In this document: positions 1 to 60,775 of the stretch, piece by piece
Numbering within the stretch: the first letter of the stretch is position 1
Layout of the letters: each line of letters starts with the position of its first letter
From: Actinotalea endophytica
GTDB taxonomy: Bacteria > Actinomycetota > Actinomycetes > Actinomycetales > Cellulomonadaceae
Length of the DNA stretch: 60,775 bases
Reading direction: 5' to 3'
NCBI RefSeq assembly: GCF_025717005.1
Contig: NZ_JAOVZU010000011.1
Coordinates: 1-60,775 of the forward strand
Notes under the pieces: generated by a model
What the model was told of the DNA's origin: nothing
The model's input: only the letters and a program-made list of their open reading frames with translations
The model's database searches: none
Translations under genes and position numbers: made by a program

Positions 1-111
1 CGCCTGCACACCGAGCTCGGCGACATCCCACCGAGCGAGCACGAGACCAACCACTACCGTCAGATCAGCACCTCGACGACCCTGGAAACCAAAGAACCGA
101 GCCTCCACTGA
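1..111 (+). pseudogene. C-terminal end of an IS3-family transposase (cut by window start)
   Basis: Frame 1 is open from the first base and encodes 36 residues beginning RLHTELGDIPPSEHETNHYR before TGA at 109-111. The pattern R-R/L-H-x-E-L-G-x-x-P-P-x-E-x-E-x-x-Y is the usual end of the integrase catalytic domain of IS3-family transposases. Only the tail is in the window, so whether the gene is intact cannot be judged. The stop codon is part of an inverted repeat that may be close to the end of the insertion sequence. Confidence 0.65.
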
Positions 112-126
112 ACCCGGGGCGGTTCA
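109..126. repeat. Inverted repeat at the transposase stop codon
   Basis: TGAACC (109-114) and GGTTCA (121-126) are perfect complements around a six-base CGGGGC centre. It may be a terminator-like hairpin or lie near the insertion sequence end. No flanking direct repeat could be assigned. Confidence 0.4.
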
Positions 127-155
127 CCTGCGTGCTAGCGGTGCAGGGAGGCATC

Positions 156-349
156 ATGAGGCGCATGGGTGAGGGGCCGCGGCGGGTAGTGAAGGTGACG
201 CGCGCCCAGGTCGCGGCCGCACAGGCGAAACTGAGTTGGATGACCGCCTCGGCAGGGCCCACGACCCGCACGTGCTCAGGATCGCCGCGGCGCTGCCCAC
301 CCCGAGACACCCCCGACCCGAACGTGGTGTCCCCCCATATGGGGCATAG
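156..349 (+). pseudogene. Small conserved hypothetical protein broken by a one-base deletion
   Basis: From ATG 156 the frame encodes a basic N-terminus and then KVTRAQVAAAQAKLSW. Coding character then moves to another frame, which reads DDRLGRAHDPHVLRIAAALP and stops at TAG 347-349. Adding one T in the TT at 236-237 would join the parts as LSLDDRLGRA. Short actinobacterial proteins with a V-T-R-A-Q-V-x-A-A start and an R-L-G-R-x-x-x-P-x-V-x-x-I-A-x-A end are familiar to me, but their function is unknown. A sequencing error cannot be excluded. Confidence 0.4.
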
Positions 350-388
350 GGAAGGGCCTGCCGCCTGGGGGAGCGACAGGCCCTTCCC
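349..388. terminator. Perfect 12-bp stem hairpin
   Basis: GGGAAGGGCCTG (349-360) pairs perfectly with CAGGCCCTTCCC (377-388) around a 16-base loop. It starts at the stop codon of the broken small gene, so it is probably its terminator. There is no T tract. A second short hairpin, CCCCG/CGGGG, lies at 400-415. Confidence 0.5.
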
Positions 389-479
389 GCCCAGCGCTAC
401 CCCGCCTACGCGGGGCTGACTGATACCCCCGAAGAGGTCCAGCGTTCGGCTACCTCCACCGCACCCACGCAGGGTTCGA

Positions 480-700
480 GCTTGACAGGCGAAGACGGTC
501 CCGGTCTCGCTGCCTCAAGCCGTCACCGACAGCGACAAGGCGGTTAGCATCGACTCGACGATCAGCCGCTTGTGCCGACAGGTGATGACTCTGCCCTGGG
601 GGGCAAGGGGACCTGCCGGGTCACACGAGTCCCCACGAGTCGGTCTGGGCGGCAGGTCGGCGGAGGTGTCAGCCCCTGCCTTCTGGCGCTGCGACGCCGA
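480..700 (+). pseudogene. Possible remnant of an IS5-type transposase
   Basis: One frame reads SDKAVSIDSTISRLCRQVMT and continues with TLPWGARGPAG. This recalls the V-S-x-D-S-T-x-x-R-x-H-Q-H block of IS5-family DDE transposases, with the D-S-T-I codons at 552-563. The H-Q-H is replaced by C-R-Q, no start codon or complete domain is present, and the reading decays after about 700. At best it is a scrap; otherwise I see no gene in 420-850. Confidence 0.2.
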
Positions 701-850
701 GCAGTCCCTCGGCTGTCCTGTACGGGCGGAGCGTGAGGTTGTCACCGTCGGCGAGCCACCCGAGGGTGTCACGGTTCCATCGTCGGGAAAGCCGGGAGAC
801 CTCGCGGGCAGTCCCCGGGCGGGTGTCCTGCTGTCCCGCACCGGGTCGAG

Positions 851-1324
851 CTAGCGGGGACGGTCCGGCTTGTCGGACACGTCGTGATCTGAGGAAGCCC
901 CTCGGTCGCCCGAGGCTCCGTAGATCCAGCCGATTGCGATGCCGGCCAGACCGCTGATCAAAGGGAGGTAGTCACCCGCAGTCGTGCTCGCGGTGCCGAT
1001 AGCGAACGTCACGGACAACAGCAGGCCACCGACCAAGACCGCTGCCAGGGTGAGGCGCGCCCTGTCCAGGTTCCTTTCGCGTCGCAATGCCGCTCGCCTG
1101 CGAGGCTGGCCCGGATCGCTCGGCACCAGACGGTCCACGATCTCGTCGTACCGGTTCAGGTCGCCGCTCTTGGACGCCTCCAGCGCCTGCTGGAGGAGCG
1201 ACCTGTTTACTTCCAGACGGAGCTTTGCGGCCTCGCGCTCTGGATCAAGGTCGCTGCTGCTGCCGTCGCCGTCGCCGTCACCAGCCGTGGCGCTGGCGCC
1301 GGTGAATACAGGTGTGCCGCTCAT
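851..1324 (-). CDS. Hypothetical membrane protein with two helices
   Basis: The product has 157 residues and belongs to no family I recognise. The first 30 residues are Gly/Asp/Ser-rich with a GDGDGDGSS run. Residues 30-85 are charged and probably helical, with many Arg at the end. Two hydrophobic segments follow at about 92-112 and 118-138, then a short polar tail, so most of the protein should be cytoplasmic with a hairpin in the membrane. It lies 63 bases after another two-helix protein on the same strand and may share its transcript. Both are likely element cargo. Confidence 0.55.
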   Translation of the reverse strand: MSGTPVFTGASATAGDGDGDGSSSDLDPEREAAKLRLEVNRSLLQQALEASKSGDLNRYDEIVDRLVPSDPGQPRRRAALRRERNLDRARLTLAAVLVGGLLLSVTFAIGTASTTAGDYLPLISGLAGIAIGWIYGASGDRGASSDHDVSDKPDRPR

Positions 1325-1387
1325 CGCCGACCCCCGATGACGGAATGATGATCTTCTGTGACGCCGCTGCGTCGCGGGCCCGTCGGG

Positions 1388-1690
1388 CTAGCTCTCCTGG
1401 TTGGGGTTGAGGACGAGACCGAGTAGGCCGGCGAAGCTGGTCGTGAACAGCCCAATCAGCACGTCCGGCGCCGTTGCATCGTTGCCGTCGAGGACCGCTA
1501 CGAGGATTCCGACCATGGAGATCACCGCCAGCCCGGCCGCCGTGTACACGAGGACCCGCCAGATTTCGTTGATCACCTGGCGGCCAGGCAGCCGCAGCTG
1601 GTTGAGTTCCCTTGTCTTGTCCTCGGTGCTCAAACCCGGGTCGGAGATGACCGGTTCGATCGTCTTAACGAGTTCGTCGGTGAACTTCAT
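1388..1690 (-). CDS. Small hypothetical protein with two transmembrane helices
   Basis: The product has 100 residues. A charged helical N-terminus of about 42 residues, beginning MKFTDELVKTIEPV, is followed by hydrophobic segments at roughly 44-66 and 75-95 and an N-P-N-Q-E-S tail. The second helix ends with a G-L-L-G-L motif. It sits upstream of a second, larger two-helix protein on the same strand, so the two may form a membrane pair. Length and layout resemble accessory membrane proteins of genomic islands, but no function can be assigned. Confidence 0.55.
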   Translation of the reverse strand: MKFTDELVKTIEPVISDPGLSTEDKTRELNQLRLPGRQVINEIWRVLVYTAAGLAVISMVGILVAVLDGNDATAPDVLIGLFTTSFAGLLGLVLNPNQES

Positions 1691-1799
1691 GACGCCCCCT
1701 GTGCGCCAGGCCCGCAGACGCGGACACGCCCAACATCCCGCCCGAGTCGGCCGCGGGGAAGGGTCGTTCGTCCCCTATGGGTGCCGCTGGGCCCAATCT

Positions 1800-2057
1800 G
1801 GCACCGAGAGCTCCACCCGCCTCGACCTCACCACCCACGGGTGCTACCAGTTGTGGATCGCGGCCGGGATGGCAATCCTCGACCTCGATGCGGGCGAGTT
1901 GGTGTTCGGCACCGGTAAGGCCGTGGTGGTCGGCGTGACCTGCCCCACAGGTCACGCCACCCTCGAGGTCGGCCACGCGCACAGCTGGGACCTCCTCGCC
2001 CGCAGCGGTCCGGTCCGCTGGACCCAGGACCCGATCACCCACATCATCCCGGCCTGA
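1800..2057 (+). pseudogene. Orphan coding fragment of unknown family
   Basis: This frame has strongly GC-rich third positions, unlike the other frames here, and reads QLWIAAGMAILDLDAGELVF and then VTCPTGHATLEVGHAHSWDL before ending at TGA 2055-2057. No convincing start codon or ribosome binding site lies upstream, and the coding signal fades before about 1800. It looks like the C-terminal part of a larger gene that was truncated, possibly by the same event that removed the end of the neighbouring integrase. I do not recognise the family. Confidence 0.3.
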
Positions 2058-2866
2058 GAACACCTCGGGCGGGGAGCGGAGCCTGACGCTCGACGCTCCC
2101 CGCCACCAGGGAGGGCACCACCCCGAAGGGGTGGACCAACCGGTACCGGGCACCACCCCGATCACCAGCAACCGTCGGCGACTGCCTGCGCCAGCCCGGC
2201 GTGCAGCACCCGGTAGGCCTGGGTCGCTGCGGTCTGGCCCGCGTTGCGGCGCAGCGGTCGGGCCGGTGGCAGGGAACCGCCCGTGGCCGCGAGCCAGGCC
2301 TCCCGCGCCCAGGACGGGATGCGCCCCGCGGGGGCGAGCGGTGCGCCCTGCTCGGCCGCCCAGGCACGGATCGCGGCCGCGGCCCGCTTCGGGTGCTCGG
2401 TCTGCAGGCGCCAGCGTTCGGTCTCTCGTCGGGTTGACTCGGTCATCACGGCGTGGTGCCACTCGCGCACGAGGGCGGGCGTGATCGACGCGAGGGTACG
2501 GATCCCCAGGTGCACCGTGCGTGGCTTGCCGGTGCGACCGGTGGTAGGCAGCGCGGCATCGATCCAGGTGGCCACGGACTGCAGGTACAGCGCCCGGGTG
2601 GACTCGGCGATGTCGGTGCGGGTGGCAATCCAGCCGTGCAGCCACTCGCCGAGCAGCTGTTCGCCGAGGCGCGGGTCGCGCCACTCGCCGCGGGCGATCC
2701 GGGAGACCTCCTGGGCCAGCCTCTGATCGGCCTCGGCCTTGGTGGCGAAGGTCCCCAGCGTCCGCATCGCCCCGTCCGGGCCGGTGTAGCGGGCCTGCCA
2801 GCGGCCCGAGGGAAGGTGGCGGATGGCGCCGCTGGTACGGCGACTGGCGACACGCGTTGTGGACAT
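2044..2866 (-). pseudogene. Truncated tyrosine integrase (site-specific recombinase remnant)
   Basis: From ATG 2866, with GGGAGGGA about eight bases upstream, the frame encodes 234 residues. It opens with SGRWQARYTGPDG (AP2-like DNA-binding fold) and continues with the SAM-like core-binding domain, including EWLHGWI and RALYLQSVATWI. It ends at TGA 2162-2164. A neighbouring frame continues as GSVERQAPLPARGVL, which resembles the linker before the catalytic domain, and then stops at 2044. The catalytic Arg, H-x-x-R and Tyr are absent, so the enzyme must be inactive. Its position beside tRNA-Gly fits a phage or ICE integrase. Confidence 0.75.
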
Positions 2867-2892
2867 GGCGAGGTCCCTCCCCGGGGCCGAAG

Positions 2893-2910
2893 TGGCACGT
2901 TATGGCACGA
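2893..2910. repeat. Pair of TGGCACG direct repeats beside the integrase
   Basis: TGGCACG occurs at 2893-2899 and again at 2903-2909, ten bases apart. It lies between the integrase start and the tRNA 3' end. Arm-type integrase sites commonly look like this; the assignment is inference. Confidence 0.3.
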
Positions 2911-2951
2911 CGGGCCTGGAACGAGGGTCCACCGGGGGTCTGACATGGCCA

Positions 2952-2972
2952 CCGCAGGTCTCTGACCTGCGG
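2952..2972 (-). terminator. Hairpin just after tRNA-Gly
   Basis: CCGCAGGTC (2952-2960) and GACCTGCGG (2964-2972) form a perfect nine-base-pair stem with a three-base loop, nine bases beyond the tRNA 3' end. It could terminate tRNA transcription. It could also belong to the element's attachment region. Confidence 0.5.
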
Positions 2973-2981
2973 AAACGTCGG

Positions 2982-3052
2982 AGCGGACGACGGGAATCGA
3001 ACCCGCGTAGCCAGTTTGGAAGACTGGGGCTCTACCATTGAGCTACGTCCGC
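2982..3052 (-). tRNA. tRNA-Gly (anticodon TCC)
   Basis: Read on the minus strand, the 71-base gene has acceptor stem GCGGACG/CGTCCGC with discriminator T. The anticodon loop reads CTTCCAA, giving anticodon TCC. The T arm carries GGTTCGATTCC and CCA is not encoded. The integrase remnant lies directly downstream, so the 3' half of this gene is the probable attachment site; the tRNA was restored intact on integration. Confidence 0.95.
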
Positions 3053-3131
3053 GCGCGGCCCGGTGGGGCCGCCGCCCCAGAGTAGTGGGCTCGGCGGTCG
3101 GTCTCCCAAACGCCCCGGGCCGCGCCGTGCC

Positions 3132-5030
3132 TCACCCCGAGCTCTGCACCGGTTCCGGCGTCGCGGTCGGATCCGCCGTGGGATCGGCCGTCGCACTCGG
3201 ATCGGGTGTCGAGCTGGGTTCGGGCGACGGGCTCGGGTCGGGCGTCGCGCTCGGGTCCGCCGTCGCGCTCGGGTCCGGCGCCGCGGTCGCCGACGGATCG
3301 CTGCTCGGACTCGGCGTCGGGCTCGGGCTCGCCGTCGCGTCCGCCGCGGTGGCGGTCGGGGACGGGTCCGGGGTGGCCGCGGCCGTCGCGGCTGCGGTGG
3401 CGTCCGGGGTCGCCTCGGCGGCGGCCGGTTCGGCTCCACCGGCGACGAACCCCGCGGCGGGATCCGTGATGCCGTCGATGAACGCCTGCAGCGAGTCGCG
3501 CCGCGAGTCGATCCGCCAGTCGTTGGTGATCCGGGTCCCGCCCGAGTACGTGGTGATCGCGTGGTTGAACCAGGCGAAGCCGATCACGTCGTCGTACTTC
3601 GGGTCGGTGAACGCGTCGAAGAACGACGTCAGCCACGCCGGCTTCTGGTCGCCGATCTCCGACGCCCCGACCTCGGCCAGCAGGATCGGTTTGCCCGGTG
3701 CGACCTCGCGCAGCTGGGCGAGTGAGCGGTCGAACGTGTACGAGAACGTCGGGGTCTGGTCGGACGCGTAGGGCGGCCGGAAGTAGCCGGACAGGCCGAC
3801 CCAGTCCACGTAGTCGTCGCCGGGGTACAGGCTCGCCATGTACCACGAGCTCCACTTCGCGTAGTCGGGCAGGCGGTTGACGATGTTCGGGGCCCAGACC
3901 CAGATGACGTACGCGTTGGCACCCTCCTCCTCGAAGATGTCGTGCACGTGCCGCCACATCTTCACGTAGTCGCCCTTGCTGTTGCCGTTCTGGAAGCCGC
4001 CGCCCCAGCTGCGCTCGCCCCACGGGTACCAGGAGCCGTTCATCTCGTGGTCCAGGCGGATCGCGAGCGGCAGGCCCAGGTCGGCGACGTCCTTCGCGTA
4101 CTGGTGCAGGTAGTCGTCGTACGTGCCGTTGATGATGCTCGGCAGGTTGTACGCGGCGTTGGTCGGCTGGTCGTTGCCCGCCGTGGAGTCGATCGACTCC
4201 CAGGACAGCAGGGGCATCGCGCCGCGCTGCCAAGAACGGATCACCGCGTCCGGCCGGAATGGCTTGTCCCAGCCCTGGAAGTACCCGGCGATCGTCGGCT
4301 TCACGCCCACCTTGCCCACGATGTCGTCCCACTCCGCCCAGTTGAACGGCGACTGCGTCGTGTAGAGGCCGAACTGGCGTGTGCTCGGGTGCAGGAGCTC
4401 GGCCAGCGAGGGCGTGCTCGGGAGCGCCGGCTCGGTCGGCGTCGGCGTCGGGGTCGGTGTCGCGGCGTTCTTCTCGGCGTCGATCGCGCGCTGGAGCCGA
4501 GCGTCGGCCAGGCCCTGGTAGTAGTCGGCCCGGCCGTCGGCGGCCGCCGCCTGCTCCTGGCTCGCGGCCGCGTCCTGCTCGGCCGTGGCCTTCTCCTGCC
4601 AGGCCTGCTTCGCCCGGTCGAGGGCCCAGGTGTAGCGCCCCTGCGCCGCAGCGGCGGCGCGTTCGGCCGCGGCCTTCTCGCGGGCGGCCTCCGTCTGCGC
4701 CTCGGAGTCCGCGGACCCGCTCGACGTGTCGCCGATGGACGGGTCGGTACCGGAGGAGTCCTTCGCGGCCTGCAGTGAAGCGATCTCGTCGTCGCGTGCC
4801 GCGAGCGAGTCCTGGGCGTCGGCCAGCTGCTTGTTCAGGTCGGCGACCTGCGCGGCGAGCGCCTCGGCCTCCGCGCTGGTCAGGGCGGCACCGGTGGCCG
4901 GGCCGCCCGGCGAGAGCCAGACCGTGACGCTGACCACCGCGAGCAGCATGCCGATGGCCGTGGTCGCGACCCGCGACCGGCGGGAGAGCCGGCCGCCGGC
5001 CCACCACTGACGTGTTCCACGACTAGACAT
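3132..5030 (-). CDS. Membrane-anchored GH26-like glycoside hydrolase with coiled coil and Pro/Ser/Thr tail
   Basis: The 632-residue product has one transmembrane anchor at about 22-41, an Ala/Glu-rich coiled coil at 52-190 and a short TPTP linker. The catalytic domain spans about 215-525. It matches the GH26 (beta-mannanase-like) layout: proposed acid/base Glu329 in LDHEMNG and nucleophile Glu453 in LLAEVG, each at a strand end. Residues 530-632 are a low-complexity tail of D-P-S-A-T repeats. ATG 5030 is preferred because GGAGG lies 11 bases upstream and it overlaps the end of the synthase gene by eight bases. Coupling to a polysaccharide synthase suggests it trims or releases that polymer; the substrate is unknown. 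Confidence 0.8.
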   Translation of the reverse strand: MSSRGTRQWWAGGRLSRRSRVATTAIGMLLAVVSVTVWLSPGGPATGAALTSAEAEALAAQVADLNKQLADAQDSLAARDDEIASLQAAKDSSGTDPSIGDTSSGSADSEAQTEAAREKAAAERAAAAAQGRYTWALDRAKQAWQEKATAEQDAAASQEQAAAADGRADYYQGLADARLQRAIDAEKNAATPTPTPTPTEPALPSTPSLAELLHPSTRQFGLYTTQSPFNWAEWDDIVGKVGVKPTIAGYFQGWDKPFRPDAVIRSWQRGAMPLLSWESIDSTAGNDQPTNAAYNLPSIINGTYDDYLHQYAKDVADLGLPLAIRLDHEMNGSWYPWGERSWGGGFQNGNSKGDYVKMWRHVHDIFEEEGANAYVIWVWAPNIVNRLPDYAKWSSWYMASLYPGDDYVDWVGLSGYFRPPYASDQTPTFSYTFDRSLAQLREVAPGKPILLAEVGASEIGDQKPAWLTSFFDAFTDPKYDDVIGFAWFNHAITTYSGGTRITNDWRIDSRRDSLQAFIDGITDPAAGFVAGGAEPAAAEATPDATAAATAAATPDPSPTATAADATASPSPTPSPSSDPSATAAPDPSATADPSATPDPSPSPEPSSTPDPSATADPTADPTATPEPVQSSG

Positions 5031-6555
5031 AGAGGAGTACCTCCAGACCGATGAGGACGGCACCGATCAGATACGGGATCGCAGCCAGGGGGTTGGGTCC
5101 ACGACGCGTGGGCGCCGGCGCGGTGGCGGCAGCGGCGCGGAGCGTCGTGCGGGTGGCAGTGCGGGTGGCGCCCTGGGGCTCGGCGAGGGCGACCGTCCCG
5201 CGGTCCACCACGTCGAGCGGGGCCGTCCCGCGCTGGTCGTCCAGCTCGGCCAACCAGTCCTCGGCGCCGCCGCTGACCCGGAGCGCACCGGGGTCGGTCA
5301 GGCTCTCCCGGCCCGCGTACGCACCCGCCCGGGTACCCCAGCCGGCCACGTGCCCCATCCGGAAGAAGCCGAAGAGCCGGATCGGCATGAGGAAGAAGGT
5401 CGAGACGATGATGAACACCGGCAGCCGGAGGAAGTCCGTCGGCACCTCCTGCAGGTGCCGGATCTGCCGGATCGCCATGCTGAGCACCGACGACAGGATC
5501 ATCAGCGTGATGACGGCGGCCCAGCCGACCTCCTGGCCGTAGGTGGCCAGCATCGCCTGGTAGAAGTTCACGCCGGTGTGCGACACCGCGCGGTAGACCC
5601 AGCCGCCGATCGTGCCGAGCAGCAGGAACGGCAGCAGGATGTCGGCCACGAAGAACACCGCCAGCACCGGGGCGTGCCCGACCATCCAGGGCAGCATCCG
5701 CAGCGTGTTGTACTGGCTGCCGCGCGCCCAGCGCAGCTGCTGCTTGGTGAGCTTGCGGACTTTCAGCGGGGCGTCCGTGTACACCAGGCTGGTGTGCTGG
5801 TAGACGGTCCGGAAGCCTTCCTTCAGCACGAGGTTCGTCAGCGTCCGGTCGTCGGAGATCTCGAGGAAGACCCCGAGGAACTTGTCGGTCATGAACCGGT
5901 CCATGACGCGCACCAGGAGCTCGCGGCGGAACGCGATCGTGCGTCCGGGCAGGCACCCGACCTGGCCGAGCGTGCTCTGGGCGGGCATCGAGTACAGCGA
6001 GCGGGTGTTCTCCAGCCAGTCGGCCCAGCGGGTGATCCAGGACCGGCTCGGCTCGAGGATCCGCTGGCGGGTCGTGACCCCGCCGACCCGTGCGTCCGCG
6101 AACGGCTTGACCAGCTCGGTCAGGGTGCCCGGCGTCCAGACCGTGTCGGAGTCCACCAGGACCGTGATCTCCCCGGCCGAGAGCAGGGTGCCGATCCGGA
6201 CGGCGTTGCGCTTGCCGGGCACCGTGGTGTGCACCCAGCGGACCAGCGGCGCGAACTCCTCGCTGACCTGCTCCAACGTGGGGTTGCGGGCGCCGTTGAT
6301 CACGACGATCACCTCGTCGGGCCGCTGCTCGCAGATCCGGCCGAGCACGTCGCGGAACAGGTCCTCGGGCTCGTCCACGACCGGCACCACGACGCTCGTG
6401 GTCGTGGAGTGCGGCTCGGTCCAGGGCCGGTAGCGGCGGGAGAGCACCACCTTGGTGAGCCACAGGGCCCAGACCAGCGCGCTGAAGAACGCGAACAGGT
6501 AGTACTCGTCCTGGTCCGCCAGCATGTGGCGGACCTGGAGCAAGAAGATGAACAT
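5023..6555 (-). CDS. Processive family 2 glycosyltransferase (hyaluronan/cellulose synthase-like)
   Basis: The product has 510 residues. A membrane helix lies at about 18-38 and the GT2 domain follows. Visible motifs are SVVVPVVDEPED, the DSD metal site at 135-137, LPGRTIAFRR at 202-211, ISDDR at 233-237 (catalytic-base region) and QQLRW at 272-276, the Q-x-x-R-W signature of processive synthases. Four or five helices at about 295-400 would form the export channel. ATG 6555 has GGAGG seven bases upstream; longer readings lack this. The gene overlaps the GH26-like gene, implying co-expressed polymerisation and cleavage of an extracellular polysaccharide. No PilZ domain is seen and the sugar cannot be told from sequence. 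Confidence 0.85.
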   Translation of the reverse strand: MFIFLLQVRHMLADQDEYYLFAFFSALVWALWLTKVVLSRRYRPWTEPHSTTTSVVVPVVDEPEDLFRDVLGRICEQRPDEVIVVINGARNPTLEQVSEEFAPLVRWVHTTVPGKRNAVRIGTLLSAGEITVLVDSDTVWTPGTLTELVKPFADARVGGVTTRQRILEPSRSWITRWADWLENTRSLYSMPAQSTLGQVGCLPGRTIAFRRELLVRVMDRFMTDKFLGVFLEISDDRTLTNLVLKEGFRTVYQHTSLVYTDAPLKVRKLTKQQLRWARGSQYNTLRMLPWMVGHAPVLAVFFVADILLPFLLLGTIGGWVYRAVSHTGVNFYQAMLATYGQEVGWAAVITLMILSSVLSMAIRQIRHLQEVPTDFLRLPVFIIVSTFFLMPIRLFGFFRMGHVAGWGTRAGAYAGRESLTDPGALRVSGGAEDWLAELDDQRGTAPLDVVDRGTVALAEPQGATRTATRTTLRAAAATAPAPTRRGPNPLAAIPYLIGAVLIGLEVLLYV

Positions 6556-7109
6556 CCCTGCCTCCACGGGCGCGCGAGGTGTCACCGCCGCCGCGGGAGC
6601 GACGGTGGGATCGACATCGATGGGGACCGGCCGGAGACGGTCGGTCGTGGAGCGGCCCGGCCGTGCCGGTGCGTCGCTCTGCGTTGTCCTGTGATGCGGA
6701 CCGGGGGTTCCGAGGTCGCGATCCTCGTCACCCGTTCGGGTGAACGCGGCGTGTGACTGACCGTCGCGTCCCTGTGTGACACACCGTGCGGGACGATCAC
6801 GGGTGGCGCAAGACGGCAATCGGCCACTCGGGGGAGGCGTCTCCCGAAATGTCCGGTTCGCCAGCACGGGGGACATTCCGGCGATGCCCGCCGGTAACAG
6901 AAACGTCACTCCACGATGCGAGACATCGGGCGGTGCCGGTGGGGCGGCCGGCGCTGACAGCGTGGGCGGCCCGCGCGTGACTGGCACGCGACCGGGCGAG
7001 TCGGGCGCGGGCTCGATCCGGCCACCGGCAGGTGGTGCGCTCGGCCGCCGGCGGCTGCCGGCGTGCCCGAGTGACCGATCAGGCTGATCGCCGACTACGC
7101 TGCGGCCGA
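6556..7109. other. Intergenic region upstream of the synthase operon and tRNA-Pro
   Basis: No reading frame here shows convincing coding bias. It holds a hairpin CACCC/GGGTG at 6739-6752, inside a larger palindrome GTTCACC...GGTGAAC, and an 11-base palindrome TGTGTGACACA at 6773-6783. Both could be operators for the leftward synthase operon. I found no known riboswitch consensus. Confidence 0.4.
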
Positions 7110-7183
7110 CGGGATGTGGCGCAGGTTGGTAGCGCGTCCGCTTTGGGAGCGGAAGGTCGTGGGTTCAAATCCCGCCATCCCGA
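7110..7183 (+). tRNA. tRNA-Pro (anticodon TGG)
   Basis: The 74-base gene begins with C, as tRNA-Pro does, and has acceptor stem CGGGATG/CATCCCG with discriminator A. The anticodon loop TTTGGGA gives TGG. The T arm contains GGTTCAAATCC and CCA is not encoded. Two hairpins follow. Confidence 0.95.
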
Positions 7184-7225
7184 CTCTCGGACGAGCGAGA
7201 GCGAGGCAGGTGCCGCGCACCTGCC
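7184..7225 (+). terminator. Two hairpins after tRNA-Pro
   Basis: CTCTCG/CGAGAG at 7184-7201 is followed by GGCAGGTGC (7205-7213) pairing perfectly with GCACCTGCC (7217-7225) around a three-base loop. This probably ends the tRNA transcript. It lies just beyond the end of the convergent glsB-like gene. Confidence 0.55.
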
Positions 7226-7237
7226 GACGATGCCTCG

Positions 7238-7498
7238 TCAGGCGGAGCGGCGGCCGCCGAAGAACCGCCAGGCGGCGGTGACGATCACGGCACCGACCAC
7301 GGAGCCGATGATCCCCGACGGCCGCAGCGCGAGGCCGTCCCCGGCGAGCAGGCTCGCGAGCAGACCGCCGACGAACGAGCCGACCAGGCCGCTGACGATC
7401 GCCATGGTCCAGTCGACGCCCTTGCGCGAGCGCCCGAGCAGGAGCTGCGCCGCGGCGCCGACGAGCATGCCGAACAGGATGATCCCGAGGATGAGCAC
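7238..7498 (-). CDS. GlsB/YeaQ/YmgE-family stress-response membrane protein
   Basis: The 86-residue protein is almost entirely three hydrophobic helices. It has the family's Gly-rich pattern: a first helix with FGMLVGAAAQLLLG, then a GLVGSFVGGLLASLL block and a final GIIGSVVGAVIVTAAWR. These small inner-membrane proteins are linked to stress responses, but their activity is unknown. GTG 7498 is the only reasonable in-frame start. It has no ribosome binding site; instead TACGGT ends exactly six bases before it, so the message is probably leaderless. Confidence 0.75.
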   Translation of the reverse strand: MLILGIILFGMLVGAAAQLLLGRSRKGVDWTMAIVSGLVGSFVGGLLASLLAGDGLALRPSGIIGSVVGAVIVTAAWRFFGGRRSA

Positions 7499-7504
7499 GT
7501 TCGT

Positions 7505-7510
7505 ACCGTA
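7505..7510 (-). promoter_or_regulatory. -10 box of a leaderless promoter (glsB-like)
   Basis: On the minus strand TACGGT is followed by six bases and then the GTG start codon, placing the expected transcription start at or beside the codon. No strong -35 is visible. Confidence 0.45.
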
Positions 7511-7552
7511 GTGCCACGGGTGCTCCGTGGTGGTAGGGGTGCTCGCGTGCCG

Positions 7553-7558
7553 TAGGAT
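7553..7558 (+). promoter_or_regulatory. Candidate -10 box of tig
   Basis: TAGGAT lies about 70 bases before the tig start. It would give a short leader containing the GGAGA ribosome binding site. The -35 is unclear. Confidence 0.35.
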
Positions 7559-7628
7559 CGGTGGGCCGTGCGCGCCGTTTCGTCGCGCCCGCGGACCTTC
7601 GACCACCACCCATCTGGAGACCACTGCT

Positions 7629-9014
7629 GTGAAGAGCGACGTCGAGACCCTGGACGCCACCACGGTCAAGCTCACCGTCGAGGTGACCGGGGAGGAGCTC
7701 AAGCCGAGCATCGACCACGCTTACCAGGCGATCGGGAGCCAGGTTCAGGTGCCCGGATTCCGCAAGGGCAAGGTCCCGACCCGGATCATCGACCAGCGGA
7801 TCGGCCGCGCTGCCGTGGTCGAGCAGGCCGTGAACGAGGGCATGGCGACGTTCTACCGCCAGGCCGTCACCGAGGCCGACCTGCGCCCGCTCGGCCAGCC
7901 GGAGATCGAGGTCACCGAGCTGCCCGCGCTGAACGACCCGGCCGCCGGCATGACCTTCACCGCGCAGGTCGAGGTCCGCCCCGAGATCACCCTCCCGGAG
8001 CTCGACTCGCTCACCGTCACGGTGGACGGCGTCGAGGTCACCGAGGACGACGTCGCCGAGCGCCTCGACGCGCTGCGCGAGCGGTTCGGCACCCTGGTGG
8101 GCGTCGACCGTCCGGCGGGGGACGGCGACTACGTGGTCCTGGACCTGACCGCCACCGCCGGCGAGGAAGAGATCGACGCGGTCAGCGGCGTCTCCTACCA
8201 GATCGGCTCCGGCAACCTGCTCGAGGGTCTCGACGAGGCGCTGCTCGGCCTGTCGGCCGGGGAGACCACGACCTTCGAGACCGCGCTCGCGGGTGGCGAG
8301 CACGCCGGCGAGAACGCCGTGGTGACCGTCACCACGACCTCCGTGAAGACCCGCGACCTGCCCGCCGCGGACGACGACTTCGCCCAGCTCGCCTCCGAGT
8401 TCGACACGCTCGACGAGCTGCTCGAGGACCTCAAGGTCCAGGTCGCCGCCGCCAAGGCGAACAACCAGGCGGTGCAGGCGCGCGACAAGCTCCTCGAGGC
8501 GCTGCAGGAGGCCGTCGAGATCCCGGTCCCGACCGGCGTGGTCCAGGCCGAGGTGCACCGCCACCTGGAGTCCGAGGGCCGGCTCGAGGACGACGAGCAC
8601 CGCGCCGAGGTCGAGGCCGACGCCACCAGCACGCTGACCCAGCAGATCCTCCTCGACGTCCTCGCGGAGAAGCTCGAGGTCAAGGTCTCCCAGAGCGAGC
8701 TGGTCGACTACCTGGTCAACGCCGCGCAGCAGTACGGCATGGACCCCAACCAGTTCATCCAGACCGTCGACCAGCAGGGCCAGCTCCCCGCGATGATCGG
8801 TGAGGTCGGCCGCTCGAAGTCCATCGCCGTCGCGCTCCGGCACGTCACGGTGACCGACTCCTCGGGCACCGTGGTCGACCTGACGCAGTTCATCGGCACG
8901 GACGACGAGCCGGTCGCCGACGCCGTCGCCGAGCCTGCTCCCGAGCCGGCCGACGAGCCTGCCGAGGACGCTGCCGAGGACGCTGCCGAGCCGGCCCCGG
9001 CCGACGAGGCCTGA
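7629..9014 (+). CDS. tig: Trigger factor, ribosome-associated chaperone and prolyl isomerase
   Basis: The 461-residue protein has the three expected parts. The N-terminal ribosome-binding domain carries the signature GFRKGKVP near residue 40. An FKBP-type prolyl isomerase domain follows at about 150-240 (GDYVVLDLTA, YQIGSGNLLEGLDEALLG), and a long helical C-terminal chaperone domain reaches about 420. The last 35 residues are an acidic Glu/Pro/Ala tail with internal repeats, common in actinobacterial homologues. GTG 7629 with GGAGA nine bases upstream is preferred over longer readings. It sits immediately before clpP1, clpP2 and clpX, the conserved bacterial order. Confidence 0.95.
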   Translation: MKSDVETLDATTVKLTVEVTGEELKPSIDHAYQAIGSQVQVPGFRKGKVPTRIIDQRIGRAAVVEQAVNEGMATFYRQAVTEADLRPLGQPEIEVTELPALNDPAAGMTFTAQVEVRPEITLPELDSLTVTVDGVEVTEDDVAERLDALRERFGTLVGVDRPAGDGDYVVLDLTATAGEEEIDAVSGVSYQIGSGNLLEGLDEALLGLSAGETTTFETALAGGEHAGENAVVTVTTTSVKTRDLPAADDDFAQLASEFDTLDELLEDLKVQVAAAKANNQAVQARDKLLEALQEAVEIPVPTGVVQAEVHRHLESEGRLEDDEHRAEVEADATSTLTQQILLDVLAEKLEVKVSQSELVDYLVNAAQQYGMDPNQFIQTVDQQGQLPAMIGEVGRSKSIAVALRHVTVTDSSGTVVDLTQFIGTDDEPVADAVAEPAPEPADEPAEDAAEDAAEPAPADEA

Positions 9015-9024
9015 CCTCGCGCCA

Positions 9025-9060
9025 CGACGGCCCCGCCCCGTTCCGGGTGCGGGGCCGTCG
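9025..9060 (+). terminator. Terminator after tig
   Basis: CGACGGCCCCGC (9025-9036) and GCGGGGCCGTCG (9049-9060) form a perfect 12-bp stem with a 12-base loop, starting ten bases after the tig stop. The T tract is weak. It separates tig from the clpP transcript. Confidence 0.8.
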
Positions 9061-9089
9061 GCGTTCCACCACCCGGGGGTCGTGTGGTG

Positions 9090-9100
9090 CGCCGACAGCG
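9090..9100 (+). promoter_or_regulatory. ClgR-type operator upstream of clpP1
   Basis: CGCCGACAGCG matches the core CGCYNANRGCG of the ClgR binding site known from Corynebacterium and Streptomyces. It lies about 60 bases upstream of the start implied by the TAGGGT -10 box at 9142-9147, where an activator would bind. This predicts ClgR activation of clpP1-clpP2. No clgR gene is in the window. Confidence 0.6.
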
Positions 9101-9179
9101 AAACCCGTCCGGAGCGCGCGTGGCGGCGAGCCGCCCCGGGTTAGGGTCCAGGAGCACGTTGACCCAGCGGAGGAGAACC

Positions 9180-9812
9180 GTGAACCAGTTGCCGACCACC
9201 CCGCGCGATGCCCGGGGCGAGGGGCCCCAGATGGGCGGCCTCAACGACCACATCTTCAACCGGCTGCTGCGCGAGCGGATCATCTGGCTCGGCTCGGAGG
9301 TCCGTGACGAGAACGCCAACGCGATCTGCGCGCAGATGATGCTGCTCGCCGCGGAGGACCCGGACAAGGACATCTGGCTGTACATCAACTCCCCGGGCGG
9401 CTCGATCACCGCGGGCATGGCTATCTACGACACCATGCAGTACATCCAGCCCGACGTCGCCACCATCGCGATGGGCATGGCGGCCTCGATGGGCCAGTTC
9501 CTGCTCTCCTCGGGGGCCAAGGGCAAGCGGTACGCGACGCCGCACGCGCGGGTCATGATGCACCAGCCCTCGGGCGGCATCGGCGGCACCGCGACCGACG
9601 TCCGGATCAACGCCGAGCTCATCCTGCACATGAAGCGCGTGCTGGCCGAGCTCACCGCCGAGCAGACCGGCAAGAGCCTCGAGCAGATCAACCGCGACGC
9701 GGACCGCGACCGTTGGTTCACCGCGGACGAGGCCCTCGAGTACGGCTTCATCGACCACGTCGTCACGCACGCCGGTTCCGTCAGTGGCGGCGGCGGCACG
9801 TCCGCCCGCTGA
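9180..9812 (+). CDS. clpP1: ATP-dependent Clp protease proteolytic subunit, first copy
   Basis: The 210-residue serine peptidase has the catalytic triad Ser103 in GMAASMG, His128 in MMHQP and Asp177 in RDRW. These subunits stack into a double ring fed by ClpX or ClpC. GTG 9180 is preferred because GGAGGAG lies just upstream; longer readings run into the promoter. It is followed after 17 bases by a second clpP and then clpX. Actinobacteria typically need both ClpP proteins, which form a mixed ring. A ClgR-like operator precedes it. The clpP1/clpP2 naming follows gene order. Confidence 0.95.
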
Positions 9813-9829
9813 GGGAACAAGGAGAGAAC

Positions 9830-10504
9830 ATGAACGACTTCCTCGCCCGTGCCGAGCGCCTCGGTGGCGGTCGCGCGATGCCCTTCGGTGCGCCGTCGTC
9901 GCGCTACGTCCTCCCGCAGTTCGAGGAGCGCACCGCCTACGGCTTCAAGCGCCAGGACCCCTACACCAAGCTGTTCGAGGACCGGATCATCTTCCTCGGC
10001 GTCCAGGTCGACGACGCGTCGGCGGACGACATCATGGCGCAGCTCCTCGTCCTGGAGAGCCAGGACCCGGACCGCGACATCACGCTCTACATCAACTCTC
10101 CGGGCGGCTCGTTCACCGCGATGACCGCGATCTACGACACGATGCAGTACATCAAGCCGCAGATCGCGACCGTGTGCCTGGGTCAGGCCGCGTCCGCCGC
10201 GGCCGTGCTGCTCTCCGCGGGCACCAAGGGCAAGCGGCTCGCGCTGCCCAACGCGCGCGTGCTCATCCACCAGCCGGCGATGGAGGGTGGCGGCTACGCC
10301 CAGGCCTCCGACATCGAGATCCACGCGAACGAGCTGATCCGGATGCGTGAGTGGCTCGAGGAGGTGCTGGCCAAGCACACCGGGAGGCCGCTGGAGCAGG
10401 TCCGCAACGACATCGAGCGGGACAAGATCCTCTCCGCCGAGCAGTCGCGCGACTACGGCCTGGTCGACCAGGTGCTGGAGAGCCGCAAGGCGCCGACCCT
10501 CTGA
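9830..10504 (+). CDS. clpP2: ATP-dependent Clp protease proteolytic subunit, second copy
   Basis: The 224-residue paralogue of ClpP1 has Ser122 in GQAASAA, His147 in IHQP and Asp198 in ERDK as catalytic residues. Its N-terminus is about 20 residues longer than that of ClpP1, with a likely processed leader. ATG 9830 follows AAGGAGAG at good spacing and lies only 17 bases after the clpP1 stop, so both are translated from one message. In actinobacteria ClpP2 usually supplies the face that docks ClpX or ClpC (family knowledge). Confidence 0.95.
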
Positions 10505-10606
10505 CGGGGACCCATTCGGAGCAGACACACGTGGTGTCCGGCTGACAGGCGGGCCGCCGTGGTGTGCAATGGTCTTTGACACGGGTCGAACGGGAGAGGA
10601 GGCGTC

Positions 10607-11866
<1,260 letters not shown>

Positions 11867-11920
11867 CGGGCGCGTCGCGACCGGTCGTGGGCAAGTGACA
11901 GTGCCGACGAAAGGTGTGCG

Positions 11921-13096
11921 ATGAAGCTGGACTCGCTCAAGCCCCTGCTCGACCACGAGGGCGCACTCACCACGGTGTGCATCGACGTGACCAAGCCCGA
12001 CGAGGTGGGGGACCGCGAGATCCGGAACCGCTGGGGTGCGCTCAAGCGATCCCTCGAGCACCAGCAGGCACCACCTGAGTCGGTTGCGGCGATCGCCGAG
12101 GTCGTGCTCCGCCCGACGCACGTGCCCGGCCCGCACGGGCGCTTCGTCGTCGCATCCGGGACGGAGATCCTGTTCGACCGGGTGCTGGCCGACGCGCCGG
12201 CCCGCGAGGAAGCCTTCCACGCCGGCGTGCCGTCGCTGATGCCGGCTGCGCAGGCCATCGACGAGGCGGTGCGCTACCTGCTGGTCGAGACGGACCGCAA
12301 CGGCGCGGACCTCACCTGGTCGGGGATCGACATCCCGGACGAGCAGGTCGTGGGCGGTCACGACGTGATGCACAAGGTGCACGCGGGCGGTTGGTCGCAC
12401 CGCCGGATGCAGACCCGCGTGGAGGACTCGTGGGAGCGCAACGCCGAGGCCGTCGCGGACGAGCTGGACAAGCTCGTCGCCGCGCACCACCCCGAGGTCG
12501 TGCTCATCACGGGCGACGTCCGAGCGGTGTCGATGATCCGGGACGCCGTGGGCAAGCACTGCGCCGAGGTGCTCGTCGAGGTGCCCGGCGGTTCACGGGC
12601 CGACGGCGTCAAGGCGGACGTGTTCGCGGGCCGGCTGCACGAGGCGATGGAGGCGTTCCGCGCGCGCCGGCGCGACGTCGTGCTCGACCGCCTCCGCGAG
12701 GCCCTGGGTCGCGGCGACGGCGGCGTCACCGCGCTCGCCGACGTGGTCGAGGTGCTGCGCCGTGGTCAGGTGGCCGAGCTGGTGATCCTCGAGAACGCCG
12801 CAGGCGTGCCGGCCCCGCTCGGCGAGCGCCGGCTGTGGGTCGGCTCGGACCCGCTCGCGATCGGGATCCGCCGAAGCGAGATCGAGAGCCTCGGGCAGGA
12901 ACCCACCCAGGTGCGGGCCGACGTCGCGCTGCTGCGTGCCGCGGTCGCCCAGGACGCGGGCGTCACGTTCGTCGAGGAGGGCAGCGTCGCGCTGATGGAC
13001 GGTCTCGGCGCGCTGCTGCGCTGGACCGACCCGGCGACACCGCACGAGGCGGCGCCGAGCTACGGGGCCGACCACGGGCGGCGCCGGGCGCCGTGA
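11921..13096 (+). CDS. Vms1/baeRF2-like release-factor-fold protein (Rv2629 type)
   Basis: The 391-residue product resembles mycobacterial Rv2629. The region around 145-165 carries GGWSHRRMQTRVEDSWERNA, the hallmark of the bacterial archaeo-eukaryotic release factor family. A domain with VLITGDVRAVSMI follows, then a C-terminal alpha/beta domain with the LLRA and V-T-F-V-E-E pattern of eRF1-like domain 3. Relatives act on peptidyl-tRNA at stalled ribosomes or in stress and hypoxia; the exact role here is unknown. ATG 11921 follows AAAGG. The last codons and the stop lie in the first unit of a 47-bp tandem repeat, so the tail may vary between strains. Confidence 0.75.
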   Translation: MKLDSLKPLLDHEGALTTVCIDVTKPDEVGDREIRNRWGALKRSLEHQQAPPESVAAIAEVVLRPTHVPGPHGRFVVASGTEILFDRVLADAPAREEAFHAGVPSLMPAAQAIDEAVRYLLVETDRNGADLTWSGIDIPDEQVVGGHDVMHKVHAGGWSHRRMQTRVEDSWERNAEAVADELDKLVAAHHPEVVLITGDVRAVSMIRDAVGKHCAEVLVEVPGGSRADGVKADVFAGRLHEAMEAFRARRRDVVLDRLREALGRGDGGVTALADVVEVLRRGQVAELVILENAAGVPAPLGERRLWVGSDPLAIGIRRSEIESLGQEPTQVRADVALLRAAVAQDAGVTFVEEGSVALMDGLGALLRWTDPATPHEAAPSYGADHGRRRAP

Positions 13097-13386
13097 CGAT
13101 CGGGCCGGGCGCCCTGTCGACGACGGGGTGCCGGGCGCCGTGACGTTCGGGCCGGGCGCCCTCCGGACGAGGGGGTACCGGGCGCCGTGACGATCGGGCC
13201 GGGCGCCCTCCGGACGACGGGGCGCCGGGCGCCGTGACGATCGGGCCGGGCGCCCTCCGGACGACGGGGCGCCGGGCGCCGTGACAATCGGGCCGGGCGC
13301 CCTGCCTACGACGGGGCGCCGGGCGCCGTGACAATCGGGCCGGGCGCCCTGCCTACGACGGGGCGCCGGGCGCCGTGACGATCAGG
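13081..13386. repeat. 47-bp tandem repeat array, about six and a half units
   Basis: The marker CCGTGAC recurs at 13091, 13138, 13185, 13232, 13279, 13326 and 13373, always 47 bases apart. Each unit carries GGGCGCC and GGCGCCC arms that can form a hairpin. Units differ by a few bases (CGATC, CGTTC or CAATC; CTCCGG or CTGCCT). The array fills the space between two convergent genes, includes the stop codon of the left gene and reaches the stop of fadD. It has no unique spacers, so it is not CRISPR. It may act as a run of bidirectional terminators. Confidence 0.95.
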
Positions 13387-15160
13387 GCTGGTAGATCGCC
13401 TCGATCTCGGCCGCGAAGTCGTGCAGCACGGCCGCCCGCTTCACCTTGGTCGACGGGGTGAGGTACCCGTTCGCCTCGGTGAAGTCGAGGTCGAGGACCT
13501 TGATCTTCCGGATCGACTCCGCGCGGGACACCGCCTCGTTGGTGCGCGTCACCGCGCGGTCGAGCGCTGCGAGCACCGCGTGGCTGCGGGCGGCCTCGGC
13601 GACCGTCATCTCGGGCAGCCCGTGCCCGGTGAGCCAGCCGGGGAGCATGTCGGCGTCCAGCGTGAGCAGCGCCCCGATGAACGGCTTGCCGTCGCCGACC
13701 ACGACCACCTGGCTGACCAGGGGGTGACCGCGCAGCCGGTCCTCGAGCACCGCGGGCGCGACGTTCTTGCCACCCGCGGTGACGATGATCTCCTTCTTGC
13801 GGCCCGTGATCGTCAGGTAGCCGTCATCGTCCAGGGCGCCGAGGTCCCCGGTGTGGAACCATCCGTCGACCAGTGCGGTCGCGGTCGCCTCGGGGTTGTT
13901 GTGGTACCCGCGGAACACGTGCGCGCCGCTGACCTCGATCTCGCCGTCGTCGGCGATCCGGATGCTCGCGCCCGGGAACGGCGGACCCACGGTCCCGATC
14001 TTGGACTTCGCGGGCATGTTGACCGCGGTCGGGGCGGTGGTCTCGGTGAGGCCGTAGCCCTCGAGCACCCGCAGACCGATGCCGCGGTAGAAGTGGCCGA
14101 GCCGCTCGCCGAGCGGCGCCCCGCCGGAGATCGCCCACCGCGCCGACCCGCCGAGCGCGGCGCGCAGCTTGTGCAGCACGAGCGTGTCAGCGACCTTGAG
14201 CCGCAGGCGCAGCATCGCGCTCGTCGAGGAGTCCAAGGACTTGGAGTAGTCGATCGCGGTGCGGGCCGCCCAGCGGAAGAGTCCGAGCTTGACCTTGCTG
14301 GTCGCCGCCTTCTGCTCGGCCGAGTTGTAGACCTTCTCGAACACCCGCGGCACCGCGAGCAGGTAGGTGGGCTTGAAGCCCGCGAGGTCGGCGAGCAGGT
14401 TCTTGATGTCCGGGGTGTGGCCGAGCACCGAGTCCGACGCGACGCACATCACCTCGATGTAGCGCGCGAACACGTGCGCCAACGGCATGAAGAGCAGGGT
14501 CCGGGCGCCCTCGTGGTGGACGACCTCGGGCAGGCCGACGGTGCCCTCGAGCGAGAGCGAGGTGAAGTTGCCGTGGGTCAGCTCGGCGCCCTTGGGGCGG
14601 CCCGTGGTGCCCGACGTGTAGATGATCGTCGCGAGGTCGTCCGCGGTCGCGAGCTTCGAGCGGCGCTCGATCTCGGCGTCGTCGATCGAGCGTCCTTCCG
14701 CGACGAGGGTCTCGATCGCGTCCTCGTCGATGACCAGGATCGGGACGTCCACAGCGGCCTTGGTGGCGGCGGCGTGCGCAGCGGTCTCCACGACCGCGAG
14801 GCGCACCCCGGCGTCGTTGAGGATCCAGGCGATCTGGTCGCTCGAGCTCGTCTCGTACACCGGCACGGGCACCGCGCCGGCGGCCCAGATCGCGAAGTCG
14901 AGCAGGGTCCACTCGAACCGCGTGCGGCACATGATGCTGACCCGTTCCCCGGGCTCGATGCCCCGTGCCACCAGTCCGCGGGCGACCGCGTTCACCTGGT
15001 CGACGAAGGCGCGGGTGGACATCGTCGTCCACGAGGCGCCGATCTCGGACTTCCGCTCGCAGAACGTGCTCTGCGGCGCTCGGGCGAGGCGATCGGCGAG
15101 CAGCCCGGGGATCGACGGGAGGTCGGGGTCGATGAGACTGGGCGAGGTGGCGGTACGCAC
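13382..15160 (-). CDS. Long-chain fatty-acid--CoA ligase (FadD15-like)
   Basis: The 592-residue ANL-superfamily enzyme activates fatty acids to acyl-adenylates and transfers them to CoA. The phosphate loop YTSGTTGRPKG lies near residue 180. The adenine motif GYGLTETTAP, DGWFHTGDLG with the hinge Asp, and a C-terminal domain with TGRKKEIIVTAGGKNVAP, in which the first Lys belongs to A8/A10, are all present. Length and motifs match the long-chain family of actinobacteria (FadD15 type). GTG 15160 with AGGAG six bases upstream is preferred over a start nine codons earlier. A TAGGGT -10 box lies at 15203-15208. Chain-length preference cannot be read from sequence. Confidence 0.9.
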   Translation of the reverse strand: MRTATSPSLIDPDLPSIPGLLADRLARAPQSTFCERKSEIGASWTTMSTRAFVDQVNAVARGLVARGIEPGERVSIMCRTRFEWTLLDFAIWAAGAVPVPVYETSSSDQIAWILNDAGVRLAVVETAAHAAATKAAVDVPILVIDEDAIETLVAEGRSIDDAEIERRSKLATADDLATIIYTSGTTGRPKGAELTHGNFTSLSLEGTVGLPEVVHHEGARTLLFMPLAHVFARYIEVMCVASDSVLGHTPDIKNLLADLAGFKPTYLLAVPRVFEKVYNSAEQKAATSKVKLGLFRWAARTAIDYSKSLDSSTSAMLRLRLKVADTLVLHKLRAALGGSARWAISGGAPLGERLGHFYRGIGLRVLEGYGLTETTAPTAVNMPAKSKIGTVGPPFPGASIRIADDGEIEVSGAHVFRGYHNNPEATATALVDGWFHTGDLGALDDDGYLTITGRKKEIIVTAGGKNVAPAVLEDRLRGHPLVSQVVVVGDGKPFIGALLTLDADMLPGWLTGHGLPEMTVAEAARSHAVLAALDRAVTRTNEAVSRAESIRKIKVLDLDFTEANGYLTPSTKVKRAAVLHDFAAEIEAIYQP

Positions 15161-15453
15161 GTGGACTCCTGGGGGTGTGCGGCCCACGATCGGGCCTGCT
15201 CGACCCTAGCGTGCCGGGGGTGCGCTTCGGGCGGCCCGGGCGCCGCGGGGTAGCGAGGTTGTAGCCCTGGCCCGGCGCGACGAACGGAACCCAGGCAGAG
15301 GTCCGCCGAGCGCAGGACCCCAGGCGTCGCAGCGCCCCGGGGCATCAGACGTCGTGGGGTGCGGGGCGCCTCGGGCGTGGCGCCCGGAGCGGAGAACCGG
15401 AGGGGTGGCGCGTCCCGTGGGGCATGGCGGGGTTCGGGTGGTGCCGCGGATCC
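15161..15453. other. Spacer between fadD promoter and ABC transporter end
   Basis: No gene is seen. The fadD -10 box lies at the right of fadD. A short GGGCGCC/GGCGCCC hairpin near 15365-15390 could end the leftward ABC transporter message. The rest is GC-rich with no recognisable signal. Confidence 0.35.
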
Positions 15454-16209
15454 TCAGGCGTCGTGGTGGTGCGTGGGGTCGAGGACCCGGGCGAGGAACG
15501 TCTTCGTCCGCTCCTCGGTGGGCGCGCCGATCACGGTGTCCGGCGAGCCCTGCTCGACGATCACGCCGTCGTCCATGAAGACGACCCGGTCGGCGACCTC
15601 ACGCGCGAACGCCATCTCGTGCGTGACGACGAGCATCGTCATGCCGGCGTCGGCGAGGTCACGCATCACGGCGAGCACGTCACCGACGAGCTCGGGGTCG
15701 AGCGCCGAGGTCGGCTCGTCGAAGAGCATGAGCGCCGGGTCCATGCTGAGCGCCCGCGCGATCGCGACACGCTGCTGCTGACCTCCGGAGAGCTGGCCGG
15801 GCATCGAGGTCTCGCGGTCGGCGAGCCCGACCTGCGTGAGGTTGCGGCGGGCGACCTGCTCGGCCTCCTCGCGCGGCCGGCGCAGCACCTGGCGCTGGGC
15901 GAGCGTGCAGTTGTCGAGCACGTTGCGGTGCGGGAAGAGGTTGAACTGCTGGAAGACCATGCCGACGTGGGTCCGCACGGCGTCGATGTCGACGTCCGGG
16001 TCGGTGACCTCGGTGCCGAGCACCTCGACGGTGCCTCCGGTCGGCTGCTCCAGCAGGTTGACGCAGCGCAGCAGGGTGGACTTGCCGGAGCCGGACGGCC
16101 CGATGACGCAGACCACCTCACCCTCGGCCACCTCGAGGTCGATCCCCTTGAGGACCTCGCGCTCACCGAAGGACTTGTGCAGGTCGGTGATCCTGACCAC
16201 CGCGCTCAT
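15454..16209 (-). CDS. Polar amino-acid ABC transporter ATP-binding protein (GlnQ-like)
   Basis: The 251-residue ATPase has Walker [10 protein letters not shown] near residue 40, Q-loop FQQFNLFPH, signature LSGGQQQR and Walker [13 protein letters not shown], followed by the His switch VVTHEM. The [10 protein letters not shown]-loop context is characteristic of polar amino-acid importers of the GlnQ/HisP group. ATG 16209 overlaps the permease stop as ATGA, so the three genes (binding protein, permease, ATPase) form one coupled operon. It powers uptake of an amino acid; which one is unclear. Confidence 0.9.
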
Positions 16210-17045
16210 ACGTGCCCCTTCGAGCCGGTGGTGCGTTCGAGGTGCCGGGTCAGCGCCGACAGCGGGATGGTGATCAGCAGGTACGCGATGCCGATCACGA
16301 GGATCGAGGTCAGGCCACCCCCCGCTGAGCTGAGCGCTGTCCGGCCCACCTTGGTGAGCTCGTAGTCGGTCGTGGCGAGACCGAGGCCGAAGACCAGTGA
16401 GGTGTCCTTGAGCAGCAGCACGATCTCGTTGGTCAGTGGCGGCAGCACCATCCGGAAGGCCTGCGGGATGACGATGCGCCGCATCGTGGCGCCCGACGAC
16501 ATGCCGAGCGAGCGCGCTGCCTCGACCTGGCCCTTCGGCACGGCCTGCAGGCCGGCCCGCACGGTCTCGGCGATGTAGGCCGCGGACACCATGCCGAGCG
16601 CGAGGCTGATCTGCAGCAGCACTGAGCTGAACCGGATCTCGAAGGCGGTCGGGATCGCGTAGCCGTAGGCGAACACGACGAGCAGCGCGGGGATCCCGCG
16701 GAAGAACTCGATGTACCCGGTGGCGAGCGCCCGCCAGACCCGGATGCTCGACAGCTTCATCAGCGCGAGCGCCGTGCCGAGCGTCAGACCCACCGCGAAC
16801 GCGCCGAGCGTGTACATCACGGTGTTCAGGGCCGCGCGGGGGATCGCGGGCAGGATCGCCTTGATCGACTCGGGGTTGAGGAAGACCTCCGCCACCCGAT
16901 CCCACTGCGTGGTGACGACGATCACCAGGCCCAGCACGATCAGGATCCCGTACTGGATCCGCCGGGACAGCTCAGCCCGCCGACGCGGGCTCATCCGAGC
17001 CCGGGCCGCGAGTGCGGCCCGGGCGTCGGACGACGCGCTCGTCAT
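16206..17045 (-). CDS. Polar amino-acid ABC transporter permease
   Basis: The 279-residue membrane protein has a cytoplasmic basic N-terminus and about five or six helices from residue 32 onward. The HEAA-type permease motif [20 protein letters not shown] near residue 190 contacts the ATPase. [17 protein letters not shown] is typical of the His/Glu/Gln permease family. Only one permease gene is present, so the channel is presumably a homodimer. It overlaps both neighbours by ATGA, giving tight coupling. Confidence 0.9.
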
Positions 17046-17830
17046 CAGTTGGACGGCGCGGTGCCGATGTAGGTGGTGTAGATGTCGTCGTAGGTGCCGT
17101 CGCTCTTGATCCGCTCGAGCGTGGCGTTGACGGCGTCGAGCAGCGCGGTGTTGCCGGTCTTCACGCCGAAGCCGTACTGCTCACCGGTCGGGAACGTGGC
17201 GCCGACCTCGAGGGAGTCGTCGACGAACGGGCCGAGGACCGCGATGTCGTTGATGATCGCGTCGACGGTGCCGCCGCGGAGAGCCTCGACCTGGAGCCCG
17301 AGGTCCTCGAACTGGACGGTCTTGAGGCCCTGCTCGGTCGCCCACTCCTCACCGGTGGTGGCGGCCTGGACGCCGACGGTCTTGCCGTCGAGCGACTCAA
17401 CGCTGTTGAGGCCCGAGCCGGCGGGGACGAGCAGGCCCTGGTCGGCGTCGAAGTACGGGTCGGAGAAGTCCATCTTCTCCTCGCGGACGTCGGTGATCGT
17501 GATCCCGGAGGCGACGAGGTCGCAGTTCCCGGCGTCCAGGTCCGCACCGGACTGGATGCCCTCGAACGGGGTCACGATGGTCTTGAGCTCGACACCCAGG
17601 TCGTCGGCGACCTCCTGGACGATGGCGATGTCGAGGCCGACGATGGCGCCGTTCTCCTCGTACTCGAACGGCTCGTACGGCGGGTTGGTGCACACCGTGA
17701 GGGTGCCGGGGGTCAGCAGCTCGACCCCACCTTCGCCGGTCGCCGCGCCGTCGGACGCGGTGGACGAGCAGGCGGTCAGGGCCAGTGCCGCGACGGCGGC
17801 GAGGGAGAGGGCGCGGGTCAGCCGGGCCAT
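17045..17830 (-). CDS. Amino-acid ABC transporter substrate-binding lipoprotein
   Basis: The 261-residue family 3 solute-binding protein starts at ATG 17830, with GGAAGGA upstream. The signal peptide ends with lipobox LTAC at about residue 20, so the mature protein is a lipid-anchored receptor. Mature motifs are LTVCTNPPYEPFEY, the GLDIAI block and DFSDPYFDADQGLLV, all typical of polar amino-acid binding proteins. It is the first gene of the operon and likely sets substrate specificity, for example for glutamate, glutamine or a basic amino acid, which cannot be settled here. Confidence 0.9.
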   Translation of the reverse strand: MARLTRALSLAAVAALALTACSSTASDGAATGEGGVELLTPGTLTVCTNPPYEPFEYEENGAIVGLDIAIVQEVADDLGVELKTIVTPFEGIQSGADLDAGNCDLVASGITITDVREEKMDFSDPYFDADQGLLVPAGSGLNSVESLDGKTVGVQAATTGEEWATEQGLKTVQFEDLGLQVEALRGGTVDAIINDIAVLGPFVDDSLEVGATFPTGEQYGFGVKTGNTALLDAVNATLERIKSDGTYDDIYTTYIGTAPSN

Positions 17831-17989
17831 GGGGGTCCTTCCAGGGAACGCGAGGAGCACGCGGGGAGGGTGTGGTGCGCCCACGGTAGGGAAGATCACC
17901 TCGCCGGCCCGCGACCTTAGTCCTGAGGGAGCGTAGCGCCGCGTTCGCCCCTCTACCGATTCCTGGGACGATTCGACGGCGTCGTCTCA

Positions 17990-18376
17990 CTACGCGGGCG
18001 CGGGCTCCTCGGGGATCCTGCGGAAGCCGATGAGGCCGACCGTGTTGCCCTCGGGATCGGTCACGAACGCCTGGACCTCGTCGTGGCCGGCGGGCCCGAG
18101 CGTGTCGTCGTCGTGCCGGAAGATCACGTGCGGCTCGCTCACCACGGGCGACGACGCGCGGAGCCGTTCGACCGCGGCCGCCACGTCGCCGACCTCGAGG
18201 TAGAGCATCGCCGACGGCGCACCGGGTTCGAGCAGCAGCCGCACGCCGTCCAGGTCGAAGAACAGCAGCCCGGGCGGGTCGAACCGCGCGGTCGGTGGGA
18301 CACCGAGGAGCGCCGAGTACCACGCGGCGGCGCGGTCGAGGTTGTCCGCGTGCTGCGCGACCTGGCGCAGTCGCAC
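17990..18376 (-). CDS. VOC-family (glyoxalase/bleomycin resistance-like) protein
   Basis: The 128-residue protein has the paired beta-alpha-beta-beta-beta layout of VOC proteins: LRQVAQHADNLDRAAAWY at the start and VQAFVTDPEGNTVGLIG at the end. The metal pattern of glyoxalase I is only partly present (His9 and a late D-P-E-G-N), so it may be a binding rather than catalytic member. GTG 18376 lies one base after the valS stop, implying translational coupling. The functional link to valS is unclear. Confidence 0.75.
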   Translation of the reverse strand: MRLRQVAQHADNLDRAAAWYSALLGVPPTARFDPPGLLFFDLDGVRLLLEPGAPSAMLYLEVGDVAAAVERLRASSPVVSEPHVIFRHDDDTLGPAGHDEVQAFVTDPEGNTVGLIGFRRIPEEPAPA

Positions 18377-18377
18377 G

Positions 18378-21014
18378 TCAGGCCTCGCCGAGCTCGGGTT
18401 CCCGGACGACCGGCAGGTCGCGCGTCTCGTCGGCGAGGATCACCGCGGCGCGGCCGGCCGCGAGCACGTCGGCGAGTGCGGCCTCGACGAGCGGGCGGTC
18501 GACGGTCGGCACGACGAGCTCGCCGCCGACGATCGGCGTGCGCATCGAGACCTTCGCCTCGCTCTTGACCTTGCGCAGCGCGGCGAGGGCGCGGCCCGCG
18601 GCGTCGAGCATGGTGGGCTGCCCGTCGCCGGCGACTTCGCGCAGGGGTGCCGAGCCGGGCCACGGGGCCCGGTGCACCGAGCCTTCGCGCCACCACGACC
18701 AGACCTCTTCGGTCGCGAACGGCAGCACCGGCGCGAGCAGGCGCAGCAGCGTGTCCAGCGCGGTCGCGAGCGCGAGCCGCGCGGACGCGGTGGCGGCCGG
18801 GTTCACGCCGTCGGCGCCGTAGGCGCGGTCCTTGACCAGCTCGAGGTAGTCGTCGCAGAACGTCCAGAAGAACGTCTCGGTCGCCTCGAGCGCACGGGTG
18901 TGGTCGTAGGCCTCGAGCGCGTCGGTGGCGGCGTCGACGACGTCGGCCAGGCCGGCGAGCATCGCGCGGTCCAGCGGCTCGGTGATGGTCGCGGAGTCGT
19001 CCACGGCGCCGAAGCCGAGCGCGAACTTGCTGGCGTTGAGGACCTTGATCGCCAGGCGGCGGCCGATCTTCATCTGGCCTTCGTCGAAGGCGGCGTCGGT
19101 GCCGAGGCGCGCGCTCGCGGCCCAGTAGCGCACCGCGTCGGACCCGTGCTGCTGCAGGAGCCCCATCGGGGTGACGACGTTGCCCTTGGACTTCGACATC
19201 TTCTTGCGGTCGGGGTCGAGGATCCAGCCGCTGATCGCGGCGTGCGCCCACGGCAGCGAGCCCTCTTCGAGGTGCGAGCGGACCACGGTGGAGAACAGCC
19301 AGGTGCGGATGATGTCCTGGCCCTGCGGGCGCATGTCCATCGGGAACACCCGCGAGTAGAGGTCCTCGTCCCAGCCCCAGCCGCCGGCGATCTGCGGCGT
19401 CAGCGAGCTGGTGGCCCAGGTGTCCATGATGTCGTTCTCGCCGACGAAGCCGCCGGCTGCGCCGCGCTGGCCCGCCTCGTAGCCCGGCGGGACGTCGCTG
19501 CTCGGGTCGATCGGGAGCGAGCCCTGCTCGGGCACGATCGGGTGGTCGAAGTCGGGTTCGCCGAGGTCGCTGATCGGGTACCAGAGCGGGATCGGCACAC
19601 CGAAGAACCGCTGGCGGGAGATCAGCCAGTCGCCGTTGAGCCCGTTGACCCAGTTCTCGTAGCGCACGCGCATGAACTCGGGGTGGAACGCGAGCTCGCG
19701 GCCGCGGCCGATGAGCGCCTCGCGCAGCCCGACGCCCGCGCCCTCGGCCTTGCCGCCGTTGCGGATGTACCACTGGCGCGAGGTGACGATCTCGAGCGGC
19801 TTGTCGCCCTTCTCGAAGAAGTTCGCCATGCGCTGGGTGGGGGACGGCTCGCCGTCCAGGTCGCCGGTCTCGCGCAGCCCGTCGACGATCGCGGCGCGCG
19901 CCGAGAACGTGGTCTTGCCGGCGACCTCTTCCCAGAAGCGCTGCGCCGAGGCGGTGGTCAGCCACTCCGGGGTGTCGCGGATCAGGCGGCCGTCCTTGGA
20001 CAGGATCGAGCGGGTCGGCAGGGACAGCTCGCGCCACCACTGCACGTCGGTGAGGTCGCCGAAGGTGCAGCACATCGCGATGCCGGCGCCCTTGTCCGGC
20101 TCGGCGGCCGGGTGGGCGAGCACGGGGATCTCGATGTCGAAGAGCGGTGCGCGCACCGTGCTGCCGAACAGGCCCTGGTAGCGCTCGTCGTCCGGGTGCG
20201 CGATGAGGGCGACCACGGCCGGGATCAGCTCCGGGCGGGTGGTCTCGATGTAGACCGGGGAGTCGTCGGCGACGTTGTGGAACGCGACCCGGTGGAAGTG
20301 CCCGGGGTACTCGCGGGCCTCGAGCTCGGCCTGCGCGACGGCGGTCTGGAAGGTCACGTCCCACAGGCCCGGCGCCTCGGCCTGGTAGGCCTCACCGCGG
20401 GCGAGGTTGCGCAGGAACGCGCGCTGGGCGACGGCCCGCGAGCGGGCGTCGATGGTCTGGTAGTTCTGCGACCAGTCCACCGAGAGGCCGAGGTGCCGCC
20501 ACAGCGCCTCGAACTGGCGCTCGTCCTCGACGGTGAGCCGCTCGCAGAGCTCGACGAAGTTGCGGCGCGAGATGGGCTGCTGGTCGGCGGCCTTGATGGA
20601 CTTGCCCTCGCCACCCTCGTGCGGCGGTTCGAAGCCGTCCTGGTAGGGGAGTGACGGGTCGCAGCGCACGCCGAAGTAGTTCTGCACGCGGCGTTCGGTG
20701 GGCAGGCCGTTGTCGTCCCAGCCCATCGGGTAGAAGACCTCGCGGCCGCGCATCCGCTGGAAGCGGGCGACGACGTCGGTGTGCGTGTAGGAGAACACGT
20801 GACCGACGTGCAGGGACCCGGAGACGGTCGGCGGTGGGGTGTCGATCGAGTAGACCTGCTCGCGGGTCTTGGTGCGGTCGAACGCGTAGGTGCCCTGCTC
20901 GCGCCAGACGCCGTCCCACTTGTCCTCGAGGCCGTCCAGGCTGACCTTGTCCGGTACGCGCGACGTCGAGGGGCTCGACGGTGCGGTGGTCCGGGGCATC
21001 TGGTCGTCGCTCAT
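18378..21014 (-). CDS. valS: Valine--tRNA ligase
   Basis: The 878-residue class I synthetase charges tRNA-Val. The HIGH motif appears as HVGH at 69-72 after PPPTVSGSL, and KMSKS appears near residue 604 in [11 protein letters not shown]. The region between them holds the editing domain; [11 protein letters not shown] precedes the KMSKS loop. The opening [21 protein letters not shown] is the actinobacterial/archaeal-like ValS form, shorter than the E. coli type and lacking an obvious C-terminal coiled-coil arm. ATG 21014 is chosen because the longer frame runs into the neighbouring repeat-bearing gene; a GGGAGA lies about 15 bases upstream, a weak site. Confidence 0.95.
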
Positions 21015-21127
21015 GGCCGGTGATTCTCCCAGAGAACCCACGGTGGTCGCGCACGCAATACGGGGTGTGGCGCGCGCCGGTGGGGTGCGTCGCGCCTCGG
21101 GCTGCGTGCCGGTGGAGCGGGTCCTGG

Positions 21128-22558
21128 TCATGCGGACTCCGCGAGATCCAGGCAGGGCTCTGCCAGATCCAGGCGGCGCTCTGCCAGATCCAGGCAGCGC
21201 TCCGCCCGATCGGTCTCCGTCGGTGGCGCACTGTGATCGAGGTGTGCGGTGTCGGGGACCTCCGTCCCGTCGGGTCGCCAGAAGCGCCATCGGCGATGGT
21301 CGCGGGTGATCCTCAGCTGTCGTCGATGGACGAGGTCGTGGTGGTGCCAGCACACGAGGATCCCCCGCGCCACATCGGTCTCGCCGTCATCTCGTGCCCA
21401 CCAGTCCACGTGGTGCACCTCGCCGAGCCCGGGCGGGGCGCCGCAGCCGGGGAACTGGCACGACCGGTCCCGCGCGAGCACCGCGCGGCGCTGCGCCCCG
21501 CTGTACGTGCGCTGCGACCGACCGAGGTTGAGAACTTCGTCGCCGGGCCCGAACACGATGCGGGAGATCTCCGAGTCGCAGGCCAGTCGCGCGAGAACGC
21601 TGGGCGGGATCGGCGTCCCGTCGTCCAGCTCGGCGGGCTCGTCGGCGCGCCGGTCGGCCGTGTGCCACGCGTCGGGCAGCCAGTCCAGGTCGGCGCCGGT
21701 CCGGCCGTCGTGCAGCGCTGCAGCACCGATCTGGCGCTGGAGGGACTCGTACGAGACCACCACTGAGAGGTGAGGTCGGACCGCCCGCCCCGCGCCGGCG
21801 AGACCTCGATCGAGGACGAGCCGTGCGGCATCCGCGAGCGCGACGGCGCGGCGTTGCTCGGCCGTCCGTGGGTCGTCGGCGGCCGGAACGCCGCCGACCG
21901 CGTCGAGGGCGATGCGCAGTGCCTCGCCGTGCTCGAGCGTGAGGAAGCCGGTCAGTGCGACCCCGTCGGAGCGGCGGGTGAGAGTGAGGTGCTCGCGCTC
22001 GCATGCTGCGGTGTGCTCCGCCTCGGCCGAGGCTGCGTCGACCGTGTGCGCCCAGCGCTGCACCACCTTGCGGAACCGGTCGGCGCCCATCCGATGCGCC
22101 TGCCGGACGAGCTGGGCCTCGTTGACCTCCGGGTCGTCGGATCCGAGGGCTGCGCGGCGGGCGTCGGAGCTCATGCCATAGCTCGCGAGGATCTGGGCGT
22201 GCTCGAACGGCATCGAGCCTCCAGCGACGGCCTCGGCCGTGCGGGGGAGTGATCCGTCGAGCGCCTGCCCGAGCCCGACCTCACGGCGTGCGGCGCCCAC
22301 CGAGCCGCCTTCACGCTGGGCGACCCACTGCTCGAAGGTGCGCGACGTACCGGCCTGCCATCGACCGTCTGCCTCCACGCGCGCGAGGACCCGCGCCGCC
22401 ACGGCCTGCACGCGACCCGCGAGCCGGGACAGCTCGGCGTGGAGCCCCGGCCCCGAGGCCCCGTCCACGTCGGAGAGCTCGAGATCCGCGAGAGCGGAGA
22501 CCGCGTTGCGCAGCTGCGACACGGCCGTCGCCGTCGCCACGTCGCTCCCCCTGCGCAT
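21128..22558 (-). CDS. DUF222 / HNH-endonuclease domain protein (13E12-like)
   Basis: The 476-residue product has an N-terminal DUF222 region and a C-terminal HNH nuclease motif. The nuclease signature has [10 protein letters not shown], then [13 protein letters not shown] and [11 protein letters not shown], giving the metal and catalytic His residues. Such proteins are repeated in actinobacterial genomes and often associate with mobile DNA; their role is unknown. The C-terminus ends in three in-frame copies of a seven-residue unit ([21 protein letters not shown]) produced by a 21-bp repeat. ATG 22558 has no ribosome binding site, but TACACT ends six bases before it, suggesting a leaderless message. 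Confidence 0.8.
21139..21201. repeat. 21-bp tandem repeat in the 3' end of the HNH gene
   Basis: Three units of 21 bases sharing AGATCCAGGCNG occur at 21139-21159, 21160-21180 and 21181-21201. They stay in frame and encode the seven-residue repeats at the C-terminus. Confidence 0.85.
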
Positions 22559-22564
22559 AGAACA

Positions 22565-22570
22565 AGTGTA
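22565..22570 (-). promoter_or_regulatory. -10 box of a leaderless promoter (DUF222-HNH gene)
   Basis: On the minus strand TACACT is followed by six bases and ATG 22558. No Shine-Dalgarno is visible, so transcription probably starts at the A of the codon. Confidence 0.45.
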
Positions 22571-22713
22571 CGAACGACCACTGACACAGCGGGTCGCGGG
22601 TGTGTGCGGTGGCCCGCGCGGATGCGGGTGGAGCAGCGTCGCCTTACCGACCTGTGTCCCACCCGGCGACCGATGCCACCACACGCCGTGCCGGCCGACC
22701 CCGTGCCCGGCCC

Positions 22714-22778
22714 GCCCCTGTGCCTGACTCGCCCTGTGCCTGAGCCGCCCTGTGCCTGAGCCGCCCTGCGCCTGAGCC
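22714..22778. repeat. 16-bp intergenic tandem repeat
   Basis: The unit GCCCTGTGCCTGAGCC occurs at 22731-22746 and 22747-22762, with variants at 22714-22730 and 22763-22778. It lies between the divergent HNH and protease genes. No gene overlaps it. Confidence 0.8.
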
Positions 22779-22815
22779 GCCCCGTCCCGTGGCTCCGCTC
22801 CCGAGCCCAACCAGC

Positions 22816-22833
22816 CGTGACCCTTTTGTCACG
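22816..22833. promoter_or_regulatory. Perfect inverted repeat upstream of the secreted protease
   Basis: CGTGAC (22816-22821) and GTCACG (22828-22833) flank CCTTTT. The repeat lies just upstream of a good promoter, so it is a plausible operator. The eight bases between GTGA and TCAC do not fit the CRP/GlxR spacing of six. Confidence 0.4.
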
Positions 22834-22842
22834 TTCCGACCA

Positions 22843-22872
22843 TTGATCAACCCGTTCCGCCGTCGGTACGTT
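22843..22872 (+). promoter_or_regulatory. Promoter of the trypsin-like protease
   Basis: TTGATC (22843-22848) and TACGTT (22867-22872) are separated by 18 bases, a good housekeeping-type promoter. The transcript would have a leader of about 85 bases carrying AGGAGG before the GTG start. Confidence 0.5.
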
Positions 22873-22965
22873 CCAAGTGCTCACCGCGGAGTCCGCGGCG
22901 GGGGGTGGGTGCGGCCACGGGCCGTGTCGTGCGGCCCGACCGACGACATGAGGAGGACACGTCCC

Positions 22966-23799
22966 GTGCGCAAGAAGCTCCTTGCAGCCGCCGCGGCGGT
23001 TGCCACGCTCGCCACAACCATGGCCGTCGGTCCCTCGGCCTACGCCGTCACAGACGGAGAGCTCGACGGCGACGGCCACCCAGAGGTCGTCCTGATCCTG
23101 ATGGAGGTCGACGGCACACCCGCGTACCGGTGCAGCGGCACGATGATCGCCCCCACCTACGTGCTCACGGCCGGGCACTGCGCCGGCGCTCCCGGCGAGT
23201 TCTCCGGCATGCGGATCTTCACCGAGTCCGATGTCGAGGCCGGTATCGGTGTCACCAACAACTACCCGTTCGGTGGCGGCGACTACTCGATCGAGGCGGT
23301 CCGGTGGGCCGCGCACCCCGACTACCCGGACTACCCCTTCTTCATGAACGACGTCGGCATGATCGAGCTCGCCGAGCCGTACGACCCGGGTGTGTTCGGC
23401 ACCCTCCCCGCGGTCGACTCGCTCGACCAGTACAAGACCAAGCGCGGGCTCAACCCGCTCACGTTCACGTCGGTCGGCTACGGGCTGCAGCAGAGCTTCC
23501 CCGACGCGGCGTACTGGCTGGCGAGCAACACGAGGACGAGGTACGTCGCCCATCCCCGGCTGATCCAGATCAACACCCCCGGATTCACCGGTGACTTCTC
23601 GATGCTGCTCTCCAACAACGCCAACACGGGCGGCACGTGCTTCGGTGACTCGGGCGGCGCCAACTTCCTCGGTGACACGACCATCGTCGCCGGCATCACG
23701 TCGTTCGGCCTGAACAGCACCTGCGGCGGCACGGGCGGCGTGTTCCGCACCGACCGGCAGAACGTCCAGGACTTCATCAACGACTTCATGAACCCCTGA
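22966..23799 (+). CDS. Secreted trypsin-like serine protease
   Basis: The 277-residue S1-family protease has a signal peptide ending near residue 27 (PSAYA). His of the triad is in LTAGHC, Asp in NDVGMIEL and Ser in GTCFGDSGGA. CSGTMIAPTYV precedes the His and a C-terminal cysteine pair (STCGG) is present. GTG 22966 is chosen because AGGAGG lies nine bases upstream; an in-frame ATG at 22948 would place the ribosome binding site inside the gene. A strong hairpin follows the stop. It likely acts outside the cell; specificity is unknown. Confidence 0.9.
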   Translation: MRKKLLAAAAAVATLATTMAVGPSAYAVTDGELDGDGHPEVVLILMEVDGTPAYRCSGTMIAPTYVLTAGHCAGAPGEFSGMRIFTESDVEAGIGVTNNYPFGGGDYSIEAVRWAAHPDYPDYPFFMNDVGMIELAEPYDPGVFGTLPAVDSLDQYKTKRGLNPLTFTSVGYGLQQSFPDAAYWLASNTRTRYVAHPRLIQINTPGFTGDFSMLLSNNANTGGTCFGDSGGANFLGDTTIVAGITSFGLNSTCGGTGGVFRTDRQNVQDFINDFMNP

Positions 23800-23819
23800 G
23801 CCACAGCTAGGCGCACGTC

Positions 23820-23853
23820 GACGAGCCCCGGGCGGACCTGCCCGGGGCTCGTC
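23820..23853 (+). terminator. Terminator after the protease gene
   Basis: GACGAGCCCCGGGC (23820-23833) pairs perfectly with GCCCGGGGCTCGTC (23840-23853) around a six-base loop, a 14-bp stem 20 bases after the stop. T-rich sequence is lacking, as is common in this GC range. Confidence 0.8.
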
Positions 23854-23900
23854 CGGCCTCGGCCGGGCCACCCGCGCCGGGACCTGCGTCTCTTGCCCGG

Positions 23901-24050
23901 GCGAACGCGCCTGGGACGGTGGAAGTAGCCGCCGACATCGTCCGCTGGAGGTGGCGAGATGAGTTCGGCTGCACCGGGAGGACGGGGAGCTGAAGGTCCA
24001 CCACGAGGTCATGTGCGACCCGATCCTGTTCCGGTCCATGGGGCTCTAGG
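23901..24050 (+). pseudogene. Frameshifted fragment of an unrecognised gene
   Basis: One frame reads VEVAADIVRWRWRDE up to about 23963. A second then reads RLHREDGELKVHHEVMCDPI and ends at TAG 24048-24050. The second part has G or C at essentially every third position over 28 codons, unlike the frame of the overlapping lipoprotein gene, so it was probably once coding. Restoring one base near 23963-23965 would join the two. The family is unknown; it looks like the C-terminal end of something lost. Confidence 0.3.
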
Positions 24051-25011
24051 GTCGCCGCCCACGCGCCGGCCGGCGATCTCCGCCCGGCGCAGCCTGGTCG
24101 CGGTTGCCGCCGTGGCCGTCGTTGCCGGCCTGGGCGCGTGCACGGGCGACGCCGGCACGACGTTCACCGGAGCGATGATGCCCTGGAGCCAGGTCCAGGC
24201 GGCCGCCGAGCGGGCGTCGAGCGTCGCCGAGAGCGTCACGGTCGGACTCAACCGACCCGACTCGGGGCTGTTCCTCGCCCAGTTCGCGGACGGGGCGGTG
24301 GTGGTCGACCCGGTCGACGCCGTCGACACACCCGACGTGGCTTCGTGGTTCTCCGGTGAGCGCGGCCTGTGCGAGACGTGGGGCCTGGTCGACGTCTTCG
24401 TGAACGCCGACGGCTCGCTGACCGACGCGTACTGCGAGGGCTTCTTCGCCCCGACCGCGGGTGGACCCGACCGGCTCGACGCCGCGCGTCACCTGCTGAT
24501 GACGGACGGGCTGGCGACGCGAATGATGCACCGCTTCGACGTGGACCACTACGGGTCGTACCCCGACGAGATCCTGGCGGTCATCGGCTACCCGTCGGAC
24601 CGGGCGGGCGCGGTGCTCGAGCAGGTCGATGCGGCGCGCGGCTTCGCCGAGTCGCTCACCGACGCGTGGACCTCGGCCGACCCGGTCCGGATCGCAGCGC
24701 TGTACGCCGCCGACGGGTTCCGGGACGACCCCTTCGCGGGGCTTGCGCCGAACCACGACGCGACCGTGGCCTGGTTCGCGGACCTGACCGGGGCGTACGA
24801 CTCGATCGCCTTGTCCCTCGACACCCTCGACGCGAGCGCCCTGGGCCCTGCCGCCACGTACGAGCTCCGGCTGGTCGACGGGACGACGGAGTGCAGCATG
24901 CGACTCGCGTCGGTGTGGAACCTCGACGACGAGGGCCGCGTCACCCGCGAGTGGCTCTACTACGACCCGGACACCCTGAACGCCTGCGGATGGTGGGACG
25001 ACGGGGCCTGA
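24013..25011 (+). CDS. Hypothetical lipoprotein with SnoaL/NTF2-like features
   Basis: The reading gives 332 residues with a basic stretch, a hydrophobic core and lipobox GLGAC at about residue 43. The mature part has two halves. The second, with SLTDAWTSADPVRIAALYAA and GFRDDPFAGLAP, resembles a SnoaL/NTF2-like fold used for binding small molecules. The start is uncertain. ATG 23959 has an ideal GGAGG seven bases upstream, but codon use says that stretch is not coding in this frame; GTG 24013 gives a more reasonable signal peptide. Function unknown. Confidence 0.6.
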   Translation: MRPDPVPVHGALGSPPTRRPAISARRSLVAVAAVAVVAGLGACTGDAGTTFTGAMMPWSQVQAAAERASSVAESVTVGLNRPDSGLFLAQFADGAVVVDPVDAVDTPDVASWFSGERGLCETWGLVDVFVNADGSLTDAYCEGFFAPTAGGPDRLDAARHLLMTDGLATRMMHRFDVDHYGSYPDEILAVIGYPSDRAGAVLEQVDAARGFAESLTDAWTSADPVRIAALYAADGFRDDPFAGLAPNHDATVAWFADLTGAYDSIALSLDTLDASALGPAATYELRLVDGTTECSMRLASVWNLDDEGRVTREWLYYDPDTLNACGWWDDGA

Positions 25012-25170
25012 CGCCGACCCCGACCCGGACCCCGGCCCCCACCCCACCCCGATCAGGGGTGCCCCAGGGGTGGACCAGGGGTGTCCCCGATGCCGCCCGA
25101 GTCCTCACCTCGCGAGGATCGACACCGACATCAAGGACGAAGCCGCGTCCGGCGGCGAACGGAGCCAATC

Positions 25171-25986
25171 ATGCGAGCACTCGCGGCAGACCCGAGCACA
25201 GACGCGCAGATCGCGTCGGCACGCGGTCTGGTCAAGATCTACGGGACGGGTGCGGCGCAGGTGCGTGCCCTGGACGGCATCGACGTCGACATCGCGCGCG
25301 GCGAGCTGACCGCGGTCATGGGCCCGTCGGGCTCGGGCAAGTCGACGCTCATGCACTGCATGGCCGGGCTGGACACCGCGACCGCGGGCCGGATCCTGGT
25401 CGACGGCGAGGACATCGGCGCGGCCAACGAGCGCCGCCTGACGAAGCTGCGGCGCAACCGCATCGGGTTCGTCTTCCAGGCGTTCAACCTGATCCCGACC
25501 CTGACGGCGGCGGAGAACATCACGCTCCCGCTGGACATCGCGCGCCGCCCGGTCGACCAGGACTGGTTCGACGCGGTGGTGGATGCGGTCGGCCTGCGCG
25601 ACCGGCTCGCGCACCGCCCGGCCGAGCTGTCCGGCGGGCAGCAGCAGCGCGTGGCATGCGCCCGCGCCCTGGTCTCCCGGCCTGCGGTGGTGTTCGCCGA
25701 CGAGCCGACCGGCAACCTGGACTCGCGGTCCGCCGCCGAGGTCCTGTCGTTCCTGCGTCGCTCGGTCGACGAGCTCGGCCAGTCCGTCGTCATGGTCACC
25801 CACGACCCGACCGCGGCCTCCTACGCGCACCGCGTGCTCTTCCTCGCGGACGGCCGGCTGGTCGCCGAGGTCGAGCACCCCACGCCCGACACCGTGCTCG
25901 ACGTGCTGCGAGACCTGTCCGGCCCGGCCCGCGGCGCGCACACGTCCGCGCCGACGGCTGCTCGTACCGCGGAGCCGGTCCGATGA
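25171..25986 (+). CDS. MacB/LolD-type ABC transporter ATP-binding protein
   Basis: The 271-residue ATPase has Walker [10 protein letters not shown] near residue 53, Q-loop FVFQAFNLIPTLTA, signature LSGGQQQR and Walker B VVFADEPTGNLDSRS. The EPTGNLD form is typical of ATPases paired with FtsX/MacB-fold permeases. ATG 25171 has GGAG six bases upstream. The stop overlaps the permease start as ATGA. Together they probably form a type VII mechanotransmission exporter. A Thr/Ala-rich tail of about 25 residues follows the core. Confidence 0.9.
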   Translation: MRALAADPSTDAQIASARGLVKIYGTGAAQVRALDGIDVDIARGELTAVMGPSGSGKSTLMHCMAGLDTATAGRILVDGEDIGAANERRLTKLRRNRIGFVFQAFNLIPTLTAAENITLPLDIARRPVDQDWFDAVVDAVGLRDRLAHRPAELSGGQQQRVACARALVSRPAVVFADEPTGNLDSRSAAEVLSFLRRSVDELGQSVVMVTHDPTAASYAHRVLFLADGRLVAEVEHPTPDTVLDVLRDLSGPARGAHTSAPTAARTAEPVR

Positions 25987-28523
25987 CACGGGTCGCGCTG
26001 CGCAGCATCCGCAGCCACCTCGGCCGCTTCGTCATGTCGATCGTGGCCGTGCTGCTCGGGGTGGCGTTCGTCTCCGGCACGTTCGCGCTGCGGACCATGA
26101 TGGCCGGGACGTTCGACGACATCGTCGCGACCTCCGCGCAGGCCGACGTCTACGTGCGCGGCACCGAGATCGCCTCGCAGACCGGCGGCGGCTCGATGGG
26201 TGTCGGCGGGAACCGGACGCTCGTGCCGCTCGCGCTGGCGGACGAGCTGGCCCAGGTCGACGGCGTCTCCGCGGTGACCCCGGACGTCACGGGTCCGATC
26301 ATCCTGGTCGGCTCGGACGGCACCGCGGTGCTCGCGGCCGGTGGCGCGCCCAGCTTCGGCCTCGGCTACGACCCGCAGGACCCGACCACGACGATCGCGG
26401 CCGGCCGTGCGCCGACCTCGCCCGGTGAGATCGCGCTCGAGACCAGCACGCTCGAAGCCTCCGGGCTGGCGATCGGCGACCCGACCCAGGTGCTGCTCGG
26501 CGGTGCGCTCACCGACGTCACCGTGGTCGGTGAGGTGCACTTCGACGCCGCGATCGCCGGTGCGATCTTCGTGATGCTCGACCTGCAGACCGCCACCCAG
26601 GCGTGGGCGGCCGACGGCCTGGTCCCGGACATCGGCGTCTTCGCCGCCGACGGCACCGACACCGACCGCCTGCTGGCCGACGTCCAGGCCGTCGCGGGCG
26701 GCGACACCGAGGCGATCTCGGGCGCCGACCTGCGCGCCGAGACCACCGCCCAGATCCGGGAGATGCTCGGGTTCGTCGGCACGTTCCTGCTGGTCTTCGC
26801 CGGGATCGCGCTGTTCGTCGGTGCCTTCATCATCGCGAACACGTTCCAGATGACCGTCCGCCAGCGGCAGCGCGAGTTCGCGATGCTGCGCGCGGTCGGT
26901 GCCTCGCCCAGTCAGGTCTTCGGGTCGATCCTGGTCCAGGCCCTCGTGGTCGGGGTCGTGGGTGCCGCGGGCGGCATCGCGGCCGGCGTCGGCCTGGTGG
27001 CCGTGCTGCGCATGGTGCTCGGCTCGTTCGGCATGGAGCTGTCCGGCGCGATCCCGCTCGACGGCTTCACGGTCGGCGTGTCGATCGCGATCGGTGCGCT
27101 GGTCAGCCTGGTCGCCGCGGCGATCCCCGCCCGGCACGCGGCCCTGACGCCGCCGGTCGAGGCCATGCGCGAGGAGGACGTCCGCCACGAGGGCGGTGCA
27201 GCTCGGTGGTCCGGCGCCCTCGGCGCCGTGCTCACGGTGGGTGGCGCGGCGGCGGTCGTGCTCGCGGCGACCGACCGGCTCGGCGACGGCAACGAGCTCG
27301 GCCTCGCGGCCGGTGCGATCGCGGCGCTGATCGGTGTGCTGCTGCTCGCACCCGCGCTCGTCCCGGGCGGTCTCGGCGCGCTGGCCTGGCCGGCCGCGGC
27401 GACCATGCGCCCGCTCGGCGGCCTCGCCCGCGGCAACGTGACGCGCAACCCGCGTCGCACCGCGAGCACCGCGGGTGCGCTGATGATCGGCATGGCGCTG
27501 GTCGGAGCGGCGGCCGTGATCGCCTCCTCGACGCAGGCGTCCGTGCGGTCCGTGGTCGAGACCGAGTCGACGTCGGACTACCTGCTCCGCTCGGCCACGT
27601 ACGACGTGCCCTCCGGTGCCGTCGACGCGGTGGCCGCGCTCGACGACGTCGACCAGGTGCTCACGGTCGAGGTCGCGATGCTCGCCGTCGACGGCTCCGT
27701 GCACGACGTGGTCGGCGTGGACCGGGCGCTCTTCGAGCGCGCGCTGGACGTCCCGGTGGTCTCGGGCGACCTGGCCGCGCTCGACCGGGGCGAGGCGGTG
27801 GCGCGGGTGTCCGCGGCAGAGGAGAACGACTGGCAGGTCGGCGACCGGATCGCCCTCGAGGGCAGCACCGGGTCGCAGACGGTGACGCTCGGCGCGATCG
27901 TCGACACGCAGGCGATCGACACCACGCTGATGGTGCCGCAGGGCGTGCTCGACGAGCTCTCGTCGCCCGCCGAGCAGACCATCAACACCGCGTTCGTGAT
28001 GCTCACCGACGGTGCGGACGCCGCGACCGCCCGGGACGACCTCACCGCCGCGGTCCAGCCGTTCCTGATCGTCTCCGTGATGGACAACGACGAGTTCGCC
28101 GACGCGTTGTCCGCGCAGGTCGACCAGGTCCTCGTGATCCTGTACGCGCTGCTCGGGCTGTCCGTGGTGATCGCGGTGCTGGGCATCGTCAACACGCTGG
28201 CGCTGTCGATCGCCGAGCGGACCCGCGAGATCGGGCTGCTGCGTGCGGTGGGTCTCGGCCGGCTGCAGCTCGCGTCGGTCGTGACGATCGAGTCCGTGCT
28301 CACCTCGGTGTTCGGCACGCTGCTCGGTGTCGGGCTCGGCGTCGGGCTCGCCTCGGCGCTGCCCTCGGTCTACGCCGACTCGGGGTTCACGGACCTGGTG
28401 ATCCCGTGGGCACAGCTCGGGACGTTCGTCGGCCTGGCCGTCGTGGTCGGCGTGCTCGCCGCGATCTGGCCGGCGGTGCGGGCAGCCCGGATGGACGTCC
28501 TGGACGCCGTCTCGTACGAGTGA
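25983..28523 (+). CDS. FtsX-family ABC transporter permease (MacB-like, two FtsX domains)
   Basis: The 846-residue protein has a first helix at about 18-38 and a large extracellular MacB-type domain at roughly 45-255. Three helices of an FtsX domain follow at 265-385 (ANTFQMTVRQRQREFAMLR), then two to three central helices, a second extracellular domain and a final FtsX domain ending LDAVSYE. The coupling motif REFAMLRAVGASPSQV and its partner REIGLLRAVGLGRLQL are clear. Such permeases export lipids, peptides or antibiotics, or signal, without moving substrate through the membrane in the usual way. The substrate is unknown. Confidence 0.9.
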   Translation: MTRVALRSIRSHLGRFVMSIVAVLLGVAFVSGTFALRTMMAGTFDDIVATSAQADVYVRGTEIASQTGGGSMGVGGNRTLVPLALADELAQVDGVSAVTPDVTGPIILVGSDGTAVLAAGGAPSFGLGYDPQDPTTTIAAGRAPTSPGEIALETSTLEASGLAIGDPTQVLLGGALTDVTVVGEVHFDAAIAGAIFVMLDLQTATQAWAADGLVPDIGVFAADGTDTDRLLADVQAVAGGDTEAISGADLRAETTAQIREMLGFVGTFLLVFAGIALFVGAFIIANTFQMTVRQRQREFAMLRAVGASPSQVFGSILVQALVVGVVGAAGGIAAGVGLVAVLRMVLGSFGMELSGAIPLDGFTVGVSIAIGALVSLVAAAIPARHAALTPPVEAMREEDVRHEGGAARWSGALGAVLTVGGAAAVVLAATDRLGDGNELGLAAGAIAALIGVLLLAPALVPGGLGALAWPAAATMRPLGGLARGNVTRNPRRTASTAGALMIGMALVGAAAVIASSTQASVRSVVETESTSDYLLRSATYDVPSGAVDAVAALDDVDQVLTVEVAMLAVDGSVHDVVGVDRALFERALDVPVVSGDLAALDRGEAVARVSAAEENDWQVGDRIALEGSTGSQTVTLGAIVDTQAIDTTLMVPQGVLDELSSPAEQTINTAFVMLTDGADAATARDDLTAAVQPFLIVSVMDNDEFADALSAQVDQVLVILYALLGLSVVIAVLGIVNTLALSIAERTREIGLLRAVGLGRLQLASVVTIESVLTSVFGTLLGVGLGVGLASALPSVYADSGFTDLVIPWAQLGTFVGLAVVVGVLAAIWPAVRAARMDVLDAVSYE

Positions 28524-28528
28524 GGTCC

Positions 28529-28570
28529 CGGCGGCCGGTGCGCCAGGCGGTGCACCGGCCGCCGTTCGTT
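28529..28570 (+). terminator. Terminator after the FtsX permease
   Basis: CGGCGGCCGGTGC (28529-28541) pairs with GCACCGGCCGCCG (28552-28564) in a 13-bp stem with a ten-base loop. TTCGTT follows. Confidence 0.8.
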
Positions 28571-28655
28571 CACCCGAGTGGCCCAGCCAGAGCGGATCGC
28601 TTCGTGCCGATATCGCCATCGGTGTGCACGTTCGCGCACCGTGAGAGGGGGCATC

Positions 28656-29360
28656 GTGACCTGGCAGCCGGAACCCGTCCCGCCAGAGCGCAACGACTGG
28701 GCGCCGCCGACCGAGCCCGTCGGACAGCCGACGGTCCCCGGCTACCTGCCCGACGGAGCGACCGAGGACCCCTATCGCGCGAGCGACCCGTACGCCCCGC
28801 CACCCTCGGACCGGGCCCCCGCGGCACCACAGGGCTACGGCCAGCAGGCGTACGGCCAGGCCGCCCCCTACGGCCAGGCCGCCCCCTACGGCCAGGCCGC
28901 CCCCTACGGCATGCCGGTGGCGCCGTGGACCATGCCGACGATGCCGCGGACGTTCGAGCACGGCGCCTGGTCGCGCACGCTGCTCGTGGTGACCTGGCTG
29001 GGCATCGGCCTGACCGTCCTGGGGACCGTCGCGGTCCTCGCCTCGCTGGACACCCTCACCGGTGGGACTCTGCCGGTCGACACCCGGGGGTTCGTGTACG
29101 GCGTGGTGCTCGTCGCTGTGGCCTTCAGCCTGGCCATCCTGATCGTGCTGCTCTGGCTCACCACGACCGGACGCCGACGCGCCGACCAGGGGCAGCCCGG
29201 TCGTCTGCGGGGCGCCGCGATCATGGCGATCGTCCTCGGCGCGCTGGCCGTGCTCGGTGCCGTCGAGTCGCTCGCGAACGGTCAGTTCCCGAGCGGTCTG
29301 GTGGGCGCGGCGCTGTACCTGGTCCCGGGCATCCGGCTGCTGCAGATCACCAAGAGCTGA
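28656..29360 (+). CDS. Proline/tyrosine-rich membrane protein with PYGQAA repeats
   Basis: The 234-residue protein has an unstructured cytoplasmic N-terminus of about 105 residues rich in Pro, Gly, Gln and Tyr. It includes GYGQQAYGQ and three exact PYGQAA repeats. Four hydrophobic segments follow at about 110-130, 145-165, 185-205 and 210-228. The layout resembles actinobacterial Pro-rich-headed membrane proteins of unknown role. GTG 28656 follows GAGAGGGGGC at good spacing; GTG 28641 is an alternative five codons earlier. It is flanked by a terminator upstream and by an F420 gene downstream. Confidence 0.7.
   Translation: MTWQPEPVPPERNDWAPPTEPVGQPTVPGYLPDGATEDPYRASDPYAPPPSDRAPAAPQGYGQQAYGQAAPYGQAAPYGQAAPYGMPVAPWTMPTMPRTFEHGAWSRTLLVVTWLGIGLTVLGTVAVLASLDTLTGGTLPVDTRGFVYGVVLVAVAFSLAILIVLLWLTTTGRRRADQGQPGRLRGAAIMAIVLGALAVLGAVESLANGQFPSGLVGAALYLVPGIRLLQITKS
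28851..28904 (+). repeat. 18-bp tandem repeat encoding PYGQAA
   Basis: Three perfect copies of an 18-base unit (TACGGCCAGGCCGCCCCC) lie head to tail inside the membrane-protein gene. They keep frame and encode the repeated hexapeptide. Confidence 0.9.
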
Positions 29361-29430
29361 CCCGCGCCGACCCGCGGGTCTGCCCGCTCGGGACTAGCCT
29401 CGACGGCAGGCAACGAGCGGAGGTCGAGAC

Positions 29431-30429
29431 GTGGGTCTGACGGTCGGTCTGGCGGCGGCGCTGGAGCAGTTCTCCCCGACGGAGATCCTGTCCCATGCGG
29501 TGCTCGCCGAGCAGAACGGGTTCAGCGGCGTGATGGCCGCCGACCACTTCCAGCCGTGGGTCCCGGCGCAGGGCCAGGCGAGCTTCGTGTGGAACGTGAT
29601 GACGGCGATCGCCGAGCGGACGTCGGGTGATGTCGGTCCGGGGGTCACGGCGCCCACCTTCCGGTGGCACCCCGCCATGGTGGCTCAGGCCTCGGCGACG
29701 CTGGCCACGATGTACCCCGGGCGGCACTGGCTCGGCCTGGGGTCCGGCGAGGCGCTCAACGAGCACATCCTCGGCCAGTACTGGCCGGAGGTGCCCGAGC
29801 GGATCAACCGGATGTTCGAGGCCATCGAGATCATCTCGAAGCTCTTCCAGGGCTCGCTGGCCGGCAAGGACGTCAAGCACGCGGGTCCGTACTACACGCT
29901 CGAGTCGACCCGGCTGTGGACGATGCCCGAGGTGGCGCCCGAGATCTACGTGGCCACCGCCGGTCCGGTGACCGCCAAGCGGGCCGGCAAGCACACCGAC
30001 GGCCTGATCACGGTCGGCGCGCCGCTGGAGAAGATCGGCGGCCTGTTCGCGAAGTTCGACGAGGGGGCCCGCGAGGCGGGCAAGGACCCGTCGACCATGC
30101 CGCGGCTGCTCCAGGTGCACCTGTCGTGGGCCGAGACCGACGAGGAGGCGCTCGCCAACGCCATGCAGCAGTGGCCGAACGGCGGGATGAAGTTCCCGAA
30201 GGGCGACATCCGCTCGCCGCACGACCTCGCGGCGATGGCGGCCCTCGTGCGGCCGGAGGACTTCGAGGGCCGGATGGTCATCTCGTCCGACCCCGACGTG
30301 CACCGGGCTGCCCTGCAGCGCTACGTGGACCTCGGCTTCGACCGGGTCTACCTGCACAACGTGGGCCGCAACCAGGAGCGGTTCTTCGAGGTCTTCGGCC
30401 GCGAGGTGCTGCCGAAGCTGCACCGGTGA
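29431..30429 (+). CDS. F420-dependent luciferase-like (LLM class) oxidoreductase, FGD-related
   Basis: The 332-residue TIM-barrel enzyme resembles F420-dependent glucose-6-phosphate dehydrogenase and its relatives. Visible blocks are [10 protein letters not shown] (a His/Trp pair near the F420 site), [33 protein letters not shown] and [20 protein letters not shown]. They match the TIGR03557-type subfamily. GTG 29431 follows GGAGGTCGAG. The stop overlaps the cofE start as GTGA, so cofactor use and cofactor synthesis are co-expressed. The substrate could be a sugar phosphate or another alcohol. Confidence 0.85.
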
Positions 30430-31352
30430 GCAGTGCCGTGCGGCTGACGGTCTGGGCGCCGGACGGCCTGCCGGAGATCCGGCCCGGCGACGACCTCGGC
30501 GCGATGGTCGCCGACCTGCTCGCGGGGGACCTCGAGGACGGCGACATCGTGCTCGTCACGTCGAAGGTGGTCTCGAAGGCCGAGGGCCGGGTGCTCGCCG
30601 CCGAGGACCGCGAGCAGGCGATCACCGACCAGACCGTCCGGGTCGTCGCGACGCGCGAGCACGCGCGCGGCGTGCTGCGCATCGTCGAGAACCCCCAGGG
30701 TCTGGTGATGGCGGCGGCCGGCGTCGACGCGAGCAACACCCCGGAGGGCACGGTGCTGCTCCTGCCGGAGGACCCGGACGCGTCGGCCCGCGGGCTGCGA
30801 GCCGCGCTCCGCGGACGCACCGGGCTGACGCTCGCGGTGGTGGTGACCGACACCGCGGGCCGGGCGTGGCGCGACGGTCTGGTGGACATCGCGATCGGCG
30901 CGGCGGGCCTGGCCGTGACCGACGACCTGCGCGGCACGGTCGACTCCCACGGCCGGCGCCTCGACGTGACGGTGACCGCGGTGGCCGACGAGGTCGCCGC
31001 GGCGTCGGAGCTGGTGCGCGGCAAGGCCACCGGCCGGCCGGTGGCCGTGCTGCGTGGGCTGGCGCAGCACGTCACCGAGGACGACGGTCCGGGAGCGCGT
31101 GCTCTGGTCCGGACCGGCCCGGACGACCTGTTCCGCCTGGGCACCCGGGAGGCCAGGGACGAAGGCTTCGACGCCGGACGTCGCGCGGGCTACGACGCCG
31201 GGTACCGGGCCGGCTACCGCACCGGGTTCGACGCGGGCTGCGCCACCGGCCACGGGGGGCACGCGAGCACGCCGGAGGAGATCCGGGCCGCGTGCGAGGC
31301 GGCCCGTCGCACCGCGGCGGACGCGGGTGCCGAGCAGGAGGGGTGGTGGTGA
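30426..31352 (+). CDS. cofE: Coenzyme F420:L-glutamate ligase, CofE-type, with glycine-zipper tail
   Basis: The 308-residue protein covers the CofE domain at about 1-235: [12 protein letters not shown]-like [15 protein letters not shown] at 41-55, the [11 protein letters not shown] block, and [21 protein letters not shown] with metal and GTP contacts. It adds glutamates to F420-0. Actinobacterial FbiB usually carries a nitroreductase domain after this; here it is missing. In its place is a tail in which Gly recurs every fourth residue from 247 to 275 ([18 protein letters not shown]), a glycine-zipper pattern. It overlaps both neighbours by GTGA-type junctions. Confidence 0.85.
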
Positions 31353-31957
31353 GCGAGCGCTGGACGCTCGTGCTGCCGGTCAAGCGCCTCGAGGCCGCGA
31401 AGTCGCGCCTGGACGTCGCCGCCGACGCGCGCGCCGAGCTGGCGCTCGCGTTCGCGCTCGACACCCTCGCGGCGGTCGCGGCCTGCGAGCAGGTCGAGGA
31501 CGTCGTCGTGGTCACGTCCGAGCCCCGGGTGCCCGAGATCGGGATCCGGGTGGTGGCGGACCCGGGGGGTGGGTTGCTCGCGGCGATCGGTGCCGGCCTC
31601 GCCGCGGTGGCCCAGGACCGGCCCGTCGCCGTGCTGCTCGGTGACCTGCCCGCGCTGCGGCCCGAGGAGCTGGACGCCGCGCTCGCCGCGGCCGCGAGGC
31701 ACCGGTCGGCCATGGTGGCCGACCTGGACGGCACCGGCACGACACTGCTCACGGCGCGCCGCGCCGCCGACCTCGACCCCCGCTTCGGGCCCGGCTCGCG
31801 CGCGGCCCACGAGGCGGCCGGCCACGTCCTGCTCGACGCCGGCGACGGCCTGCGCCGCGACGTCGACACCGCCGCCGACCTCGCAGCGGTGGTGCGGCTC
31901 GGGGTCGGGCCGGCGACCGCTGCCGTGATCGCCGCCGTCTCGCCGCTGCAGCCTTGA
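31349..31957 (+). CDS. cofC: 2-phospho-L-lactate / phosphoenolpyruvate guanylyltransferase (CofC/FbiD)
   Basis: The 202-residue nucleotidyltransferase activates the lactate or PEP moiety with GTP at the start of F420 assembly. The N-terminal [16 protein letters not shown] is the GTP-binding signature. [13 protein letters not shown] carries the metal-binding Asp, and [21 protein letters not shown] is the substrate-binding loop of the family. GTG 31349 overlaps the cofE stop; GTG codons at 31343 and 31346 are alternatives. It completes a coupled LLM-cofE-cofC operon. Confidence 0.9.
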
Positions 31958-31983
31958 CAGGTAAGCGCGCGCTTGCCTATCGT
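31954..31983 (+). promoter_or_regulatory. Promoter with an operator in its spacer (arsR-like gene)
   Basis: TTGACA (31954-31959) and TATCGT (31978-31983) are separated by 18 bases. A 20-base palindrome, AGGTAAGCGC facing GCGCTTGCCT with one mismatch, spans 31959-31978. GTG 31990 follows six bases later, so the transcript is probably leaderless. A dimeric ArsR protein bound here would block RNA polymerase, suggesting autorepression. Confidence 0.65.
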
Positions 31984-31989
31984 GCCGGC

Positions 31990-32271
31990 GTGAGCGACAT
32001 GCTGTTCCGGGCGCTCGCCGACTCGACCAGGAGGGCGATCCTCGACGAGCTCGCGGTTCGCGACGACCAGACGCTCTTCGAGATCTGCTCCCGACTGGCC
32101 GTGAACCACGGTCTGACGCCCACCCGGCAGGCCGTCTCCCAGCACCTCGACGTGCTCGAGGACGCCGGTCTGGTCCACTCCCGCCGGGAGGGCCGCTACC
32201 GGTACCACACGCTCGACACGTCACCGCTGCGCGAGATCACGCGGCGGTGGCCCGTTCCCGGCGACGCCTGA
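31990..32271 (+). CDS. ArsR-family winged-helix transcriptional regulator
   Basis: The 93-residue regulator begins MLFRALADSTRRAILDEL after the start, the classic ArsR opening. Recognition helix RQAVSQHLDVLEDAGLV and wing SRREGRYRYHTL follow. No Cys pair for metal sensing is seen, so the ligand is probably not a soft metal; relatives linked to VOC or DUF1801 genes often sense small molecules or cell state. GTG 31990 is chosen over 31954 because it lies six bases after a good -10 box. The next gene, a VOC protein 21 bases downstream, is its likely partner. Confidence 0.8.
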   Translation: MSDMLFRALADSTRRAILDELAVRDDQTLFEICSRLAVNHGLTPTRQAVSQHLDVLEDAGLVHSRREGRYRYHTLDTSPLREITRRWPVPGDA

Positions 32272-32292
32272 CGTCGCCGGCCAGGAGGTCCC

Positions 32293-32685
32293 GTGCCCCG
32301 CATCACCGTGTTCAGCATCTTCGTCGACGACCAGCGCGAGGCGTTGGCGTTCTACACCGACGTGCTCGGGTTCCGGCTCAAGGCCGACATGCCGATGGGT
32401 GAGCACGCGTGGCTCACCGTGGTGGACCCCGCACACCCGGACGGGACGGAGATCAGCCTCGAGCCCGCCGAGCACCCTGCGGTGGGACCGTTCCGCGCGG
32501 CACTCGCGGCCGACGGGATCCCGTTCACCTCCTTCGGGGTCGACGACCTGGACGCCGAGGTGGCCCGACTCACCGAGCTGGGCGTGCGCTTCACGCAGCC
32601 ACCCCTGGACTTCGGACCCGTGCGTACGGCGGTGCTCGACGACACCTGCGGGAACCTCATCCAGCTCGCGCAGCACGTCTCCTGA
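32293..32685 (+). CDS. VOC-family protein in an arsR operon
   Basis: The 130-residue protein shows the VOC repeat ITVFSIFVDDQREALAFYTDVLGF at the N-terminus, followed by EISLEPAEHP and VLDDTCGNLIQLAQ. The last carries the late metal-ligand position replaced by N-L. GTG 32293 follows AGGAGGT at ideal spacing. It is translated with the arsR-like gene and could be a ligand-binding or detoxifying enzyme controlled by it. Substrate unknown. Confidence 0.8.
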   Translation: MPRITVFSIFVDDQREALAFYTDVLGFRLKADMPMGEHAWLTVVDPAHPDGTEISLEPAEHPAVGPFRAALAADGIPFTSFGVDDLDAEVARLTELGVRFTQPPLDFGPVRTAVLDDTCGNLIQLAQHVS

Positions 32686-32721
32686 CGCCCGTGCACGCGC
32701 AGGCCCCGACGTGCGGGTCGG

Positions 32722-33711
32722 TCAGCGGGTGCGGGTGGCGGTGAGCGAGGTGCCGAGGTCCAGCGCGGCACGCGCGATCGCCGCGGTGGCCGACTCGTCG
32801 CTCATCAGCAGCGGCAGCGCCCGCGTGGCGATCCCGGCCTGCTCCAGCGGAGCCACGGCGTCCGCGTCGGCGCCGTCGACCAGCCAGCCGTCGATCAGCC
32901 CGCCGGCGGCCCGCGCGCCGTAGTGCTCCGCGACGGCGCGGGCCGACGTCTCGACGCCGATCGCCGTCAGGCACGCATCGGCCATGCCGCGCACCGGCGC
33001 GCCGCCGATGATCGGCGAGACTCCCACGACCGGGGCCGACGCCGAGCGGACGGCGTCCGCGATCCCGGGCACACCGAGGATCGTGCCGATCGACACCACC
33101 GGGTTGGACGGCGGCAGCACCACGAGGTCGGCGTCCGCGATCGCGTCCAGCACGCCGGGGGCCGGCCGGGCGCCCGCGACGCCCCGCTGCACGAACCGCC
33201 GCGCCGGGAGCCCCGCGCGGTACCGGACCCACCACTCCTCGAAGTGGATCGTGGTGACCTCGCCGTCGCGCTCGACCTCGACCCAGGTCTCCACCTCGTC
33301 GTCGGACATCGGCAGGACCGTGGCGCCGGGTTGCCAGCGCTCGTTGAGCCGGGCGGTGACCTGCGACAACGTCAGGCCCGAGCGCAGCAGCTCGGTGCGC
33401 GCGACGTGCGTGCCGAGGTCGAGGTCACCCAGGGTGAACCAGTCCCAGCCGAGGCCGTAGGCGTGCAGCTCCGCGGTGACCCGGGTCGACTCGTCGGCCC
33501 GGCCCCAGCCCTGCTCGCCGATCACGCCGCCGAGCGTGTACATCACGGTGTCGAGGTCCGGACAGACCCGCAGCGCGTCGAGCCACAGGTCGTCGCCGGT
33601 GTTGACCACCACGGTGAGGTCGAGCCCGAGGTCCTCGGCGCGGCCCAGCTCGCGCAGACCGCGCGTGAAGCGCGCCCCGCCGACCCCGCCGGCGAGCAGG
33701 ACGACCCTCAT
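32722..33711 (-). CDS. cofD: 2-phospho-L-lactate transferase (CofD/FbiA), F420-0 synthesis
   Basis: The 329-residue enzyme joins activated phospholactate or phosphoenolpyruvate to the deazaflavin FO. The N-terminal MRVVLLAGGVGGARFTRGL is the nucleotide-binding signature. VVNTGDDLWLDALRVCPDLDT and LPPSNPVVSIGTILGVPGI are family blocks that contact GDP and FO. It is encoded opposite to cofE/cofC and convergent with the VOC gene, so the F420 set is split into two transcripts. ATG 33711 overlaps the stop of the HhH-GPD gene as ATGA. The FO synthase gene is not in the window. Confidence 0.92.
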   Translation of the reverse strand: MRVVLLAGGVGGARFTRGLRELGRAEDLGLDLTVVVNTGDDLWLDALRVCPDLDTVMYTLGGVIGEQGWGRADESTRVTAELHAYGLGWDWFTLGDLDLGTHVARTELLRSGLTLSQVTARLNERWQPGATVLPMSDDEVETWVEVERDGEVTTIHFEEWWVRYRAGLPARRFVQRGVAGARPAPGVLDAIADADLVVLPPSNPVVSIGTILGVPGIADAVRSASAPVVGVSPIIGGAPVRGMADACLTAIGVETSARAVAEHYGARAAGGLIDGWLVDGADADAVAPLEQAGIATRALPLLMSDESATAAIARAALDLGTSLTATRTR

Positions 33712-34331
33712 CGGCGTGCTCCGCGGGTGGTCGAGGCGGCGGTCTTCGACGTGCCGGTCTTCGAGGCCTTCGCGGCCGCCTTGGTCGCGCGCTTCGACTC
33801 GCGCACCCGGCCCAGCGACTCGGCGTCGACGACGTCGGCGACCGACAGGTAGGTGCCGTCCGGCCCGTACCTGCCGGCGGCCTCGCGCCAGCCGGACGGC
33901 CGCACGCCGTGCTGCTTGCCGAGCAGCGCGAGGAAGATCTGCGCCTTCTGCTCACCGAAGCCCGGCAGCGTGCGCAACCGGCGGAGCACCGCGGTCCCGT
34001 CCGGGTCGCCGTCCGTCCACAGCCGGGTGGCGTCGCCGTCGAGGTCGTCCGCGACGGTGCGTGCGAGGGTCTGGATCCGTTCGGCCATCGACCGTGGGAA
34101 GCGGTGCACCGCCGGGGGAGTGGCGCACAGCGCCGCGAACTCCTCGGGGTCGGCCGTCGCGATCGCGGTCGGGTCGAGGTGGTCGCCGGTGCCCATCCGC
34201 TCGGCGATCTTCGCCGGTCCGGCGAACGCCGACTCCATGGTCACCTGCTGGTCGAGCAGCATCCCGACCAGCAGGGCGAACGGGTCTCGGTCGAGCAGCG
34301 CGTCGGCCGCGGGGTCGCCGGTGAGGTTCAT
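33708..34331 (-). CDS. HhH-GPD family base-excision-repair-like protein
   Basis: The 207-residue protein has PFALLVGMLLDQQVTMESAF at the N-terminus and a helix-hairpin-helix with RTLPGFGEQKAQIFLALLGK near residue 120, as in DNA glycosylases. An iron-sulphur Cys cluster is absent. The last 35 residues are Lys/Thr/Ala-rich, probably a DNA-binding tail. A catalytic Asp or Lys cannot be placed with confidence, so glycosylase activity is inferred. ATG 34331 starts the transcript that continues into cofD; the pairing of a repair gene with cofD recurs in actinobacteria as far as I recall. Confidence 0.75.
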   Translation of the reverse strand: MNLTGDPAADALLDRDPFALLVGMLLDQQVTMESAFAGPAKIAERMGTGDHLDPTAIATADPEEFAALCATPPAVHRFPRSMAERIQTLARTVADDLDGDATRLWTDGDPDGTAVLRRLRTLPGFGEQKAQIFLALLGKQHGVRPSGWREAAGRYGPDGTYLSVADVVDAESLGRVRESKRATKAAAKASKTGTSKTAASTTRGARR

Positions 34332-34420
34332 GCCGCCATCCTCGCACCGGGCATCTGGTCGGGCAGGTCGTGGCGCCCGCCGGGGTGGCGGCGTGGGCGG
34401 GTGGCCGCCCGGCGCTGCGT

Positions 34421-35443
34421 TCAGAGCGGGACGACGACGCCCTCGGCGGCCGACCGGCGAGCGGCGTCGAGCACGTCGAGGAGCGCCGCGCCCTCGTCGG
34501 CGGTCACCGGCAGCGTGGCCGTACCGGCCACCGCAGCGGCGAACTGGCTGTAGTAGTCCTGGTAGGCGCCGCGCTCGGACGGCACGCGCTCGACGCCGTC
34601 CGCGGTGCTCAGCAGCCCCCACCGGGACTCGGCCTCGTACCCCCACCGCTCGCCCTCGTCGGCGGGGCGGCGGCCGGAGAGCAGCGCCTGGGTCTGGGTG
34701 TCGGACCCGAAGGACACGTAGCTGCCGCCGCTGCCGTACACCCGCCAGGACTTCTCGACGTGCCGGTTCAGCTTGCCCGCGGCCACCCTCGACCGGACGC
34801 CGGACGCGTGCACCAGGCTGATCGCGAACCCGGCGTCGGTGCGGCCCTCGGGCAGGTCGACCTCGTCGAGTTCGGCGTAGACCGAGCGGACCGGGCCGAG
34901 CAGCCACATCATCTGGTCCACGAGGTGGGTGCCGAGGTCGCGCAGCAGGCCGCCGGTGGGTCCGGCGTCGAGGGTGGACGGCTCGTCCAGCTCGAAGCGC
35001 GACTCGACCCGCCACAGGTCACCGAGCCGGCCCGAGTCGATCAGCGCACGCACCGTGCGCACGTCGGTGTCCCAGCGTCGGTTGTGGAACACGGCGAGCA
35101 GCAGGCCGGCGGCCTTCGCGGCGTCGGCCAGCTCGCGGGCCGCGGCGGCGCTCGGCGCGAACGGCTTGTCCGCGACCACGTGCGCACCGCCCGCGAGCGC
35201 CTCGAGCACGAGGTCGTGGCGGGTCTGCGGCGGGGTGGTGATCGTGACCGCGTCGACGCCCGCGGCGAGCAGGTCGGCCAGCGAGTCGTAGATCGGGACG
35301 TCGGGCCGGTCCGCGGCGAGCTGCGCGCGGCGCTCGGGGCTGCGGGTCACCACCCCGACGAGGTCGACGCCGTCCGCCGCGTCGATGTACGGGGCGTGGA
35401 ACAGGCGCCCGCCCGCGCCGTAGCCGACCAGACCCAGCCGCAT
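34421..35443 (-). CDS. Gfo/Idh/MocA-family NAD(P)-dependent oxidoreductase
   Basis: The 340-residue enzyme has a Rossmann fold with GLVGYGAGGRLFHAPY (G-x-G-x-x-G) and then the DAVTITTPPQTRHDL and VVADKPFAPS block; Lys in DKP is the catalytic Lys. The C-terminal domain carries GGLLRDLGTHLVDQMMWLLG with the active-site D-x-G-x-H. Substrates of this family are usually sugars or inositols. ATG 35443 is preceded by GAGGAGGAG. The divergent gene is an F420-type oxidoreductase, with an inverted repeat between them. Confidence 0.85.
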   Translation of the reverse strand: MRLGLVGYGAGGRLFHAPYIDAADGVDLVGVVTRSPERRAQLAADRPDVPIYDSLADLLAAGVDAVTITTPPQTRHDLVLEALAGGAHVVADKPFAPSAAAARELADAAKAAGLLLAVFHNRRWDTDVRTVRALIDSGRLGDLWRVESRFELDEPSTLDAGPTGGLLRDLGTHLVDQMMWLLGPVRSVYAELDEVDLPEGRTDAGFAISLVHASGVRSRVAAGKLNRHVEKSWRVYGSGGSYVSFGSDTQTQALLSGRRPADEGERWGYEAESRWGLLSTADGVERVPSERGAYQDYYSQFAAAVAGTATLPVTADEGAALLDVLDAARRSAAEGVVVPL

Positions 35444-35475
35444 GGTCTCCTCCTCGTCGTCGAGGACTGCAGCAT

Positions 35476-35495
35476 ATGTCTGGTTGTACGGACAT
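35476..35495. promoter_or_regulatory. Inverted repeat in a divergent promoter region
   Basis: ATGTC (35476-35480) and GACAT (35491-35495) flank a ten-base centre between the divergent Gfo/Idh and LLM genes. It could be a shared operator. No regulator gene is adjacent. Confidence 0.35.
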
Positions 35496-35552
35496 GGGAA
35501 GAGTGGCGAGGTCGAGACGCGGACTCGCGCCGCACGGCGGTCGCCGGCGTTC

Positions 35553-35558
35553 TAGCGT
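35553..35558 (+). promoter_or_regulatory. -10 box of a leaderless promoter (LLM gene)
   Basis: TAGCGT is followed by six bases and ATG 35565. No Shine-Dalgarno lies before the codon. Confidence 0.5.
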
Positions 35559-35564
35559 GTCGTC

Positions 35565-36338
35565 ATGACCTTCCCCATCCGGATCGGTGTCCAGCTCCAG
35601 CCCCAGCACGCCGACTACGCCGGCATCCGCGACGCACTGCGGCGCGCGGAGGACCTCGGTGTCGACGTCGCGTTCAACTGGGACCACTTCTTCCCGCTCT
35701 ACGGCGACCCCGACGGCAAGCACTTCGAGTGCTGGACGATGCTCGGCGCGTGGGCCGAGCAGACCAGCCGGATCGAGATCGGCGCGCTGGTCACCTGCAA
35801 CTCGTACCGGAACCCTGAGCTGGTCGCGGACATGGCGCGGACGGTCGACCACATCTCCGGTGGCCGGCTGATCCTCGGGATCGGTGCCGGCTGGTTCCAG
35901 AAGGACTACGACGCGTACGGCTACGAGTTCGGCACCGTGGGCAGCCGGATCGCCGACCTCGCCGAGGCGATGCCCCGGATCACTGCGCGCCTCGCCGCCC
36001 TCAACCCCGCGCCGACCCGGCACATCCCGGTGATGATCGGCGGCGGCGGCGAGAAGAAGACCCTGCGGATCGTGGCCGAGCACGCCGACATCTGGCACTC
36101 GTTCGGCGACGCTGCAGTCCTGCGTCGCAAGAGCGTGATCCTCGACGAGCACGGCGCCGCCGTCGGCCGCGACACGGCCGCCCTCGTCGAGCGGTCGATC
36201 GGGGTGTCCGCAGCGCCCGGTGCCGTCGCCGAGGAGCTCGTCGAGTCCGGGGCCACGCTGTTCACGATCGGCCTCGACGGTCCCGACTACGACCTGTCGC
36301 TGGTCCGCCAGTGGGTCGAGTGGCGGGACGCCCGATGA
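35565..36338 (+). CDS. LLM-class F420-dependent oxidoreductase
   Basis: The 257-residue protein is a short luciferase-like barrel. FNWDHFFPLYGDPDGKHFE sits near the cofactor pocket, EIGALVTCNSYRNPELVADM marks strand 3, and GGRLILGIGAGWFQKDYDAYG is the family signature with G-A-G-W. It is of the F420-type LLM family, shorter than the FGD-like enzyme in this window. The message appears leaderless. The stop overlaps the SDR gene as ATGA, so the two reductases work from one transcript. Substrate unknown. Confidence 0.85.
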   Translation: MTFPIRIGVQLQPQHADYAGIRDALRRAEDLGVDVAFNWDHFFPLYGDPDGKHFECWTMLGAWAEQTSRIEIGALVTCNSYRNPELVADMARTVDHISGGRLILGIGAGWFQKDYDAYGYEFGTVGSRIADLAEAMPRITARLAALNPAPTRHIPVMIGGGGEKKTLRIVAEHADIWHSFGDAAVLRRKSVILDEHGAAVGRDTAALVERSIGVSAAPGAVAEELVESGATLFTIGLDGPDYDLSLVRQWVEWRDAR

Positions 36339-37081
36339 GCACCCCGCTGCGGGCCGTCGTCACCGGCGGGTCGTCCGGGATCGGGGCGGCCACCGTCCGG
36401 CGCCTGCGCAACGAGGGCTGGGACGTCGTGGCGGTGGCCCGGCGGGCGGACCGGCTCCAGGCGCTCGCCGAGGAGACCGGGTGCGACACGTTCGTGGCCG
36501 ACCTCACCTCCGACGCCGACGTCGAGCGGCTCGTCGAGCACGTGCGTGCCACCGGCGGCCTGACGTCGCTGGTCAACGTCGCGGGCGGGGCGCTCGGCCT
36601 CGACCCGGTCGAGGGTGCCGACCTCGAGGACTGGCGGTGGATGTTCGAGGTCAACGTCCTCGCCACGCTGCGCCTCACCGAGGCGCTGCTGCCGATGATC
36701 GAGGCCAGCGGTCGCGGTGACCTGCTGTTCGTCACCTCGACCGCAGCGCACGGCACCTACCCGGGCGGCGGTGGCTACGCGGCCGCGAAGCACGCCGAGC
36801 GGGTGATGGCCAACAACCTGCGCCTCGAGCTCAAGGGCCGGCCGATCCGGGTGCTCGACATCCAGCCGGGCGCGGTGGCCACCGAGGAGTTCTCGCTCGT
36901 GCGGTTCGGCGGGGACGCCGAACGGGCGGCCAAGGTCTACGAGGGCTACACCCCGCTGTCCGCGGACGACGTCGCCGACACCATGGTGTTCATGCTCACG
37001 AGGCCGCACCACATCAATCTCGACACCGTGGTGATCCGCCCGATCGCCCAGGTCTCGCACACCGAGATCGCCAAGGGCTGA
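36335..37081 (+). CDS. Short-chain dehydrogenase/reductase (SDR)
   Basis: The 248-residue classical SDR has the cofactor loop TGGSSGIG at about 10-17 and NVAGG instead of N-N-A-G. The catalytic Ser is in FVTSTAAHG, and the Y-x-x-x-K motif is in GYAAAKHAER. VARRADRL after strand 2 favours NADP(H). The C-terminal P-H-H-I-N-L-D-T-V-V-I-R block is typical of oxidoreductases of the YdfG type. It is coupled to the upstream LLM gene and ends at a hairpin. Substrate unknown. Confidence 0.85.
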   Translation: MSTPLRAVVTGGSSGIGAATVRRLRNEGWDVVAVARRADRLQALAEETGCDTFVADLTSDADVERLVEHVRATGGLTSLVNVAGGALGLDPVEGADLEDWRWMFEVNVLATLRLTEALLPMIEASGRGDLLFVTSTAAHGTYPGGGGYAAAKHAERVMANNLRLELKGRPIRVLDIQPGAVATEEFSLVRFGGDAERAAKVYEGYTPLSADDVADTMVFMLTRPHHINLDTVVIRPIAQVSHTEIAKG

Positions 37082-37105
37082 CCTGCCGGCCCGGCCGACA
37101 CCCGG

Positions 37106-37154
37106 CGAGTTCGCTGGGTGTCGCCGAGTTCGCTGGGTGTGCGCAGCGAACTCG
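37106..37154 (+). terminator. Terminator with a duplicated arm after the SDR gene
   Basis: CGAGTTCGCTG occurs at 37106-37116 and 37125-37135. The second copy pairs perfectly with CAGCGAACTCG at 37144-37154 around an eight-base loop; the first could pair instead, so two alternative hairpins are possible. Confidence 0.65.
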
Positions 37155-37221
37155 CGCACAGCCGGCGAACCCGCGCACGTGCCGGCGGCGGGCCCGGCGC
37201 GCGAGTGTCGGACCGGGTTCG

Positions 37222-37227
37222 TAGGCT
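37222..37227 (+). promoter_or_regulatory. -10 box of a leaderless promoter (ABC exporter)
   Basis: TAGGCT is followed by six bases and GTG 37234, with no ribosome binding site. Confidence 0.5.
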
Positions 37228-37233
37228 GGCGCG

Positions 37234-39060
37234 GTGCCCTCTGATCCCGGCGGCGCCGTCCCGGCGCCGTCCGCTCCGCGCCGCGTCGGTGCCGTGGTCT
37301 CACGGCTCGGCACGTGGCTGCGGCCGGTGCTGCCCCGGCTCGTCCTCGGCGGGCTCGGCGCCCTCGGTGCGAGCCTGCTCGCGCTCGCGGTGCCGCAGGT
37401 GCTGCGCTGGGTGGTCAACGGCCCGCTGATCGGCGGCGGCAACCTCTCGGCGGTCGTCGCGGCCGCCGGGCTCGTCGCGCTGCTCGGCGTGCTCGAAGCG
37501 TTCCTGGTGTGGACGCGGCGCGCCCTGATCGCCTCGCCCGGCACCACCGCCGAGCGCGAGATGCGCACGGCGCTGTTCGACCACCTGCTCGACCTGCCGA
37601 TCGCGTTCCACGACCGCTGGGCCGGTGGGCAGCTGCTGTCCCGGTCGATGTCCGACCTGTCGATGCTGCGCCGGTGGATGGTGTTCGGCCTCGTCATGCT
37701 CGTGGTCAGCGCGACCACCGTGGTGGTCGGCGTGGTGCTGATGCTCAGCACGAGCTGGCCGCTCGGCCTGGTCTACCTGACCGGCGCCGTGCCGGTCATC
37801 TGGCTCGGGTTCCGGTTCCGCGAGGACTACAAGGTCATCGCCCGCCGCGCGCGCGACCAGGCCGGCGACCTCGCGACCACGGTCGAGGAGTCGGTGCACG
37901 GCATCCGCGTGCTCAAGGCGTTCGGGCGCGGCGAGGACGCGCTCGAGGAGTTCGCGCAGCAGGCCGACGAGCTGCGGGGAACGGAGATCGTCAAGGCCCG
38001 GACGCTGTCCCGCGTGACCTTCGCGCTCGGCACCGTCCCGGAGGTGGTCCTCGCGCTCACGCTGGGCCTCGGTGTGTGGCTCGCGGCACGGGGCGCGGCG
38101 GACCTCGGCGACCTCGTCGCGTTCTTCGCCACCGCGGCCGTCGTCAACGCTCCCGTCGAGCGGCTCGGCCAGCTCCTGGCCATGACCATGGACGCACGCG
38201 CGGCCGCCGACCGGTTCTTCGAGGTGATGGACACCGAGCCGGCGCTGACCGACCCGGCCCACCCGCTGCCGGTCCCGCCCGCACCTCCCGGCGGCAGCCG
38301 GGTCGAGCTCTCCGGTGTGCACCTGCGGTTCGGCGCGCAGCAGCCGGGTGCGCGGGACGTGCTCGACGGCCTCGACCTCGTGGTCGAGCCGGGCGAGACG
38401 CTGGCTCTGGTCGGCCTCACCGGGAGCGGGAAGTCCAGCCTGCTCGGCCTGGTCCCACGGCTCATGGACGTCACCGCCGGGTCCGTGCGGATCGACGGGG
38501 TCGACGTGCGCGACCTGCGTCGGGCCGACGTACGCGCGATGGTCGCGATCGCCTTCGAGGACCCGGTGCTGTTCTCCGCGCCGGTCGCGGAGAACGTGCT
38601 GCTCGGGGTCCGTGGGCTCGGCGAGGACGAGGCGCTGGTCCGGGCCGAGCAGGCGCTCGCCGTGGCGAGCGCGGACTTCGTCGCCGACCTGCCGCAGGGC
38701 ATCGCCACCGTGATCGGCGAGGAGGGGCTGTCGTTGTCCGGCGGGCAGCGCCAGCGGGTCGCGCTCGCCCGGGCGATCGCCGCGCGTCCCCGCGTGCTGG
38801 TGCTCGACGACCCGCTGTCCGCGCTCGACGTGAGCACCGAGGCCGTGGTGACCCAACGGCTGCGCTCGATGCTCGCCGGCACCACCACGCTCGTCGTCGC
38901 GCACCGGCCCTCGACCGTGGCCCTCGCCGACCGGGTCGCAGTGCTCGAGGACGGCCGGATCACGGGGGTCGGGCGGCACTCCGAGCTGCTCGCGACCCAC
39001 CCGCACTACCGCTACGTGCTCACGGCGCTCGCGGCCGAGCACGCGGAGCCGGCCCGGTGA
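37234..39060 (+). CDS. ABC exporter half-transporter with degenerate ATP site
   Basis: The 608-residue protein has six helices in residues 30-330 and an ATPase domain at 350-600. Walker A GLTGSGKS is followed by EDPVLFSAPV in the Q-loop region, signature LSLSGGQRQR and Walker B VLVLDDPLSALD, where the catalytic Glu is replaced by Asp. It therefore likely supplies the degenerate site of a heterodimer. GTG 37234 lies six bases after a -10 box, so the message is probably leaderless. The partner gene overlaps its stop as GTGA and is also 608 codons long. Substrate unknown; drugs, lipids or peptides are usual. Confidence 0.88.
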   Translation: MPSDPGGAVPAPSAPRRVGAVVSRLGTWLRPVLPRLVLGGLGALGASLLALAVPQVLRWVVNGPLIGGGNLSAVVAAAGLVALLGVLEAFLVWTRRALIASPGTTAEREMRTALFDHLLDLPIAFHDRWAGGQLLSRSMSDLSMLRRWMVFGLVMLVVSATTVVVGVVLMLSTSWPLGLVYLTGAVPVIWLGFRFREDYKVIARRARDQAGDLATTVEESVHGIRVLKAFGRGEDALEEFAQQADELRGTEIVKARTLSRVTFALGTVPEVVLALTLGLGVWLAARGAADLGDLVAFFATAAVVNAPVERLGQLLAMTMDARAAADRFFEVMDTEPALTDPAHPLPVPPAPPGGSRVELSGVHLRFGAQQPGARDVLDGLDLVVEPGETLALVGLTGSGKSSLLGLVPRLMDVTAGSVRIDGVDVRDLRRADVRAMVAIAFEDPVLFSAPVAENVLLGVRGLGEDEALVRAEQALAVASADFVADLPQGIATVIGEEGLSLSGGQRQRVALARAIAARPRVLVLDDPLSALDVSTEAVVTQRLRSMLAGTTTLVVAHRPSTVALADRVAVLEDGRITGVGRHSELLATHPHYRYVLTALAAEHAEPAR

Positions 39061-40883
39061 GCGCGCAGACCCGCGCGCCCCGGGACGCCGAGGAGCTCGC
39101 GTCCGGGCACCTCACCGCGACCCGCGAGGACGCCCGCACGGCGCGACGCCGGTCCTTGGCCCTGCTCGGCTCGCTCCTGCGTCCCGTGCAGGCGCGCGCG
39201 TGGGCCACGGTCGCGCTCGTCGTGCTCGCCCAGGCCGCCCAGGTCGCGGGGCCCGCTCTGGTCGCGGTCGGCCTGGACCGTGGGCTGCCGGCCCTGCGGG
39301 CCGGCGACGCCGGGCCGATCTCGCTGGTCACCCTCGCCTACCTGGCGACCGCGCTGCTCGGCGGGCTGCTCACCGCGGCCGTCGTCCGGGTCTCCGCGCA
39401 GGTCAGCCAGGCGGTCCTGCTGGACCTGCGGCGCCGCGTCTTCCGGCACACCCAGCTGCTCTCGCTCGAGTTCCACGAGCGGTACACCTCGGGCCGGATC
39501 ATCTCCCGTCAGACCTCCGACCTCGACGCGTTCCGCGAGCTGCTCGACGGCGGCGTGACCACCCTCGCGACGAGCGTGCTCACCATGGTGCTCACCGCGA
39601 TCTCGCTCGCGGTGCTCGACTGGCGCAGCGGCCTGGTGCTGCTCGTCGCGGTCGTCCCGGGCATCGTGCTGACCCGGCACTTCCAGGTGCGCAGCCAGGA
39701 GCAGTACCGGCGCAGCCGGACCGCCTCGGCCCGGCTCATCGTGCGGTTCGTGGAGACGATGACCGGGATCCGGGCCGTGCAGGCGTTCCGGCGTGAGCGG
39801 CGCGAGGCCGGGCGCTACGGGGCGCTCGCGGAGGACTACCGCGCGACCAGCAACGCCGCGATCCGGTTGCACGGCCGGTTCGACACCGGCCTGACGCTGA
39901 TCGGCAACCTCACGGTGGCGACCGTGCTGCTGGTCGGCGGGCTGCGCGCGATGAACGGCGACCTGACGGTGGGCACGCTCGCCGCCGCGGTCCTCTACGC
40001 GCGGCGGTTCTTCACCCCGCTCGCCCAGATCGGCATGTTCTACAACGCGTTCCAAGCCGCCGTCGCGGCGCTCGAGAAGCTCTCCGCGCTGCTCGCCGAG
40101 GAGCCGAGCGTCGCGGCGCCCGTCCACCCGGTGCCGCTGCCCGCCGCGCGCGGCGACGTCCGCTTCGAGGGCGTCGAGTTCGGCTACGGCGACGGGCCGA
40201 CCGTGCTGCCGCACCTGGACCTGCACCTGCCTGCCGGGCACACCGTGGCCCTGGTCGGCGAGACCGGCGCGGGGAAGTCGACCATCGCGAAGCTCCTCGC
40301 CCGGTTCTACGACGTCCGCGACGGCCGTGTGCTGCTCGACGGCGTCGACCTGCGCGACCTCGACCCGCGTGACCTGCGCCGCGCCGTGGTGATGGTGACC
40401 CAGGAGGCGTATCTCTTCTCCGGCTCGGTCGCCGCGAACATCGCCCTGGGCCGGCCCGGTGCGACCCGGGCCGAGATCGAGGACGCCGCACGCGCGGTCG
40501 GGGTGCACGACGTCGTGATGTCGCTGCCCCAGGGGTACGACTCACCGGTCGACAAGCGGGGCGTGCGGTTGTCCGCGGGGCAGCGTCAGCTGGTCTCGTT
40601 CGCGCGGGCCTTCCTGGCCGACCCCGCGCTCCTGGTGCTCGACGAGGCCACGAGCTCGCTCGACGTGCCGGGGGAGCGCCTCGTCCAGGAGGGCCTGTCG
40701 ACCTTGCTCACCGGTCGCAGCGCGGTCGTCATCGCCCACCGGTTGTCGACCGTGATGGGGGCGGACCGCGTGCTCGTCGTGCACGACGGCCGGGTGCTCG
40801 AGGACGGCAGTCCCGGTGCTCTGGTCGAGGCCGGCGGGCGCTTCGCCGAGCTGCATGCGGAGTGGCGGGCGTCCCTGCGCTGA
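39057..40883 (+). CDS. ABC exporter half-transporter with canonical ATP site
   Basis: The 608-residue partner has a basic N-terminus of about 40 residues, six helices and an ATPase domain. Walker A GETGAGKST, TQEAYLFSGSV, signature VRLSAGQRQL (S-A-G-Q rather than S-G-G-Q) and Walker B LLVLDEATSSLD with intact Glu are visible, plus the His switch IAHRLST. Combined with the Asp-containing partner, this gives one hydrolytic and one degenerate site, as in heterodimeric exporters such as LmrCD or TM287/288 (family knowledge). GTG 39057 overlaps the preceding stop. Confidence 0.88.
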   Translation: MSAQTRAPRDAEELASGHLTATREDARTARRRSLALLGSLLRPVQARAWATVALVVLAQAAQVAGPALVAVGLDRGLPALRAGDAGPISLVTLAYLATALLGGLLTAAVVRVSAQVSQAVLLDLRRRVFRHTQLLSLEFHERYTSGRIISRQTSDLDAFRELLDGGVTTLATSVLTMVLTAISLAVLDWRSGLVLLVAVVPGIVLTRHFQVRSQEQYRRSRTASARLIVRFVETMTGIRAVQAFRRERREAGRYGALAEDYRATSNAAIRLHGRFDTGLTLIGNLTVATVLLVGGLRAMNGDLTVGTLAAAVLYARRFFTPLAQIGMFYNAFQAAVAALEKLSALLAEEPSVAAPVHPVPLPAARGDVRFEGVEFGYGDGPTVLPHLDLHLPAGHTVALVGETGAGKSTIAKLLARFYDVRDGRVLLDGVDLRDLDPRDLRRAVVMVTQEAYLFSGSVAANIALGRPGATRAEIEDAARAVGVHDVVMSLPQGYDSPVDKRGVRLSAGQRQLVSFARAFLADPALLVLDEATSSLDVPGERLVQEGLSTLLTGRSAVVIAHRLSTVMGADRVLVVHDGRVLEDGSPGALVEAGGRFAELHAEWRASLR

Positions 40884-40930
40884 GCCGCCCGGGCGGCCCC
40901 GCTCGACGCGCGGGCCGGCGCGGTCCCACC

Positions 40931-40936
40931 TACGTT
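40931..40936 (+). promoter_or_regulatory. -10 box of a leaderless promoter (first PAP2 gene)
   Basis: TACGTT is followed by six bases and ATG 40943, with no Shine-Dalgarno. Confidence 0.5.
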
Positions 40937-40942
40937 GCTCCG

Positions 40943-41674
40943 ATGAGCACGGTGCGTCGGCTGGTCCGCGCGGTGGCCCTCTCGGCCGCCGCGGCGGTGC
41001 CGGTCGCCGTGCTCGCGTTCGGGGTGCGGGTCGGGTGGCACGGCCTCGTCGAGGTCGACCGGAGCGCGATCGGCGCGGCGACCGACCTCACCCGCGCCCA
41101 GCCGGCGCTGCGACAGGCGCTGCTCGTCGGCCAAGAGGTGCTCCAGGCGCGCTGGCTCAACCTCGGGGTCCTCGCGGTGGCCGCGTGGGCGTGGTGGCGC
41201 CACGGCCTGCGCCGCCGAGCGCTGTGGGCCGTCGCGACCCTCCTGGTGGCCTGGGGCATGGCCAACCTGGTCAAGCTCTTGGTCGAGCGTGCCCGCCCCG
41301 TGGTCACCGACGCGGTGGCCGATGCGCCGGGGTACAGCTTCCCGTCCGGGCACACCGCGAACGCGACCGCGGCGGCCGGCGTCACGGTCGTGCTTCTGTG
41401 GCCGCTGCTGGGCCGGTGGGGGCGTCGGGTGGCCGTCGTGCTTGCCGCCGCGCTCGTCGTGGTGACCGGCGCCGACCGTGTGCTGCTCGGGGTGCACTAC
41501 CCGTCGGACGTGATCGGCGGTGTGCTCCTGGGTGCCGCCGTGGTCGCAGGCTCGGCCGTGGAGCTGCTGCGCGACGCACCTGCCGATCGCCCCGAACGTC
41601 CCGCTCGTCCCGAACGACCCGATCGACCCGTCGACGAACCCGACCACACCGTCATGGAGGAACGCCCCCGATGA
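40943..41674 (+). CDS. PAP2-superfamily membrane phosphatase, first copy
   Basis: The 243-residue protein has about five helices and the three phosphatase motifs: KLLVERARP (K-x6-R-P), PSGH in YSFPSGHTANA, and DRVLLGVHYPSD (x-R-x5-H-x3-D). It probably dephosphorylates a lipid such as phosphatidate or an undecaprenyl/decaprenyl diphosphate on the outer face of the membrane. A Pro/Arg/Glu-rich tail follows the last helix. The message is probably leaderless, and the stop overlaps the next PAP2 gene as ATGA. Confidence 0.85.
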   Translation: MSTVRRLVRAVALSAAAAVPVAVLAFGVRVGWHGLVEVDRSAIGAATDLTRAQPALRQALLVGQEVLQARWLNLGVLAVAAWAWWRHGLRRRALWAVATLLVAWGMANLVKLLVERARPVVTDAVADAPGYSFPSGHTANATAAAGVTVVLLWPLLGRWGRRVAVVLAAALVVVTGADRVLLGVHYPSDVIGGVLLGAAVVAGSAVELLRDAPADRPERPARPERPDRPVDEPDHTVMEERPR

Positions 41675-42420
41675 CCAGCCTGGATCCTGCCGCCGACCTG
41701 CCCTCCCGTCCCGCCGGCCCGTTCGCGGGTCGGCTCGACCGGTACGCCGACCCGACCCGCCCCACGGTCGGGCAGGCGTGGTCCGACCTCTGGCGCCGCG
41801 CGCTCCTGCCGGCGGTCGGCCTGCTCGCCCTCGTCACCGGGCTCGGGTTCCTGATCGTCGGTCCCCTCGGCGGGCTCCCTGCGGAGACGGCGGTGAACGA
41901 GTGGCTCGTCGAGCGTCGCGTGCCCGTGCTGGACTCGCTCACCGCGGCGTGGTCGCTGGTCGGCAGCACCGAGATCATCATCGGCGGCTGTCTGCTCGTG
42001 TTCGGGATCGCGTGGTGGGCCACCCGCGAGTGGTGGTTCGCGATCATCCCCGGCGTCGCGGTGGCGATCCAGGCCGCGGTCTTCATGCTGTCGGCGCTGC
42101 TCGTGGGCCGTGAACGGCCAGACGTCGAGATGCTCGACGACGCGCCGCCGACCTCGAGCTTCCCGAGCGGCCACACCGGCGCGGCGACCGCGTTCTGGCT
42201 CTCGACCGCCCTGCTCGCGCAGCGCATCCACGCCACCTGGCTGCGGGTCCTCGTGACCGTGGTGTGCGTCGCGGTCCCGCTGCTGGTCGCGTTCTCCCGG
42301 CTGTACCGCGGCATGCACCACGTGAGCGACGTCGTGGTCGGGGCGCTCAACGGTCTGGTGTGCGTCTGGCTGGCGTGGCACTACCTGCGTCGCGAGCCGC
42401 AGGCCGAGACCGCGCCGTAG
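41671..42420 (+). CDS. PAP2-superfamily membrane phosphatase, second copy
   Basis: The 249-residue protein has an amphipathic N-terminus of about 45 residues and then six helices. Motifs are VGRERPDVEM (the Lys of K-x6-R-P is replaced in this stretch), FPSGHTGAATAF, and SRLYRGMHHVSDV with the final His and Asp. It is translated together with the first PAP2 gene, suggesting two related lipid phosphatases for one process. Substrate unknown. Confidence 0.85.
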   Translation: MTSLDPAADLPSRPAGPFAGRLDRYADPTRPTVGQAWSDLWRRALLPAVGLLALVTGLGFLIVGPLGGLPAETAVNEWLVERRVPVLDSLTAAWSLVGSTEIIIGGCLLVFGIAWWATREWWFAIIPGVAVAIQAAVFMLSALLVGRERPDVEMLDDAPPTSSFPSGHTGAATAFWLSTALLAQRIHATWLRVLVTVVCVAVPLLVAFSRLYRGMHHVSDVVVGALNGLVCVWLAWHYLRREPQAETAP

Positions 42421-42426
42421 CGTGCG

Positions 42427-43203
42427 TCAGACCCGCGCGTAGGCCGCGCGGGCGAAGGAGTACAGGCCGTAGCAGGCGAACCCGACGGCGATCGCGGCGA
42501 CCAGCACGGCCCCGGCCGGGACGCCGAGCAGTGAGTGCAGGGCGTCGTCCAGCCCGCCGGCCTTGTCCGGGTCGTGGTTGACCGCGGCGACCGCGAACAG
42601 CACGCCCACGGCGCCGAGGGCGATGCCTTTGGTCACGTAGCCGACGCGCGCGATCCGGATCACCCATCGGTGCGGGTGCTCGCGCAGGTCCCGCAGGAAC
42701 GTCGCCCGGGCACCCTTGACGACGTGGAAGACCCCGACGCCGACGATCACGGCTCCGGTGACACCGACCAGCCACACGCCGGCCGGCTGCGACATCAGCC
42801 GGGCGGTGGCGCTCTGGGCCTGCTGGTCGCTGCTGCTCGACGCGCCGCGCAGCACCGACACGGTGGAGAACGCCAGCGCCGCGTAGACCACGGCCTTCGC
42901 CGCGGGCCGGACCCGGTCCGACCCGCGCCGTGCCACCGCCTCGGTCACCTGCCACACGCCCAGCAGCACGAACCCCGCGAGCAGGGCCCACAGCAGAGCC
43001 GTGCCGAGCGCGGTGCCGGCCAGCTGTGCCAGGGCGCCGGACTGGTCGGCGCTCCCGCCGCCGGAACCGACCACGAGCTGGAGCGTCAGCCAGGCGAGAA
43101 CCAGGTGCAGCAGGCCTGAGGCCGCATAGCCGAGCCGGGCCCCCGCCTCGACGACGGGGTTGTCCCCGGCACGCCGGGCCATGCTCCGCGCGGATGTCGT
43201 CAT
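42427..43203 (-). CDS. DUF1206 family membrane protein
   Basis: The 258-residue protein has six helices arranged as three repeated pairs. Each repeat starts with a pattern like ARLGYAASGLLHLVLAWLT, RVGYVTKGIALGAVGVLFA or PAAKAVVYAALAFSTVSVL, which fits DUF1206 (three tandem helical pairs). The function is unknown. The start ATG 43203 lacks a clear ribosome binding site; GATGCT sits six bases before it and could be a weak -10. It is convergent with the PAP2 genes, with only six bases between stops. Confidence 0.8.
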   Translation of the reverse strand: MTTSARSMARRAGDNPVVEAGARLGYAASGLLHLVLAWLTLQLVVGSGGGSADQSGALAQLAGTALGTALLWALLAGFVLLGVWQVTEAVARRGSDRVRPAAKAVVYAALAFSTVSVLRGASSSSDQQAQSATARLMSQPAGVWLVGVTGAVIVGVGVFHVVKGARATFLRDLREHPHRWVIRIARVGYVTKGIALGAVGVLFAVAAVNHDPDKAGGLDDALHSLLGVPAGAVLVAAIAVGFACYGLYSFARAAYARV

Positions 43204-43254
43204 CGCGGCAGCATCGCATCGGCGTGCCGGTTGCGCGCGTCGGGCGTCGTCCCC

Positions 43255-44010
43255 TCAGAGGTGCAGCTCGGCGTAGCGCGCGAGGGCGTCGCGCACGAAC
43301 GCCGCGCCCTGCTCGCCGCCGTAGTTCTTCGCGAACCGGGGGTCCGCGACGTACATCTCGCCGAGGCCCAGGACGTACTCCTTGACCGGTGCGGTGCCGT
43401 ACCCCGGGGTGCCCGGGATGCTCCCGAGCCAGGCGACGTGCCGGGCCGCGAGGGCCTGGGCGCGCTCCGACGCCGGGTCGACGCGCTCCTGCGCCGCCGC
43501 GGTCCAGTCGGCCGCGAGCGTCGTGGAGGCCGTCTTCCAGTCCGCCCGCTCCGCCTCGCTCATCCCGCGCCACCAGGCGTCGGACGTCGCGTACGCGTCC
43601 TTGCCCCAGCGCTCGACGACCTCGTCCTTGTACCGGGTGTGGTCGAACCCGTCCAGCATCTCCTCAGCCATGAGGTCTCCTCCTTCTTCGAGTGTCGTGA
43701 TGGTCCGCTCGACCGTGGTCCTCAGCCGCTCGAGGCGCGCGGCCTCGGCGTCGAGCCAGGACAGGTGGCGGCGCAGCGCCGGGACGGGGTCGTCCGCGGC
43801 GTCGAGCACCTCCCTGATGGTCTCCAGCCCGAGACCGAGCTCGCGCAGCAGCAGGATCTGCTGCAGCCGGACGAGCGCGTCCCGGTCGTAGAACCGGTAG
43901 CCCTGGTGGCCGATACGGGTGGGGGGCAGCAGCCCGATGGCGTCGTAGTGCCGCAGCGTGCGGCTGGTGGTCCCGGCGATCCGGGCCACCTGCTGGATCG
44001 ATGCCTCCAC
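43255..44010 (-). CDS. TipA-like MerR-family transcriptional activator with TipAS domain
   Basis: The 251-residue protein has a MerR winged helix at 1-70 (VARIAGTTSRTLRHYDAIGL and GYRFYDRDALVRLQQI), a coiled coil to about 115, and a C-terminal TipAS-like domain with HTRYKDEVVERWGKDAY and PEYGTAPVKEYVLGLG-like residues. TipAL proteins bind thiopeptides or other amphipathic drugs and activate their own gene and resistance genes. GTG 44010 with GGGAGGAC upstream is preferred over a longer frame. A MerR-type promoter with a 19-base spacer lies just upstream, so autoregulation is expected. Confidence 0.85.
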   Translation of the reverse strand: MEASIQQVARIAGTTSRTLRHYDAIGLLPPTRIGHQGYRFYDRDALVRLQQILLLRELGLGLETIREVLDAADDPVPALRRHLSWLDAEAARLERLRTTVERTITTLEEGGDLMAEEMLDGFDHTRYKDEVVERWGKDAYATSDAWWRGMSEAERADWKTASTTLAADWTAAAQERVDPASERAQALAARHVAWLGSIPGTPGYGTAPVKEYVLGLGEMYVADPRFAKNYGGEQGAAFVRDALARYAELHL

Positions 44011-44032
44011 GCGTCCTCCCTCCACGACGACG

Positions 44033-44063
44033 ACGCTAGAAGTTGACGTTACGTCAAGGTCAA
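44033..44063 (-). promoter_or_regulatory. MerR/TipA-type promoter with 19-bp spacer and palindromic operator
   Basis: On the minus strand TTGACC (-35, 44058-44063) and TAGCGT (-10, 44033-44038) are separated by 19 bases, the overlong spacing that MerR activators correct by twisting DNA. The palindrome TTGACGT-T-ACGTCAA (44043-44057) lies inside the spacer. It drives the tipA-like gene. Confidence 0.75.
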
Positions 44064-44107
44064 GGGCATCGTCACGTGGCCGCAACCTGGGCGACCCACG
44101 ACCCCGC

Positions 44108-44113
44108 TAGCCT
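44108..44113 (+). promoter_or_regulatory. -10 box of a leaderless promoter (phosphoribosyltransferase)
   Basis: TAGCCT is followed by six bases and ATG 44120, with no Shine-Dalgarno. Confidence 0.5.
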
Positions 44114-44119
44114 CGCGCC

Positions 44120-44632
44120 ATGAGCGAGACAGCCCCCGGCCAGCAGCTGCCGACCGACCGTGAGGTGCTCAGCTGGGAGCAGATGGGCGAGGCGTGCCGC
44201 TCGCTCGCGCAGGCCGTCGCCGACTCCGGCTACCGGCCCGACGTCGTGGTCGCGGTCGCGCGGGGCGGCCTACCGGCCGGCGGGGCGATCGCCTACGCCC
44301 TCGGCACCAAGACGATCGGCACGCTGAACGTCGAGTTCTACACCGGAGTCGACCAGCGGCTCGCCGAGCCCGAGGTGCTCCCGCCGCTGCTCGACACCCA
44401 CGCGCTGGCGGGTCAGTCCGCGCTCCTGGTCGACGACGTCGCGGACACCGGCGAGACCCTGGCCCTCGTCCAGCGGCACCTGGCGCGGCACTGCGGCGAA
44501 GTCAGGACCGCGGTGATCTACGCCAAGCCGCACTCGGTGGTCGATCCCGACTACGTGTGGCGCCGCACCGACCGGTGGATCACGTTCCCGTGGTCCGCGC
44601 TGCCGCCGGTGATCGGGCTCGGCACGGCGTGA
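44120..44632 (+). CDS. Type I phosphoribosyltransferase domain protein (XGPRT-like)
   Basis: The 170-residue protein has the PRPP-binding motif ALLVDDVADTGETL at about 108-121, and VVVAVARGGLPAGGAIAYAL near residue 45 that forms the pyrophosphate loop. It resembles xanthine-guanine or hypoxanthine phosphoribosyltransferases, or the regulatory relatives of these. The base specificity is not clear. The message appears leaderless. The stop overlaps the AlkD-like gene as GTGA. Confidence 0.8.
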   Translation: MSETAPGQQLPTDREVLSWEQMGEACRSLAQAVADSGYRPDVVVAVARGGLPAGGAIAYALGTKTIGTLNVEFYTGVDQRLAEPEVLPPLLDTHALAGQSALLVDDVADTGETLALVQRHLARHCGEVRTAVIYAKPHSVVDPDYVWRRTDRWITFPWSALPPVIGLGTA

Positions 44633-45351
44633 GACCCGCGCCGGGTGCGGGCAGCACCGCGGCGGAGGTCCGGGCCGCCGTGCTGGATCTGGCCGACCCG
44701 GACCGTGCCGCAGGTCTCGCGCGCTACTTCCAGACCGGTCCCGGTCAGTACGGCGAGGGCGACACCTTCGTCGGTGTCATGGTGCCCGGCGTGCGTGGCG
44801 TGGTGCGTGCCCATCGCGGGCTCGGGTCGTCGGAGATCGGCGTGCTCCTCGACGACCCGGTCCACGAGGTCCGGCTCGCCGCGGTGCTGCTCCTGGTCGA
44901 GCACTCGCGCCGTGCTCCCGAGGAGGCGCTGGCGCTCTACCTCGACGCCCTGCACCGGGGCCGGGTCAACAACTGGGACCTGGTCGACCTCAGCGCGAAG
45001 CAGGTGATCGGCGTCGCTGTCCAGCACGGTGATCGCGCGCTGCTGGATCGGCTGGCCGCGTCCGGTTCGGTGTGGGAGCGGCGCGCGGCGGTGCTCGCGA
45101 CCTTCCCGTTCCTGGCGGCCGGCGACGCCTCGACGTCCCTCGAGCTGGCCGAGCGGCTGCTCGACGACCCGCACCCGCTGATGCACAAGGCGGTCGGCTG
45201 GATGCTCCGGGAGACGGGTGTCCGGGTGGGTCGCGACGTGCTCACCGGGTTCCTCGACGTGCACGCGGCCGCGATGCCACGAGTCATGCTCAGCTACGCC
45301 ACCGAGCACCTCGACCCCGAGCAGCGGGCGCACTACCGCGCGCTGCGCTGA
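44629..45351 (+). CDS. AlkD-like HEAT-repeat DNA glycosylase
   Basis: The 240-residue protein is built of helical repeats. Diagnostic segments are ARYFQTGPGQYGEGDTFVGV at the N-terminus, VHEVRLAAVLLLVEH, RVNNWDLVDLSAK with the Trp-Asp used by AlkD in catalysis, and HKAVGWMLRETG. AlkD excises N3- or N7-alkylated bases without base flipping. GTG 44629 overlaps the phosphoribosyltransferase stop, so the two are co-translated. Pairing of purine salvage with alkyl-base repair may recycle released bases (inference). Confidence 0.85.
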   Translation: MRPAPGAGSTAAEVRAAVLDLADPDRAAGLARYFQTGPGQYGEGDTFVGVMVPGVRGVVRAHRGLGSSEIGVLLDDPVHEVRLAAVLLLVEHSRRAPEEALALYLDALHRGRVNNWDLVDLSAKQVIGVAVQHGDRALLDRLAASGSVWERRAAVLATFPFLAAGDASTSLELAERLLDDPHPLMHKAVGWMLRETGVRVGRDVLTGFLDVHAAAMPRVMLSYATEHLDPEQRAHYRALR

Positions 45352-45385
45352 GCGGCCCGGCCGCTCCGCGTGACCGGCCGGCAGG

Positions 45386-46360
45386 TCACGCCTGCAGCGC
45401 ATCCAGGCAGGCCCGGTACAGCGGGCGGTCGTCCACCTCGCCGGCCTCGACACGGGAGTGCGCGCGCGTCCCGTCCGTCGTGGCGAGCACCACGAGCGTG
45501 AACCCCGGCCCACCCCCGCCGTGGCCGACGACCCTGGCCGGTCGCCCCGACGTCATCAGCCCGAGCCCGTAGCCGGGCTCGTCGAGGGGGTGCCCGGGCG
45601 CGTCGACCGCCCGCCCCTCGCTCATCCGACGCATCACGTCGTGGCCGAGGTGCCCGGCCGCGACGCCGCGGACCAGCGTGGCGAGACCGCGCCCGTCGGT
45701 GACGAAGGTGCCGGGGTAGACCCACCCCGGGTCGTACGCGGCGAGCTGCGGCTCGACCGGGAGCGACGCGGCGACCCCGGCCCAGTCGGCCCGGGTCACG
45801 AACGGCCGCGCGTCGATCCCGAGCGGCGCAAGGACGCGTGCGGTGAGCACGTCGTGCAGCGGTGCACCGTCGTGCTCCTCGAGGGCGCGCCGCACCAGCA
45901 GGTAGCCGACGTTCGAGTACCGGAACGCCCCCGGGGTGGCGAGCGGCTCGCGTGCCGCCCGGGCGAGCACCTCGGCGGCCGGCCAGGCGTCCTCGCGGGC
46001 GGCGACGGCCGCGCGGTACTCGGGCCACCCGGCGTAGTCGCCGAGTCCCGACCTGTGCGCGAGCAGGTCGCCGACCGTGAGTGCCGCGAGCGGTCCGGGC
46101 GCCTCGGTGAGGCGCCCGATCGGTGCATCGAGCGGCAGCCCCGCGCGCAGGACCGCGGCAGCGGTCGCCGTCTTCGCGACGCTGTAGGCGGGCACGAACG
46201 ACGGCGGGTCCGGGTCCGTGCCCGCCCGGCCCATGCCCGTCAGCGTGCTGCTCCCGCCTGCGGGCGTGCCGCTCCTGCCTGCGGGCGTGCTGCTCCCGCC
46301 AACGGGCGTGCCGCTCCTGCCTGCGGGCGTGCCGCTCCCGTCCTCACTCGCGCCGCTCAC
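45386..46360 (-). CDS. Beta-lactamase-fold serine hydrolase without signal peptide
   Basis: The 324-residue protein has the class C-like motifs: S-x-x-K in YSVAKTA near residue 60, Y-S-N in RYSNVGY near 148, and HGGGGPG near 285. These make it a serine hydrolase of the penicillin-binding/esterase group (beta-lactamase family PF00144). Residues 3-40 are a seven-residue repeat rich in Ser, Gly, Thr and Pro (SGTPAGR and variants). No signal peptide or membrane anchor is seen, so it may stay in the cytoplasm, unusual for a cell-wall enzyme. It overlaps the anti-sigma gene by ATGA and is the last gene of the SigK-like operon. Confidence 0.75.
   Translation of the reverse strand: MSGASEDGSGTPAGRSGTPVGGSSTPAGRSGTPAGGSSTLTGMGRAGTDPDPPSFVPAYSVAKTATAAAVLRAGLPLDAPIGRLTEAPGPLAALTVGDLLAHRSGLGDYAGWPEYRAAVAAREDAWPAAEVLARAAREPLATPGAFRYSNVGYLLVRRALEEHDGAPLHDVLTARVLAPLGIDARPFVTRADWAGVAASLPVEPQLAAYDPGWVYPGTFVTDGRGLATLVRGVAAGHLGHDVMRRMSEGRAVDAPGHPLDEPGYGLGLMTSGRPARVVGHGGGGPGFTLVVLATTDGTRAHSRVEAGEVDDRPLYRACLDALQA
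46244..46348 (-). repeat. 21-bp tandem repeat at the 5' end of the serine hydrolase gene
   Basis: Units of 21 bases such as CGTGCCGCTCCTGCCTGCGGG start at 46244, 46265, 46286, 46307 and 46328 (the last diverging). They stay in frame and encode the N-terminal heptad repeats. Confidence 0.85.
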
Positions 46361-47103
46361 AGGTGCAGCTCGGCGAGGTACTCGCCGGTGGGTTCCTCCG
46401 AGCCGCCGGACGGCTCCTCGGTCACCATGAACGCCGCCACGTCCGACAGGTCGCCCTCGACGAGCGCGGTCACGTCGCCGTCGCGCGGCATGAACGTCGG
46501 ACCCGCGACCATCGAGCCGTCACCGTGCATCATCCACACCTGGTAGACCATGCCCGAGTCCGGCATCGGCACGTCCGAGCCCATCACGGCCGCGGCGTCC
46601 ATGTCCTCGCTCATCACGAGGTGGCTCGCCCCGAGACCGAGGTCGTGGCTCACCATGTCCGGCGCGGAGACGATCTTCATCACCTCGGCCTGGAGCTGCT
46701 CGGACGCGCGATCGGCACGCTGCGCCTGCACGAGGAGCGTGCCGCCGACCGCGAGCAGGACGGCGATCGACGCGGCGACGGCCACGGTCGGCCAGGACGC
46801 CCAGCGTGCAGCGGCCCGACGGCGGGCGCGTCCGGCCGACGAGCCGGCGGGTGCGCGGTTCGGGACGAGCGGTGGCACCTGGGGTGTGCGGCGGACCTGT
46901 TCGAGCACCGCGTCGCGCAGCGCCGGGGGTGGCGCAACGGACTCGGCTGCGGCCATCCGCGAGGTGGCCTCGCGCAGCGACGTCACCTCGGCGGTGCAGT
47001 CGGTGCACGCCGGCAGGTGCGCCTCGAACGCCGCGCGCTCCTCGGGGTCGAGGGCGTCGAGGACGTAGGCGCCGGTCAGGGCGTGCAGGTTCGTCTCGCT
47101 CAT
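46357..47103 (-). CDS. RskA-like anti-sigma factor (zinc-binding type)
   Basis: The 248-residue membrane protein has an N-terminal anti-sigma domain with the zinc motif HLPACTDC at about 28-36. A basic linker, one transmembrane helix at about 105-127 and an extracytoplasmic RskA domain with SHLVMSEDMDAAAV and VYQVWMMHGDGSMV follow. Such proteins hold SigK at the membrane until a signal triggers cleavage. Both the sigma stop and the serine hydrolase start overlap it. The signal is unknown; the dipZ/tpx neighbourhood suggests redox stress. Confidence 0.88.
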   Translation of the reverse strand: MSETNLHALTGAYVLDALDPEERAAFEAHLPACTDCTAEVTSLREATSRMAAAESVAPPPALRDAVLEQVRRTPQVPPLVPNRAPAGSSAGRARRRAAARWASWPTVAVAASIAVLLAVGGTLLVQAQRADRASEQLQAEVMKIVSAPDMVSHDLGLGASHLVMSEDMDAAAVMGSDVPMPDSGMVYQVWMMHGDGSMVAGPTFMPRDGDVTALVEGDLSDVAAFMVTEEPSGGSEEPTGEYLAELHL

Positions 47104-47690
47104 CGGTCCACCTCCTCGACGTGCAGAGCATCCCGCAACCGGATCAGGCCGTCGCGGATCCGGGTCTTGGCCGTGCCGAGCGGCACGGCCAGCGCGGCGG
47201 ACACCTCTTGGTGGGTGTAGCCACGCCAGTAGGCCATCTCGATGGCCTCGCGCTGGACGGCCGAGAGCCCCGCCAGGGCGCGGCGCACCCGAGCACCCTC
47301 GAGCGACCGGTGCGCGGCGAGCGGCACCTCGTCGGGCTGGGGGACGTCGTGCACGGCGGCGGCCTTCTCGCGAACGCCGGACTGGGTCTCCTCCCGTCGA
47401 ACCCGGTCGACCGCGCGACGGTGGGCGATGGTCAGGATCCAGGCCATGGCCGATCCCCGGTCGGGGTCGAACCTCGGTGCCTGGCGCCAGACCTCGACGA
47501 GGGCCTCCTGGGAGACGTCCTGGGCGAGGTCGGGGTCGCGCACCACGCGCACCGCCAGGCCGTGGACCGGCCCGGCGATGCGCGGGTAGAGCGCGTCGAA
47601 GGCGGCTGCGTCGCCGCGGCCCACCGCGACGAGCAGCTCCTCCGGACTCGGCGTCGGGTCCGGCACGCCGAGCGCCCGATCGACCTTCAC
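47100..47690 (-). CDS. sigK: SigK-like ECF RNA polymerase sigma factor
   Basis: The 196-residue sigma factor has region 2 in AFDALYPRIAGPVHGLAVRV and DLAQDVSQEALVEVWRQAPR, with AWILTIAHRRAVDRVRR, and region 4 in LSAVQREAIEMAYWRGYTHQ and VPLGTAKTRIRDGLIRLR. The pattern fits ECF19/SigK. GTG 47690 lies one base after the stop of the repeat lipoprotein and its stop overlaps the anti-sigma gene. The promoter CCATCC-N16-CGAACC upstream of the operon resembles the mycobacterial SigK consensus, so it probably drives its own operon and dipZ (inference). Confidence 0.88.
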   Translation of the reverse strand: MKVDRALGVPDPTPSPEELLVAVGRGDAAAFDALYPRIAGPVHGLAVRVVRDPDLAQDVSQEALVEVWRQAPRFDPDRGSAMAWILTIAHRRAVDRVRREETQSGVREKAAAVHDVPQPDEVPLAAHRSLEGARVRRALAGLSAVQREAIEMAYWRGYTHQEVSAALAVPLGTAKTRIRDGLIRLRDALHVEEVDR

Positions 47691-47691
47691 G

Positions 47692-47976
47692 TCAGCCGTC
47701 GCTCCCGTCGGTCATGGTGTCGTCGGTCATGCTGTCCTCGGACATGGTGTCGTCGGTCATGCTGTCCTCGGACATCGTGTCATCCGACATGCTGTCGTCG
47801 GTCATCGAGTCGTCGGACATGGTGTCGTCGGTCATCGAGTCGTCGGACATCGTGTCGTCCGTCATGGACTCGTCGGACATCGAGTCCTCCGAGGCCGGTG
47901 CGGTGTCGTTGCACGCGGTCAGCAGCGACGCGGCGAGCACGGCTGCGGCGGGCACGGCGATCAGTCGGCGGTTCAT
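47692..47976 (-). CDS. Met/Asp/Ser/Thr pentapeptide-repeat lipoprotein in the SigK operon
   Basis: The 94-residue product has a signal peptide with lipobox LLTAC near residue 22. Nearly the whole mature part is twelve copies of a five-residue unit, consensus [DE][DE][ST]M[ST], for example DDSMT and DDTMS. It is therefore strongly acidic with a Met every fifth residue. I know of no standard family with this exact repeat; MXKDX repeat proteins have a similar spacing of Met and Asp. It occupies the place where other SigK loci have fasciclin lipoproteins. Metal binding or sacrificial Met oxidation are possible roles (inference). ATG 47976 follows GGAGG. Confidence 0.8.
   Translation of the reverse strand: MNRRLIAVPAAAVLAASLLTACNDTAPASEDSMSDESMTDDTMSDDSMTDDTMSDDSMTDDSMSDDTMSEDSMTDDTMSEDSMTDDTMTDGSDG
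47705..47885 (-). repeat. 15-bp tandem repeat encoding the Met/Asp pentapeptides
   Basis: About twelve degenerate units of 15 bases (GTCGTCGGTCATCG type) run through the lipoprotein gene, keep frame, and alternate Ser/Thr codons. Unit number may vary between strains. Confidence 0.85.
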
Positions 47977-48014
47977 GGGTCCTCCCGAAGGGCGCAGGTG
48001 TTCCGGACGGGAGT

Positions 48015-48042
48015 GGTTCGCGCGACCGAGCCCGGCGGATGG
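48015..48042 (-). promoter_or_regulatory. SigK-type promoter of the lipoprotein-sigK operon
   Basis: On the minus strand CCATCC (48042-48037), 16 bases and CGAACC (48020-48015) match the promoter in front of dipZ exactly in both hexamers and spacing. The -35 lies inside the loop and stem of the flotillin terminator. A leader of about 30 bases with GGGAGGACC would follow. Confidence 0.6.
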
Positions 48043-48060
48043 GTCCGCCGGGCTCGGTCG
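48023..48060 (-). terminator. Strong terminator after the flotillin gene
   Basis: CGACCGAGCCCGGCGGA (48023-48039) pairs perfectly with its complement at 48044-48060, leaving a four-base loop: a 17-bp stem. It ends the leftward flotillin message and overlaps the next promoter. Confidence 0.85.
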
Positions 48061-48088
48061 CCGTGCCTCGTCTCGAGGTGCGGGGTGG

Positions 48089-49609
48089 TCAGGCCTTGGC
48101 GCCACCGTTGGTGGGCGCGACCGCGGTCACCTCGGCGCCGCCGGTGAAGCGATCGAGCAGCGCCTGCAGATCGAAGCCGGTGGTGTTCTTGAGCATGGCC
48201 AGGGTCTGGGTCAGGTTGTCCGTGACCTGCTTGGGCAGGGCTGCGGCGCCGTCCGTCGACAGCACGGTCAGCTGGTCGATCGCGGCCATCGGTGCGGCGA
48301 CCTCGTGCGCGACCTGGGGCAGCACCTCGACCAGCATCTGGAGGATCGCGGCCTCGTTGTACCGCGCGAACGCCTCCGCACGCTTGTTCATCGCCTCGGC
48401 CTCGGCCCGGCCGGTCGCGAGGATCGCGCTCGCCTGCGCCTCACCCTCGGCGCGCAGGGCCTCGGCCTGCGCGACCCGCAGGGACTTGTCCGCCTCGCCG
48501 CGCCGCTGGCCCTCGATCGCCTCCGCGTCGGCGAGCGCGGAGCGCCGCGCCTTCTCGGCCTCGCCGGACAGCCGCTGCTGCTCGGCGTCGGCCTCGGCGG
48601 CGGCGATGCCGGCAGCCTTGTTGGCCTCGGCCTGGGCGATCGCCGCGTTCCTGGCGGCCTCGGCCTCCTGCTCGACGCGGTATCGCGCGGCGTCGGCGGG
48701 CTTGCGCACCTCGGTGTCGAGCTGGCGCTCGGTGAGCGCGGCCTGGCGGACCGCGACCTTCTCCTGCTCGGTGAGGATCGCCTGGTCGCGGTCGGCCCGG
48801 GCGAGTGGACCGGCTGCGGCCGCCTGGGCGAAGGCGGCGTCGGTCTCCGCCTTGATCTCGGACTGCTTGAGGGCCAGCTCGCGCTGGGAGATCGCGATCT
48901 CCTGCTCGGCGGCGAGCCGGGCCTGCTCGGCGGCCTGGCGTGCGTTCGCCTCGGCGATCGCCGCGGTCTGGCCGACGCGCGCCGCCTCGGGCCGGCCGAG
49001 GTCGGACAGGTAGGTGCCGTCGTCGGTGATGTCCTGGATCTGGAACGTGTCCAGCACCAGTCCCTGGCCGGTCAGCGAGGACTCGGACTCGTCCGCGACA
49101 CGCTGCGCGAACGCCGCACGGTCGCGGATGATCTGCTCGACCGTGAGCGAGCCGACGATCGATCGGAGCGAGCCTGCGAGCGTCTCCTGCGTGAAGGTCT
49201 CGATCTCGTCCTGCTGGGTGAGGAACCGCTGTGCGGCCGCCCGGATGGAGTCCTCGTTGCCGCCGACCTTGACGATCGCGACGCCGTCGAGGTTGAGCTT
49301 GACCCCTTGACCGGACACCGCGCCACGGATCTGGACCATGATCCGGCGGCTCGACAGGTCCAGGATGTGCAGCCGCTGGACGAACGGGACGACGAAGACC
49401 CCGCCGCCCATCACGACCTTCTGGCCGGACAGGTCGGTGGAGAGCTCACCGGTCTCCGGGTTGCGTACCTCGCGCCCCTTGCGTCCGGTCACGATGTACG
49501 CCTCGTTCGGTCCGGCCACCCGGTAGCGGGACGCGATGATCAGACCGACGAGGAGGACGAGCAGGACGAGCCCGAGGACGGCGATGAGCGTCACCGAGGC
49601 GTCGGACAT
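48089..49609 (-). CDS. Flotillin-like SPFH/band-7 membrane protein
   Basis: The 506-residue protein has an N-terminal helix at 6-26, an SPFH domain to about 200 and a long Ala/Glu-rich coiled coil at 205-430 (AEANARQAAEQARLAAEQEI). A C-terminal region with LVEVLPQVAHEV is like FloT/YqiK. Flotillins organise membrane microdomains. ATG 49609 is preceded by GGAAAGG. A partner NfeD-like gene lies upstream on the same strand, the usual arrangement of these systems. The strong hairpin after the gene isolates it from the sigK operon. Confidence 0.9.
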   Translation of the reverse strand: MSDASVTLIAVLGLVLLVLLVGLIIASRYRVAGPNEAYIVTGRKGREVRNPETGELSTDLSGQKVVMGGGVFVVPFVQRLHILDLSSRRIMVQIRGAVSGQGVKLNLDGVAIVKVGGNEDSIRAAAQRFLTQQDEIETFTQETLAGSLRSIVGSLTVEQIIRDRAAFAQRVADESESSLTGQGLVLDTFQIQDITDDGTYLSDLGRPEAARVGQTAAIAEANARQAAEQARLAAEQEIAISQRELALKQSEIKAETDAAFAQAAAAGPLARADRDQAILTEQEKVAVRQAALTERQLDTEVRKPADAARYRVEQEAEAARNAAIAQAEANKAAGIAAAEADAEQQRLSGEAEKARRSALADAEAIEGQRRGEADKSLRVAQAEALRAEGEAQASAILATGRAEAEAMNKRAEAFARYNEAAILQMLVEVLPQVAHEVAAPMAAIDQLTVLSTDGAAALPKQVTDNLTQTLAMLKNTTGFDLQALLDRFTGGAEVTAVAPTNGGAKA

Positions 49610-49703
49610 GGCCGACCGGCCTTTCCGGGCATGAGGGGTGCCCAGGTGGAAGTGGTGTGGACGCGCGGTCCTGCCCCCGATCTCGTCCCGCGCGGGGTCG
49701 ACG

Positions 49704-50201
49704 TCACCCGGTTTGCCGGGCGACCATCACTGCGGTGGGGCTGAGGACCGTCGTGACGACCACGGCGGTTCCGCTGGGCAACGGCTCCGCGGCCCGCGCG
49801 TTGAGGCGCGTGATGTGCCCGGCGGCCACGACGCTCACCATCCCGTAGCCGGCGTCGGGGACTGCCTCGACGACGGTGCCGGCGAGACCCACCAGCCCCG
49901 AGGTGCGGACGTTCGACTCGTCGCCGCCGCGCATCAGGCGGACGCTCGCCACCCCGACACCCGTTCCGACGACCGCACCCGCGCCGAGCCCGGCCAGGAT
50001 CGCGATCCCGCTCGAGGCCCCCGCATCCAGGGTCAGCGCGCCCACGAAGCCGAAGGCGGAGAGGAAGCCCGCGACGGCGAGCCCGGACAGTGCGTCCGGC
50101 CCGACGCCTTCGAGGACCCCGTCGAGGAAGTCACCCACGAGCAGTGAGATCAGCAGCAGGACGATGCCGACACCGCCGATGACGAGCATCGTGATCTGCA
50201 T
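49704..50201 (-). CDS. NfeD-like membrane protein with OB-fold domain
   Basis: The 165-residue protein has helices at about 3-23, 41-61 and 65-92 and then a soluble beta domain with SGLVGLAGTVVEAVPDAGYG and VVVTTVLSPTAVMVAR, an OB-like fold as in NfeD proteins. NfeD proteins work with flotillins at the membrane. ATG 50201 has AGGGGG upstream; longer frames lack a ribosome binding site. The flotillin gene starts about 95 bases downstream of its stop. Confidence 0.8.
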   Translation of the reverse strand: MQITMLVIGGVGIVLLLISLLVGDFLDGVLEGVGPDALSGLAVAGFLSAFGFVGALTLDAGASSGIAILAGLGAGAVVGTGVGVASVRLMRGGDESNVRTSGLVGLAGTVVEAVPDAGYGMVSVVAAGHITRLNARAAEPLPSGTAVVVTTVLSPTAVMVARQTG

Positions 50202-50326
50202 CGCTGCCCCCTGACCCGCGTATCGACACCTGCGCCACGACGGACGGGCGCCCCGCAGGAGCGTAGCGGGCGCACCGGCCCCAGGGACGGGACAGCGGCG
50301 TGACCACGCACGGTCGGGGCCCGGGT

Positions 50327-52012
50327 TCACCCGAACGTGAAGGCGTACGCCTGGATCCCGGGTCCGGCGGTCAGGTGCAGCACGTCGCTGGTCTCGCCGC
50401 CGTCGTAGAGCGTGTACAGCGCCGGGCTGCCGGACACGTCGACCTCGTGCGTCTCGCCGCCGACGGTCACGGTCACGGCACCGTCGCCGGCCAGCACCAG
50501 GTAAACGGCCGAGGCGTGGAACCCGAGCGTGAGCCGGGCGTCGTCACCCGACTCGACGTACTCGGCCTCGACGGTCCAGGTGCCGCCGAGCGAGAAGGTC
50601 GACTGCGGCGGGTGGTGGTCGAGCGTGTAGGTGGCCGGCTCGCCCGGCGTGACGCCGGCGTTGGTGTGCGGACCCATCCGAGCCGACCCCAGGTACGTCT
50701 CGGGTGTGCGGTCGGCGGTCAGCCCGCTCGCCGCGTCGGCGGTCCCGGTCCCGTCGGCCGGCGCACCGAGCAGCTCTTGGATCAGCGCCTCGGTCTCGGC
50801 GTACGCACCCTCGCCGTAGTGCACCTGGCGCACCTCGCCGGTCCGGTCGATGAGGTAGTGCGCGGGCCAGTAGTGCTGGTCGTAGGCGCGCCACGTCGCG
50901 AAGTCGTTGTCGAGCGCCACCGGGTACGTGACACCGAGGCGTGCGGCGTTGTCCTCGACGTTGGCCGGGACCTGCTCGAAGGCGAACTCGGGGGAGTGCA
51001 CGCCGAGCACCACGAGCCCGTCGTCGTGATACGTGTCGTACCACTGCGTGAGGTAGGGGAGCGTCCGCTGGCAGTTGATGCAGGAGTAGGTCCAGAAGTC
51101 GAGCAGCACGACCTTGCCGCGCAGGTCGGCGAGCTCGAGCGGTGCGCTGTTGATCCAGCCGGTGATCCCGGTCAGCTCGGGCGCGGTGCCGCAGTCGGCG
51201 AGCTGCGAGGGGTCGGCGGCGCACTCGTCGAACGTGCGCGGACCGGTGCTCGCGGCACCCACCTCACCGCCGGTGCCGGCTTCCCCGGCCAGCGCGTCGA
51301 GCTGGGCCCGGACGGCGGTGTCGTTCTCCACCCGGTCGCTGAGGCCGGAGAGCCAGGACGGCGTGAGCCGCTGCAGGGGCTCGGCGATGTTGGTCGCGAT
51401 CACCAGCGCGGTCACGATCATGATCACGCCACCGGCGGTGCGCACGGCGGGGGTGCGCTCGCGGAACGCCTTGACCCGCCCGAGGATCGCGCCGCCCGCG
51501 CTCGCCATCACGAGCAGCGGGATCGCGATGCCGACGCAGTAGGCCGCCGTGAGGACGACGAGGCCCGGGCCGATCTGGGCGGTCGCCGCCAGGACCGTGA
51601 TCGAGGCCAGGATCGGCCCCGCGCACGGGACGAACACCAGGCCCAGCCCCAGGCCGAGCACGAACCCGTTGCCGTTCCGGTCCAGGGCCGGCATCCGGGT
51701 CCGCGCGAACGGTGCCTCGAGCAGGTGGCCGAACCGCGGCCACACGAGCCCGAGCCCGACGACGCCGAGGATCGCGACGCCGATCCAGCGCAGCAGGTCC
51801 GCCGGTAGGTGCAGCAGGGACAGCAACGCGCCGCCGAGCAGGGTGAACACCCCGAACGACAGCACCAGCCCACCCACCACGACCCAGGGCCGGCGCCGTG
51901 ACCCGGGTCCGGGCGCAGCGGTGGTGAGCACGACCGGGAGCACCGGCAGGACGCAGGGTGACAGGGCGGTGATGACGCCGGAGACGAGGCCGACGAGCAC
52001 GAGCGTGGTCAT
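50327..52012 (-). CDS. dipZ: DipZ: CcdA-like membrane domain fused to thioredoxin-like and C-terminal beta domains
   Basis: The 561-residue fusion carries electrons across the membrane. The CcdA/DsbD domain (about 1-215) has the two reactive cysteines in ALSPCVLPVLP and VPCAGPILAS. The redoxin domain at about 270-420 holds the active-site pair in SCINCQ, with DFWTYSC and GVHSPEFAFE typical of TlpA-like parts. The last 120 residues form a beta-rich DipZ domain (TWTVEAEYVESGD). In Mycobacterium tuberculosis dipZ belongs to the SigK regulon, and here a matching promoter and a sigK gene are near. ATG 52012 is probably leaderless. It likely reduces exported disulfides or peroxides. Confidence 0.92.
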   Translation of the reverse strand: MTTLVLVGLVSGVITALSPCVLPVLPVVLTTAAPGPGSRRRPWVVVGGLVLSFGVFTLLGGALLSLLHLPADLLRWIGVAILGVVGLGLVWPRFGHLLEAPFARTRMPALDRNGNGFVLGLGLGLVFVPCAGPILASITVLAATAQIGPGLVVLTAAYCVGIAIPLLVMASAGGAILGRVKAFRERTPAVRTAGGVIMIVTALVIATNIAEPLQRLTPSWLSGLSDRVENDTAVRAQLDALAGEAGTGGEVGAASTGPRTFDECAADPSQLADCGTAPELTGITGWINSAPLELADLRGKVVLLDFWTYSCINCQRTLPYLTQWYDTYHDDGLVVLGVHSPEFAFEQVPANVEDNAARLGVTYPVALDNDFATWRAYDQHYWPAHYLIDRTGEVRQVHYGEGAYAETEALIQELLGAPADGTGTADAASGLTADRTPETYLGSARMGPHTNAGVTPGEPATYTLDHHPPQSTFSLGGTWTVEAEYVESGDDARLTLGFHASAVYLVLAGDGAVTVTVGGETHEVDVSGSPALYTLYDGGETSDVLHLTAGPGIQAYAFTFG

Positions 52013-52018
52013 GCCAGA

Positions 52019-52046
52019 GGTTCGCCCGTCCGCCGTGGACGGATGG
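52019..52046 (-). promoter_or_regulatory. SigK-type promoter of dipZ
   Basis: On the minus strand CCATCC (52046-52041), 16 bases and CGAACC (52024-52019) are followed by six bases and ATG 52012. Hexamers and spacing equal those before the lipoprotein-sigK operon. No ribosome binding site is seen, so the message is probably leaderless. Confidence 0.6.
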
Positions 52047-52069
52047 CCCGCGTTCGGGCGCGGGCCGGG

Positions 52070-52561
52070 TCAGCCGAGCGCCGCGATCGCCCCGTCGTAG
52101 TCCGGTTCGTCGCCGATCATCGGCACGACCTGGGTGTGCAGGACGGTCCCGTCGGCGTCCAGGACGACGACCGACCGTGCGTACAGCCCGCGCATCGCGC
52201 CGTCGGTCATCAGCACGCCGAAGTCGGTGCCGAACGTCGAGCGGAAGCCGGAACCGACCACGACCCGGTCGATCCCCTCGGCCGCGCAGAACCGTCGCAT
52301 CGCGTACGGCAGGTCCATCGACGCGCACACCACCGTGGTGCCGTCCAGGCCTGCCGCGATCTGGTTGAAGCGGCGCACGCTCGTGGCGCACGTGGCCGTG
52401 TCCAGGCTGGGGAAGATGTTGAGCACGACCCGCCCTGCGGGTCGGCTCACGTCCGACAGGTCCTGCCCGGTCAACGTGAACTCCGGTGCCCTGCTGCCCA
52501 CGGCAGGCAGGTCGCCGACGGTGTGCACCTCGGTCCCGTCCCTCAGCTCCGTCCTCGCCAT
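52070..52561 (-). CDS. tpx: Thiol peroxidase (Tpx-type peroxiredoxin)
   Basis: The 163-residue enzyme reduces peroxides with thioredoxin. The peroxidatic cysteine is Cys58 in LDTATCATSVRRFN and the resolving cysteine is Cys92 in MDLPYAMRRFC; both spacing and context are typical of Tpx. TVVCASMDLP and GVLMTDGAMRGLYARSV complete the fold. The start is ATG 52561; CAGACT lies seven bases before it. It is placed next to dipZ, which suggests a shared redox theme, and divergent from ileS. Confidence 0.92.
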   Translation of the reverse strand: MARTELRDGTEVHTVGDLPAVGSRAPEFTLTGQDLSDVSRPAGRVVLNIFPSLDTATCATSVRRFNQIAAGLDGTTVVCASMDLPYAMRRFCAAEGIDRVVVGSGFRSTFGTDFGVLMTDGAMRGLYARSVVVLDADGTVLHTQVVPMIGDEPDYDGAIAALG

Positions 52562-52694
52562 GGCCGAGAGTCTGCCGTGACGGTCCGCCGGCCGCACCCG
52601 CCCGGGCCCCGGCCGGTCGTGGTGCGCGGCCGCGCCGCCGAGGCGCCGCGGGCGGCGCCGAGGATTCGAGGAGGCGATCCGCCGCGGGGCTGTT

Positions 52695-52700
52695 CTAGAC
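52695..52700 (+). promoter_or_regulatory. -10 box of the ileS transcript
   Basis: TAGACT lies at 52695-52700, placing the transcription start near 52706, the expected beginning of the T-box leader. The -35 is weak. Confidence 0.45.
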
Positions 52701-52705
52701 TCCCG

Positions 52706-52942
52706 CCCACAGGCGTCGACCCGGCCATCACCGGTGAGCCTCCGGAAGAACGGACCTCGCGGTCGTCCCGCGGGTCTCAGTAGAACCGGACGGGGCAGGC
52801 CCGTCACAGCCGCAGCGGAGAGGTCGGCACGGCCGGGCATGGCCCGGGCACGGCCGGCAAGCGGGGTGGTACCGCGGTGAGGCCCTCCGGGCCGAGTCGT
52901 CCTCGCGACGCACACGTCCCACCGGACGAGGAGACCACCCGC
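52706..52942 (+). promoter_or_regulatory. T-box riboswitch of ileS (actinobacterial ultrashort stem I type)
   Basis: The leader contains the T-box core GGTGGTACCGCG at 52865-52876. A specifier ATC lies at 52726-52728 in a short stem before GAGCCTCCGGAAGAACGG. This matches the translational T-boxes in front of ileS in Nocardia and Mycobacterium. TCCTCG around 52908 can pair with the Shine-Dalgarno GAGGAG (52928-52933), so uncharged tRNA-Ile should free the ribosome binding site. Confidence 0.9.
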
Positions 52943-55900
52943 GTGTACCCGAAGCACCGCCCGGAGACCCCCGTGCCCGCCGCCCCGGACCTGCCGGGCA
53001 TCGAGCACGAGACGCTCGCGCACTGGGAGGCCGACGGCACGTTCCAGGCCTCGGTCGACGCCCGCGACGCGGGTGAGCACGGCGACAACGAGTTCGTGTT
53101 CTACGACGGCCCGCCGTTCGCCAACGGCCTGCCGCACTACGGTCACCTGCTCACCGGCTACGTGAAGGACGTCGTCCCGCGCTACCGCACGATGCGCGGC
53201 CAGCGGGTCGAGCGCCGGTTCGGCTGGGACACCCACGGCCTGCCCGCCGAGCTCGAGGCGGAGCGGATCCTCGGGATCACCGACAAGTCGCAGATCGAGG
53301 AGATGGGCATCGCGGCCTTCAACGCCGCGTGCCGCGAGTCGGTCCTGCGCTACACCGGCGAGTGGGAGACCTACGTCACCCGCCAGGCGCGCTGGGTGGA
53401 CTTCGAGAACGACTACAAGACGCTCGACCTGTCCTTCATGGAGTCGGTCCTGTGGGCGTTCAAGCAGCTCTACGACAAGGGCCTGGCCTACGAGGGCTAC
53501 CGGGTGCTGCCGTACTGCTGGCGTGACCAGACGCCGCTGTCGAACCACGAGCTGCGGATGGACGACGACGTCTACGCCGACCGGCAGGACCGCACGGTGA
53601 CCGTGACGTTCCCGCTCGAGGGCGAGCGCGCCGAGGCCCTGGGCCTGGCCGGCGTGGCGGCGCTCGCGTGGACGACGACGCCGTGGACCCTGCCGACCAA
53701 CGCGGCGCTCGCGGTCGGTCCGGACGTGACGTACGTCGTGGTGCCGCACGCGGTGCCCGAGGGCGAGCGCGCCGGCAAGCAGGTGCACCTCGGCGGTGCC
53801 CGGTTCCTGCTGGCGAAGGACCGGCTGGCGGACCACGCGAAGGACCTCGGCTACGCCTCGGCCGACGACGCCCTGGCCGCGGTCGAGGAGCGCACGTTCG
53901 TGGGCACCGAGCTGGCCGGGGTGCGCTACCGACGGCTGTGGGACTACTTCGCCGACGGCTACGGCGAGAACGCCTGGCAGGTCCTGGTCGAGGACTACGT
54001 CACGACCGAGGACGGCACCGGCGTGGTCCACGAGTCGCCGGCCTACGGCGAGATCGACCAGGAGTCCTGCGAGCGGGCCGGCATCCCGACGATCCTCTCG
54101 GTCGACGAGGGCGGCGTGTTCACCTCGGCGGTGCCCGACCTCGCCGGTCAGCAGGTGTTCGACGCGAACCCGGCGATCATCCGCCGCCTGGAGGCCGACG
54201 GCCGCCTGCTGCGCGAGTCCAGCTACGTGCACTCCTACCCGCACTGCTGGCGCTGCCGGAACCCGCTGATCTACAAGGCGGTGTCCAGCTGGTTCGTGCG
54301 CGTGACGCAGTTCCGCGACCGGATGGTCGAGCTCAACCAGGAGATCACCTGGGTCCCCGACCACATCAAGGACGGCCAGTTCGGCAAGTGGCTGTCGGGG
54401 GCGCGCGACTGGTCGATCAGCCGCAACCGCTACTGGGGCACCCCGATCCCGGTGTGGGTCTCGGACGACCCGGCCCACCCGCGGCTCGACGTGTACGGCT
54501 CGCTGGCCGAGCTGGAGGCCGACTTCGGCCGGCTGCCGCGCAACGACTCCGGCGAGGTGGACCTGCACCGGCCGTGGATCGACGACCTGACCCGACCGAA
54601 CCCGGACGACCCGACCGGTGCGTCCACGATGCGCCGGATCCCGGACGTGCTGGACGTGTGGTTCGACTCCGGGTCGATGCCGTTCGCCCAGGTGCACTAC
54701 CCGTTCGAGAACGCGGACTGGTTCGAGCACCACTACCCGGGCGACTTCATCGTGGAGTACATCGGGCAGACCCGGGGCTGGTTCTACACGCTGCACGTGC
54801 TGGCCACGGCGCTGTTCGACCGGCCCGCGTTCCGGTCGTGCGTGTCGCACGGGATCGTGCTCGGCGACGACGGCCGCAAGGCCAGCAAGTCGCTGCGGAA
54901 CTTCCCCGACCCGTCGGCGATGTTCGACCGGTACGGCTCGGATGCGGTGCGCTGGTCGCTGATGAGCTCCCCGGTGCTGCGCGGCGGCAACCTGGTGGTC
55001 GCCGAGGAGAACATCCGCGAGGGCGTCCGTCAGGTGCTGCTGCCGCTGTGGAGCACCTGGTACTTCTTCACGCTCTACGCCGGTGCCGCCGAGGACGGCG
55101 CGGGCTACCAGGCGCAGCCGGTCACGGCCGACCGCGTGGCCGCGCTCCCGGTGATGGACCGCTACCTGCTGGCCCGGACCCGGGAGCTCGTCGAGGCCGT
55201 CACGGTCCGGATGGACGTCTTCGACATCGCGGCGGCGTGCGAGGTCGTGCGCGAGCACATCGACATGCTGACCAACTGGTACGTGCGCACGCAGCGCGAC
55301 CGGTTCTGGTCGGAGGACGCCGACGCGTTCGACACGCTCTTCACCGCGCTGGAGGCGCTGACCCGCGTCATGGCGCCGTTGGCCCCGATGGTGGCCGAGG
55401 AGGTGTGGCGCGGCCTGACCGGTGGTCGGTCGGTGCACCTGACCGACTGGCCGGCGACGGTCTCGGGGGTGACCGCGTCGATCGAGGTCGACCCGGCCCT
55501 GGCGCCCGACGCGGACCTCGTGCGCTCGATGGACCGGGTGCGCGAGGTGGTCTCGACCACGCTCGGCCTGCGCAAGGCCAGCGGGCTCCGGGTGCGCCAG
55601 CCGTTGCGCGAGCTCGGTGTGGCGGCGTCCGACCCGGCCGCGATCGAGCCGTACACCGCGCTCCTCGCCGCCGAGCTCAACGTCAAGCACGTGACGCTCG
55701 TGGACCTGGCCGAGGTGGGCCTGGCCGAGCTCGGCGTCGAGCAGCGCCTCGCGGTCAACGCCCGTGCGGCCGGGCCACGGCTGGGCCGGCAGGTCCAGGC
55801 GGTCATCCGGGCCGCGAAGGCCGGGAGCTGGAGCGCCGACGGCGACACCGTGGTCGTCACCACCGACGACGGCCCCGTCGACCTCGTCGCGGGCGAGTAC

Positions 55901-56236
55901 GAGCTCGCCACCGTGGTCGCGGACGGCGGCCCGAGCGATCGGGTGGCCGCCGTGCTCGCGGACGGCGGCGTCGTGCTGCTGGACACCGGCCTGGACGCCG
56001 AGCTCGAGGCCGAGGGCTTCGCGCGGGACGTCGTGCGCGTGGTCCAGGACGAGCGCAAGGCCGCCGGGCTCCAGGTCAGCGACCGGATCCGGTTGGTGCT
56101 CACGGTCCCGGCCGACCGGGTGGCCGCGGTCGAGGCGCACCGCGACCTGATCTCCTCGGAGACCCTCGCGCGCGAGCTGGTCGTCGAGGCCGGGACGGTC
56201 GACGGGCCTCGGGCGACGGTCAGCCTCGCCGGCTGA
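52943..56236 (+). CDS. ileS: Isoleucine--tRNA ligase
   Basis: The 1097-residue class I synthetase has HIGH as HYGH at 65-68 in [10 protein letters not shown] and KMSKS as KASKS near residue 650 in [15 protein letters not shown]. The editing domain in between holds [14 protein letters not shown], and GWDTHGLP follows the HIGH region. It is the long type II (eukaryote-like) IleS, often resistant to mupirocin (family knowledge). GTG 52943 with GAGGAG nine bases upstream is preferred over a longer frame that runs into the T-box. Expression is controlled by the T-box. Confidence 0.97.
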
Positions 56237-56242
56237 GCGGCA

Positions 56243-56282
56243 CTGATCCGGGCCGGTCGCGCGGTCGGCCGGCCCGGATCAG
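56243..56282. terminator. Bidirectional terminator between ileS and the beta-helix gene
   Basis: CTGATCCGGGCCGG (56243-56256) pairs perfectly with CCGGCCCGGATCAG (56269-56282) around a 12-base loop. The stop codon of the leftward gene (56279-56281) lies inside the right arm, so both convergent genes share the hairpin. Confidence 0.85.
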
Positions 56283-58054
56283 TCGATCGTGGACGACGTG
56301 ACCACGGGTCGCGCGGTGCGGCCCAGGTAGAAGATGTCGTGGTACGGCGAGGTCCAGAAGCTCTCACCGGTGTTGCCGGTGATCGTCGAGCCCTCGATGG
56401 TCAGCTGGCCGGTCCGGGAGTTGCTCACGTAGAAGATCCCGGAGCCACCCTCGGGAGCGACGTTCCCGGTGATCGAGGTGCGCGTCACTCGCACCGTCTC
56501 GCCGGTGCCGTCGAAGTAGACCGCTCCGCCGTTGCCGCCCTGCCCGGACGACGCGCCGGATCCGGTCGCGCGGTTCCCGGTGAAGACCGAGTCGCTGATC
56601 ACCAGTGAGGCGTGCAGGCTCGACACGGCGCCGCCGTTGGCCCCTTGGTTGCCGGTGAACGTGCTGCGGGTGATCGTCGCCGTCGCGGTCATGCCGGTCA
56701 CCCGCACGGCGCCACCGCCGCGGTCGGAGTCCGCCGTGACCGTCCGGTTGCCGGTGAAGACGCAGTCCTCGACGACGAGCGTCCCGCCGCGCATCGCGAT
56801 CGCGCCGCCTCCGCCGACGTCGTCGCGGCCGGCCGGCGCGGACTGGGCGTTGCCGTTCGCGAACGTGAGGTTGCGGAAGACGATCCGCGGCCGGCTCTCC
56901 AGGTCGCAGCGGCTCGACAACCAGCCGAAGTCCGCCTCGCAGGTGTTCGCGTAGTAGATCCCGCGGGTCCCACCGCCGCTGAGCGTGACGGTGCCGCCGC
57001 CGTCGAGGACCAGGTAGTCGACCGGCGTGGCGCCCTGCCAGAGGTGCTGGCAGGTCGTCGTGTTGCAGGTGTACAGCGTCGAGGTGAGCGTGATCGTCAC
57101 GGGTCCCGAGCCGCAGTCGAACTCGACCACGCCACCGTCCCGCACGGCTGCGGCGAGCGCCGCCGAGGTGCAGGAGGCGGCGGTCCCGGTGCCGACCACC
57201 TCGACCCACGGCGCCGGTGAGCCGTTGTCCGGGTAGCGGCTCTGGGCGCGCGCGAGGTACTCGTCGGAGCCCGCGATGGACGCGGCGAGCACCAGGTCGC
57301 CCTGTGCGCGGACCACGGCGGGCCAGTTCGCCAGGCCGGTCGCGTCGGCGCTGCGCCCGAGCAGGAGGCGGTAGAGCGACTGGATGCGGACCTGGATGGT
57401 CTCGGTCGACTGGTAGAAGCCGAGGGCTGCGACGTGCCGCGGCGTGCCCTGGGCGATGAGCTGCACCCAGCTCGCGACGCCGGCGGGCTCGCCGGTGCGG
57501 AACAGCAGGGCTCGGTAGAGCGCGCGGATCCAGGTCGCGACGTCGGAGTGCCCCACGGTCCGGAAGTACTCGTCGGAGGCGTAGAACCGTGCCGCGATCT
57601 CGGCGATCGGCATGCCGGCCCGGGCCTGCGCGATCCAGAACTGCAGCCCGGCGGTGTCCGGCGCGCGGTGCAGGGTGTCCCAGTAGAACCTCGTGATCAC
57701 GACGGAGAGCCACTCGGGCGAACGGGCGAGCTCGATGGTGAAGTCGGCTCGGCTGGTCATCCCGGACTGGATGCGCGGGCCCCAGAACCGCAGCTCGGTC
57801 GAGCTCGGGGAACGGCGGAGGAAGTCGCGATAGCCCGCGCGGACGAAGGACTCGACGGCCTTGGAGGTCAGGGCGCCGGGTGCGACCGAGGCCTGCTGGA
57901 CCGCGGTCGGCGTCTCGATCGCCGCCTGGGCCGCAGCGGTGCTCGTCGGGCTCGCTGCGCTCGCGGCGCCGACCTGCGGGAGCACGCCGAGCACCACGGC
58001 GCCGATCGCGGCCGTCAGTCGGATGGTGGCGCGCCGGACGTGACCAGCTGACAT
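56279..58054 (-). CDS. Secreted DUF4214 / right-handed beta-helix protein
   Basis: The 591-residue protein has a signal peptide ending near residue 34. Residues 60-290 contain three to four DUF4214-like repeats, seen as VRAGYRDFLRRSP, ITRFYWDTLHRAPD, IRALYRALLFRTGEP and IQSLYRLLLGRSAD, each followed by a FW or SW helix. Residues 300-590 form a beta-helix with repeated F-T-G-N turns (VFTGNR, TFTGNQ) as in Pmp-like and parallel beta-helix proteins. DUF4214 is found in surface-layer and adhesin proteins, so this is probably an exported surface or matrix protein. ATG 58054 follows GAGGAGG. Confidence 0.75.
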   Translation of the reverse strand: MSAGHVRRATIRLTAAIGAVVLGVLPQVGAASAASPTSTAAAQAAIETPTAVQQASVAPGALTSKAVESFVRAGYRDFLRRSPSSTELRFWGPRIQSGMTSRADFTIELARSPEWLSVVITRFYWDTLHRAPDTAGLQFWIAQARAGMPIAEIAARFYASDEYFRTVGHSDVATWIRALYRALLFRTGEPAGVASWVQLIAQGTPRHVAALGFYQSTETIQVRIQSLYRLLLGRSADATGLANWPAVVRAQGDLVLAASIAGSDEYLARAQSRYPDNGSPAPWVEVVGTGTAASCTSAALAAAVRDGGVVEFDCGSGPVTITLTSTLYTCNTTTCQHLWQGATPVDYLVLDGGGTVTLSGGGTRGIYYANTCEADFGWLSSRCDLESRPRIVFRNLTFANGNAQSAPAGRDDVGGGGAIAMRGGTLVVEDCVFTGNRTVTADSDRGGGAVRVTGMTATATITRSTFTGNQGANGGAVSSLHASLVISDSVFTGNRATGSGASSGQGGNGGAVYFDGTGETVRVTRTSITGNVAPEGGSGIFYVSNSRTGQLTIEGSTITGNTGESFWTSPYHDIFYLGRTARPVVTSSTID

Positions 58055-58177
58055 CGTTCCTCCTCGTCGGCTCGACGCGAGGGTAGTCGAGCGGGCAGGT
58101 CGGCCGTGGCCCTTCCGGACCCGTCTTCTCCCGGTGCCCCGCCGAGCGCAACGGTTCGGATGGCTCAGAATGGGTCC

Positions 58178-58201
58178 ATGCTGCTGAGGACCCCTGCGTG
58201 A
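58178..58201 (+). CDS. Possible seven-residue upstream ORF (MLLRTPA) coupled to folC
   Basis: ATG 58178 opens MLLRTPA and stops at TGA 58199-58201, overlapping the folC start as GTGA. CAGAAT ends six bases before the ATG, like the leaderless promoters in this window. GAGGA inside it serves as the folC ribosome binding site. It may be a coupling peptide or a chance overlap. Confidence 0.3.
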   Translation: MLLRTPA

Positions 58202-59547
58202 CCGACGCCGACCACGACGCCCTCGCGGAGGTCTACTCCGGCATCCTCGACCGCGCTCCCGAGCACGACTTCGCCCCGACCCTGGACCGGGTCGAGGCGG
58301 TCTGCGACCTGCTGGGCCATCCCGAGCGGGCCTACCGCGTGGTGCACGTCGCGGGCACGAACGGCAAGACCTCCACGAGTCGGATGGTCGAGCGGCTGGT
58401 GCGGGAGCACGGCCTGCGCACCGGGCTGTTCACCAGCCCGCACCTGACCAGCGTGACCGAGCGGATCCGGGTGGACGGCGAGCCGCTGTCCGACGCCGCG
58501 TTCGTCGCGGCGTGGCAGGACGTGGCCCCGTACGTGCACATCGTCGACCAGCAGTCGCTCGCGGCCGGCGGCCCGCGGATGAGCTTCTTCGAGGTGCTCG
58601 CGGTGATGGCCTTCGCCGCGTTCGCCGACGCCCCGGTCGACGTCGCCGTGATCGAGGTCGGCATGGGCGGCACGTGGGACGCCACGAACGTGGTGCAGCC
58701 AGAGGTCGCCGTCGTCACGCCGATCGCACGCGACCACGAGCGCTGGCTGGGCCACGACCTCGTGGACATCGCGGGGGAGAAGGCCGGGGTGATCAAGGAG
58801 CGGATCACCGCCGTGCTCGCGGAGCAGCGCGAGGAGGCCGAGGGTGTCCTGCTGGCGGCCGCCGCCGAGCGCGGTGCGCGGGTGCTGCGCGAGGGCGTCG
58901 ACCTCGAGGTGGCCGCCCGGCACGTCGGGGTCGGTGGGCAGCTCGTCGACCTGCGGACGCCGGCAGGCCTGTACACGGAGGTGTTCCTGCCGCTGCACGG
59001 CGCCCACCAGGCGCACAACGCGCTGCTCGCGCTCACCGCCGCCGAGGTCCTGATCGGTGGTGACCGCCCGCTGTCCGGGCCGATCGTCGAGGCAGCGTTC
59101 CGGGACGTCGCGTCGCCCGGGCGGCTCGAGGTGGTGCGCAGCTCGCCGACGATCGTGGTCGACGCGGCGCACAACCCGCACGGCGTCGAGGCGACGGTCG
59201 CCGCGCTCCAGGAGGCGTTCGCGTTCGAGCGCCTGGTGGGCGTGGTCGCGATCCTCGCGGACAAGGACGTCGAGCAGATCCTGGCGGGTCTCGAGCCGGT
59301 GCTCGCCGAGGTCGTCGTGACGCGGTCCTCGAGCGAGCGGGCGCTGGACGTGGCGGACCTCGCCGAGGTCGCTATGGACGTGTTCGGCGAGGATCGGGTG
59401 CACACCGCGGAGCGCCTCGACGAGGCGGTCGCGCTCGCGGTGGATCTCGCCGAGAGCGGTGCGGCGTCGATGACCGGCGCCGGCGTGCTGATCACCGGGT
59501 CGATCACGCTCGTGGCCGATGCGCGGGTGCTGCTCGGCCGCGCCTAG
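58198..59547 (+). CDS. folC: Bifunctional dihydrofolate synthase / folylpolyglutamate synthase
   Basis: The 449-residue Mur-ligase-fold enzyme adds glutamates to folates. P-loop VAGTNGKTSTSR lies at about 51-62, followed by TGLFTSPHLTSVTERIR and VIEVGMGGTWDATNVV, with the Mg site His in VTPIARDHERWLG. The C-terminal domain holds VVDAAHNPHGVEATV. GTG 58198 has GAGGA nine bases upstream. A possible tiny upstream ORF overlaps the start. The product acts in the cytoplasm in C1 metabolism. Confidence 0.95.
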   Translation: MTDADHDALAEVYSGILDRAPEHDFAPTLDRVEAVCDLLGHPERAYRVVHVAGTNGKTSTSRMVERLVREHGLRTGLFTSPHLTSVTERIRVDGEPLSDAAFVAAWQDVAPYVHIVDQQSLAAGGPRMSFFEVLAVMAFAAFADAPVDVAVIEVGMGGTWDATNVVQPEVAVVTPIARDHERWLGHDLVDIAGEKAGVIKERITAVLAEQREEAEGVLLAAAAERGARVLREGVDLEVAARHVGVGGQLVDLRTPAGLYTEVFLPLHGAHQAHNALLALTAAEVLIGGDRPLSGPIVEAAFRDVASPGRLEVVRSSPTIVVDAAHNPHGVEATVAALQEAFAFERLVGVVAILADKDVEQILAGLEPVLAEVVVTRSSSERALDVADLAEVAMDVFGEDRVHTAERLDEAVALAVDLAESGAASMTGAGVLITGSITLVADARVLLGRA

Positions 59548-59562
59548 GCCCCTCGAGGCACA

Positions 59563-59580
59563 TCTGCACAAACGTGCAGA
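59563..59580. promoter_or_regulatory. Perfect inverted repeat upstream of dhaK
   Basis: TCTGCAC (59563-59569) and GTGCAGA (59574-59580) flank AAAC. It is a candidate operator for a sugar- or polyol-responsive repressor controlling dhaK, placed about 140 bases before its start. Confidence 0.45.
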
Positions 59581-59609
59581 CCCTGTGCACGCACTCCCCT
59601 TGACCTGTT

Positions 59610-59625
59610 TGTGACCTGCCGCACA
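59610..59625 (+). promoter_or_regulatory. CRP/GlxR-like site upstream of dhaK
   Basis: TGTGA-CCTGCC-GCACA matches TGTGA-N6-TCACA at nine of ten defined positions. TTGACC lies just upstream at 59600-59605. Catabolite control of the dihydroxyacetone kinase is plausible. Confidence 0.4.
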
Positions 59626-59718
59626 CGATGGCGACGAGGGGGCAAGGGGCACCACGACGGGTGTCCCGGCGCCGGTGGCGACGATGCCCCGGTGCACGCG
59701 CGGTCGAGGGGAGTCTCA

Positions 59719-60714
<996 letters not shown>

Positions 60715-60719
60715 CCTGA

Positions 60720-60775
60720 CGGTGGTGGCGGGCGGGGGGGGGGCGGCCCGCCCCCCCCACCCCCCCCGCGGGGGG
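60720..60775. other. Poly-G/poly-C contig edge
   Basis: The last bases are runs of up to ten G and nine C with one A and one T, unlike anything else in the window. They most likely represent sequencing or assembly artefact at a contig end rather than biology. The expected dhaL start cannot be read here. Confidence 0.6.

What the first reader, a model, noticed from the sequence alone, without database searches (positions are those of the whole stretch)
47100..52046. Two identical SigK-type promoters link a new repeat lipoprotein, sigK and dipZ in one regulon
CCATCC-N16-CGAACC stands in front of both the lipoprotein-sigK operon (48042-48015) and dipZ (52046-52019), with identical hexamers and spacing. 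I searched neighbouring starts by eye and did not see it elsewhere. In Mycobacterium tuberculosis SigK drives mpt83-dipZ-mpt70 and has a CCATCC -35 (established). The -10 here is shifted by one or two bases relative to that consensus. This suggests a compact redox/envelope regulon with a Met-rich lipoprotein in the place of MPT83.
Basis: partly seen in the sequence, partly recalled or inferred. Interest (0 to 1): 0.75.

Follow-up and report, generated by a model that had tools for sequence, protein, structure and literature searches.

The report
SigK regulon against methionine oxidation
Two matching switch sequences do tie a methionine-rich surface protein, its control gene sigK and the redox gene dipZ into one gene set, and the same switch elsewhere in the genome sits before a methionine-repair gene and related enzymes, which suggests that this poorly understood control system guards the cell surface against oxidation of methionine.

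Summary
In detail: CCATCC-N16-CGAACC precedes both the lipoprotein-sigK-rskA operon and dipZ. It is a conserved SigK promoter: C[A/C]ATCC-N15..17-CGAA lies within 1.1 kb upstream of sigK in 74 of 80 named loci against 0 of 80 in two controls, with N16 in 74 of 75 sites, so the -10 is not shifted. At dipZ, CGAA ends 8 nt before the ATG in 9 of 12 genes, a leaderless geometry.

In this genome CMATCC-N16-CGAA occurs 7 times (reversed control 0); six lie 8-78 nt before a start: lipoprotein-sigK, dipZ, msrA, a molybdopterin oxidoreductase, moeA-like, trxB. The first four recur in one or two close relatives; trxB and moeA were not seen to.

The lipoprotein matches the MXKDX repeat model, the type of Brucella's hypochlorite-defence peptide. 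RskA's outer part is Met-rich: 12 of 125 residues; 71 relatives have at most 5.

Best reading: a SigK/RskA branch that counters methionine oxidation in the envelope. Promoter and gene set are well supported; function is inferred. New variant of a known kind.

The parts
48015..48042 (-). SigK box CCATCC-N16-CGAACC of the lipoprotein-sigK-rskA operon
   Evidence: 40 nt from CGAA to the ATG; conserved upstream of the orthologous operons L045 and L046
52019..52046 (-). SigK box CCATCC-N16-CGAACC of dipZ; CGAA ends 8 nt before the ATG (leaderless geometry)
   Evidence: same 8-nt distance in 9 of 12 dipZ genes
47692..47976 (-). Met-rich repeat lipoprotein, 94 aa, MXKDX type
   Evidence: TIGR02953 42.4 bits, cut-off 41; 12 Met in 73 mature residues
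47706..47880 (.). 15-bp tandem repeat, 11.7 copies, coding the Met-rich part
47100..47690 (-). sigK, ECF sigma factor, no cysteine
   Evidence: NF007228 220.5 bits, just under its cut-off of 226; Sigma70_r2 and r4 over cut-off; no Cys
46357..47103 (-). rskA, anti-sigma factor with Met-rich ectodomain
   Evidence: RskA_C 73.5 bits, cut-off 29.4; zf-HC2; Met counts
50327..52012 (-). dipZ (CcdA-type membrane part, redoxin, C-terminal domain)
   Evidence: Pfam domains; nearest solved chain is DipZ 2hyx, E 6e-81
48022..48061 (-). 18-bp perfect hairpin just after the upstream flotillin gene; its loop and 3' arm overlap the -35 and spacer of the lipoprotein promoter; probably a terminator
   Evidence: fold, z -8.1
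48089..49609 (-). flotillin gene between dipZ and the lipoprotein; no evidence that it belongs to the regulon
   Evidence: Band_7, Flot; synteny kept in L045
52070..52561 (-). tpx, thiol peroxidase upstream of dipZ; no box found before it
   Evidence: NF001808 188 bits; only two boxes in the window

Best explanation
SigK, held by the membrane protein RskA, drives a small regulon that limits or repairs methionine oxidation at the cell surface. Shown: the boxes, their conservation and the genes behind them. Inferred: every functional step. An oxidant such as hypochlorite would act on the Met-rich RskA ectodomain, or otherwise trigger RskA, and free SigK. SigK then transcribes its own operon, whose Met-rich lipoprotein soaks up oxidant as methionine sulfoxide; dipZ, which carries reducing power outward across the membrane; msrA, for methionine sulfoxide inside the cell; and a membrane molybdopterin enzyme that may reduce sulfoxides outside or handle sulfur oxides. 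In this genome trxB and a moeA-like gene carry the box too.
For: Box upstream of sigK in 74 of 80 loci, controls 0 of 80. Six of seven genome hits 8-78 nt before starts. msrA box: exact in 2, one mismatch in 1 of the 3 genomes with this SigK type, 0 of 15 others; Mo oxidoreductase 3 of 3 against 0 of 8. Mo oxidoreductase lies within 4 kb upstream of sigK in 65 of 80 named loci and 22 of those 65 carry an exact box 8-9 nt before its start. MXKDX match. Met-rich RskA in six loci of this type, 7-14 Met, against at most 5 in 71 others; within one genome 14 against 0. Published parallel: BcrS of Brucella with an MXKDX peptide and MsrPQ-like proteins, hypochlorite-induced (PMC8315932, abstract and passages).
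Against: No expression data. MsrA shows no obvious export signal by eye, so it would not act on the lipoprotein directly. The Mo enzyme is nearer to sulfite dehydrogenases than to MsrP. The msrA box is nearly absent elsewhere (1 of 30 named genomes) and the three genomes that have it form one clade. trxB box 1 of 6; moeA box seen only here. In the relative G059 the box has 7 hits against 3 for the reversed control. Met-rich proteins can also bind copper or silver (recalled).
Confidence: 0.58

Rival explanations
1. An ordinary SigK envelope/thiol regulon: DipZ and partners handle disulfides of exported proteins, the lipoprotein is a surface spacer, and the methionine bias is incidental.
For: dipZ lies near sigK in 9 of 10 copies; G015 has a DsbE-like lipoprotein with a box; the box before trxB here.
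Against: msrA in the set, the MXKDX match and the Met-rich RskA are then unexplained.
Confidence: 0.24
2. A metal regulon: the Met-rich lipoprotein and Met-rich RskA ectodomain bind copper or silver.
For: Methionine clusters bind Cu(I) and Ag(I) (recalled).
Against: No copper gene stands behind any of the 7 boxes of this genome; Met is spaced every five residues among acidic residues rather than as MXM or MXXM (reading; spacing rule recalled).
Confidence: 0.12
3. The two sites are chance matches.
For: The motif is short; the two window sites alone are modest evidence (1 of 100 shuffles gave as many).
Against: 74 of 80 against 0 of 80; fixed distance to the start at dipZ and the Mo gene; orthologous sites in L045 and L046.
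Confidence: 0.02

Closest known systems
SigK-RskA regulon of Mycobacterium (mpt83-dipZ-mpt70)
   Same: ECF SigK with RskA, the same -35 type (recalled from the finding and the literature), sigK and dipZ in one regulon, a lipoprotein gene with the box
   Different: No fasciclin protein in this genome; a Met-rich repeat lipoprotein instead; msrA and a molybdopterin oxidoreductase added; SigK without cysteines; mycobacterial SigK genes are said to be restricted to two loci (PMC10540498, passage)
BcrS-AbcS / bcrXQP of Brucella and mrpX-yedYZ of Azospira
   Same: ECF sigma factor next to a Met-rich MXKDX-type protein plus methionine sulfoxide repair genes (PMC8315932, abstract and passages)
   Different: Another ECF group (ECF16 there) with its own promoter; peptide there, lipoprotein here; MsrQP-like proteins there, MsrA plus a sulfite-dehydrogenase-like Mo enzyme here. 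The Azospira paper was not held and is known here through citations
Neisserial sigma-E and MseR with msrAB
   Same: ECF sigma with a zinc-type anti-sigma drives a methionine sulfoxide reductase (PMC2893595, passages)
   Different: MseR is described there as unlike membrane-spanning anti-sigmas; no Met-rich protein or dipZ in the passages seen

Membership tests
SigK (ECF sigma factor) | Match to the SigK model NF007228 | tested here: inconclusive
   best model, E 1.5e-65, but 220.5 bits against a cut-off of 226
SigK (ECF sigma factor) | rskA directly downstream | tested here: met
   RskA_C and zf-HC2 over cut-off; RskA_N 26.5 against 27
SigK (ECF sigma factor) | SigK box C[A/C]ATCC-N16-CGAA before its own operon | tested here: met
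   norm in 74 of 80 loci
SigK (ECF sigma factor) | cysteine pair 133/183 (common, not required: 94% of ECF18 and 56% of ECF19 in PMC7509140, section 11) | tested here: not met
   no cysteine in this SigK
DipZ | CcdA-type membrane part, redoxin with CXXC, C-terminal domain | tested here: met
   PF02683, PF00578/PF08534, PF17991; nearest chain 2hyx DipZ; CINC read
MXKDX / MrpX-type Met-rich sink | pentapeptide repeat model TIGR02953 over its cut-off | tested here: met
   42.4 bits, cut-off 41; the G044 relative has 25.8, under it
MXKDX / MrpX-type Met-rich sink | scavenges hypochlorite by methionine oxidation | not testable with these tools
   needs experiment
MPT70/MPT83 fasciclin lipoprotein | fasciclin domain PF02469 | tested here: not met
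   no Pfam match of the lipoprotein; 0 of 3 genomes G000, G007, G015, while 4 of 14 control genomes rang
MsrP (molybdenum methionine sulfoxide reductase) | MsrP model NF003767 over its cut-off | tested here: not met
   51.8 bits against 207; SoxC and SorA models score higher but also under their cut-offs
MsrA | MsrA model TIGR00401 over its cut-off | tested here: met
   182 bits, cut-off 108.1; PF01625

The most novel reading that the evidence does not exclude
The Met-rich RskA ectodomain is itself the sensor: oxidation of its conserved methionines starts the release of SigK. The Met-rich lipoprotein is the freed acidic Met-rich linker of an MPT83-type lipoprotein that lost its fasciclin domain, and countering methionine oxidation is an old role of SigK-DipZ regulons, with the linkers of the fasciclin lipoproteins as part of it.
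Probability: 0.25. Interest if true: 0.82.

Novelty: new variant of a known kind. Interest (0 to 1): 0.62.

Why it matters
What SigK answers to is unsettled in the mycobacterial passages seen (the protease of RskA's first cut is called unknown in PMC7509140, section 3). This gene set gives a concrete signal to test, methionine oxidation outside the membrane, in environmental relatives. It would be an actinobacterial counterpart of the proteobacterial Met-rich sink systems, built on another sigma/anti-sigma pair. It also shows dipZ linked to sigK in Cellulomonadaceae, against a statement that full-length dipZ in Actinobacteria is exclusive to pathogens (PMC3078919, passage, citing a 2008 paper that I could not read).

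Tried and rejected
Rejected: a shifted -10; chance; N15 and N17 spacers as part of the regulon (eight of ten inside coding frames by my reading); trxB and moeA as core members (where two relatives were seen only as 18-kb stretches around the Mo gene and one more stretch each); the hairpin as the reason for the site (L045 and L046 have the box with other spacer letters; they were not folded).

One search ended with an error at its last locus and its output was cut; the missing loci were read again. In one search my script took base 1501 as the match start in every locus. Five loci have almost no upstream sequence (msrA: G005; Mo: G008, G012, G004, G013) and are left out of the counts, which gives 15 and 8; G003 has 557 bp for msrA. 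Four genus members gave no Mo match.

Caveats: genes were called by reading frame and composition, not by an annotation program. Most fasciclin proteins were recognised by a short motif or by eye; the Pfam model was run on one (L129). RskA Met counts take the last 125 residues of the frame; 75 of 80 named loci gave an RskA match, 71 without the four of this type. An earlier, narrower window gave 23 of 65 instead of 22 for the Mo box. In one search the opposite-strand control gave 4 of 65; four loci have the Mo gene inverted, which probably explains it, but I did not check each. Of the box hits in two relatives, 5 of 7 and 2 of 5 lie before genes of this set; reversed controls there were 3 and 0.
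Full report
What is there. On the minus strand the window holds tpx, dipZ, a small ORF without family match, a flotillin, then the lipoprotein, sigK and rskA. The genome (G000, 4.25 Mb in 20 contigs) is one of 19 genus members held. The nearest named relatives are Actinotalea lenta (L046; G007, also reached as G060) and a MAG (L045; G015, also G059).

Is it a SigK promoter? In 80 named sigK loci, mostly Nocardioides, C[A/C]ATCC-N15..17-CGAA lies within 1,100 bp upstream of the sigK match in 74, with spacing 16 in 74 of 75 sites; the reversed pattern and the opposite strand gave 0 of 80 each. Six lack it: L047, L048, L070, L072, L084, L088. L047 and L048 carry it before dipZ, which there lies directly upstream of sigK. 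Of 30 sigK loci of the window's genome and unnamed relatives, 24 have it in the stretch held upstream, up to 1.5 kb. That SigK sites are conserved across Actinobacteria is stated in PMC7509140 (passage).

dipZ. A close DipZ was found in 9 of 59 genomes, the window's own included, 10 copies; 9 of the 10 lie within 5 kb of a sigK. With L047 and L048 there are 12 dipZ genes: 10 carry an exact box, and in 9 CGAA ends exactly 8 nt before the ATG. L127 keeps CGAA at 8 nt with a poorer -35; L134 has the box at 30 nt; L132 has none. This fixed distance predicts a leaderless message. The same is seen at the molybdopterin oxidoreductase: 22 of 65 named loci carry an exact box, 8 nt (19) or 9 nt (3) before its start; 10 of the other 43 have it with one mismatch at that distance.

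The regulon in this genome. CMATCC-N16-CGAA has 7 hits against 0 for the reversed pattern. From CGAA to the start: dipZ 8, lipoprotein 40, moeA-like 41, msrA 69, Mo oxidoreductase 77, trxB 78 nt. The seventh lies over 200 nt from an HPr-like ORF. MsrA: TIGR00401 182 bits; Mo: PF00174; TrxB: TIGR01292 over its cut-off. moeA and HPr are named by eye.

Conservation. Three of the 19 genus members (G000, G015, G007) have this SigK type (77-78% identity to the window's). Their msrA has an exact box in two and a one-mismatch box in the third; 0 of 15 others with upstream sequence. Their Mo oxidoreductase has an exact box in 3 of 3; 0 of 8 others. The three are one clade in the MsrA tree (95/89), so this may be one evolutionary change. 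Independent support for the Mo enzyme is its position within 4 kb upstream of sigK in 65 of 80 named loci, 61 on the same strand. For msrA the wider test is negative: 1 of 30 named genomes. trxB: 1 of 6. moeA: not found in the stretches of G007 and G015 that I held. G015 adds a DsbE-like lipoprotein with a Met-rich linker and a box.

The lipoprotein. It has 12 Met in 73 mature residues, 27 acidic and no aromatic residues, is coded by 11.7 copies of a 15-bp repeat, and passes the MXKDX model. L045 and L046 have similar ones, 16.1% and 13.3% Met. In G044, of another family, a similar lipoprotein with an exact box lies between dipZ and sigK; it scores 25.8 bits on the same model, under its cut-off. 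No fasciclin was found in G000, G007, G015. In five family members (L235-L239) sigK, dipZ and a fasciclin lipoprotein lie together and each has a box; a second G044 locus (L233) has dipZ and such a lipoprotein with boxes. The linkers of these six hold 2-8 Met in 41-55 residues, against a median Met fraction of 0.029 over the 40 linkers parsed, some of them counted twice in overlapping loci. The repeat lipoprotein may be such a linker freed of its domain: an inference.

RskA. The last 125 residues hold 12 Met in the window, 11, 10, 7 and 10 in L045-L048 in that order, and 14 in G044's RskA beside the Met-rich lipoprotein. 71 other relatives have at most 5 (median 3); G044's other RskA has 0; the five fasciclin-dipZ family members have 1-3. 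Eight ectodomain columns are Met in at least four of the six and in none of five compared. The six lie in one supported SigK group (97/96) that also holds two sigK genes of another type, so the Met-rich state need not be independent in each.

Mechanism. The closest parallel is BcrS of Brucella, where an ECF sigma drives an MXKDX peptide with MsrQP-like proteins and answers hypochlorite (PMC8315932, abstract and passages). Neisserial sigma-E drives msrAB (PMC2893595, passages). By analogy the lipoprotein is a sacrificial methionine sink and RskA a plausible methionine sensor. Against: MsrA shows no obvious export signal; the Mo enzyme is nearer to sulfite dehydrogenases than to MsrP; nothing here measures expression.

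Print. Searches for SigK with dipZ/mpt83, molybdopterin, methionine sulfoxide, msrA or fasciclin, for ECF19, MrpX and anti-sigma with methionine oxidation listed no paper whose title or abstract start reports this regulon. Searches showed only part of their matches, and the 2008 paper on SigK regulon evolution was not held, so priority is not settled.

Noticed in passing
L231 and L232 (G044): One genome has two sigK-rskA pairs: the RskA beside the Met-rich lipoprotein has 14 Met in its last 125 residues, the other has 0.
   Followed up: yes
L192:4199-4835 (G015): A DsbE-like lipoprotein with a short Met-rich linker has an exact SigK box 23 nt before its start.
   Followed up: partly
L233, L235-L239: Fasciclin lipoproteins beside dipZ have acidic, Met-containing linkers (2-8 Met) that resemble the window's repeat lipoprotein.
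   Followed up: partly
window 48022-48061: An 18-bp perfect hairpin after the flotillin gene overlaps the -35 and spacer of the lipoprotein promoter; terminator and promoter may compete.
   Followed up: partly
L144 (G060:C1:1599036-1599061): In A. lenta an exact box lies 18 nt before an ORF that looks like a fatty-acid desaturase (named by eye).
   Followed up: no
L023, L025, L026, L029, L035: Other genus members have a different, cysteine-containing SigK behind a long upstream gene that I did not identify; in four of these five loci an exact box lies about 1.5 kb upstream.
   Followed up: no
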